A stretch of DNA of 37,087 nt. Origin: Stenomitos frigidus ULC18 (GTDB lineage: Bacteria; Cyanobacteriota; Cyanobacteriia; Leptolyngbyales; Leptolyngbyaceae). Where the stretch lies: positions 1 to 37,087 of the forward strand of contig NZ_PVWK01000152.1 in the NCBI RefSeq assembly GCF_003003795.1, written 5' to 3'. The notes beneath the pieces are model-generated. The model did not search any database, was not told the DNA's origin, and saw nothing but the letters and a program-made list of their open reading frames with translations. The position numbers were made by a program, and so were the translations under genes. Of this stretch, positions 1 to 37,087 are shown piece after piece (position 1 is the stretch's first letter; every line of letters starts with the position of its first letter).

Positions 1-611
1 CGTCATTCAATTGAAGGCAAGGGAATCCTTCTCAACTTTACCCCCTTGTGACCCGTCAACAATTAATTGACAGACCACTAGTCAGTAAAGCCATTTGCTG
101 ATCCATAACATCCACACCCGATCGCCCACTCTGGCTGCACAGGCTTTTGGGTTGCAAAGCTGTGCGGGATCTTGTTTGCAAAGATGACGTGGCACAAGGC
201 GGCAATCATCCAGCGATGATTGGGATGTATAGCAAGATGAGATGTATTATGATCTTTTCTGTGCCATTGCTGTCTCTCGAGTGCGATAACGCTTGCGCTA
301 TCACTGGCTTTCTAAGGGCTTTGTTCGCTTTAGAAAAAGATAGTGTGGTCGCTTAGACATGATTTCCCCCTTAATCATTTATTTTTCGTCGTGATAATTT
401 ATAATTCAAATGGATAGCTTCTGGCTGAGCATTAAGATGAAACCTTTTTTGACGCATTCAAGGCAGCTGCGAACCATTTTAATTGCTGATGATCGTCAAT
501 AATTAAGTAGCTCTAGAATTAGAATCCATAGAATATTTTTTGCTAGTGAATCGCTTAGAAAGTAACTGCTGGCACAGGTGATTGACAGACATCAGATAAT
601 TAACTTTTTTG
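1..611. other. AT-rich intergenic region upstream of the lpxA-like gene
   Basis: I see no convincing gene in these 611 bases; a 69-codon reading frame at 147–356 has no recognisable domain, no ribosome binding site and unremarkable composition. Positions 35–82 hold a sequence also present in inverted orientation at the far end of the window (see the repeat entries). From about 360 the DNA becomes clearly AT-rich. A TATAAT hexamer lies at 400–405 but without a good −35 partner, so I do not call a promoter. Confidence 0.5.
35..82 (+). repeat. Element-end-like repeat, left copy
   Basis: The 18 bases aattgacagaccactagt at 65–82 recur exactly on the minus strand at 37027–37010. The similarity extends leftwards with gaps: actttaccc (35–43) and tcaac before the 18-mer are matched by actttaccc and tcaac at the other copy. 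To the right of ACTAGT the two copies diverge at once. A shared body with an abrupt common edge is what the end of a mobile or dispersed element looks like; the body would lie outside the window. The family is not recognised. Confidence 0.5.
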
Positions 612-1487
612 ATGCATTTCTTTAATAGGAGCGCGTTCTTGACTACCTTGCTGCATCCAACGGCGACCATTCATCCTGATGCTGAACTGCATCCAACTGT
701 GCAAGTAGGAGCCCACGCTGTGATTGGGGCAAAAGTTAAGGTGGGTCCTGAAACAGTGATTGGCCCTAACGTTGTGCTAGATGGGTGGACTGAAATTGGC
801 GCACGTAATCAGATTTTTCCAGGTGCAGCGATCGGCGTAGAGCCACAAGACCCCACCAGTAGTGGCACTAACAGTTTGGTGAAAATCGGCAATAATAATC
901 AAATTCGGGAATACGTCACGATTAGCCGTTCAAATCGAGCGGAAGAGATGACGGTTATTGGTGATCACAACCTGTTAATGGCGTATATTCATGTCGCGCA
1001 GGGGTGTGTCATTGAAAATCATGTAGTGATTGCCAATGCAGTTATTTTGGGGGAGCACGTCCATGTGGAATCGCGAGCTTTCATTAGCGGTATTGGTGAA
1101 ATTCACCCCTTTGTGCATGTCGGGCGGTTAGTAATGGTGGCCTTTATGCACCAGATTACACGCGATATCCCGCCTTATATGTTGGTAGAGGGGCAGCCAG
1201 CACGAGTGCGATCGCTCAATCGAGTTGGCCTGAAACGTGCAGGCTTGGCGGCAGAAAAAGAAGGGCAAGTCATTCAGACACTAAGAACGGCCTTTCGCTT
1301 GCTTTACCGATCGGGCTTCTCACTGGATGAGTCACTTGATCGGCTAGACACGCTGCCCGACAATGAGCATTTATTCCACTTGAGACAATTTTTACGCTCA
1401 TCGCAAATAGAAGGACGACGTGGACTAACGCCCGGTAAGGGTTTAGGAAGCGACGAGAGCAGCATGGTATCGGTTGTGGACGAGTAG
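612..1487 (+). CDS. LpxA-like acyltransferase homologue lacking the catalytic histidine
   Basis: This is a left-handed parallel beta-helix protein of 291 residues, with the hexapeptide pattern (HPTATI, HPTVQVGAHAVIG and so on) over about residues 14–190 and an alpha-helical C-terminal part of LpxA type (GLKRAGL, then helices). LpxA is the cytoplasmic UDP-GlcNAc acyltransferase that starts lipid A synthesis. Aligned with E. coli LpxA, the substrate-contact histidines are kept (H127, H149, H165), but the position of the catalytic base H125 is Gln130 (codon cag, motif HVAQGC instead of HVAHDC). Nearby family-typical residues are also changed: the AGHV, VHQF and MVGG motifs read GEHV, IHPF and MVAF. 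No lpxC, fabZ, lpxB or lpxD is adjacent, although cyanobacterial lpxA normally sits with them. I chose the ATG at 612; a TTG lies directly before it, and there is no clear ribosome binding site. It is probably a diverged paralogue rather than the housekeeping LpxA. Confidence 0.85.
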   Translation: MHFFNRSAFLTTLLHPTATIHPDAELHPTVQVGAHAVIGAKVKVGPETVIGPNVVLDGWTEIGARNQIFPGAAIGVEPQDPTSSGTNSLVKIGNNNQIREYVTISRSNRAEEMTVIGDHNLLMAYIHVAQGCVIENHVVIANAVILGEHVHVESRAFISGIGEIHPFVHVGRLVMVAFMHQITRDIPPYMLVEGQPARVRSLNRVGLKRAGLAAEKEGQVIQTLRTAFRLLYRSGFSLDESLDRLDTLPDNEHLFHLRQFLRSSQIEGRRGLTPGKGLGSDESSMVSVVDE

Positions 1488-1534
1488 TAAAGTTTCGCCA
1501 TTGCTTTCTAACGTTCACAGTTCAGGCTCTATAG

Positions 1535-1616
1535 ACCTAACGACGAGCATGGACAAAGGCGATCCTCTGCACACGCTGTCCAGTAGCATAGAAACCTAAC
1601 GACGAGCATGGACAAA
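1535..1616. repeat. Duplicated 3' end of rarA (23-bp direct repeat, period 59)
   Basis: The 23 bases at 1594–1616, which encode the last residues FVHARR and stop codon of rarA, occur again at 1535–1557, 59 bp further downstream. Read in the same frame, the second copy gives I-A-F-V-H-A-R-R-stop against V-A-F-V-H-A-R-R-stop in the gene, so the similarity extends about two codons further upstream. This looks like a remnant of a small duplication of the gene end. Confidence 0.7.
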
Positions 1617-3803
1617 CGCGACCGCGCTATGCCATTTCACTGTTTGATTCACCAGACGAGTAAAGGCTGCCTGAACGTTAGTGATTTCTATTTTAGAAAG
1701 CTGATGCGCCAAATGCATAGCGTAGGTTGGTTGGGCATTGACGGGTACGAACCAGCGATCGATGAGTGCAGTGGTAACGAGCATTTCTGTAGACGATGGT
1801 TCGACTTGAATCTCAACCGCGAAGCCAGTGGTTTCAAAGATAGCTTGTAGATTCTGTCTATCCCAATTCACCATTGGATCGTCGGGCTGAGTGTAGATCG
1901 CATCTTCTGTCTTAACCAGCTTTTGGTAAAGCTTGGTGCTAAGCCACATTGGATCAAGCAGTTGGTAGAGCCGCTGCGCCTGACGGGGAATCACTTCTGC
2001 CAGCGTGATGGTGCCGTTTGGCTGTAACCAGTCCAGCAGCGATCGCACAATACCTGCCTTATCGACCTCTCGCATGATTGCATTCCGTCCAATAATGTGG
2101 TCAAAGCGCACATCGTTTGCCTGTCTTGCCAGAGCGGTAGGCAACTCAGTGAGGGATGTTTGCAGCACGATCGGACGCGTTAATTCTGAGAGGGCGGCGG
2201 CTTGCTGGGTCAGCGCGTCTGCATCTGTTGTGGTACGCACACAGGCAATCACGCTGCCTTCGGGTGCCTGGCGCACAGCTTCCCAGGTAAGTAAGCCAGT
2301 ACCAGCGTTGAGATCCAGCACGACATGATGGCGCTGGAGGTGGGCGAGGGCAAAGAGGCGATCGCGTACCTCTCCTAACCGCTCACCTGACTTGCCTAAC
2401 GTCCGTTGAAGCCAGCGCTCTTGAGCAGAATCCAACGGTCCAAAGGTCAGCCCTTCTGATGCTGCCGCATCGTCTACCAGCGCTGCCAGTTGTGCCTCAC
2501 GCTGTCGTGCGACTTGAGTTTGAATCGCCGCTTCAAAGCCCTGATTCGACGGTTGGTAAAACACCTGACCTTGAAGGCTACTGGGCAAATACTGCTGGGC
2601 CACCCAGTGATCGCGATACGCATGAGGGTAAAGGTAGCCTGTACCATGACCAAAACCCTTTTTGTCTCGGTTGGCATCTTTAAGAGGATTGGGGACATCG
2701 CCCTCTCGCTCTTGCTCCACCGCCGCCAACGCATCAAAAAAGCCCATAACACTGTTGGATTTGGGAGCCGTTACCAGATAGAGGGTGGCGTGTGCCAGCG
2801 GATAGCGACCTTCCGGCAACCCGATCCGATCGAAGGTTTCGGCACAGGCATGCACGATCGCGATCGCGTTGGGGTCTGCCATACCGATGTCTTCACCCGC
2901 TAGAATCAGCAGCCTCCGGAAGATGAAGCGTGGATCTTCTCCTGCGTAGACCATGCGCGCCAGCCAGTAGAGTGCCGCATCGGGGTCAGACCCACGCACA
3001 CTTTTAATAAAGGCGCTGATGGTATCAAAGTGAGCATCCCCTTCTTTGTCGTACAGGACAGCGCGACGCTGAATCGATTCTTCTGCGACTGACAGCGTGA
3101 TATGGATGCTGCCTGCGTCATCCGGTGGCGTCGTCTCCACTGCCAGTTCCAGGGCATTCAGCAGCGCACGAGCATCCCCATTGGCGACATTCACCAGATG
3201 GTCGATTGCGTCTGCATCCAACTGCACCTTAAGCTTGCCATAGCCACGATCGCTATCCTGTAACGCTTGCTGCACGACCTTTCGCAAATCCTGTTCATCC
3301 AGTGGCTTGAGTTGGAAGAGGCGCGATCGACTGACCAGTGCCTTATTCACTTCAAAATACGGATTTTCGGTCGTCGCCCCAATGAGAATCACCGTGCCGT
3401 TTTCCACCCAGGGCAGTAGCGCATCCTGCTGTGCCTTATTGAATCGATGCACTTCATCTACGAACAGAATCGTGCGCTGACCGTACATACCGCGTTTATC
3501 TTGAGCAGCGGCGATCGCCTCTCGAATTTCCTTCACCCCAGACAGCACTGCATTGATCGCAATAAAATGCGCCTGCGTAGTATTGGCAATAATCCGGGCG
3601 AGCGTTGTCTTCCCCGTCCCTGGTGGCCCGTAGAAAATGAGCGACGAAAGCTGATCGGCTTGGATGGCTCGTCGCAACAGACGTCCGGGACCGACGATCG
3701 CATCTTGCCCCACAAACTCGTCGAGCGATCGGGGACGCAATCGTGCGGCTAGAGGTGCTTCGGCTTCAGTTCTATCGAAGCGATGCTGCTGAAAAAGATC
3801 CAT
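1596..3803 (-). CDS. rarA: RarA/MgsA AAA+ ATPase fused to a methyltransferase-like domain
   Basis: The first 430 or so residues are a replication-associated recombination protein A (RarA/MgsA/WRNIP1 family), a clamp-loader-like AAA+ ATPase that acts at stalled replication forks. Visible motifs are Walker A GPPGTGKTT (59–67), Walker B ILFVDE (112–117), sensor-1 GATTENP (142–148), and the family C-terminal signature through HGTGYLYPHAY (386–396). RarA alone is about 430–450 residues; here about 300 more follow, with a class I SAM-binding motif VLDLNAGTG (495–503), so the protein has 735 residues. Such RarA fusions are known in cyanobacteria; whether the second domain methylates anything is unknown. 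I chose the ATG at 3803 (MDLFQQHRF) over a TTG at 3839, because the extra residues match nothing in the family. The gene is convergent with the lpxA-like gene. Confidence 0.92.
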   Translation of the reverse strand: MDLFQQHRFDRTEAEAPLAARLRPRSLDEFVGQDAIVGPGRLLRRAIQADQLSSLIFYGPPGTGKTTLARIIANTTQAHFIAINAVLSGVKEIREAIAAAQDKRGMYGQRTILFVDEVHRFNKAQQDALLPWVENGTVILIGATTENPYFEVNKALVSRSRLFQLKPLDEQDLRKVVQQALQDSDRGYGKLKVQLDADAIDHLVNVANGDARALLNALELAVETTPPDDAGSIHITLSVAEESIQRRAVLYDKEGDAHFDTISAFIKSVRGSDPDAALYWLARMVYAGEDPRFIFRRLLILAGEDIGMADPNAIAIVHACAETFDRIGLPEGRYPLAHATLYLVTAPKSNSVMGFFDALAAVEQEREGDVPNPLKDANRDKKGFGHGTGYLYPHAYRDHWVAQQYLPSSLQGQVFYQPSNQGFEAAIQTQVARQREAQLAALVDDAAASEGLTFGPLDSAQERWLQRTLGKSGERLGEVRDRLFALAHLQRHHVVLDLNAGTGLLTWEAVRQAPEGSVIACVRTTTDADALTQQAAALSELTRPIVLQTSLTELPTALARQANDVRFDHIIGRNAIMREVDKAGIVRSLLDWLQPNGTITLAEVIPRQAQRLYQLLDPMWLSTKLYQKLVKTEDAIYTQPDDPMVNWDRQNLQAIFETTGFAVEIQVEPSSTEMLVTTALIDRWFVPVNAQPTYAMHLAHQLSKIEITNVQAAFTRLVNQTVKWHSAVAFVHARR

Positions 3804-3837
3804 AAAACATAACGGCTTGCCCCAGACCGCCGCGTTC

Positions 3838-3867
3838 AAGAAATCAGACTTGAAGAAATCAGACTTG
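3838..3867. repeat. 15-bp perfect tandem repeat upstream of rarA
   Basis: The unit aagaaatcagacttg occurs twice head-to-tail (3838–3852, 3853–3867), followed by a partial third unit (aagaaa). It lies in the leader region of rarA, about 35 bp before the chosen start codon. Confidence 0.8.
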
Positions 3868-3911
3868 AAGAAAGCGTCGGTCTTGCTTTAGTTGGAGATC
3901 TTGATAGTAGG

Positions 3912-4577
3912 CTATACCGCCAGTTTCTGTAGTCCAAGTCTGGCAGCTTCAGCGACCTGTGGATGACTATCTTTCTCCAAGTACTTCAATGCGGAGAGGC
4001 TTTTGGGTGTAGGCAGATTACCCAGCGCTTCGGCCAGGCGTTGGCGCACTAACCAGTCATCTGCTTGAGCAAACCGCAAGATGTGATCAACCGCCTCGAT
4101 CGCCTTGATTTCACCCAACGCCGCAATCGCCGCCTGATGCAGCACCACTTCATCGCTGCCGAGTGCCTGAATAAGCGCATCATAGGCGCGTGGGTCTTTC
4201 AGGTTGCCGAGCGACACTGCTGCGCTAAACCGCACCAGCCAGTCGGTATCTTCATAAAAAGCTCGTACCAAAGGCTCCAGCGCTCGTGGATCTTCCAGAT
4301 AACCCAAGGCTCCAGCGGCATCGGCTCGGATGCCATAATCCGGTTCATTGGTGAGAATATCGAGCAACAGCGGGTAACATTCGTCCGTTTGCTTTAAGCC
4401 CAGCGCGAAAACGGCCATCGATCGCACCTGAATGCTCTCATCGTTGAGCACTTTCTTAATGAGCGGCACAGCCTCTTCAGCGGAAACATCGCGCAGAGAA
4501 ACCAAACCCAGCATGCGGTCTTTCATGCTTTGGCTCTCTAGCTGGACTGAAATTTGCTGTAAGTTTATAGAGTTCAC
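3912..4577 (-). CDS. HEAT-repeat protein of the PBS-lyase/NblB-like type
   Basis: The 221-residue protein consists of about six short HEAT repeats of the kind found in phycobilin lyases (CpcE/F) and NblB, for example VRSMAVFALG, IRADAAGALGYLEDPRA, VRFSAAVSLGNLKDPRA and LHQAAIAALGEI. Each has the D/R-A-A-LG pattern. The length fits the small cyanobacterial NblB-type proteins, which take part in phycobilisome breakdown, but HEAT repeats diverge quickly and there are no phycobiliprotein genes nearby, so I leave it unnamed. The frame starts at GTG 4577; an ATG lies at codon 18. No signal peptide or membrane segment is visible. Confidence 0.85.
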   Translation of the reverse strand: MNSINLQQISVQLESQSMKDRMLGLVSLRDVSAEEAVPLIKKVLNDESIQVRSMAVFALGLKQTDECYPLLLDILTNEPDYGIRADAAGALGYLEDPRALEPLVRAFYEDTDWLVRFSAAVSLGNLKDPRAYDALIQALGSDEVVLHQAAIAALGEIKAIEAVDHILRFAQADDWLVRQRLAEALGNLPTPKSLSALKYLEKDSHPQVAEAARLGLQKLAV

Positions 4578-4651
4578 GTTACAAAACGTTATATTTGTCC
4601 TCTCATTGTAGTAGCTGGTAGGAGATTACCCAAGGGAGGAGAACCGTTCTT

Positions 4652-6946
4652 TCAGGTCGGCTGCCGTACCGGAATCTCAAGCCAAAATTCGGCTCCTTGT
4701 CCTGGTGTCGAGATGCACTTCAAAACGCCGTAATGCTTTTCGACAATGATTTGGTAGCTGACAGAGAGTCCTAAACCAGTTCCTTTGCCGATCGGTTTTG
4801 TAGTGAAAAAAGGGTCAAACAGTCTGACGTGATGCTCTGGTGCAATACCAGGCCCATTATCGCGAATGCGAATGATGATGGAAGAGGGCGAGGACTGAGG
4901 GATATAGCTTGCTTCCGCTTCGCTATGAGGTGAGACGTAAGAAGTGAGGGAAGAATTTTGAGTGCCGAGTGCTGAGTACTGAGTGACGTCTGATCGCTGG
5001 CTGCTGACTGCTAACTCTTGACTGCTGGCTGCTGGCTGTTGACTGCTGGCAACGTCTGTTTGAATCGTTATCGTTGCTGGGTTAGCCGTTGCGTCGTCTT
5101 CAGAGCGCCCCTGATTGTACTTTTCCAGTGCATCGATCGCGTTGCTTAGCACATTCATAAAGACCTGATTCAACTGTCCGGCATAACATTCCACCAGCGG
5201 TAGGTTGCCGTACTGTTTGACCACTTCAATGGGAGCATGCCCTGGACTTGCTCTTAAGCGATTTTGCAGAATCAGTAGGGTGCTATCAATGCCGTCGTGG
5301 ATATTCACGCGCTTCATGTCGGCTTCATCTAGCCGTGAGAAATTGCGCAGTGAGAGTACGATTTCACGAATGCGATCGGCTCCAATGCTCATCGAATCCA
5401 GCATCTTTTGCAAATCGCCGACCAGAAAATCGAGATCGACGTCTTCTCGATAGGCACGAATTTCTGGGTCTAGATCAGCGTACTTCTGGTTGTACATCTG
5501 AACCAGCGTCAGCAAATCTTTGGTGTAGTTCACCGCATGAGGCAGATTGCCGTAAATGAAGTTAATCGGATTATTGATCTCATGCGCAACGCCTGCCACC
5601 AATTGCCCCAGACTTGACATTTTCTCTGTTTGAATCAGCTGCGCCTGGGTTTGCTGCAGTGCATGAAAAGCCTGCGCTGATTTCAACATCTCTTTACGCA
5701 GTCTGCGTTCATTCACCGTCACCTGACCCAGCAGGGCATAAAACGAAATGGTCAATCGGCCCAGTTCGTCTTCACGGCTCATCAGCGTTTCGCTTTTAGC
5801 GCTGGTTTCTGCTAAACGATTGCACTCATCCATGATCGGCTGTAAGCGCTGGTTGAGGCGTTTCACAAACATCGCGACGACAAGACCGAGCACGATCGAG
5901 ACGCCAATGATGGAGCCGAGTGCGCCGATCGCCGTAAAGCGAACAACCGGACCTAATACGACCGCTTCAGGAACCACTGCCATCAGCACCCAGTTGTTGT
6001 TAGGGATACGCTGATAGGCCCAGTACTCGCGCTTCCCCTTCGCATCTTGCCACTGAGTGACGCCGCTGCTGGAGCCTGTTTTAAGCTCATCCTGAATCCG
6101 CTGCCACAATCCGACATAGTTATTCATGCCAGGAAATTGCTTCAGATCATGTGTTTTTTGGGCATCGGCAGGATAAATCATTTGCGGATCCGGTGGATAG
6201 GCAATCAAACCACCTTTAGCACTGACCAGAATAAAGTAGCCCGCATCGCGCATTACCTGCGCTGACAGCTTCTTGCTGAGAAAGCTTAACTCCAGATCCT
6301 GGCTCAGTACGCCTAGAAGCTGCCTTTTATCGCTGTAGAACGGCATCGAATACGCCGTACTGACCAGAACCTGAGGTGGTTTCAAGGTGTCTTCCAGATA
6401 AGGCACCGGTTCCAACCAGAGCGGTCTTCCAACCGCGATCGGCTGGGTAAAATAGTTCTCCTGAAAGTTGCTTTGAGCCGATTCTCCGCCTTGTGATTCA
6501 ATCTTGCCCGTTTTGGGATTGCGCACTGCATAGGGGTAGGCAAATTTTCGCGATGGAAGAATGAGGCGATTGTCTGGTGGCTGTCCAAAGCCCAGCCCTG
6601 TGCCCAACGGAGATGTTGCTAGAGCACGACCGAGCAAGTTGACATACACTGGTTCTCGCCGCTCACCCGCATCGTAAAGGGTCCTGATGGCATCAGCCAC
6701 TAACTTCGTGGCTGATTCAAAGGTGTTGAGATCGCCGTTTAAGTTCTCTGCCTTGACCTGGAGGCTCGCTCTCAGTTCCGCTTCAGACTGCCTGGCCAGT
6801 TCCCAATAGGTTAAAAAGGCAGTGCCGACCAAGCCTACCAACGAGCCAGCGACCACGGATAAAAATAGCCGTGACCCAATCGAACGCATAATGGACAACC
6901 GCCGCTTGGGGGGCTGTAGGTCAGAGTCCGAGGCGATAGACTGCAT
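4652..6946 (-). CDS. Membrane sensor histidine kinase (Cache–HAMP–HisKA–HATPase)
   Basis: This is a 764-residue two-component sensor kinase. It has TM1 at about 26–48, an extracytoplasmic double-Cache-like domain (about 55–330, including GYFILVSAKGGLIAYP and WVLMAVVPE), TM2 at about 338–360, a HAMP segment, then the catalytic core. The phospho-acceptor is H455 in LVAGVAHEINNP. The ATPase domain has the N-box FMNVLSNAIDAL (N602), G1 DNGPGI (696–701), the F-box FDPFFTT and G2 GKGTGLGL (720–727). The signal is unknown; Cache domains usually bind small molecules. No response regulator gene is adjacent. The ATG at 6946 has a good Shine–Dalgarno (AGGAG). Unusual: residues about 632–688, between the N-box and G1, are a low-complexity insertion (ASSQQPA, ASSQELA, VSSQRSD) encoded by heptanucleotide repeats. 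All catalytic motifs are intact, so the kinase may still work. Confidence 0.93.
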   Translation of the reverse strand: MQSIASDSDLQPPKRRLSIMRSIGSRLFLSVVAGSLVGLVGTAFLTYWELARQSEAELRASLQVKAENLNGDLNTFESATKLVADAIRTLYDAGERREPVYVNLLGRALATSPLGTGLGFGQPPDNRLILPSRKFAYPYAVRNPKTGKIESQGGESAQSNFQENYFTQPIAVGRPLWLEPVPYLEDTLKPPQVLVSTAYSMPFYSDKRQLLGVLSQDLELSFLSKKLSAQVMRDAGYFILVSAKGGLIAYPPDPQMIYPADAQKTHDLKQFPGMNNYVGLWQRIQDELKTGSSSGVTQWQDAKGKREYWAYQRIPNNNWVLMAVVPEAVVLGPVVRFTAIGALGSIIGVSIVLGLVVAMFVKRLNQRLQPIMDECNRLAETSAKSETLMSREDELGRLTISFYALLGQVTVNERRLRKEMLKSAQAFHALQQTQAQLIQTEKMSSLGQLVAGVAHEINNPINFIYGNLPHAVNYTKDLLTLVQMYNQKYADLDPEIRAYREDVDLDFLVGDLQKMLDSMSIGADRIREIVLSLRNFSRLDEADMKRVNIHDGIDSTLLILQNRLRASPGHAPIEVVKQYGNLPLVECYAGQLNQVFMNVLSNAIDALEKYNQGRSEDDATANPATITIQTDVASSQQPAASSQELAVSSQRSDVTQYSALGTQNSSLTSYVSPHSEAEASYIPQSSPSSIIIRIRDNGPGIAPEHHVRLFDPFFTTKPIGKGTGLGLSVSYQIIVEKHYGVLKCISTPGQGAEFWLEIPVRQPT
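4960..5051. repeat. In-frame heptanucleotide tandem repeats inside the histidine kinase gene
   Basis: Positions 4960–4987 are four heptamers (gagtgcc, gagtgct, gagtact, gagtgac). Positions 4996–5051 are eight heptamers of type gctggct/gctgact. Three heptamers make 21 bp, so the second block encodes a 7-residue protein repeat on the minus strand. The same heptamer vocabulary occurs in smc (9797–9831) and, in related form, in intergenic regions of this window. Confidence 0.9.
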
Positions 6947-7022
6947 AGGGATTCTCCTGAGACTCTTTCTCTAGCAGTTAATGGAAGGCAGATTGATCAA
7001 TTTGGCTCACAACCTGCAAACG

Positions 7023-7634
7023 TTAGCTAACTGCTTTAAGTGCAGCAGCGCGATCGTAATAGCAGGCTAGGATTGAATCCATTTTGGCTTCTCCTCGAGC
7101 GATCGCAGTCACCTTTGCGATAAATTTATGGTCGATCAAGTGCTTCAACGGTTGCTCAACACAATTGAAAGAGAGCATTGCCTCAGCCGCCTTGTGATCC
7201 CACTCTGGGTAATAGTGCAGAATGTCATCGGGCATAACTGTAGTGCGTGCGCTGCCGCGTTCTGGAAAGCAGTAAAACGGTTTGTCTAAATTAAAGTAGC
7301 CGTAGTCATCGGTCAGTTCATCGCCAGGGTAAATGTCTCGCGCTGCCAACTCAAACTTATACGGTGTGGCAATGCAGCTTGAATGAAAGCTGTGGTTCAC
7401 GTAGCGGGCAATATCCCAACACAAGATGTAGAGTCCCCGGTCATCTCGATAGCTGTACTTAATCAAGCGTTCGCGCCGTACGGCATCCAGTGAAGCGATA
7501 TAAGACTCGTCAAACGCCTGATCGAGATCATCTAAGATCCACGTGATAGTGCCTTTGGGGATGAGTTTGGTTGCAAAAACACCGTAGCCAATAGATTCAT
7601 TAATAAACCGAAGCTCTGTATGCGGATGCATCAT
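7023..7634 (-). CDS. SET-domain protein (putative protein lysine methyltransferase)
   Basis: The protein has 203 residues and carries the SET-domain signature in order: GYGVFATKLIPKGT near the N-terminus, the pseudoknot motif ARYVNHSFHSSC, and GDELTDDYGYF. SET proteins transfer methyl groups from SAM to protein lysines; bacterial substrates are mostly unknown. After the SET core (about residues 5–120) there is a C-terminal part of about 80 residues without a motif I recognise. I chose the ATG at 7634 (MMHPHTEL), about 12 bases after a GAGGG; a TTG four codons upstream is the alternative. It is in the same orientation as the kinase but separated from it by about 75 bp. Confidence 0.85.
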   Translation of the reverse strand: MMHPHTELRFINESIGYGVFATKLIPKGTITWILDDLDQAFDESYIASLDAVRRERLIKYSYRDDRGLYILCWDIARYVNHSFHSSCIATPYKFELAARDIYPGDELTDDYGYFNLDKPFYCFPERGSARTTVMPDDILHYYPEWDHKAAEAMLSFNCVEQPLKHLIDHKFIAKVTAIARGEAKMDSILACYYDRAAALKAVS

Positions 7635-7805
7635 TGCATTAGACAACCCTCAAACTTGAAAAACAGGCTGGCTCGAAACAAAGCTTAGTCGCAAATTGAA
7701 GCGCCTAATAGTTTAGCGACTATAAAGAATGCAAGCTTACCGTGAATGCATCAGAAGTTCAAAGGTAATTCTACGGAACATGGGCAAAAAGAATCGCGAT
7801 CGCCG

Positions 7806-7836
7806 GAAGCTGGGTTTCTCCAAGAAACTCAGCTTC
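7806..7836. repeat. Palindromic hairpin behind the PRC-barrel gene
   Basis: gaagctgggtttct (7806–7819) pairs with agaaactcagcttc (7823–7836), with a 3-base loop and one G·T pair, 8 bp beyond the PRC-barrel stop codon. There is no T-tract, so it is not a canonical intrinsic terminator. The core GGTTTCT/AGAAAC is shared with the hairpin at 24239–24301, suggesting one dispersed palindromic family that may stabilise or end the transcript. Confidence 0.65.
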
Positions 7837-7844
7837 TACCACTC

Positions 7845-8810
7845 CTAATAGCCCTCTTCTTCATACTCTGGGGCTTTTGTTTTTTCAGGGATGTTGATCC
7901 GGGGTGCTTGATACGGCAAGGGCTTTTGCTCTTCATCTTCCCAGGCATCACCGTCAAGGTCTTCGTCTTCGTAATTGACGTCTGGATAGGGCTGCTGTGC
8001 CTCTGGACGCTTAGTGTAGCGATCGCGAGAGGGCGTTGCTTCACTCCAGTTATCTTCCTCTTCTTCGTCATAGTAGAGTGGCTCAGCACGGCGCTGCTGC
8101 TGACGAAGCTGACGGGGTGGTGCGTCGTTCCAGTGATCGTCGTCCCAGTTCTCTTGAACGACCGGCTCTTTCTGCCGGACAGGGGTAGAAATGGGGGTGC
8201 GTAAGCCAGTACCAAGCTGGTTGTCTGCCCGGACAGGAGGAATATAGTCGTCTTCTTCGTCTCGCTCCCAGGGGGGGCTGCCAATGCCAAGGCGCTCTAA
8301 AACGCCAACCGATAATTGAATGAGTCGTTCTTCCGAGCCTTCAAACACAATCAGGCGATCGGGACCACTGCTGACCACTTCATCGACTGGTAACTCATAG
8401 GTACTAACGACCTGATCGGGGATGAGGGGTAAGCCGATCGACGCCAGAATGAGGGATGTGACTTTGCCGCTATCGATATCGAACTTAAAGCCGCGCACCT
8501 TGCCTAGTAGTTCGCCTGTTTCAGTGACTACTTCACAGTTAATCAAGCTGCTATAAGACTCGACGTCAATATCTTCAATGACATCGTCGTTATCCACCAA
8601 AATGACATCACCAATCTGCCGGATGCTGCTCAGAAGCATCGGCTGCGGTGTTCCATAGAGCAAGTTTGGGCGCAGACTAAGTGCCACCACTTCTTGCTGG
8701 TCAATGTCTACCCAGAGCTGACTGATAACACCCAGTTTTTTGCCCGTATCGCGGGTAATGACCTGCGTGCCAAGGAGGTCTGAGCGTTGGCGGATCTCTT
8801 CAAATGCCAT
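7845..8810 (-). CDS. PRC-barrel protein with long acidic tail
   Basis: The 321-residue protein starts with two PRC-barrel-type beta domains (about residues 8–80 and 85–165; GTQVITRDTGKKLGVIS and NCEVVTETGELLGKV are matching repeat starts). A roughly 140-residue tail follows that is rich in Asp, Glu, Pro and aromatic residues and is probably disordered. PRC barrels occur in photosynthetic reaction-centre subunit H and in RNA-processing factors such as RimM; this one has no assigned function. The ATG at 8810 lies 58 bp behind the smc stop on the same strand, so it may be co-transcribed with smc; a role with SMC is only a guess from position. Open frames on the opposite strand here are mirror images of the acidic tail. 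Confidence 0.88.
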   Translation of the reverse strand: MAFEEIRQRSDLLGTQVITRDTGKKLGVISQLWVDIDQQEVVALSLRPNLLYGTPQPMLLSSIRQIGDVILVDNDDVIEDIDVESYSSLINCEVVTETGELLGKVRGFKFDIDSGKVTSLILASIGLPLIPDQVVSTYELPVDEVVSSGPDRLIVFEGSEERLIQLSVGVLERLGIGSPPWERDEEDDYIPPVRADNQLGTGLRTPISTPVRQKEPVVQENWDDDHWNDAPPRQLRQQQRRAEPLYYDEEEEDNWSEATPSRDRYTKRPEAQQPYPDVNYEDEDLDGDAWEDEEQKPLPYQAPRINIPEKTKAPEYEEEGY

Positions 8811-8868
8811 TATGGGTCGAATCCTGATTCGCGAAGCATGATCACTATCAAATCACATAGCGGTCAAA

Positions 8869-11800
8869 TCATACAGAGGCACTCTGTGGCAAGAGGTTAA
8901 TCCCCAAGACCTGCGTGTATGCTCCCCGCGCCTGCGTCACCCCAATGGTGCGGTCTGCTGACTCGATCATGGGTCGCCGCAGGCTAACGACAAGAAACTG
9001 TGCTTCCTGCGCCTGCTGTTTGATCATTCTAGCTAATCGCTCTACGTTTGCCCCATCCAAAAACATATCCACTTCATCAAAGGCGTAGAAAGGCGAGGGA
9101 CGATAGCGCTGTAATGCAAAGATAAAGCTGAGGGCCGTGAGCGACTTCTCGCCACCAGACATTGAGGCAAGACGCTGAACGGGTTTACCTTTGGGATGGG
9201 CAACCAGATTCAGACCACCGTTAAACGGGTCGTGCGGGTCTTCTAGCTGTAAGTGACCGTCTCCATCAGAGAGCGTGGCAAAGGTGGACTGGAAGTTCAG
9301 ATTAACGGCATCGAAGGCTTCTTTGAAAGCCCGTTGGCGCAGCGTAGTAAAGTTTTCGATGCGGAGGAGGAGTTCGGTGCGTTCTTCTTGCAGAGTGCGG
9401 AGCTTTTCGGTCAGTTCTTCGAGACGTGCCTGGGTACGATCGTACTCTTCCAACGCCAACATATTCACGGGCTCCATTGCCTGAAGGCGCTTCTGGAGCG
9501 ATCGCAGTTCGTGCTGCAACTCCACCACGTCCCGCGTAGCCGTCTCGGGAATTTCCGGCAACGGGTCGGGTAATTCTGGCTGTTGCGCCTCTAGCTGGAC
9601 TTGCAGTGCAGTCAATTCTTCTCGACGTGCCTGCTGGGTTTCCTGAAGCTTTTGCTGCTGCCAGGTTAGCTGCTGTTGCTGGGTTTGCTGCTCTCGCAAC
9701 TGACGCTCGGCGCGATCGCGGGTTTGTTTTTCTAGCCCCAACCGTTGCTCTAACGCGGCCAGCGCCGCCTGCGTCTCGCCAATCTGTGCTTGCAGAGCTG
9801 ATTGCTGACCGCTGACCGCTAACTGCTGCTTCATTTGAGTGGTTTGCTGTGTCCGGTATTCCTGTAAGCGCTCCTGCGCTTGCTGGACTTTTTCCTGCGA
9901 TCGCTGGCGCTGGTTTTCCAGATCTTGTAGCCGCTGTTCGAGCGATCTCACTGCCAGTTCTCGCTGCGAGAGTTCGGCTTCTTGAGCACGCAGAGTCGTT
10001 TGGATGTGCTGCCATTCGCTGTGGGTCTGGGATTGCTCCAGATCAGCTAAAGTCTGTCGTAAGGTCTGTAGCTCGTGCTCTTGAGCAGGAATCTCAGCCT
10101 CCAGGGCTTGCAGGCGCGTTTGAGCAATCGCCAGCTCTTGCGTATTTTGAGCCATCTGCGTTTGCACCTGAGTTAGCGCAGCCGTAAGCGTCTGGTGTTC
10201 GGTATCCAGCTGCTGCGTTTGAAGTTGGGCTTCGCGGTGCTGCTGTCGCGCTTCTGCCAGCGCTTGAGTGCGCTCTTTGGTCAGTTGGGTTGCCCGTTGC
10301 ATCGCATGGTCGCAGCGTTCAAGAATGCGATCGATTTCTTGCAGGCGATCGCGTAGTGCTGTGACTTCTGCTGATTCAGTCGCTTCTACAGTGCCGAAGT
10401 GAATCGATTGACGCTGGCTGCTGCTGCCACCCGTCATAGCGCCACTGGTTTCCAGCAATTCACCGTCCAGCGTCACAATGCGGTGCTGCCCCATTTGGCG
10501 ACGGGCGGCGCTGAGGGTCTCAAACACAACGGTTGTACCGAAGACGTGGGCGAAGACATTGCGATAGCGATCGTCAAACTCCACCAGATTGATGGCATAG
10601 TCTACGCAACCGGAGAGCGATCGCACACCACTACCAGAAGGTGTGCGACCAGCTTGAATCTTGTTGAGCGGTAGAAACGTGGCGCGACCGGCTCGCTTCT
10701 GTTTGAGAATCTCAATGCCAGCAGCGGCAATCGCATCATCTTCAACTACTAAATTTCCCAGACGTGCGCCTGCCGCTGTTTCTAGCGCCAGTTGATAGCG
10801 GGAATCAACTCGTCCCAGTTGGGCAACCAGACCGCAAACGCCCGTTAGCCCCATTTGTAGGATGACCTGAGTGGCATGGGTGCCCTGTGCTTCCTGTATT
10901 GCCTGTGTCTGGGCTTCGAGTTTATCCAGTCGCCGCTGCTTCTCACGCTGTTCGTGCAGGAGCCGCGTCTGGGTTTCTTGCTGAATCTGAAGCTCTTGTT
11001 CGGCAGAGACAAGGCTTTGAGCGATCGCCTGGATCTGCTCCTGAGCCGCGATCAACCGTGTCTCAACATCTGCTTTCTGCGCCTGTCGATCGGTCAGGCG
11101 GTGTTGCAGCGTTTCCAGCGACTGAGTTTGCTCCTGTAGCTGGCGTTCGAGTTGGCGAGTGCGTTCCTGTAGCTGTGCCTGTTCGGTGCGTTGGGGTTCC
11201 AGTGCGTCAATGAGCGTTTCGATCGAGTGATGCAGGGCGGTTTGCTCTTGTACCCAGGCTTCGGCACTGGCGGCTGAGGCACTGGCGGCTTCGCGGCTTC
11301 GCTCCAGCGTCTGCTTCGCCTGATCCCGTTCTTGCTGCCGTGCGGCAATGAGTTGAGCCTCAGCGGTTTGCTCTTGGGTCAGGGTTTCGATCGCCTGCAG
11401 ATGTTCTTGAAGTTCTTGCTGGGTTTGCGCCAGTTTTGCTGCCACATCGCGGCTGGATGTTTGTAAATCCTGTTCTTGCCGCTGGAGTTGGCGTAGCTCT
11501 GCCTCACGGGTTGCCAGCGTGGACTGGAGCGCAAGCTGTTCGTCTTCGCCAAGTGCACGAACACGGGCATTGAGTTGCTCCAGCTCAGCCGTCGCTTGCT
11601 GGATAGCGGTCGTTAGGGTACCGAGTCGGATAGTGAGATCGGCGTGTTCGCGATCGCCGCCGTCAAGCTGTTCGCGCAGCCGCTGAGCGCTCTGGAACGA
11701 CTCCTGATAGCGGATAACGATTTCCCACTGGGCTTTCGTTTGCAGTTCGTGCCGCAGCTTTTTGTACTTTTCGGCTTTGATACGATCTTGGGCAAGGCGA

Positions 11801-12603
11801 TCGCGCTGGTCGATCAGTTCCTTTTCGACGATGTGATAGCGGTCTTCGCGATCTTTGACGGCATCCAGCTTTTCTTTTGCCTGGTTAATCTTGCGATCGA
11901 AGGTGGCAACGCCTGCCAGTTCATCAATAATTTCGCGGCGTTCACGGGCATTCATGGAAATGATGCGCGTTACATCCCCTTGCAGCACGACGTTATAGCC
12001 TTCGGGATACACGCGTAAACGATTCAACTCTTCGTGGAGTTCGGTCAGGGTGCAGGGTTCGCTGTTGATGTAGTAATTGGACGTATAAGTGCCTTGCTGC
12101 GTGACACGAAGCTTACGGGTGACGCTCCATTCGGTGCGGATGGAACGCGTGACCTTACCGTTTTGCCCGTTCTCTGAATGTCCGTTCTCTAAATGTCCGT
12201 TCTCTGAATGATTGCTATCTGAGTGCCCGTTTAGATGACCGTTGCCGTTTTGGACATCCTCTAGGGCGTCTTCCTGGCGCATCGAGCCGTCGCTGTTGAC
12301 CTGACGCTCGATCGTGTCTTCCAGCAATTCTGGCTCGTCTGACAGATCAAAGGTAACCGTGACGCTGGCTTCAACCGTAGAACGTCCACGAGTACTCTGC
12401 GTATGGTTGACCAGATCGGGAAGCCGCTCTGCCCGCATCCCCTTCGACCCTGCTAGGCCGAGACAAAACAGCAGCGCATCCAGCAAGTTCGATTTTCCAG
12501 AGCCGTTGGGTCCAGACACCACTGTAAAACCTGGCAGCAACGGAATCGGCGTTGTGCCCCCAAAGGATTTAAAGTTAGAGAGTTCTAGACGCTTAATATA
12601 CAC
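8869..12603 (-). CDS. smc: Chromosome segregation ATPase SMC
   Basis: The 1244-residue protein has the full SMC layout. There is an N-terminal ATPase lobe with Walker A GPNGSGKSN (31–39) and a long coiled coil. The hinge (about 590–740, including GVCGLVAQLG and GRATFLPLNK) is followed by a return coiled coil and a C-terminal lobe with signature SGGEKSLTALS, Walker B FYAFDEVDMFLD and the VVSLRRPMI region. It organises and condenses the chromosome as an SMC–ScpAB complex. It is slightly longer than typical bacterial SMC. Two oddities explain part of this: residues about 118–150 in the head lobe are an ENGHS-type repeat, and a heptamer DNA repeat encodes LAVSGQQSA within the returning coiled coil. 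The start is GTG 12603. The PRC-barrel gene follows 58 bp downstream. Confidence 0.97.
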   Translation of the reverse strand: MYIKRLELSNFKSFGGTTPIPLLPGFTVVSGPNGSGKSNLLDALLFCLGLAGSKGMRAERLPDLVNHTQSTRGRSTVEASVTVTFDLSDEPELLEDTIERQVNSDGSMRQEDALEDVQNGNGHLNGHSDSNHSENGHLENGHSENGQNGKVTRSIRTEWSVTRKLRVTQQGTYTSNYYINSEPCTLTELHEELNRLRVYPEGYNVVLQGDVTRIISMNARERREIIDELAGVATFDRKINQAKEKLDAVKDREDRYHIVEKELIDQRDRLAQDRIKAEKYKKLRHELQTKAQWEIVIRYQESFQSAQRLREQLDGGDREHADLTIRLGTLTTAIQQATAELEQLNARVRALGEDEQLALQSTLATREAELRQLQRQEQDLQTSSRDVAAKLAQTQQELQEHLQAIETLTQEQTAEAQLIAARQQERDQAKQTLERSREAASASAASAEAWVQEQTALHHSIETLIDALEPQRTEQAQLQERTRQLERQLQEQTQSLETLQHRLTDRQAQKADVETRLIAAQEQIQAIAQSLVSAEQELQIQQETQTRLLHEQREKQRRLDKLEAQTQAIQEAQGTHATQVILQMGLTGVCGLVAQLGRVDSRYQLALETAAGARLGNLVVEDDAIAAAGIEILKQKRAGRATFLPLNKIQAGRTPSGSGVRSLSGCVDYAINLVEFDDRYRNVFAHVFGTTVVFETLSAARRQMGQHRIVTLDGELLETSGAMTGGSSSQRQSIHFGTVEATESAEVTALRDRLQEIDRILERCDHAMQRATQLTKERTQALAEARQQHREAQLQTQQLDTEHQTLTAALTQVQTQMAQNTQELAIAQTRLQALEAEIPAQEHELQTLRQTLADLEQSQTHSEWQHIQTTLRAQEAELSQRELAVRSLEQRLQDLENQRQRSQEKVQQAQERLQEYRTQQTTQMKQQLAVSGQQSALQAQIGETQAALAALEQRLGLEKQTRDRAERQLREQQTQQQQLTWQQQKLQETQQARREELTALQVQLEAQQPELPDPLPEIPETATRDVVELQHELRSLQKRLQAMEPVNMLALEEYDRTQARLEELTEKLRTLQEERTELLLRIENFTTLRQRAFKEAFDAVNLNFQSTFATLSDGDGHLQLEDPHDPFNGGLNLVAHPKGKPVQRLASMSGGEKSLTALSFIFALQRYRPSPFYAFDEVDMFLDGANVERLARMIKQQAQEAQFLVVSLRRPMIESADRTIGVTQARGAYTQVLGINLLPQSASV
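9797..9831. repeat. In-frame heptanucleotide repeat inside smc
   Basis: Five consecutive heptamers (gctgatt, gctgacc, gctgacc, gctaact, gctgctt) lie in the part of smc that encodes the second coiled-coil arm. On the coding strand they give LAVSGQQSA, close to LAVSSQRSD encoded by the same kind of repeat in the histidine kinase gene. Confidence 0.8.
12160..12255. repeat. 15-bp repeats encoding an Asn/Gly/His-rich insert in the SMC head
   Basis: The unit tgtccgttctctgaa and close variants repeat about three times with further degenerate units. They encode SENGH/LENGH-like pentapeptides at SMC residues about 118–150, just before the conserved strand RSIRTEWSVTRKLRV. Confidence 0.8.
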
Positions 12604-12951
12604 AGCTTAACTAAGCCGGTTAGGGGAGAAAAGTCAGTGTTAAGTGTAGCCTTTTAGCGATTCCGTGAACGGGGAAATCGCTGTTCTTCCTATTCATAGC
12701 ACTATTTAGAACAAATGTTCTATGAATGAGGTTTTTTGGATGTGCTCTGAACTACGCACACAAGGCAGGCCAATCATCAAGGTAGACAGCGATAGCAACG
12801 ATCGCTTGCAGTGGTTTAAGTCAAGATTCTAACGAACCGGCAACGCCACAAAAGATCTTTGTCCTTACGCCTCTTTCTAAATCGTTCTCACCTGTTTAAG
12901 GATGCACTTAATTGCAGTCATTCTAACGAGCCTGAGAGCCATCTTTACCGC
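12604..12951. promoter_or_regulatory. smc upstream region with two palindromes, one LexA/DinR-like
   Basis: This gap separates the smc start from the stop of the next gene and should hold the smc promoter. It contains an inverted repeat agcgatt…aatcgct at 12656–12682. A perfect 14-bp palindrome agaacaaatgttct lies at 12708–12721, within a larger attcatag…ctatgaat pair (12692–12727). GAACAAATGTTC fits the DinR/LexA pattern GAAC-RNRY-GTTC; the usual cyanobacterial LexA box is built on GTAC, so the assignment is uncertain. I found no clear −35/−10 pair. Confidence 0.4.
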
Positions 12952-13761
12952 TCAAAAACGTCTGAGAGACGCATCAAAGGTCTGCTCATAGCTGGGGTCG
13001 TTCGTGCCCAGCAGTTTGTCCCAAAACGTGAAGTACAGTCCGTAGTGCAGATTATACTTGCGATGATGAATGGAGTGATGGGCGGGCCCAATACACCAGC
13101 GTCCCAGCCAATGGTGAGGAAAGGAAACAGGCAGAAGCTCCAGCCCAAGATGGTTGACCACTGCCCATGCGGTCATTGTCATGAGAATCGCAATCAACGC
13201 GGTGTAATGGAGAGGCAGCACAAACACAATGCCGACCAGAAATAGTCCCTGAATGAGTGCTTCTGGTGGATCAAACGCAAACGATGTCCATGGAGTTGGA
13301 TGGCCCGATCGGTGATGTCCCTGGTGCAACCACTTGAAGAGCAAGGGATGGTGGAGCAGTCGATGCACGAAATAGAAGTAGGCATCTTGAAGGATCAGCA
13401 CCACTCCGTAGCTGGCGCCTAAATACCACAGCCCGTGAGCATGGATATCGAGATACAAGCGTGTGACGCCCAAATCGTACCCTGACATCACGATCGCTGC
13501 ACAAAGGGCAAAAATCATCCCAGAGAGTACGGACAGTTCAATATCTCGTCGCATCGATCGCCACGCTGAGGCTTTTAGACGCACTGATTGCCTGACAAAC
13601 TGCTCTCTAAACGAATAGAAAAACCAATACGTGCCACCCGCAATCAAAAAGTAGCGTACGAGAATGAGCCCGCAGAAGACAATCCAATAGAACCAAAAGG
13701 GACGGTTCAGCAATGCAACCTTACCTCTTTGAAATGTGATGGCCCGACACGACCGGATCAC
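12952..13761 (-). CDS. Fatty acid hydroxylase / sterol desaturase-family membrane protein
   Basis: This is a 269-residue polytopic membrane protein with the three histidine boxes of the fatty acid hydroxylase superfamily: HRLLHH (133–138), HQGHH (146–150) and HHSIHH (228–233). They would bind a di-iron centre on the cytoplasmic side for O2-dependent hydroxylation or desaturation of a lipid. Hydrophobic segments lie at about 22–50, 78–95, 110–130, 170–185 and 187–205. The exact substrate (sterol, carotenoid or fatty acyl) cannot be told from sequence. The frame begins with GTG 13761; a TTG at codon 18 (LLNRPFWFYW) is another possible start. It is divergent from recQ across a roughly 100-bp gap. 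Confidence 0.88.
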   Translation of the reverse strand: MIRSCRAITFQRGKVALLNRPFWFYWIVFCGLILVRYFLIAGGTYWFFYSFREQFVRQSVRLKASAWRSMRRDIELSVLSGMIFALCAAIVMSGYDLGVTRLYLDIHAHGLWYLGASYGVVLILQDAYFYFVHRLLHHPLLFKWLHQGHHRSGHPTPWTSFAFDPPEALIQGLFLVGIVFVLPLHYTALIAILMTMTAWAVVNHLGLELLPVSFPHHWLGRWCIGPAHHSIHHRKYNLHYGLYFTFWDKLLGTNDPSYEQTFDASLRRF

Positions 13762-13865
13762 CCAGTCAGCACCGTAGGCATGATGATACCGCAGTGTTTA
13801 CCACCTCTCTCACTCTCGCTCTAACTGCCGTGATCGGGCTCTTCCCTTAGATTCATCTATGCCTG

Positions 13866-15413
13866 ATGGATTGCCTGATGGCGATAGATAGCAATCAGCA
13901 TGGCAAAAATGGGCACGCTGACAACGCGATCGACCACGTTTTGCTATCAGGAAACCCTGGCATGAATCATCAGGCTGCCTCGTCTTCGCGTGAAACCATT
14001 CGCGCACAGTTGCAACACATTTGGGGCTACTCAGAGTTTCGATCGCCACAGGGAGAAATCGTCCAGTGCCTGTTAGAGCAACGGGATGCACTCATCATTA
14101 TGCCGACAGGTGGGGGCAAATCCATTTGCTTTCAGCTTCCCGCCTTGATGCAAACGGGATTGACGATCGTCGTTTCGCCCCTGGTGGCGTTGATGGAAAA
14201 TCAGGTGCAGGAGCTTCGCCAGCGTCGACTGCCTGCTGCGTTGCTGCATAGTGAAGTGCCCAAACAACAGCGCAAACAAACGCTCTGGGCATTGGAAAAT
14301 CAAAGCTTGCGGTTGCTCTACCTTTCGCCTGAAACGCTGCTGAGTGAGCCTGTGTGGGAGCGTTTGTGTCAGCCAGAGTTAAAGATTAACGGGCTGATTT
14401 TGGATGAGGCTCATTGCCTAGTCCAGTGGGGCGATACGTTTCGCCCAGCGTATTACCGCTTGGGTATGGTGCGTCCAGCGCTCTTGCAGTCGAAGCCAGA
14501 GGGGACGAAGATGGCGATCGCGGCCTTTACCGCAACCGCTAATCCCGACGCACAGAAAACGATTCAGCAGGTGCTGCGACTTCAGCAGCCAGAGAGCTTT
14601 CGGCTCAATCCCTATCGCGCTAACTTGCACCTCAATGTGCAGGTGGTCTGGACGCCGAGGCAACGACGGCAGCAGCTGCTCAAGTTCATTCAGGCAAGAC
14701 CAGGACAAACGGGATTGGTCTACGTCCGCACTCGTCGAGATGGTGAAACGTTGGCAGAATGGCTCTTGCAGCAGGGTTTTCAGACAGCGGCATATCATGC
14801 AGGCTTGAGCCCCGATGAGCGGCGGCAGATTGAAAAAGCCTGGTTGGGTGGCTCAACGCAGTTCGTCGTTTGCACCTGTGCGTTTGGCATGGGGATAGAC
14901 AAGCCAAATTGTCGTTGGGTCGTACATTTCCACGCCCCACTGCTGCTATCGGAGTATGTGCAAGAAGTTGGACGCGCGGGGCGGGATGGCAAACCTGCCA
15001 CTGCCCTCACGTTAATTAGCGAGACAACGGGGTTTCTCGACCCAGACGACAAGCAGCGCCGACAGTTTTTTGTGGAACAGGCGCAAAAGCAGCAGCGATC
15101 AGCTCAAGCACTCAGCCACAAATTGCCACCTCAAGGAAACGTTGTCAGCGTCAGCAGGGAATTTAAGGAAGGCGCGATCGCCCTTTCGCTTTTGAACAGT
15201 ACCGGACAACTCGAATGGTCAGATCCGTTCCACTACGTGATGAAACCTGGAAACGATCAGCCTGCTGGACAAACGAATACCCATGCCGCCAAACAGATGA
15301 CCGACTACCTCAAGACAAAAGACTGTCGTTGGCGCTTTTTGCTCGGTGCGTTTGGGTTTGCGCTAGAGGCAACTAACTTGCGCTGTGGACACTGTGATAA
15401 CTGTTGTCGCTAA
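13866..15413 (+). CDS. recQ: Short RecQ-family ATP-dependent DNA helicase
   Basis: The protein (515 residues) unwinds DNA 3'→5' in recombination and repair. It shows motif I MPTGGGKS (79–86), motif II DEAH (180–183), FTATANPDA (motif III), GLVYVRTR (IV), FGMGIDKPNCRWVVHF (V) and YVQEVGRAGRDG (VI). The C-terminus carries a RecQ zinc-binding module (CRWRFLLGAFG…CGHCDNC), but the winged-helix and HRDC domains of long RecQ enzymes are missing, as in other short RecQ proteins. The start is uncertain: ATG 13866, the ATG for MAIDS four codons later, and the ATG at 13962 (MNHQA) are all possible; helicase homology begins only around residue 45. Confidence 0.92.
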   Translation: MDCLMAIDSNQHGKNGHADNAIDHVLLSGNPGMNHQAASSSRETIRAQLQHIWGYSEFRSPQGEIVQCLLEQRDALIIMPTGGGKSICFQLPALMQTGLTIVVSPLVALMENQVQELRQRRLPAALLHSEVPKQQRKQTLWALENQSLRLLYLSPETLLSEPVWERLCQPELKINGLILDEAHCLVQWGDTFRPAYYRLGMVRPALLQSKPEGTKMAIAAFTATANPDAQKTIQQVLRLQQPESFRLNPYRANLHLNVQVVWTPRQRRQQLLKFIQARPGQTGLVYVRTRRDGETLAEWLLQQGFQTAAYHAGLSPDERRQIEKAWLGGSTQFVVCTCAFGMGIDKPNCRWVVHFHAPLLLSEYVQEVGRAGRDGKPATALTLISETTGFLDPDDKQRRQFFVEQAQKQQRSAQALSHKLPPQGNVVSVSREFKEGAIALSLLNSTGQLEWSDPFHYVMKPGNDQPAGQTNTHAAKQMTDYLKTKDCRWRFLLGAFGFALEATNLRCGHCDNCCR

Positions 15414-15509
15414 AGCCCCAGAAGAGAAGACGTATTGCAATGCACCAACGAAATCCTCCTTGGTCTTACAACATGACTCAACGCCCCCTCTCTTGCTGCT
15501 GACCCATTG

Positions 15510-15644
15510 AGTCTTTAAGTGATTCCTGAAAAAAAGATACCGCTTGGTAGGAGGCAGGTTTTGCCAGCGTCTTTGCCTCCAGACCATTGCTTGGGTGCCA
15601 AACTTGCCCCTACGGATCTTTTGTTTGCTCGAAATCTCTTTAGT
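15510..15644 (+). repeat. Dispersed repeat copy A (inverted partner of 17739–17874)
   Basis: About 135 bp that recur in inverted orientation at 17739–17874. A 26-base stretch ending in ctcgaaatctctttagt and the 16-mer ggcaggttttgccagc are identical in both, with moderate divergence between. The copy ends directly against the stop codon of the Rieske gene. Inside it, ggcaggttttgcc and cttgcccctac are parts of imperfect inverted repeats, so the transcript could fold. Confidence 0.8.
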
Positions 15645-15645
15645 C

Positions 15646-16101
15646 CTAACTCTGTTTGATCACCACCGAGTCGCCTTGAATACTGGCTTGATACGTGGGC
15701 AATGGGCGGGCAGCCGGACCCGATTGCACGTTGCCATCAGATCCAAATTTAGCAGCGTGACAGGGGCAAACAAACGCCTTTTGCTCAGAGTTCCAGGCAA
15801 CGGTACAACCGGCATGAGTACATTTAGGGTTGACGGCAATCAGAGCTTTGGGATCAGCAGGGTCTCGAGCCACCAAGACTTGCCCGATCGGGGTCTTTCC
15901 GTTTAACAGTTGCCCAGATTTATCTAGATCGCTCACCAAGCCAACCTGTACGTTGCCTGCAGCGCCTGAGCTAGAACTAGAGGGGCTCTCCTGAGTCGGA
16001 ATAGAGCTGGATTGATCAGAAGAACAAGCCACGATCGCCACAGGCAGACAACTGGCAATCCAACCGACCCCGACCCACGATAGAAACGATCGACGATCCA
16101 T
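15646..16101 (-). CDS. Rieske [2Fe-2S] lipoprotein (Tat-exported)
   Basis: The 151-residue protein begins with a twin-arginine motif DRRSFLSW, a hydrophobic stretch and a lipobox-like AIVAC (C26). A Ser/Pro linker (29–48) follows. The Rieske fold has cluster ligands C94 and H96 in CTHAGC and C112 and H115 in CPCHAAKF; C99 and C114 would form the disulfide typical of high-potential Rieske proteins. It is therefore probably a membrane-anchored electron carrier facing the periplasm or thylakoid lumen. It lacks the long transmembrane anchor of PetC, so it is not the cytochrome b6f subunit. ATG 16101 has a Shine–Dalgarno AAGGG at good spacing. No oxidase partner gene is adjacent. Confidence 0.92.
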   Translation of the reverse strand: MDRRSFLSWVGVGWIASCLPVAIVACSSDQSSSIPTQESPSSSSSGAAGNVQVGLVSDLDKSGQLLNGKTPIGQVLVARDPADPKALIAVNPKCTHAGCTVAWNSEQKAFVCPCHAAKFGSDGNVQSGPAARPLPTYQASIQGDSVVIKQS

Positions 16102-16164
16102 GAGCAAGCCCTTCAAAAATAGTGGTTTACGTCAACAGTAGATTGAGTGCCAATGCTTCCTGAT

Positions 16165-16340
16165 TCACCACTTTCTCTCCATCACCAGGACATTCTTGAG
16201 ATCGGGTTCTGCCTCTCGTTCCGGTTGCTTACCGACCAGCAGTCAGCTAATCGCTATGTCGCCCAAGCCGTTGATGCACATACGACCGCGATCGCTCAAG
16301 CCCTCATCCATCACTGTCATTAATGCGTTCCAGCGAGCCA
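16165..16340 (-). pseudogene. Decayed 3' end of a DAACS symporter gene
   Basis: On the minus strand this stretch reads ALMTVMDEGLSDRGRMCING, then LGDIAIS, a TGA stop (16243–16245), then LLVGKQPERE. It matches the C-terminus of the intact symporter at 17910–19217 (ALLITV–DWFLDRCRTCINVMGDMTVSC–LLDGKEPKL). The internal stop replaces a cysteine codon (TGC to TGA). Nothing of the remaining roughly 390 residues is present: the APC permease gene lies directly upstream. It is a remnant of a second symporter gene, lost by deletion or replaced by the permease gene. Confidence 0.8.
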
Positions 16341-16346
16341 CTGTAG

Positions 16347-17663
16347 CTAGGTGGCCTTCTGTTTCATCAAAGCATTTCGCATCAGAACCAGGAGGAAGCC
16401 CAGACCAGTAAAGGCGGTGGCTAAAAGGTGGCTTTCTCTAGACGCAAAGGCAATGAGTACCACGTTGGAACCGAGCGCTAGTAATGGAACGATCGCAGGC
16501 ACTCGAAACCCTTCAGTCTCCGCTTCTCGACGTTTGATGATGAGCAGTGACAGATTCACCAAACAGAACATGGCGAGAATGAGCGTCGCAGTAGTGCCCG
16601 CCAAAAATTGTAGGGTGCCTGACAGCGCCAGGAAGATGGCGATCGGCAGAATCACGACGATCGTGCGGTAGGGTGTGGCGCGTGTCGCGTGTAGTTTGCT
16701 AAACCAGGCGGGCAGCAACCCATCGCGCGACATGCCAAAGAGCAAGCGCGAAGCCGTAATGAAGTTCAGTAAAGCAGTGTTGAGCACCGCAAACAGCGCG
16801 ATGAAGGTAAACACGACGCCTGGAAAATTGGGCTGTGCCCGAAGCACTACATCCAACAGCGGTGCACCAGACGCAGACAGTTCTGCAGGACTCAAGACCT
16901 GAGTCGCCAGCCAGGCAACCAGGATGTAGATCACTCCAGCAATGCTGAGTGACAACAAAATCGCTCTGGGTACATTGCGTTCAGGGTCTTTCACCTCTTC
17001 CGCCACGTTCACAATGTCTTCAAACCCAATGAAGGCGTAAAAGGCAAGGGCGGCTCCTTGGAAAATGGCAACCCAACCCAGTGTTTGTCCACTGACTACA
17101 GGAACCGCCACAGCGGCATTGCTGGCTGCGCCACCGCTGACAAAGAGGGCTGACACCAAAATCACGATCAGGAGACCAGAGACTTCAAGCGTCGTACAAA
17201 AAATGTTGAGGCTAGACGATTCCTGCATGCCGCGAAAGTTGATCAAGGCGAGACCACCAAACAGCGCCAGGACAACCAACCAGGCTGGAAAAATGGGAGC
17301 AAATGTGGTCAAGTACCCCGCAAACGCTTTGGAAAGGGTTGCCATTGAAACAAGACAGGTGCAAAACATGAGCCAACCGACAACGACCGAGAGCCACTCG
17401 GTACGAAAGGCTCGATGCACAAAGCACGCCACCCCACCACTCAGCGGAAAGCGGCTACCCAGTTCGGCATAGCTGAGAGCGGTCAGCGCTGCGACGGACA
17501 TCGCTACTAAAAAAGAAGCCCAAACGAACGCCCCAGAGAGTCCGGCGATTTTGCCCACAACGGCATAAATACCAGCCCCAAGAATATCGCCAACACCGTA
17601 AATAACGAGCGTGGGTAAGCCAAACACTCGCTTTAGTGACGCTGTATCTTCAGTCGTTTCCAT
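16347..17663 (-). CDS. APC-superfamily amino acid permease
   Basis: This 438-residue inner-membrane protein has about 12 hydrophobic segments and the APC-family start GVGDILGAGIYAVVGKIAG, whose GAGIY corresponds to the substrate-binding break in TM1. ALSYAELGSRFPLSGGVACF follows in TM2/TM3, and AFYAFIGFEDIVNVAEEVKDPERNVPRAI around TM6–7, all characteristic of APC amino acid transporters such as the cationic amino acid and YfnA-like groups. The substrate cannot be named. ATG 17663. The stop codon lies directly beside a decayed symporter gene end, and the gene sits between two inverted copies of a dispersed repeat, so the locus has been rearranged. Confidence 0.92.
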   Translation of the reverse strand: METTEDTASLKRVFGLPTLVIYGVGDILGAGIYAVVGKIAGLSGAFVWASFLVAMSVAALTALSYAELGSRFPLSGGVACFVHRAFRTEWLSVVVGWLMFCTCLVSMATLSKAFAGYLTTFAPIFPAWLVVLALFGGLALINFRGMQESSSLNIFCTTLEVSGLLIVILVSALFVSGGAASNAAVAVPVVSGQTLGWVAIFQGAALAFYAFIGFEDIVNVAEEVKDPERNVPRAILLSLSIAGVIYILVAWLATQVLSPAELSASGAPLLDVVLRAQPNFPGVVFTFIALFAVLNTALLNFITASRLLFGMSRDGLLPAWFSKLHATRATPYRTIVVILPIAIFLALSGTLQFLAGTTATLILAMFCLVNLSLLIIKRREAETEGFRVPAIVPLLALGSNVVLIAFASRESHLLATAFTGLGFLLVLMRNALMKQKAT

Positions 17664-17738
17664 ACTCTCTTTGCTCAGGTAGGGTTAAAGCGATCGACTT
17701 ATCTAATAGGTTTTGCAGCCGTAAATGGACGCACCGAT

Positions 17739-17874
17739 ACTAAAGAGATTTCGAGCAAACAAAAACCACGTGGGAGGAGGTCTGACACCCAAGCGATCGG
17801 CTAGAGGCAAGATGCTGGCAAAACCTGCCCCCTACCAAGTGGCACCTTTTTTCTCGGAAATCACCTAAACGACT
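17739..17874 (-). repeat. Dispersed repeat copy B
   Basis: This is the inverted partner of 15510–15644, with homology over the full roughly 135 bp including the outer part (A: aagtgattcctgaaaaaaag; B on the opposite strand: the matching ttttttctcggaaatcac stretch). It lies between the APC permease and the symporter gene and fills most of that 246-bp gap. Its core also matches copy C at 19401–19490 in the same orientation. Confidence 0.8.
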
Positions 17875-17909
17875 GTTTCAAATTTCAAAAGCGATGGGCT
17901 CCCAGCTGG

Positions 17910-19217
17910 CTAGTCAACTTCAGACACGAAGGCTTCTTCTAGAGCGGGTTCCATTGCCAGCTTAGGCTCCTTACCATCGAGCAAGCAGCTTACGGTCATG
18001 TCGCCCATGACGTTGATGCACGTGCGGCAGCGATCGAGAAACCAATCTACCGTAATCAGCAGCGCGATGTATTGCGTCGGCAAGCCGACAGCGGTAAACA
18101 CCAGCGTCATCGTGACCAGTCCCGCTTCAGGAATGCCAGCCGCCCCCACAGACGCAAAAATGGACGTTAAAACCACGATCAACTGCTGCTCCAGGTTCAG
18201 ATTTAACCCTAATATTTGCGCGATAAAAAGGGCTGACATCGCTTCATACAAAGCCGTACCGTCATTATTGAAGTTACTACCTACCAATGCGCCCAGCGAT
18301 GCCGATGACTCTCGCAAGCCCACTTTATCGATCAAGCCTCGAAAGGTAATGGGCATGGTTGCCGTTGAGGACGCGGTTGAAAAGGCAGTGGTCAACGCAT
18401 CAGAAGCACCCGCCAAAAAGAGCCTTGGTTTGACCCAGGAGCCGAGGCGAACACGCAAAAGGTAGTAACACCCTTGCAGAAACAGCGCCAGTAAAACAGC
18501 GATGATGAATGCTGCCAACGCTTTGAAGGGTGCAAAGCCCTTGAGGGTAACGGTGCTTGCAACGATGCCAAAAACGGCGATCGGCACCAGCATAATCACC
18601 CACGTCAGAATGCGAATCACCGCTTCAAACATAATGGTGATGAATTGCTCAATCGGACGGTAATCGCTTCTACCCGCCGCCACCTGCTCTGACTTCAAAG
18701 CCCGCAAGACAATGCCAAACGACAGCGCGACCACGATCAACTGAATCACATTGTTGTCGGTTAGCGGTTTCAGCACCGCTTCCGGCACACTGCTTTCGAC
18801 CAATCCCCAGGGGTCAAACTGCTTGGTCATGCCTTGTGCGTCCCCAGCAAAACTAATTTTTTCCCAGGTGCCGGGACGCAAGACATTTGCCACAAAGAGA
18901 CCAATCAAAATTGCAACTGTCGTATTGCCGAGCAAGATCAGGGCTAAACGGCGACCAGAGCGACCAGGAATGTCGGTTGTCAGAAAGGAGTGCAGCACTG
19001 CCAGTAAAATGAGTGGCGTCGCGAGTGCCCGCAGTGCTTTGAGTACCAAACTACAAGGAATTGCCAGATCTTTGGCAAGTTCGGCATTTTGAGGACTGGG
19101 GTTGCCAGCACCCAGCAAAACTCCTAGCCCGACTGCCAGCACGAGTGCAGCTAAAATCTGAAGGTAGAGTGGAATGGTTTTGCCAAACAGGCGCAGTCCT
19201 TGCTCGTGTTCACTCAT
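17910..19217 (-). CDS. Dicarboxylate/amino acid:cation symporter (DAACS/GltP family)
   Basis: This 435-residue membrane protein of the glutamate/dicarboxylate:H+/Na+ symporter family moves substrates such as glutamate, aspartate or C4-dicarboxylates inward. It has the first helices (IPLYLQILAALVLAVGLGVLLG), the serine-rich re-entrant loop TAFSTASSTATMPITF, the motif FNNDGTALYEAMSALFIAQ (NMDGT in most members), the second re-entrant loop ASVGAAGIPEAG and the terminal DRCRTCINVMGD with the substrate-binding Asp/Asn region. I chose ATG 19217 (MSEHEQG), which has a GGAG ribosome binding site; a longer frame upstream adds residues without membrane character. A decayed second copy of the 3' end lies at 16165–16340. 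Confidence 0.93.
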   Translation of the reverse strand: MSEHEQGLRLFGKTIPLYLQILAALVLAVGLGVLLGAGNPSPQNAELAKDLAIPCSLVLKALRALATPLILLAVLHSFLTTDIPGRSGRRLALILLGNTTVAILIGLFVANVLRPGTWEKISFAGDAQGMTKQFDPWGLVESSVPEAVLKPLTDNNVIQLIVVALSFGIVLRALKSEQVAAGRSDYRPIEQFITIMFEAVIRILTWVIMLVPIAVFGIVASTVTLKGFAPFKALAAFIIAVLLALFLQGCYYLLRVRLGSWVKPRLFLAGASDALTTAFSTASSTATMPITFRGLIDKVGLRESSASLGALVGSNFNNDGTALYEAMSALFIAQILGLNLNLEQQLIVVLTSIFASVGAAGIPEAGLVTMTLVFTAVGLPTQYIALLITVDWFLDRCRTCINVMGDMTVSCLLDGKEPKLAMEPALEEAFVSEVD

Positions 19218-19588
19218 ACTGATGACTCCAGAGGGGGGGCTAATCTCACTAGAATGCAGAATGCACGCGATCGCGTCAAGTGTGCGACCATATCTGGCTC
19301 TAGAGCGTTGCATAACGTTACGATTTGATTGTCAGCTGTCAGCTATCAGCCTTGAATCTTCTGCCCTCTAAGACAAGTTCACCAGTTTAGGAGCTTGCTA
19401 GTAAACAAAAGCCCTGTAGGGGCAGGTTTGACCACAAGCTTAACGGCTAGATCACAGGACGCTGGCAAAACGTGCCCGTACCCAGCTTGGAAAGCTCCTT
19501 CAGAGACTGACTGCATCAGAAGGATGATTTCACTAGAGATTTTTTTTGACACACTGAGACCGAAGTGTTTTTGTTCAAACAGTACATC
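19218..19588. other. Gap between the symporter and dienelactone hydrolase genes
   Basis: A divergent intergenic region of 371 bp. It contains three heptamers (gtcagct, gtcagct, atcagcc) at about 19331–19351 and dispersed repeat copy C at 19401–19490. The rest has no recognised feature; I could not pick convincing promoters for either gene. Confidence 0.5.
19401..19490 (-). repeat. Dispersed repeat copy C
   Basis: aaacaaaagccctgtagggg, then caggtttgaccacaagc, ggctagatcacagga, and cgctggcaaaacgtgcccgt match the core of copies A and B in the same order. The ends gtaggggcaggttt and aaaacgtgcccgtac are near inverted complements, so the element has a terminal-inverted-repeat or long-hairpin design, like a small MITE or a palindromic intergenic repeat. 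Confidence 0.7.
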
Positions 19589-20419
19589 ATGCCAGATCTT
19601 ACACGTCGCCGGTTTGTGATTACAGCTGCCTTTGCCAGTGGTTTTGCACTCGCAGTCCAACCGATCGCGTCTAGCGCCATCATGACTGGTGCTGAAGGAC
19701 TCATTGCTGGTGCGGTCAAGATTCCTGCTAAGGATGGCGAGCTTTCTGCTTACAGAGCAATGCCTGCGACGGGTGGAACCTTTCCGATCGTGCTAGTCAT
19801 CCACGAAATTTTTGGGGTTCATGCCCATATTGAAGATGTTTGTCGCCGCTTTGCCCGGTTGGGATATGTCGCGATCGCGCCTGACCTATTCAAACGGCAG
19901 GGTGATGTCTCGAAACTGAGTAGCATTGATGAGATTCGCCCCGTTGTTGCCAAAGTGCCAGATGCTCAGGTGCTGTCTGATCTGGATGCTGCCGCCGCCT
20001 GGGCAGTGAAAGCCTCGAAGGGCAATGCAGCGAAATTAACGACAACAGGCTTTTGCTGGGGCGGACGCATCGTCTGGCTCTACGCGGCTCACAATCCCAA
20101 TGTGAAAGCGAGCGTAGCGTGGTACGGGCGATTGGTCGGCGATGGTATGCCACTCATGCCCAAAAATCCGATCGACATTGCCTCGACCCTAAAAGTCCCT
20201 GTCCTTGGGCTGTATGGCGGCAAGGATACAGGGATTGCGCTGGATAGTGTGGAGCAGATGCGCGATCGCCTAAAGTCCAGCAGCAGCAAATCCGAAATTG
20301 TTGTGTACCCTAATGCACCGCACGCCTTTTTTGCCGACTATCGCCCGTCTTACCGTGAAGCGGATGCTAAAGATGGTTGGCGGCGACTTCAGGCATGGTT
20401 TAAGCAACATGGGGTCTAA
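19589..20419 (+). CDS. Secreted dienelactone hydrolase-family protein
   Basis: The 276-residue alpha/beta hydrolase has the dienelactone hydrolase catalytic set: Cys156 in GFCWGG, Asp213 in YGGKDTG and His245 in APHAFF, with Glu73 in VIHEIFG. Family members hydrolyse lactones and small esters; the substrate here is unknown. The N-terminus has a twin-arginine-like stretch [18 protein letters not shown] and a possible AxA-type cleavage site (SSA), so export is likely. I chose ATG 19589; a GTG eight codons earlier would put extra residues before the signal. It is convergent with the ccmK-like gene. Confidence 0.9.
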
Positions 20420-20460
20420 GAGCTAAGCATCAGCGATGAGTGCAAGCTTGACTGCTGACC

Positions 20461-20476
20461 AAACAGCATACTGTTT
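20461..20476. terminator. Small hairpin between convergent genes
   Basis: aaacag-cata-ctgttt can form a 6-bp stem with a 4-base loop, followed by a few T/A bases on either side. It lies between the convergent hydrolase and ccmK-like genes and may be a weak bidirectional terminator. Confidence 0.3.
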
Positions 20477-20521
20477 TATCAGCACCACATTGAACAAGCA
20501 CTCAGCCAGTTTTGAGATCCT

Positions 20522-20866
20522 TTAACTGACCAGCGGTGGGTTGTCGACCGTTGCAAGATATTGTGCGAGTTTGGCGTTTGGTTTCATCGACTTCAGCACG
20601 TATTCCAAGTTTTCGCTGGGTCGGGCAATCACGTGAGAGGAAAGATAGAGCGGTTTGTCTCCAATCATTCGTTTTGCCGCCTCCACACCCGCCTCCACTG
20701 ACATGTTGACTTCAGAAACATCACCTCGAACAATGACTGTGTAACGAGCACCACTGACTTTTTCCGTTCCGACAAGCGTCACGTTCGCTGCTTTACACAT
20801 CGTATCTGCTACTGATAAGGCAGGGGGAAGCCCCAGTACCTCAACCATTCCAACCGCGTTCGCCAT
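20522..20866 (-). CDS. Solitary CcmK-type carboxysome shell protein (BMC domain)
   Basis: The 114-residue single BMC-domain protein (AVGMVEVLGLPPALSVADTM, VIVRGDVSEV, HVIARPSENLEYVL) forms hexameric tiles of the beta-carboxysome shell; the hexamer's central pore passes small metabolites. The pore loop reads KVSGAR (36–41) where CcmK2 has KIGSGR, so the pore-lining residues are shuffled. There are three extra residues near DKPLYLSSH and a tail after the domain. It lies alone, away from any ccmLMN genes, like the satellite ccmK3–K6 genes. I cannot assign which CcmK class it belongs to. ATG 20866 has a GGAG site eight bases upstream. Confidence 0.88.
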   Translation of the reverse strand: MANAVGMVEVLGLPPALSVADTMCKAANVTLVGTEKVSGARYTVIVRGDVSEVNMSVEAGVEAAKRMIGDKPLYLSSHVIARPSENLEYVLKSMKPNAKLAQYLATVDNPPLVS

Positions 20867-21006
20867 TGTGCGCTCCAAGATTAATTTGCCCTAGCTGGTG
20901 TTACGCATCACACTGAAACGTAACAAATACCAATGGCTACTTGTTCAAGTAAAACACACAGACTGGAGCTTGTTATGCATTGCTCACATTGTTAAAACCA
21001 TACGAT

Positions 21007-23979
21007 CTAAAACAATTCGTCTACGGCTTCACCTTTGGTATTGGTGTTGCGGTGAGGCGTTTCGCGGTCAAACCGCATGTGGATGGAACGCGTTTGCTCA
21101 CCATCGGCAGCCACGGCAATAATGGGGAAATTGAGCACACCATCCTGGAAGGACATTTGGAACCGGAAGGTGCCATCGGGGTTGAGCTGAATGGGACGAC
21201 CATCGATCGTTACGGTGGCATCCGGCTCCGTCGCACCGTAAACAATGAGTTCAGCATCGGCAATGAGCCAAAACTTACGTGCCCGAAGGGGTGGCATGGA
21301 CGCGCCAAACCCAATCCCCGACATACCAATCCCTGACATCGTTAAACCAGAGACCGTTGGGACACCCGGTACAGCCCATGCACCAACGCCCGATGGGAAG
21401 ACGTACGAGCTGACTGTCTGCTGCGGGATCTGCTGCATGGAACCCGCGACATGCTGCATAGAGCCGAAGAGAGAACCTGCGAGTCTCAGCGATTCGGTGG
21501 CTTGCGCCAGACCAAAGACCTGATCGTCGAGGGGGCTGACGGCAGCAGTCCGCTTCTCAGGAGAGATTAGATCCAGTAGAGTTAAGCCTCGCAGATCGTC
21601 ATCCCAGGCGACCGAGGCAAAGTGGTCTTCAAACCAGTCGGAGGGATAGATCGGTGGAATGCGAACCGGATTCGATCGCGCTAGCAGTAGCCAGCGACCA
21701 TCGCCCGTGAGATAACCAATTTCGGCAATGTAATCGCGATCGCTCACAGGAATGGGCACATACCAATCACGCGCCAACTCGTCACAGTCAAACTGCTGCA
21801 AACTGTGAGCACTTTCATGGTTGAGATCCACATCAGTGACATCATAAAGCCGCAAGGCAAAGCGTTGTCCACCCTGTTGCCGTAGCTCCTCTTTGTGTTC
21901 TTGAGGTGCATCCCAGTAGGTATAGCCCCATTGTGGATCGCGAGGCATGAGGACGATGCGGCTTTCACCATAGCCCTCTGGCAAATCAGGTAGCCCCTCG
22001 TCTACTGAAGCCAATGACTCACTGCTGAGGTCGGTTTGACCGACGTTATACTTAGCGGCTTCAACGTCAGTCTGAGCTTTGTTGCCGAGCACTCCTAAGG
22101 CTGCTAATCCCGCTCCCGCTGCCAGCGCTGCGCCTCCAATGGCGGCAGCACCATCAACGCCACCAGCAACATCGGTTGACGGGATGCGAATCGAGTTAGA
22201 GCGTGCCAGTGCCAGCCAGTAGTGATCTTCAGTCACATAGCCAATTTCAGCCATGTAGTCGCGATCGAGTCGAATGGCTGACGTATGCTCTACTGCATCT
22301 TCTGCAACAGAAAACGCCTGAAAACTCTGAGGGCGCTGCTCCGCTAGATTGAGACCAGTAACATCGTAGAGCCGAAGCTTTAGGTCACGTCCGCCCTGGT
22401 GCCGCAGTTCTGCTTTATGCGCGTCAGGTGTCTCCCACTCAGCATGCGCTTGTAGATCGGGGTATGCAGTTAGCGTGATTTTGCTGCGATCGGTTGTACC
22501 GCCAACTGCCATGCCAGCGAGTGCCGCAGCGCCAGCACCAGCTGCCAGTACGCCACCGGCCAGCGCTGCACCACCCGGAAGTCCACCGGCTTCCGGTAGA
22601 TTGACAGCAGGGGCAGGGACATCGACAGCAGGGACATCCGGTGGTTCGATTGCGACACCGTCGATCGAGGCTGCGGCCTCTTCGTGATCTCCTAGTGTGG
22701 CAGCACCAGCCAAGCCAGCCGCGCCGGCTAGTCCAGCCGCACCGGCACCAGCTAATCTGGCACCAGCTAATCCGGCAGTCGGCAGTGTCCCCGTTGCTGG
22801 AACATCCGGTACCGGTGGTGCAACAGGTGGCGTAGGACGGCGATCGGGCGATGTCGTCACGGCTGGCGGTACGGTTGGCTCTACCCCAGCACGTCGACCC
22901 TTCAGCCAGAGCCACAGTGGTATGCCAATCAACGGTAGCAGTAGCAACCACCAGGGGAAGCCTCCCTGTGCATCAGTGCTACTGGCTCCAGGGGGCGCAA
23001 CAGCAGCGTCCGATGTGACTGTGGGACTCGCCGCTGGACTAGGCGAGACAGATGGACTGACAGGAACTGGGCTAGCAGCCGCTGCTTGTGTACCCGTTTC
23101 TCGTGCTGCTTCGATGATGGCTTTGCTGGCAGGTGCTGTGGCAACGCCCAAAAAGGCCAGAACAGCAGGGCTTGGAGTGCCTTTGTAGACGTATGCCAGG
23201 GGTTGAGAGAAGGGGTAGCGTGGGTCATCAGGCAGAGTTCTATGCATCGAAATGATGCGAACGTCTTTGCGATCGAACACCTGGTCGGCAATTGCATATC
23301 CAATGCCATCCGGTCCTAAAGCCTGGATAACCTCGTCTGTGCTGTCTTTGGCGGTTTGTTTGATATTCGCACCTGCTTTGAAGGGCGCTTTCTGAAACAC
23401 AGGATAGGGACGGAATGCTTGACGGGTATCGCTAAAGGTGGGGCGATCGACAAACCGAATACGACCTGAAGTCTCACCCAACTCCGACCAATCCTTAATT
23501 TCGCCTCGGAAAATCTTGGCAAACTGCTCAAACGTGATGTTCCCAGTGAAGGAGTTATTGGGACTCACGATGATGGCAATCTTGTGCCGCGCGATCGGAG
23601 TGGCAACCAGTCCTTTTTGCTTTTCCTGTGCCGTGAGTGGACGACCGATCGCTGCTATATCAACCGTTCCATCTAACAGTGCTTTTAGTGCCGCATCGCT
23701 GCCTTCCTCAGACAGGGTAACGCTCGTGCCTGCATATTTCTCTTCGTAGGTTTTCTTCAGCGCCTGGTTAATGGTTGCCATGCTGCTGGAGCCATCCACC
23801 CTAACCGTAGAACCACTCGGAACAACAGGTGGTTGTGAGAAGGAAGGCGTTGGCGTTTGCGCCAGCACTGGGTCAAGCGTCAGCACCGATACTAAAGGCT
23901 TAGATGCCGTCAGCAGGGCTAAAAGCATTGCCAGACCGAGCATTGGAGTGTCTTTTGGGGGCGACGTTCGTTGCGGCAT
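21007..23979 (-). CDS. PstS-like binding domain fused via a membrane segment to two DUF4912 domains
   Basis: This 990-residue protein has, in order, a signal peptide (about 14–41, LAQ cleavage region) and a PstS/PBP-like domain (about 55–295: VRVDGSSSM, SEEGSDAALKALLDGTVDIAAIGRPLT, VSPNN, FAKIFRGEIKDWSELG, DGIGYAI). A Ser/Pro linker and a transmembrane helix follow (341–359, PWWLLLLPLIGIPLWLWL then KGRR). After that come a Pro-rich stretch, Ala/Gly-rich segments (about 402–427, 465–494, 606–632), two DUF4912 domains (about 499–600 and 674–776; both contain LRLYDVT and YxAEIGY), and a C-terminal beta domain (about 900–970). By the positive-inside rule the binding domain is outside and the DUF4912 domains are in the cytoplasm. 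DUF4912 has no known function. ATG 23979. Phosphate genes (phoD, phoU) lie a few kb away, but no Pho box is evident here. Confidence 0.88.
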   Translation of the reverse strand: MPQRTSPPKDTPMLGLAMLLALLTASKPLVSVLTLDPVLAQTPTPSFSQPPVVPSGSTVRVDGSSSMATINQALKKTYEEKYAGTSVTLSEEGSDAALKALLDGTVDIAAIGRPLTAQEKQKGLVATPIARHKIAIIVSPNNSFTGNITFEQFAKIFRGEIKDWSELGETSGRIRFVDRPTFSDTRQAFRPYPVFQKAPFKAGANIKQTAKDSTDEVIQALGPDGIGYAIADQVFDRKDVRIISMHRTLPDDPRYPFSQPLAYVYKGTPSPAVLAFLGVATAPASKAIIEAARETGTQAAAASPVPVSPSVSPSPAASPTVTSDAAVAPPGASSTDAQGGFPWWLLLLPLIGIPLWLWLKGRRAGVEPTVPPAVTTSPDRRPTPPVAPPVPDVPATGTLPTAGLAGARLAGAGAAGLAGAAGLAGAATLGDHEEAAASIDGVAIEPPDVPAVDVPAPAVNLPEAGGLPGGAALAGGVLAAGAGAAALAGMAVGGTTDRSKITLTAYPDLQAHAEWETPDAHKAELRHQGGRDLKLRLYDVTGLNLAEQRPQSFQAFSVAEDAVEHTSAIRLDRDYMAEIGYVTEDHYWLALARSNSIRIPSTDVAGGVDGAAAIGGAALAAGAGLAALGVLGNKAQTDVEAAKYNVGQTDLSSESLASVDEGLPDLPEGYGESRIVLMPRDPQWGYTYWDAPQEHKEELRQQGGQRFALRLYDVTDVDLNHESAHSLQQFDCDELARDWYVPIPVSDRDYIAEIGYLTGDGRWLLLARSNPVRIPPIYPSDWFEDHFASVAWDDDLRGLTLLDLISPEKRTAAVSPLDDQVFGLAQATESLRLAGSLFGSMQHVAGSMQQIPQQTVSSYVFPSGVGAWAVPGVPTVSGLTMSGIGMSGIGFGASMPPLRARKFWLIADAELIVYGATEPDATVTIDGRPIQLNPDGTFRFQMSFQDGVLNFPIIAVAADGEQTRSIHMRFDRETPHRNTNTKGEAVDELF

Positions 23980-24238
23980 TGGTAGTAAAAGCTTTTTGGA
24001 ACACTCTGTAAAAAGCCCTGAATAAAAGCACCCTAAGCTTAAAAGCAGTTTACACAGCCCTGACCGAGGTTAACTTTTGCAAAGGACGAGCCAATTATAC
24101 AGTCACTACGTCTGCGGTAAAGATCGCCAATGCAACGAATTTTTCTCGGAAGGATCAACTCAATGTCGTTACGCGATGCCCAATGAACTCAGAACGCTGT
24201 GCTTGACGGTAGTAGAGCCTGAGTAATCAAAGCGATAG

Positions 24239-24301
24239 AGAAACCGGGTTTCTGCCACTGCTCAATCGTGAACATGTGGCTCGTTGAGCAGCCCGGTTTC
24301 T
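24239..24301. repeat. Long palindromic repeat with nested stems
   Basis: agaaaccggg (24239–24248) pairs with cccggtttct (24292–24301), and inside it tgctcaa pairs with ttgagca. The first arm is also part of the smaller palindrome agaaaccgggtttct. It shares the AGAAAC/GGTTTCT core with the hairpin at 7806–7836, so it belongs to the same kind of dispersed palindrome. Confidence 0.7.
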
Positions 24302-24468
24302 AGATACAGCTCTTTCTCAGGACTGATGACAGTTGGCGAATGCTTATGCTTTATCAATTATTCATTCTTTCTTGATGGGAAATTAACCCAACGCACAAAG
24401 GCATCGCTTAGAGTGGAATAGTTTCAAGGCAAGTTACCAGTAACTCTATCAGCAACTCTATATTTAAG

Positions 24469-24497
24469 CCCCCCCGGCTCTTCACTGAGTTGGGGGG
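24469..24497 (-). terminator. Terminator-like hairpin behind the DUF58 gene
   Basis: A run of seven C (24469–24475) can pair with six G (24492–24497), 28 bp beyond the DUF58 stop codon. On the minus strand the stem is followed by cttaaatata, only a weak T/A-rich tail, so termination efficiency is uncertain. Confidence 0.5.
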
Positions 24498-24524
24498 TAT
24501 TTAATTTAAATGGTTCTAATGCTT

Positions 24525-25853
24525 TTACAGTTGACTACGAGCCTTTAGTTGCAGGTAACGCTCGACCAACTGGTCACTGATCTGATCAGCGGGCGCATCG
24601 AGCACAAGCACTCCTCTTTGTTTGAGTTTGGCCAGGGCAAGCTGACGTTGTGCCAGCAAATCTAAGGCAACTGCACGGGCATAGGTAGTAGGAACATCAG
24701 CAGTGAGGGTGTATGCTTGTTGGTCGACCTGGGGATCGCGCAGGGTGACGCAGAAGGGCAAATGGCGTGGGGCAAGCCGCCCCATTGCAGCCAGCAGTTC
24801 GATCGAAGCGGTCGAGTCAATCACTTCAGTAATAAGTACGACCAGCGCACGGCGCGTTTGGCGGGTAGCGACAGTTGTTACGGCGCTCATATAGTCTGGT
24901 TCTAAAAGCTCAGGGTAAATGGGCGTTAGTCGCTCAACTAGCTTTGGCAGCTGGGTTTGACCCCGTTCGGGTGGAATCCAGGTATGCATCTGGCGATCGA
25001 AGACCCCAATGCCTACGCGATCGCCCCGGTTGAGTCCCGCCAGTGCCAATGATAGTGCCGCATTCAAACCCCAATCAAAGCGTGCCAAGCCGTTTACCTG
25101 AGCCGTCATCAGCCGTCCACGATCGAGCAGGACAAGCAATGTTTGTTCTTGCTCTGGCTCCAACACTCGCACCAGCACCCGACTGCGACGAGCTGTAGCC
25201 TTCCAGTCAATCAGGCGAGGATCATCCCCTGTGGCGTATTCGCGCAGTTCCGAAAATTCGGTGCCCATGCCTTGACGACGCGCACGCCGAATATTGCCGC
25301 TCGTTTGCAGCGTCAAGCGAATGGAGAGCGATCGCAGACCCATCAGGTCAGGATAGACCGCTACAGTATCTCGCTTAGGTACTTTCCAGTCGTGCCACGC
25401 CAGCCCCCAGGCACCCAACTGACGCACCTGAATGTCTCCCCAAACGTACTCTCCCCGCTTGGATGGAAAGACTTGATACGTCAGTGTTTCACGGCTGTGA
25501 GCGGGTAAGGACAGTCTCAGCGGTTGGGGGTTTGCTGAGAAGGCTGGTGGATAAAAGTCCCGAATTTGCAGAACGGCAGACTGATAGCCCGTTTTCACGG
25601 TTAGCTGTACCGGATTATCGCGCCCAATCGAAAGACGCTCCGGGCGATCGCGCTCCACAACCACCCGATGCGTCTGAACCCGCCGCCCATCCAGGACTGC
25701 TGCTACTAAGACAGCCACATCAAATCCCAACGTCAGGACGATCGCCAGACCCAGAAATTGCGGGTTAATGACATCCGAGCCGATCGTGGCAACCCCTAGC
25801 CCGATCGCCGTACCGAATAGCAACAGTTGATAAACGCGACGGGAGGGAATCAT
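24525..25853 (-). CDS. DUF58-domain membrane-anchored protein
   Basis: The 442-residue protein has two N-terminal hydrophobic segments (about 6–24 and 31–53), a beta-rich middle, and the DUF58 signature GTEFSELREYATGDDPRLID followed by WKATARR (about residues 197–223). A von Willebrand-A-like fold follows, with LLVLLDRGRLM in the usual MIDAS position. DUF58 proteins usually act beside a MoxR AAA+ ATPase and membrane partners in envelope-related complexes of unclear function; no moxR is next to it here, but SpoIIM- and RDD-family genes lie 5–7 kb away. I chose ATG 25853; a TTG precedes it directly. Confidence 0.88.
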   Translation of the reverse strand: MIPSRRVYQLLLFGTAIGLGVATIGSDVINPQFLGLAIVLTLGFDVAVLVAAVLDGRRVQTHRVVVERDRPERLSIGRDNPVQLTVKTGYQSAVLQIRDFYPPAFSANPQPLRLSLPAHSRETLTYQVFPSKRGEYVWGDIQVRQLGAWGLAWHDWKVPKRDTVAVYPDLMGLRSLSIRLTLQTSGNIRRARRQGMGTEFSELREYATGDDPRLIDWKATARRSRVLVRVLEPEQEQTLLVLLDRGRLMTAQVNGLARFDWGLNAALSLALAGLNRGDRVGIGVFDRQMHTWIPPERGQTQLPKLVERLTPIYPELLEPDYMSAVTTVATRQTRRALVVLITEVIDSTASIELLAAMGRLAPRHLPFCVTLRDPQVDQQAYTLTADVPTTYARAVALDLLAQRQLALAKLKQRGVLVLDAPADQISDQLVERYLQLKARSQL

Positions 25854-25911
25854 CAAAGGAACCGCGTGATATTGGCAAGAACCGCTATCATCCTAACCTT
25901 GGGGATGGGGA

Positions 25912-26030
25912 AGTTTTGAGTTTTGATTTTGGCTATTAGCGATCAGGTTCTCTTGCTTTTAGCCGTCAGCCTTTAGCTTTTCTAACAACCAACAACCAAC
26001 AACTCCTCCTGACTTCTGCCTTCTCCCCAC
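25912..26030. repeat. Low-complexity intergenic repeats between the phoD and DUF58 genes
   Basis: Short tandem units fill this gap: gttttgagttttga, agccgtcagcctttagctttt, then three aaccaac-type heptamers, followed by a C/T-rich stretch. It is the same vocabulary as at 27933–27970, 28170–28240, 30214–30400 and 33229–33380. Confidence 0.75.
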
Positions 26031-26033
26031 GCC

Positions 26034-27728
26034 TTAAACCTCCTGCAACACCACCTGATCACGCGGTACGCGGAACGTCTTGAGCGTTGAGAGGGTGCCG
26101 CCTGGTTGGAGGATATCGCTGACGACCTTGAGCGTACAGGTGAGGGCTTCGGGTGTTACTTCGATCACGTTATAGCCGTGGGTTGCGGAGTTGAAGTATT
26201 GGATATGTGGATTGCTGCCCCGGAGCACTTGCGTCAGGATGTCGATCGGCACTGAAGGTGTACCGGGAGTGCTGGTTGTGCTTTGTTCGGCAAAGTTGGA
26301 GGATGTCGTTGAACCGACGACAAACTCAACCCCCACAGGCGGATCGGTGGGATTGTCAAAGTTCACTTTCTGGTAGCCTGCGATGAACGTGTGCAGGTCA
26401 CCCGTGATCGTCACAAAGTTTTTAACCCCAGCCTCGCTGATGGTTTTGAAGAGCAGCGATCGCTCAACTGGGTAGCCATCCCATTGATCCAACGTGATGA
26501 ACAAGTCAGGGGTTGGCGACCCTAAAAGCTGGGTAGCAAAGGCCGACAACACTTTCAACTGCATCGTCGTCACTTCGTTGCCCCAAATCTTCCAGGTACG
26601 AGGTGATTGGGTGATTTGCTTCAGAAACCATTCACGCTGCTTTCGCCCCAGCATCGTGCGATCGGGATCGTTGCGTCCAGCACAATCAGGTACGATGGTG
26701 CGCTTGCTGGAAAGATAGGTCTGGTTTTGGGCTGCCAAGTCGTCGCAGGGTGGGCCGTTGCGATAGAGCCGCTCATCCGTCATCACCAACTCCAACAGCT
26801 TGCCAATTTTGAACGATCGGTAAATCTGAATCGCCTGCAGTGGTTTTTCACCTTCGTCAAACGGTACGCTCGTGGGTGTATGCTCTGCCCACGCTTTTGT
26901 GGCTGTCTGACGCAGGTCGGGCTTACGGAAGGGCACCTGGTCGGGTGCATTCACCTTGAAGCAATCATTAGCAAATTCGTGGTCGTCCCAAATGGTGATA
27001 AACGCAAACTTTTCGCGAATGCTCTGCAGATCTGGATCGCTGTTATAGGTCTGATAGAGAAAGCGGTAATCGGCAAGGGTCGAAGCGGAGGGCTGACCAC
27101 TCGGTAGGGCGATCGGGCGAATGCCGCGCTGAAAGCTGGTATCACCCACCGTTTCATAGATGTAATCACCCAGGAAGACGATGAAGTCAAGGTCTTCTGC
27201 CGCTAGAAACCGATAAGCGTTGTAATAGCCGTTGGTGTAGTCCTGACAGTTGATGTAGGCGAAACGCACTTTCTCAACATCAGCATTAGCGGCTGGCAGC
27301 GTTTTGAAGCGACCCGTTTGACTTGCGGTACCGTCGTAGATGAAACGGTAGTAGTACGTTGTCTGAGGTTTGAGTTCTTTATTCTCCAGGCTGATTTTGA
27401 CCGTGTAGTCTTTGGACTGATTAGTTTTAGCCACACCGCGCAAGGTTGCGATCGCGCTAAACCCAGCATCTTCAGACACCTCAAACGCTACTTTGACTGA
27501 GCGCGTTTGCTGCGGTGCGATGCGTGTCCACAATGTAATACCGCGCGATCGGGGATCTCCAGACGCCACGCTTTGAGGAAACAGAGTCGTCGCTGCATTA
27601 GCAGGCTCAACGGCAAACAGTTTGCTGACTTCCCACGCATCCATCCCCACTAAGTGAGGAATTTCACTACCGGCCCAAACCACAACACCAGTCGCCAGCG
27701 AATACTTTAGAAACGTCCGTCTGTCCAT
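26034..27728 (-). CDS. phoD: Tat-exported PhoD-family alkaline phosphatase
   Basis: The 564-residue protein releases phosphate from organic phosphomono- and diesters outside the cytoplasm; PhoD enzymes use Fe3+ and Ca2+. It has a Tat signal (MDRRTFLKYS, hydrophobic run to about 22, possible AxA cleavage at 43–45 in PANAAT), an N-terminal beta domain starting FPQSVASGDPRSRGITLWTRI, and the catalytic domain with NCQDYTNGY, FLGDYIYE (D188), TIWDDHEFANDC, WKIWGNEVTTMQL and TGDLHTFIAGY, all typical metal-site motifs. ATG 27728 has GAGG eight bases upstream. About 150 bp upstream there is a candidate Pho box, suggesting induction by phosphate starvation through PhoB/SphR. Confidence 0.95.
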   Translation of the reverse strand: MDRRTFLKYSLATGVVVWAGSEIPHLVGMDAWEVSKLFAVEPANAATTLFPQSVASGDPRSRGITLWTRIAPQQTRSVKVAFEVSEDAGFSAIATLRGVAKTNQSKDYTVKISLENKELKPQTTYYYRFIYDGTASQTGRFKTLPAANADVEKVRFAYINCQDYTNGYYNAYRFLAAEDLDFIVFLGDYIYETVGDTSFQRGIRPIALPSGQPSASTLADYRFLYQTYNSDPDLQSIREKFAFITIWDDHEFANDCFKVNAPDQVPFRKPDLRQTATKAWAEHTPTSVPFDEGEKPLQAIQIYRSFKIGKLLELVMTDERLYRNGPPCDDLAAQNQTYLSSKRTIVPDCAGRNDPDRTMLGRKQREWFLKQITQSPRTWKIWGNEVTTMQLKVLSAFATQLLGSPTPDLFITLDQWDGYPVERSLLFKTISEAGVKNFVTITGDLHTFIAGYQKVNFDNPTDPPVGVEFVVGSTTSSNFAEQSTTSTPGTPSVPIDILTQVLRGSNPHIQYFNSATHGYNVIEVTPEALTCTLKVVSDILQPGGTLSTLKTFRVPRDQVVLQEV

Positions 27729-27878
27729 GCAATGATCCTCAGTGGCTCTCTTTAATCGGTCTCTTCAAGACAGTCAAATTCAAAGCACGCGAACGAGTCC
27801 GTCTAGCAACGCCAAGACAGGACGCACTGTACGGACAGTAGTCTCGCTAAACGTACTTTCTGCTACCTTACGTTGCTA

Positions 27879-27908
27879 CGTTTAAGCGGCTCTTAAGTTC
27901 GGTTTAAA
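27879..27908 (-). promoter_or_regulatory. Candidate Pho box upstream of phoD
   Basis: On the coding strand of phoD the order is TTTAAACC-GAA-CTTAAGAG-CCG-CTTAAACG: three 8-bp units with YTTAA cores at an exact 11-bp period. Cyanobacterial Pho boxes are three PyTTAAPyPy(T/A) units with 3-bp spacers; the cores and spacing fit, but the last three bases of each unit do not follow PyPyW. TAAGGT about 8 bp further downstream could be a −10. Position and gene function support the call. Confidence 0.6.
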
Positions 27909-28023
27909 GAAGGCCTATTGGAGTGGGGAGTGGGGGAAAGGCTGAAGGTTAGAGGCTAAAGGCTGACGGACTGGTCAACTGACACATCTTTCAGTGATCG
28001 CCTGCACCACCCTGCACTAAAAG

Positions 28024-28100
28024 CGGGCTAATAGAACGAAGTCCTCTGAAGAGGGCTGCAAAGGGTTTTCAACTCGTTTCAACGGGTTTCGGTTAGCCCG
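28024..28100. repeat. Structured palindromic element (possible small RNA or dispersed repeat)
   Basis: cgggctaa (28024–28031) pairs perfectly with ttagcccg (28093–28100). Inside are a cctct-gaag-aggg hairpin and gttttcaactcgtttcaacg with internal symmetry. On the minus strand the element ends TTAGCCCGCTTTT, which resembles a terminator for the upstream gene at 28228–29214. It recalls hairpin repeats seen between genes in filamentous cyanobacteria, but I cannot assign a family. Confidence 0.5.
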
Positions 28101-28227
28101 GTTATTGAAGCACGGGCGGGTGAGCAATGAAACGATCAGCTTTTCAGGATTTTTGTCGGCCAATCAGGGCTGAAGGCTGAACTCAAAACTTTCATCCTTT
28201 ATCCTTTAGCCTTCATCCTTATATCCC

Positions 28228-29214
28228 TCACTCCTCACCCCTCTCCTCACCCGCCGAAGGCTGAGTATTCAAGTAGGTCAAAAAGTCTTCCAGCTCATCG
28301 TCGGTGAGTTCGCTGCGGGTTTTCTTGCCGTAGGTCTTTTGCAAATAAGTGCTACCTTGCCGCTTGCTCCAGCCAATGCGATCGATTTCCACACCAATCT
28401 GCGAAATCAGCGACGATAAATCTCTGGATGTACCACTGGGAGCTTCTACAGCGGGTGTTTCTTTGCCCGTACTGGGTTTGCGGGGCTTGCTTTTAGGGCT
28501 TTGCGATTCTGTGGCTGTGGCAGCGGGCGTATCTAGACTGGGGGGTGTTTTCTCTATAGCAGATGGTTCTGGCTCAAAAGACTGCGGTTCAGATGGTTCT
28601 GGGTCAAATTCAAAGGACTGCGGTTCAAACGATTCCGGCTCAAACGGCTCCGGTTCAAACGTTTCATCGTCATAGTCGGGGGCATCGCTCGGATCGAGCG
28701 CGACATCAGAGGGATAGACGATCAACGGCAAGGCTGCTTTCGTCAGGGCAGGTGGCTCAAAGGACTGCGTCGGTAAAGATACTGGTGACAGAGGCGCGAT
28801 CGCAGCACTCATCCCCGTTTTTGGCATTACAGACTCACGCCCAACGCGATCGAGTACAGTTGGCGACACCACATCATGCAGCGCTTCTGCAATGGGCTGC
28901 ATCGTTGGCTGCGGCTGCGTGCCGTAGCTGGGGAAGGGCATCTTCGACAGATCAGACACGGCGGGCAGATCAGAAAGTGCCCCGGGACGAATGCCGATCA
29001 GCGCCAAAACGCGCAGTCGTGCCTGATCCTCTGCGTGTTCAACGGTGGTAGCCGCTGCCAAACTGGTTGCCAGTGTCATACTGCCTAGCGACACGATCGC
29101 CCGTACAACAAAGCGATCGGCGTGAATTTGCACCAGCTCGGTCAACAACCCACTGGTGGGATAACGGGTTTGCAGTTGGACAAAGAGCGGATGCAGATCA
29201 GGTGATTCAGGCAT
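28228..29214 (-). CDS. Protein of unknown function with Glu/Pro/Phe repeat linker
   Basis: The 328-residue protein is not recognised. The N-terminus (about 1–80) is a compact alpha/beta-looking segment (HPLFVQLQTRYPTSGLLTEL, MTLATSLAAATTVEHAEDQA, RLRVLALIGI). This pattern of threonine/alanine helix and 'E-A-E-D-x-A' is faintly reminiscent of single-strand-annealing proteins; I do not rely on it. The middle (about 160–260) is a disordered linker with EPFEP/EPESF/EPQSF pentapeptide repeats encoded by 15-bp DNA repeats. The last 50 residues form a small helical domain (IDRIGWSKRQGSTYLQKTYG, then SELTDDELEDFLTYL) that looks conserved. The final residues GEERGEE are encoded by low-complexity intergenic-type repeat. 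ATG 29214; phoU is divergent from it across a 346-bp gap. Confidence 0.75.
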   Translation of the reverse strand: MPESPDLHPLFVQLQTRYPTSGLLTELVQIHADRFVVRAIVSLGSMTLATSLAAATTVEHAEDQARLRVLALIGIRPGALSDLPAVSDLSKMPFPSYGTQPQPTMQPIAEALHDVVSPTVLDRVGRESVMPKTGMSAAIAPLSPVSLPTQSFEPPALTKAALPLIVYPSDVALDPSDAPDYDDETFEPEPFEPESFEPQSFEFDPEPSEPQSFEPEPSAIEKTPPSLDTPAATATESQSPKSKPRKPSTGKETPAVEAPSGTSRDLSSLISQIGVEIDRIGWSKRQGSTYLQKTYGKKTRSELTDDELEDFLTYLNTQPSAGEERGEE

Positions 29215-29560
29215 TGATACAGTAGAAGTTGAAGAGGACGATCGACGATCGGGCGTCAGTCATGATGTTACGCGACTTGCGGGAGACGCAGCAGCCTGTT
29301 TGGGTGCAGTCAGGATCACAGAAATGCCTCTATCCCCATAACGCCTTTATACCCATAACATAGACGCTTGTGAATCTTTAGTAATGTACTCACTAGCTCC
29401 AGTCGGTTGGCTCTCAGAGGCACATGTCTTGCAGCCGACTGCCAAGATTCCTCACCTGATATAGACTTGACAACTATACTTGTCTATTAGGTACTACTGC
29501 GAACAGTCTCAAACTGTTTCAGGCTGGGCTGGTAGATTTTGATACGCGAGTACTACTCTA
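29215..29560. promoter_or_regulatory. Divergent gap upstream of phoU
   Basis: No gene is seen. A hairpin agtcggttg…cagccgact lies at 29401–29440, and cccataac occurs twice within 29330–29360. TTGACA at 29467–29472 is embedded in the imperfect palindrome tagac…gtcta, but no good −10 follows at 16–18 bp, so the phoU promoter remains unclear. I found no triple YTTAA array of Pho-box type here. Confidence 0.35.
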
Positions 29561-30214
29561 TTGGAAAGCCCAAGACTCATCCGCACTAATTTTGACCGCC
29601 AAACAAAGCGCATTCAGCGTGACGTTTTGCGGATGGGTGCATTGGTAGAAAAATCTTTCTGGATGGCGCGACAGGCATTGTTCGATCGCGATTTAGATGC
29701 CCCGGCCAAAATTGCAATTCAAGATAAACAAATCGACATACTTTATCGCCAGATTGAACAAGATTGTGTAAGCCTCATTGCGCTTCAGGCTCCCGTTGCT
29801 CAAGATTTACGCCTCCTCAGCGCCATGATGCAGCTTGTCCGCGACCTGGAGCGCATTGGTGACTACGCTGAAGACCTGGGCGAAATTGCCATTCGTCTGT
29901 TTCCCTATCCGCCGCCAGTGTATATGGGACGGGTGCAGATGATGTGCGATCGCTGTCGCGCTATGCTGGCAATGAGTTTAGCTGCCCTTTCTGACCTGGA
30001 TGCCGAATCGGGGCTGGAAATTAAGATCAAAGACGATGCCGTCGATCTCGATTACGAAACGCTCTACGAACTCTTGGCCTACCAACGCGATGTTCCCGGC
30101 ATTGTCGAACCGATCGTGCTCATGATCCTCGTCATCCGCCACATGGAGCGCATGGCAGACCACGCGACGAATATCGGTAAGCGTGTGGCGTATATTGTGA
30201 CGGGGCAGCGGTAG
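29561..30214 (+). CDS. phoU: Phosphate signalling regulator PhoU
   Basis: The 217-residue all-helical protein has two PhoU repeats, each with the metal-binding-type helix pair: LRMGALVEKSFWMARQALFDRD, then DLRLLSAMMQLVRDLERIGDYAEDLGEIA, and in the second half PIVLMILVIRHMERMADHATNIGKRVAYIVTG. PhoU links the Pst transporter to the PhoR/SphS kinase and represses the Pho response when phosphate is sufficient. The frame begins with TTG 29561 right behind an in-frame stop at 29540, and no ATG occurs before the conserved region, so TTG is the likely start. No pstSCAB operon follows; the next gene is convergent. Confidence 0.92.
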   Translation: MESPRLIRTNFDRQTKRIQRDVLRMGALVEKSFWMARQALFDRDLDAPAKIAIQDKQIDILYRQIEQDCVSLIALQAPVAQDLRLLSAMMQLVRDLERIGDYAEDLGEIAIRLFPYPPPVYMGRVQMMCDRCRAMLAMSLAALSDLDAESGLEIKIKDDAVDLDYETLYELLAYQRDVPGIVEPIVLMILVIRHMERMADHATNIGKRVAYIVTGQR

Positions 30215-30400
30215 GGATGAAGGATGAAGGATGAAAGCTAAAAGATGAGGGATGAACGTTTTGAGTTGCTTCCTCTCCTTCTCCCGCCTCCCCCGCCTCC
30301 CCTCTGCGTTCTAATAACCAACAACCAACAACCAACAACTTAAAACTCCTTCATCCTTTAGCCCTCATCCTTTAGACTTTCCTCCTCCCCTCACTCCTCT
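30214..30400. repeat. Heptamer-rich intergenic repeat between phoU and the spoIIM-like gene
   Basis: ggatgaa-type heptamers follow the phoU stop codon, then C/T-rich tracts, aaccaac heptamers and catccttta-type units. The block lies between convergent genes and runs into the last codons of the spoIIM-like gene, whose terminal residues GRKKGEE are encoded there. Confidence 0.75.
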
Positions 30401-31350
30401 CCTTTCTTCCGCCCCAAATACCAAACCAGCGCCGTAAACAGTCCAATCCCCGTCGCGTATTTGATTACGTCAGGCACTGCCGGATTGGGTGAGAAGAAGC
30501 CTTCAATGATGCCTGCGATCACCAGCATAGGGACGATGCCGTAGACCAGTTGGGTTGCTTGGGTGCCGTAGAGCTTGAGTGCCTCCGATCGCTTATAAAC
30601 ACCTGGAAACAACAGCGCTCTGGCAAGCAGAAAGCCTGCACCGCCCGCGAGAAAAATAGCGGGTAGTTCCAGTGCGCCGTGGGGAAACACGAAAGCCCAG
30701 AACGGGACTGCAAGGTTATTCTGCCCCACTAAGGCCCCGATGCTGCCGATCAACACGCCATTGAACAGCATCGCGATCGCGGTAAAGAGTCCGCCTGTCA
30801 TACCGCCTGCTACGGCTGCAAACGAAACTTTGATGTTGTTGATCATGATGTTGCTGGAGGCAAAGGGTTCAATCCCCACGATCGATCCCGTCCATAATTC
30901 GCCGCGATCGCGGACTTGCTCAATCATGCGTGCTGGTACGACGAGAGCCAAAAAGGATGGATCACGCCATGCCAACCACCAGCAGACCAGTCCTGCCAAC
31001 ACAAACAAGCCTGTTGCTAGAGCAACATAGCCGCGCGATTGCTGCACCACTGCCGGAAAGCCCCAGCGGTAAAACGCCCCGATCGCCTGCCATTCTTGAC
31101 GACGCGACCCCTGATAAATTTGGGAGTAGCCACGGGTTGCGAGCGACTGCAACTCTTGAGTGATCAGTTCGCCTGCTTGATTGGTGCGCGCGCGTGCTAG
31201 ATCGGCGGAGACCGATCGATACAGACTTGCAAGCTGCCGAATTTCGTTCGCGTCAAGCGCCTTTAACCCTTGCTTCTCTGCTTTTTTGAGCAAGGTATCC
31301 AGGTCTCTCCAACTGGGCTGCCGTCGTGCTAGCCAGCGCTGTATGTTCAT
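30391..31350 (-). CDS. Stage II sporulation protein M-family membrane protein
   Basis: The 319-residue protein starts MNIQRWLARRQPSWRDLDTL with a cytoplasmic helical part (about 1–100). Hydrophobic segments follow (about 108–128, 170–210, 225–250, 275–318), containing the SpoIIM/DUF95 core IMINNIKVSFAAVAGGMTGG, the LFNGVLIGSIGALVGQ segment and FPHGALELPAIFLAGGAGF, where HGALELPAI is the family signature. Outside spore formers these proteins accompany DUF58, MoxR, RDD and related membrane proteins; the function is unknown. I chose ATG 31350; an upstream alternative adds nine residues. It is divergent from the membrane-protein–RDD pair, 85 bp apart. Confidence 0.9.
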   Translation of the reverse strand: MNIQRWLARRQPSWRDLDTLLKKAEKQGLKALDANEIRQLASLYRSVSADLARARTNQAGELITQELQSLATRGYSQIYQGSRRQEWQAIGAFYRWGFPAVVQQSRGYVALATGLFVLAGLVCWWLAWRDPSFLALVVPARMIEQVRDRGELWTGSIVGIEPFASSNIMINNIKVSFAAVAGGMTGGLFTAIAMLFNGVLIGSIGALVGQNNLAVPFWAFVFPHGALELPAIFLAGGAGFLLARALLFPGVYKRSEALKLYGTQATQLVYGIVPMLVIAGIIEGFFSPNPAVPDVIKYATGIGLFTALVWYLGRKKGEE

Positions 31351-31435
31351 AATCTGTGATATTTCCCGGAAAGCCAACGGACGTGGTTTAGAATCGCGTC
31401 AACACCTGTCCTTCAAACTAGCCAAAGTGTAGCTC

Positions 31436-32434
31436 ATGGCTTCGTCCTCTAATTTCTCTAGTTCTACCCAAGCGCTTAGTGTTGGTAACGTCGTCAGTGC
31501 TGGCTTTCGGCTATATGGGGCAAACGCCAAGCAGTATTTGACGATCGCCCTCTTTGGTACACTATGGCTGCTGCTGCCGTTTGTGGCGGCGATCGGCGTG
31601 GTTTTGTTTTTCGCGACCGTGCAGAACTATTACGCCACTCTCGGCTTAATCATTCCGGCTCTGATTGTCCTGTTTTTCTACGTCCTCGCCAAATATCTTG
31701 CCAACTCAGCGCTGATCGCACGACTGGTGTTTGGTGAACTAACTGACCAGCCCGAGTCACTCAAAGATGCTCGTCGCTTTATCAAGCCGCGTACCTGGAG
31801 CTTTCTGAGCGCATCCTTTCTGATGGGCTTGATCTACATGGGCGTGATGATTGTCTTTTACCTGGCGCTGGCGATCGTCGTTGTAGGGCTGTTAGCGGGG
31901 CTGGGTGGTTTTCAACTGTTGCAGAACCCCACACCAGAAACGCTGGCCGCAAACGGGGGTACCATTGCACTGCTGGTGCTGCTGGCGTTGGGGTTCTTGC
32001 TGTTATTTATTGCCTTTTTTCTCTGGTTCGCAGCGCGCTTTGTGTCGTTTGAACTGCCGCTGGCTGTGGAACCTGGGGTGACGGCAACGCAAACGATCGG
32101 GCGCATGTGGTCGCTCACCAAAGGTAGCGCCTGGCGGATTGCGCTGATTCTCTTTATTACGAGCCTTGTCACGCTGCCGTTGCAATTGCTGCTGCAGGTT
32201 GTTGTTAGTGGCGTCGATGTGCTCATTCGAGTAGCTGGATTTACACCAGACTCACCGACCTACACCGCACTGTCCCTATTGATTACTTACCTACTGAGCT
32301 TTGTGCTCTCGATCGTCGTCCTTCCCTTGTGGCAAATCATCAAAACGGTCATCTATTACGATCTGCGCGGTCGGCGTGAGGGCTTAGGGCTACAGTTGCG
32401 CGATCGCGGCCCTCAAAGCGACACTCAGGCTTAA
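31436..32434 (+). CDS. Polytopic membrane protein of unknown function
   Basis: The 332-residue protein begins with a Ser-rich cytoplasmic leader (2–14) followed by LSVGNVVSAGFRLYGANAKQ, the start seen in DUF975/glycerophosphoryl-diester-phosphodiesterase-type membrane domains, and about six hydrophobic segments (about 35–62, 68–90, 122–155, 173–205, 230–256, 270–305). Seven bases separate its stop from the RDD gene, and it faces the spoIIM-like gene across a shared promoter region, so the three products probably work in the same envelope process. ATG 31436. The function is not known. Confidence 0.85.
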   Translation: MASSSNFSSSTQALSVGNVVSAGFRLYGANAKQYLTIALFGTLWLLLPFVAAIGVVLFFATVQNYYATLGLIIPALIVLFFYVLAKYLANSALIARLVFGELTDQPESLKDARRFIKPRTWSFLSASFLMGLIYMGVMIVFYLALAIVVVGLLAGLGGFQLLQNPTPETLAANGGTIALLVLLALGFLLLFIAFFLWFAARFVSFELPLAVEPGVTATQTIGRMWSLTKGSAWRIALILFITSLVTLPLQLLLQVVVSGVDVLIRVAGFTPDSPTYTALSLLITYLLSFVLSIVVLPLWQIIKTVIYYDLRGRREGLGLQLRDRGPQSDTQA

Positions 32435-32441
32435 CCTCGCC

Positions 32442-33227
32442 ATGCGTTTTTTTAATCGCGTTTCCCTGTCTACGCCAGAAAGTGTCGAGCTAGAGTTTAC
32501 GCTGGCAGGCATCGGCAATCGTACGCTGGCGTTGCTGATTGATTATCACATTCTGGCAGCAATACTTATTGGCTTCTGGGTTCTCTGGGGGATGTTCAGT
32601 CTGGGGCTATTGAGCTATCTCAACTCAGGCACCTTTAACTATGCCTCCGCGCCACTCTGGCTCCTGGCGATCGCCCTCTTGATCAACTTTTTCATCTTTG
32701 CAGGCTACTTCACGTTCTTTGAAGTGATGTGGCAAGGGCAAACCCCCGGCAAACGCTTCACCAAAATTCGCGTGATTCGAGACGATGGCAGACCGATCGG
32801 GCTGTCTCAAGCGGCTCTACGATCGCTACTGCGACCGATCGACGATTTCTGCTTTGTCGGTGTCTTTTTTATCCTGTTAGGCAAGCAAGAAAAACGGTTG
32901 GGCGATTGGGCTGCTGGAACGCTAGTCATTCAAGAACAACGGGGCGATCGCAAAGCCACCTTGATGATTTCTGACCAGGCAAAGGAACTGGCGATCGATT
33001 TACCTAAAATGGCAGACCTGAACCAACTGCTGCCCGATGACTTTGCCGTCGTGCGTACCTACCTGCAACGCCGACGCGCGATGGATAAAAGAGCCAGAAA
33101 TGATCTGAGTCTGAATCTCGCACGACAACTCCGTACGCTCATTGGGCTCGAAACCATTCCGCCCAACACAAGCGCCGATCAATTCCTCGAAGCGGTTTAT
33201 GAGGCATATCAGCATTTGCAGGGATGA
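32442..33227 (+). CDS. RDD-family membrane protein
   Basis: The 261-residue protein has the RDD domain in its first 170 residues: VELEFTLAGIGNRTLALLIDYHILAA with the Arg and Asp of the family name, a second hydrophobic segment (about 68–92), QGQTPGKRFTKIRVI, and LRSLLRPIDDFCF with GKQEKRLGDWAAGTLVI. A charged cytoplasmic tail of about 85 residues follows. RDD proteins are poorly understood membrane proteins, sometimes linked to ion transport. It starts seven bases after the preceding membrane-protein gene (operon). Confidence 0.92.
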   Translation: MRFFNRVSLSTPESVELEFTLAGIGNRTLALLIDYHILAAILIGFWVLWGMFSLGLLSYLNSGTFNYASAPLWLLAIALLINFFIFAGYFTFFEVMWQGQTPGKRFTKIRVIRDDGRPIGLSQAALRSLLRPIDDFCFVGVFFILLGKQEKRLGDWAAGTLVIQEQRGDRKATLMISDQAKELAIDLPKMADLNQLLPDDFAVVRTYLQRRRAMDKRARNDLSLNLARQLRTLIGLETIPPNTSADQFLEAVYEAYQHLQG

Positions 33228-33228
33228 G

Positions 33229-33380
33229 GCTAAAGGCTAAAGCTAAAGGCTAAAGGCTAAAGGCTAATCTCACCTCTCACCTCTCACCTCTCACCTCTCT
33301 TTCAACTCAAAACTCAAAACTCCCCCTGCTCCCCCACCCCCTCCGCCTCCCACTCCCTACTCCCCCCTCCCCTCCCCCCT
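33229..33380. repeat. Heptamer tandem repeats behind the RDD gene
   Basis: Six ggctaaa-like heptamers (from 33229) are followed by about five ctcacct heptamers, aactcaa units and a C-rich low-complexity tract up to about 33380. This resembles the short tandemly repeated repetitive (STRR) sequences of filamentous cyanobacteria. It fills most of the gap to the next gene. Confidence 0.85.
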
Positions 33381-33432
33381 CCAATGCGCTAATGTAGAAA
33401 TTGCACCCCTGCCCCGTTGCCCGTTAAGATCT

Positions 33433-34548
33433 GTGTTGCCGTTTAGACCTTCAAAGACTTCATTTCTTTTAGCAGCGTGTCTGCTTTTGCCGTTAGCAAG
33501 TTGCGCCAACAGTTCGCTGGGTGATTCGTTGCAGAAAAACCTGGCGGCTGATCCTAAGTTGGAAGCGAGTACCGCTCCTGCGCCGTCGGCAACACCAGCG
33601 ATCGCTACAACCCCAGAACCGCAGCCTTCTGTGTTGGCAAGTGAATCACCTGCACCGACGTTGAGTCCATCGGCAACTCCATCGCCAGCGATCGTGCCCC
33701 AGCCTAGCGTGGCCAGCATTCCTGATTTTTCGGGCACCACGGTGGTTGGTGCGTCAGGTAGTTCGGACGGTAGCGTGAATCCGGTGGCAACTTCAGGTAA
33801 TACGAGTAACGGGCAACCTCAAACGACACCTGTGGCGATCGCCTTCTCTGACCTCAACAAAACGCCGAAAGAACTCCAGGAATATGTGTCGGATCTGGCG
33901 AAGTTGGGTGTGCTGACTCCCGCCACTGATGGTGTGAAAGGAAATCAGACCAGGGACGACCTGTTTGCCCCTAACAAAGTCATTACCCGTCGGGAGTACG
34001 TACGCTGGTTGGTGGCGGCAAACAATCGGTTGTATGCCAGCCAACCTGCTAAACAGATTCGGTTGGGCACAGATACCGCTGTCCCCACTTATCAGGATGT
34101 GCCCCGTAATGATCCAGATTTTCCGGCGATTCAGGGCTTAGCGGAGGCCGGGCTTATTCCGAGTCCGCTGTCGGGCGACAGTACCACCGTTACGTTTCGT
34201 CCCGATGCACCCCTGACGCGCGAAAACCTTGTGCTTTGGAAAGTGCCTGCGGATACGCGACAAGCACTGCCAACCGCCAGTCTGGATGCGGTTAAACAAA
34301 CCTGGGGCTTTCAAGACGCGCCTCGCATTGACTCTAAAGCGCTACGAGCAGTGTTAGCCGATTTTCAGAACGGCGATTCGTCCAATATTCGTCGTGCGTT
34401 TGGCTATACGACGCTGTTTCAGCCGAAGAAAGCGGTTACTCGCGCTGAAGCCGCCGCGGCTCTCTGGTATTTTGGCTTTCAGGGCGACGGGCAATCGGCT
34501 CAAGAGGCTCTGAAGTCGCTGAATGCGTCGCCAACTGCGACACCTTAG
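33433..34548 (+). CDS. S-layer homology (SLH) domain lipoprotein
   Basis: The 371-residue protein has a lipoprotein signal (FLLAACLLLPLASC, lipobox LASC with C24) and a Ser/Pro/Ala/Thr-rich spacer (about 45–135). The C-terminal half has SLH-type modules: AFSDLNKTPKELQEYVSDLAKLGVLTP, VITRREYVRWLVAANNRL, TYQDVPRNDPDFPAIQGLAEAGLI and KKAVTRAEAAAALWYFG. SLH modules bind cell-wall polymers, so it probably links the membrane to peptidoglycan. The frame opens with GTG 33433 (TTG next). The low-complexity spacer is GC-rich with HIP1 sites. Confidence 0.9.
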   Translation: MLPFRPSKTSFLLAACLLLPLASCANSSLGDSLQKNLAADPKLEASTAPAPSATPAIATTPEPQPSVLASESPAPTLSPSATPSPAIVPQPSVASIPDFSGTTVVGASGSSDGSVNPVATSGNTSNGQPQTTPVAIAFSDLNKTPKELQEYVSDLAKLGVLTPATDGVKGNQTRDDLFAPNKVITRREYVRWLVAANNRLYASQPAKQIRLGTDTAVPTYQDVPRNDPDFPAIQGLAEAGLIPSPLSGDSTTVTFRPDAPLTRENLVLWKVPADTRQALPTASLDAVKQTWGFQDAPRIDSKALRAVLADFQNGDSSNIRRAFGYTTLFQPKKAVTRAEAAAALWYFGFQGDGQSAQEALKSLNASPTATP

Positions 34549-34605
34549 GAATTCGGCGATCGTGAAGATTCTGTCTGATACGAAAACCTCGAAAGGACTC
34601 TGGAC

Positions 34606-34752
34606 GTGAATCTTGAACTCTATCAGCAAGTGGCTTTATGTCGAGATTTACCAGAGCATCAACTACGTAAGGGTGATCTGGTGACGTTAATTGACTATGT
34701 GCCACACCCTACAGGCGATGAAGCACTAACATCGCTTAATAGGGAAGACTAA
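34606..34752 (+). pseudogene. C-terminally truncated DUF4926-domain gene
   Basis: A 48-codon frame starting at GTG 34606 (Shine–Dalgarno AGGA eight bases upstream) reads NLELYQQVALCRDLPEHQLR, then KGDLVTLIDYVPHP. This is the first half of the DUF4926 domain, a small protein of about 65–70 residues often found with accessory genes. After PHPTG the expected GxxGYVLEVFNALGE…IAVV strand is missing and the frame ends with EALTSLNRED. I see no continuation in another frame, so the 3' half was deleted or replaced. Confidence 0.7.
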
Positions 34753-34796
34753 GCGGGTACGTCTAACACCCGACGACCATAAAGCAATTCAACGAC

Positions 34797-35078
34797 TTGC
34801 CGCCTGTTGCCCAAATTGGTGGCGTGATTGGGTTTCTCATTGCCGTCTGGATTGGCGCTGTCATGCGCTCTAAACCTTCGGCTCCCGCCTCGGATATTGT
34901 GCCCAACGTTCCCACATGCGCTGAACGTGGTACGTACAACTGCTCTGATTTCTCATCTCAAGAACTTGCCCAAATTGCACTCGAAGCCTACCCAGACGAT
35001 CGTTCTGGACTCGACGGAGATCATGATGGTACAGCTTGCGAGTTGCTACCGTCTAACCCTTACGACAACGACCCCTGA
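34797..35078 (+). CDS. Small membrane-anchored excalibur-domain protein
   Basis: The 93-residue protein has an N-terminal hydrophobic helix (about 8–23) and a C-terminal excalibur calcium-binding domain with two cysteines and the DxDxDGxxCE loop (GLDGDHDGTACE). Excalibur domains are extracellular and often accompany nuclease-like or surface proteins. The start is uncertain: TTG 34797 or a GTG eight codons later. Confidence 0.75.
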   Translation: MPPVAQIGGVIGFLIAVWIGAVMRSKPSAPASDIVPNVPTCAERGTYNCSDFSSQELAQIALEAYPDDRSGLDGDHDGTACELLPSNPYDNDP

Positions 35079-35112
35079 CGCAGTAAACTAAAAGCCTGAC
35101 CAGGAAACTGCT

Positions 35113-35505
35113 ATGACTAACATTGCAAGAGACGAATTTGAGACCGTTAAAGAGTTGCTGGGAAGTGCTGCACGCTATGCCGAGTCAGCATATCGAGGAC
35201 TCGATCGGCTGGAGATGATGCAGCAGCGGAGTCAGCTTCAAATCGACCAGTTAACCGTAAAAATGGATCAACTGGCTGACGCTGAAAAACGCACGGATCA
35301 ACGGCTAGAGTCCTTCATACTTGAATCGCAGGAACTAACCAAAGCCCAAAACCGTACGGATCAGCGGCTAGAGTCCTTCATCTTTGAATCGCAGCGACTC
35401 ATTGCCAAGCACTCTGAAAGCATTGAGCCGCTTAAAGGCATGACCGAACGACTGGATGGGGTTTTGGCGTACCTCATACGGAAAGAAGGTAGAGACGAAG
35501 GATAA
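35113..35505 (+). CDS. Coiled-coil protein with a 21-residue tandem duplication
   Basis: The 130-residue protein is almost wholly helical. Residues about 60–101 are two copies of RTDQRLESFIxESQ-L–xKxxx, encoded by a near-perfect 63-bp DNA duplication (about 35292–35417), and the C-terminus (IEPLKGMTERLDGVLAYLIR) is amphipathic. It resembles short cyanobacterial coiled-coil proteins of unknown function. ATG 35113 has an AGGA site upstream. Confidence 0.8.
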   Translation: MTNIARDEFETVKELLGSAARYAESAYRGLDRLEMMQQRSQLQIDQLTVKMDQLADAEKRTDQRLESFILESQELTKAQNRTDQRLESFIFESQRLIAKHSESIEPLKGMTERLDGVLAYLIRKEGRDEG

Positions 35506-35584
35506 GTACAAGTTTGTTTTCTAATATGGCAGTGCGATCGCAGGTCGATGTGAACAGGACAGAGGAAGCGCGATCGCCTAGACA

Positions 35585-35836
35585 TCAAGCTGTCTTAACC
35601 TTCTCCAGCACCCACTCACGAATTAGGTCGGCGGAATCGATACCTTTTAACTTCGCCACTGCTTTAACGGCATCAATCTCTTGAGGCTGCAACCGAATTT
35701 GCACAACTGTTTCGCGCTCAAAGACAGGTTCTGGGACTTCTTCTAGCTGATCTTCAAAGTCAGTCAGGTCGTGGCTATCCCAGAACGTTGAAAATTCCTG
35801 GATGGAATCAGTGTATGGGATTTGCTGATTAGTCAT
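35585..35836 (-). CDS. CopG-type antitoxin (ribbon–helix–helix), no adjacent toxin
   Basis: The 83-residue protein matches the CopG antitoxin family: FSTFWDSHDLTDFEDQLEEV at the N-terminus, then the ribbon ETVVQIRLQPQEIDAVKAVA and helix KGIDSADLIREWVLEKV. Such proteins bind DNA as dimers and neutralise a toxin encoded next to them. No toxin frame lies directly beside it; the next genes form a separate pair. It may be an orphan that survived the loss of its partner. Confidence 0.8.
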   Translation of the reverse strand: MTNQQIPYTDSIQEFSTFWDSHDLTDFEDQLEEVPEPVFERETVVQIRLQPQEIDAVKAVAKLKGIDSADLIREWVLEKVKTA

Positions 35837-35893
35837 AGTCTTCTCAACATCAACATCCGAAGCAAGGAGGTAAGCGTTAGCACAGAAGTAGTT

Positions 35894-36187
35894 TCAGACG
35901 GAGCGATCGCTCCAATAGTCAGGTTTACGTTGCAGATGCATGACTGCCAGAATCATGATGCCTTGAGGAACAATTTGATACACAACGCCATAGGGAAAGC
36001 TGGTCAGACGACAACGGCGAGAATTTGCTGAAAGCGGTGCCCATGCTTGCGGAAATTGTTCAATCCGATCGAGCGTTTGCTCAATCTCCTGGATAAACCG
36101 ATTGCCTAAATCCAAATCAATGTCGTCATAGTGAGCAACGACATCAAAAAGTTCGCGTCTTGCCTCTGGGTGAAATTCGCAAGCCAC
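35894..36187 (-). CDS. RelE/ParE-family toxin
   Basis: The 97-residue protein has the RelE/ParE fold pattern: FHPEARRELFDVVAHYDDID at the N-terminus, LDRIEQFPQAWAPL, RRCRLTSFPYGVVYQI and VMHLQRKPDYWSDR at the end. It could inhibit translation or gyrase; which one is not evident. Its GTG start overlaps the last base of the antitoxin stop codon (TAGTG), so translation is coupled to the antitoxin, as in type II toxin–antitoxin operons. Confidence 0.88.
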   Translation of the reverse strand: MACEFHPEARRELFDVVAHYDDIDLDLGNRFIQEIEQTLDRIEQFPQAWAPLSANSRRCRLTSFPYGVVYQIVPQGIMILAVMHLQRKPDYWSDRSV

Positions 36188-36417
36188 TAAACGTGCCGAT
36201 TTCGTAGTTCTTGAAACACTTGATCAGCAGGGATGGGGCTAACGTTACCTTGCTGCACGTCCTGAAGACGCTGTTCAACAACCTCTGCCCAGGCAGCATC
36301 AACAATGGCTTGGTCTGGAGCATCAAGACTGCTCAACAGATGCTCAGCAAGCATGGCGCGCGCGTCAGGCGGTAACGTGAGGGCGGCGCGAATAATTTCG
36401 TCGAAAGTGTTGATCAT
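36187..36417 (-). CDS. Addiction-module antitoxin (Unstab_antitox family)
   Basis: The 76-residue protein fits the family: DEIIRAALTLPPDARAMLAEHLLSSLDAP near the N-terminus, then VDAAWAEVVEQRLQDVQQGN and a short tail. It would bind and inhibit the downstream RelE/ParE toxin, whose start codon overlaps its stop. I chose ATG 36417, which begins exactly at the conserved region; longer frames upstream add residues without family likeness. Confidence 0.88.
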   Translation of the reverse strand: MINTFDEIIRAALTLPPDARAMLAEHLLSSLDAPDQAIVDAAWAEVVEQRLQDVQQGNVSPIPADQVFQELRNRHV

Positions 36418-36654
36418 GGAGTGTATTGCTCGATCGCACGTCCGCAAGCAGCGAAGCCAATTCTTCTTCATGGTAGTCTACAGCGTGTTTGTGATGCTGC
36501 ACCAGTGGCAATACTCCAGTTTCGATCGCTATGTGCAGAGGGATGTATATGACAGCGATCGGGGTTATCGATGCGATAGGAGGCAACTGCAGTGTTTGGC
36601 GTTTAGAGAATATGAATGTGGGCAGTGAGTGGGCGGTGCCCTGTTATGCCCCCT

Positions 36655-37068
36655 TTATAAACCTCGTCTTGAAAGAAGAGCCATCATAAAATAAGTCGCA
36701 TCAAATCCATCAAGTCCGTCTGCACCAGCAAAGGGAACGGGAAGGTGTCCTTTGGGTGCGGAAACATCGAAAATTATTTCAGCATAGTAGAGCCAGCTAT
36801 CGCCCTCTCTCCAGCCCACGCGATCGCCGAACGCTTCATAATCCTGACTGGCATCTTCCCAAATTCGCATCTGCGTACTGAAGCCAAAGCGCCGCTTACT
36901 GTAATTTAGCCATAAATTATTGATTGTACGGAGATCTGTAAGGGGAAATGCCTCAACATCTTTTGACTCAATTTCGTTACCGTCTTTCCGTCCTGTAACT
37001 TGTAGTATCACTAGTGGTCTGTCAATTTTCAGTTGATGGGTAAAGTCGCTGTAGTTTGATGCGTGCAT
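36655..37068 (-). CDS. GUN4-domain protein, N-terminally replaced or truncated
   Basis: The C-terminal 110 residues are a clear GUN4 core: QVTGRKDGNEIESKD, FPLTDLRTINNLWLNYSKRR, FGFSTQMRIWEDASQDYEAF, then GDRVGWREGDSWLYYAEI and APKGHLP. GUN4 binds porphyrins and activates Mg-chelatase; many cyanobacterial GUN4 domains also occur in kinases or stand-alone proteins. The usual N-terminal helices of the domain are absent: homology begins at about residue 21, directly after residues KIDRPLV, which are encoded by an 18-bp sequence also present near the left end of the window. The frame stays open to the window edge, so the protein could be longer. Confidence 0.75.
   Translation of the reverse strand: MHASNYSDFTHQLKIDRPLVILQVTGRKDGNEIESKDVEAFPLTDLRTINNLWLNYSKRRFGFSTQMRIWEDASQDYEAFGDRVGWREGDSWLYYAEIIFDVSAPKGHLPVPFAGADGLDGFDATYFMMALLSRRGL
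37010..37045 (-). repeat. Element-end-like repeat, right copy
   Basis: The minus strand carries actttaccc, tcaac and the 18-mer aattgacagaccactagt in the same order as positions 35–82 on the plus strand. The two copies therefore face each other across the whole window. The matching part ends at ACTAGT, and GUN4 homology begins immediately after. Confidence 0.5.
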
Positions 37069-37087
37069 CGGCTGTCGTAAACCGCCA

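Follow-up and report, generated by a model that had tools for sequence, protein, structure and literature searches.

An LpxA paralogue of one cyanobacterial lineage altered in the GlcNAc/catalytic half of its active site

The contig analysed here (37,087 nt of Stenomitos frigidus ULC18, taken over its whole length and hereafter called the window) carries a paralogue, referred to below as b, of LpxA (acyl-ACP--UDP-GlcNAc O-acyltransferase), with which lipid A synthesis begins. The b gene is a duplicate maintained under purifying selection, it occurs in a narrow set of filamentous cyanobacteria, and its product has lost conserved residues in the GlcNAc/catalytic half of the active site while the residues of the UDP side are retained. 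Judged from the aligned residues, the loss concerns this half-site rather than one residue, as the replacements of Gly143 by Glu, Gln161 by Pro and Gly173 by Phe are common to all eight b proteins. Paralogue b is probably a partner, a regulator or a repurposed relative of LpxA rather than a working duplicate. Among these roles we lean, tentatively, towards a conserved pseudo-LpxA with half an active site that would serve as a partner or regulatory subunit of the canonical enzyme. No description of such an LpxA paralogue was found among the titles and abstracts listed from the open literature, a scope outside which most subscription papers lie. Residue numbers follow E. coli LpxA, in a sequence identical to PDB 1lxa.

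The gene, its fold and its genomic setting

The frame of b remains open up to its TAG stop and encodes a full-length LpxA-family product (Table 1). The sequence-only reading had let the gene begin at position 612; the TTG at 639 is preferred, because an in-frame TTG and the GGAG that precedes it stand at the same place in 8/8 orthologues. Promoter- and terminator-like sites in positions 1-2000 of the window did not rise above shuffled sequences. The protein passes the cut-offs of both NCBIfam LpxA equivalog models, with 298.8 bits against 226 for NF003657 and 265.3 bits against 231.05 for TIGR01852. LpxD shares the fold of b (Z 23.1-23.6), but b begins at position 95 of the LpxD profile, and so is without the LpxD N-terminal domain, and its 61.5 bits against the LpxD model fall far below the cut-off of 242.5.

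Table 1. Features of paralogue b in the window
Feature	Position	Strand	Basis
LpxA paralogue b, 282 aa, TTG start, TAG stop (1485-1487)	639..1487	+	Equivalog cut-offs passed; AF2 model against solved LpxA
Shine-Dalgarno AGGAG, 7 nt before TTG 639	627..631	+	GGAG and TTG equally placed in 8/8 orthologues
GlcNAc-contact loop (E. coli 75-84), with L75P and K76T in the window	852..881	+	Alignment; repeat-4 loop role from PMC6286764
CAG, Gln replacing the catalytic base His125	999..1001	+	Alignment to E. coli LpxA
GAG, Glu replacing Gly143 (oxyanion backbone amide)	1053..1055	+	Alignment; role from PMC6286764
CCC, Pro replacing Gln161 (alpha-phosphate contact)	1107..1109	+	Alignment; role from PMC6286764
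TTT, Phe replacing Gly/Ala173 (acyl channel, chain length)	1143..1145	+	Alignment; role from PMC6286764
C-terminal helical domain, PF13720, protein residues 176-262	1164..1424	+	Pfam match
AAT, Asn198 retained (uracil contact, UDP half)	1218..1220	+	Alignment
CGT, Arg204 retained (UDP half)	1236..1238	+	Alignment

The AF2 model and Pfam together predict a left-handed beta-helix followed by a C-terminal helical domain, the coils at 138-168 being of low confidence, and no accessory domain was seen in Pfam. The AF2 model of b matches 21 solved LpxA entries with Z scores of 31.5-34.0 over 247-262 residues. When the same 42 sequences were supplied, mean pLDDT reached 93.1 for a canonical control and 78.1 for b, a contrast that rests on the best models, since the five models of each ranged from 93.1 to 67.2 and from 78.1 to 70.6, respectively. 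The tail aside, pLDDT in b falls below 50 at 138-148 and 150-168, where the canonical control has 91-97, and these are the coils that bear the new Glu, the new Pro and their neighbours. The overall fold predicted for b is that of LpxA, with an uncertain geometry in the reworked coils.

A search of the source assembly with TIGR01852 returned two genes over the cut-off, the one in the window (265.2 bits) and one at C133:124621-125382 (304.8 bits). The latter is the normal second lpxA that the sequence-only reading had suggested looking for: it encodes the motif HVGHNC and lies on another contig in the order purC-bamA-lpxC-fabZ-lpxA-lpxB, where lpxA is named by NCBIfam and the other genes from gene order and a reading of their translations. 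LpxD is found over its cut-off on a third contig. The possibility that b is the only LpxA of the genome thus falls away. All eight genomes with b also have a canonical LpxA, to which b is 57-62% identical within the same genome. In six of the seven canonical copies of the genus (L048:7610-8440 and its counterparts) His144 is Tyr, the exception being genome G003, whose b keeps His125; a link between H144Y in the canonical copy and H125Q in b was set aside, as it rests on one or two events.

The conserved cyanobacterial cluster is described as lpxD-lpxC-fabZ-lpxA-lpxB (PMC3087551), and b was correctly placed outside it by the sequence-only reading: with G000 protein baits, no purC, bamA, lpxC, fabZ or lpxB was detected in the flanks of any of the eight b loci, of which the window contig offers 0.6 kb upstream. 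No operon ties b to LpxA, because b is not near lpx genes. Its own surroundings are largely common within the genus. Upstream are a pentapeptide-repeat gene and an RRM gene, the latter on the opposite strand; the downstream neighbours are an AAA+ gene of MgsA type that runs convergently and a HEAT-repeat gene, in some loci with an intervening gene. Each of the four occurs in 6/8 loci. The exceptions are the window contig, which begins after the upstream pair, G003, in which the downstream pair is absent from the stretch covered, and G017, which shares none of these genes. None of the flanking genes gives an operon clue or hints at a substrate or a regulatory partner of b. The MgsA/RarA-type AAA+ protein of the window (1596-3839, minus strand) has a long C-terminal extension with a weak match to the methyltransferase domain PF13847 (E 4e-4, below its cut-off).

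Residue changes and the half-site comparison

In LpxA, the UDP pocket lies on one monomer and the GlcNAc pocket on the next, the latter including His160 by way of P. aeruginosa His156 (PMC7072397). His125 is described as the catalytic base and the backbone amide of Gly143 as the oxyanion hole; His122 and Gln73 contact the acyl hydroxyl, Gln161 the alpha-phosphate and Lys76 the sugar, and Gly173 lies in the acyl channel (PMC6286764). The eight b proteins were compared at these positions with 67 other LpxAs, namely 48 of the lpx-cluster type, 18 other extra copies and E. coli LpxA; two incomplete rows (L046 and L047) were excluded, as was the clade-1 copy of G016, and the panel is a non-random sample, chosen for genomes whose LpxA scored high or was present more than once.

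The replacement of His125 by Gln, with which the sequence-only reading began, is borne out. Residue 125 is His in 67/67 other LpxAs and Gln in six b proteins, His in that of G003 and Pro in that of G017, so that Gln125 was rejected as the defining trait of the group. More constant are changes that had escaped the earlier reading. Gly143 is replaced by Glu in 8/8, position 173 is Phe in 8/8 against Gly or Ala in 67/67 others, and Lys76, found in all 48 cluster-type copies, has given way to Thr, Ile, Ser or Ala in every b. The loss of Lys76 alone is not diagnostic, because it is also lost in 18/18 other extra copies, which keep the rest of the site. As to the motifs said to be altered around the active site, the change from HQF to HPF is indeed peculiar to b, for Gln161, like Gly143, is invariant in the 67 others and is Pro in 8/8 b, but GG to SG is not, as the lpx-cluster LpxAs of seven genus members also have SG; this change was therefore rejected as a marker of the paralogue. 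The statement that the other histidines remain is true of His122 and His144 (8/8 each), but His160 persists in only five of the eight, the position being occupied by H, Y, Q or F, and position 99 is Ser in seven. Gln73 is kept in 8/8 and Asp74 in 7/8. On the UDP side, Met170, Asn198, Gly201 and Arg204 are kept in 8/8, and Ile152 is Phe in b. The other LpxAs themselves vary at positions 76, 99, 144 and 152. Ten residues are common to all eight b proteins and do not occur at the same positions in any of the 67 others; seven of these fall within 143-176 (E143, G157, E158, P161, F173, H175 and Q176), and the remaining three are at positions 8, 13 and 190.

Twenty-five aligned columns are invariant in the 67 other LpxAs, and seven of them (73, 74, 122, 125, 143, 160 and 161) were taken as the GlcNAc/catalytic half-site. 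Paralogue b departs at five columns, D74 (1/8), H125 (7/8), G143 (8/8), H160 (3/8) and Q161 (8/8), all of which belong to the half-site, so that 5/7 half-site columns are changed against 0/18 of the others (Fisher p = 4e-4); when the count is limited to the three columns at which the majority of b sequences depart, p = 0.015. A count over columns 90% conserved in the 48 cluster-type copies, with changes at 4/8 GlcNAc-side, 0/5 UDP-side and 11/80 other columns (p = 0.026), agrees with this result and is weaker. The reworking of the catalytic face is mildly backed by coil register as well (15/24 against 18/54 positions, p 0.025), in a grouping that was set after the table had been seen.

Distribution, phylogeny and selection

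Paralogue b is present in 7/7 genomes of the genus and in 1/35 other genomes of the family (G017). A profile built from the eight paralogues, which therefore match it by construction, gave 560-604 bits for the eight carriers among 42 family genomes and 424.5 bits for the next best protein; two of these genomes, G034 and G041, yielded nothing at the search threshold. Across 388 class genomes, an even draw from a larger set with at most six candidates scored per genome, the same eight were separated from the next best match, which reached 446.5 bits, and among the matches listed at E 1e-118 or better no further b stood out.

In a tree of 77 LpxA rows, the eight b proteins form one group (support 100/100) inside the lpx-cluster type and far from the second cyanobacterial clade of extra copies. 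The tree nests G017b inside the genus, with a long-branch warning, and AU tests reject neither a genus-only clade (p 0.40) nor a clade of the six Gln proteins (p 0.30). As to the suggested check whether the Gln form is a conserved clade, b is monophyletic, but Gln is not shared by G003 (His) and G017 (Pro). G003b has His125 together with E143, P161 and F173, which would suggest, subject to the long-branch warning and the AU results, that the pocket changed first and the base was lost later.

Other departures were noted among the LpxA copies. The second clade of extra copies, or clade 2, comprises 15 of the 18 extra-copy rows (L056, L058 (592-1449), L060, L062, L064, L066, L068, L069, L071, L073, L076, L086, L088, L090 and L091); in it His125 is kept, Lys76 is Ala or Ser and His144 is Tyr, and no lpx genes lie in the flanks covered, except in G016, about 6 kb from the cluster. 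Like b, clade 2 is an extra LpxA copy that lacks Lys76 and is not inside the lpx cluster, but unlike b it keeps His125, Gly143, His160 and Gln161, and it is distant on the tree. A third kind of extra LpxA (L079, L081 and L083, from G063, G077 and G090 of one family) keeps His125 and forms a long branch beside clade 2. Six cluster-type LpxAs (L059, L061, L063, L065, L067 and L078) have HQG for HQF, that is, Gly for Phe162, and three of them have Asp144; this group is placed as the sister of b with weak support (81/92). G057 has two cluster-type lpxA genes, one of which, L078 (G057:C404), lies on a 4.2 kb contig and encodes a protein identical to that of G032, of another family, at 268/272 aligned positions, a near-identity that suggests contamination of the G057 assembly.

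Within the genus, pairwise dN/dS (Nei-Gojobori) is 0.035-0.085 for b (20/21 pairs computable) and rises to at most 0.101 when G017b is included; the canonical copies have 0.017-0.065 (21/21 pairs). These values are rough, as most dS are near or above 1 and one of the 21 b pairs gave no dS. The frame is intact in 8/8 b genes, the TAA of G005 being the end-of-frame stop. The idea that Gln125 is a sequencing error of this strain does not hold, since six genomes carry it, three with the codon CAG and the other three with CAA. The low dN/dS and the two Gln codons show that b is maintained; it is not a pseudogene, nor the product of a sequencing error.

The variation that is tolerated is unevenly spread. 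Within the genus, 70/236 positions vary in b and 44/236 in the canonical copy. In the GlcNAc loop (75-84), 7/10 positions vary among the b proteins of the seven genus members and 0/10 among the canonical LpxAs of these genomes; in the stretch 176-202, which holds Asn198 and Gly201, the counts are 1/27 for b and 6/27 for the canonical LpxAs. The contrast between the two regions has p = 0.005, the regions having been picked after the variation profile was seen, and 5/226 ten-residue windows, possibly including neighbours of the loop, match its excess of b over canonical variation. The listed UDP-side sites vary at 1/9 in both copies, which therefore points to retention and not to extra constraint.

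Possible roles of the paralogue

Paralogue b is a duplicate of the cyanobacterial lpx-cluster LpxA and has kept the beta-helix, the UDP-side half (M170, N198, G201 and R204) and the C-terminal helices, while its GlcNAc/catalytic half was dismantled through the loss of K76, H125, G143 and Q161 and the relaxation of the GlcNAc loop. With these residues gone, b has probably lost first-step acyltransferase catalysis. Each active site of LpxA is formed by two adjacent subunits, the first of which contributes the UDP half and the second the GlcNAc/His half; because one half is lost in b and the other kept, and because sites are shared in this way, we infer that b works with the canonical LpxA. It may enter mixed trimers with the canonical enzyme or dock on it, lending its UDP side and an acyl channel altered by Phe173 to a canonical neighbour. 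Its own catalytic side would take no part, and the result would be a tuning of the amount or the chain length of the lipid A precursor. Both an association with canonical LpxA and a regulatory effect on it are plausible.

LabP of Cronobacter sakazakii (CSK29544_02616), known here by description, is a partial precedent for a partner of LpxA. LabP is reported to bind LpxA and to raise LpxA activity (PMC5770445). According to a review, it is related to LpxA and occurs alongside an LpxA of the same genome, and an LpxA-LabP hetero-oligomer is raised only as a possibility; unlike b, which is 57-62% identical to canonical LpxA, LabP shares 26.7% identity with it (PMC12444477). The mere presence of more than one LpxA is not new, since a duplication of lpxA has been noted in Geobacter sulfurreducens (PMC3087551). 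Among the observations that stand against a partner role are that b lies away from lpx genes, that G003b retains His125 and that the preserved His122, Gln73, His144 and, in seven of eight, Asp74 fit a repurposed enzyme as well.

The main rival is accordingly an acyltransferase turned to another purpose, in which a homotrimer of b would move a shorter acyl chain to another acceptor, with Glu143 or His122/His144 as the base and Phe173 shortening the channel; we consider this possible but rather unlikely. It is consistent with purifying selection, with the kept His122, His144 and Gln73, and with the concentration of b-specific invariant residues at 143-176, which are predicted to line the cleft; in E. 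coli LpxA, moreover, larger residues at 173 are described as favouring a C10 donor (PMC6286764). The variable sugar loop and the shifting residue at position 160 are unlike a site for one defined sugar, and the neighbouring genes offer no hint of a substrate. It is unlikely that b is a homotrimer that binds a ligand or acts as a scaffold without any tie to LpxA, such as a sensor of UDP-sugar or acyl-ACP. The left-handed beta-helix fold, the kept UDP-side residues and the retained C-terminal domain would suit such a function, but neither an accessory domain in Pfam nor an adjacent regulatory partner gene was seen.

That b is still an active LpxA isozyme which tolerates its changes is quite improbable. 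Its scores over the equivalog cut-offs, the His125 of G003b and the variation of other LpxAs at 76, 99, 144 and 152 would allow it, but the base is lost in 7/8, Gln161, Gly143 and Lys76 are lost in 8/8, and a canonical copy stands by in every one of the eight genomes. A decaying redundant copy or a sequencing error, to which the variation at 74, 76, 125 and 160 and the narrow distribution could point, is very improbable indeed and was rejected on the dN/dS values, the intact frames, the occurrence of both Gln codons and the largely common gene order within the genus.

Returning to the partner role, b differs from the LpxA of the equivalog models in lacking His125 in 7/8, in G143E and Q161P in 8/8, in the loss of Lys76, in Phe173 and in its place outside the lpx cluster, and is like it in its full length, its beta-helix and C-terminal helices, its UDP-side residues and its scores; the models thus label such a copy as the enzyme. 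It is conceivable, if doubtful, that b regulates LpxA as an inbuilt pseudoenzyme and that such a regulator is restricted to a single cyanobacterial lineage. As a conserved paralogue that lacks one half of the site shared between subunits, b provides a natural case in which to ask whether a related subunit without catalysis can tune LpxA.
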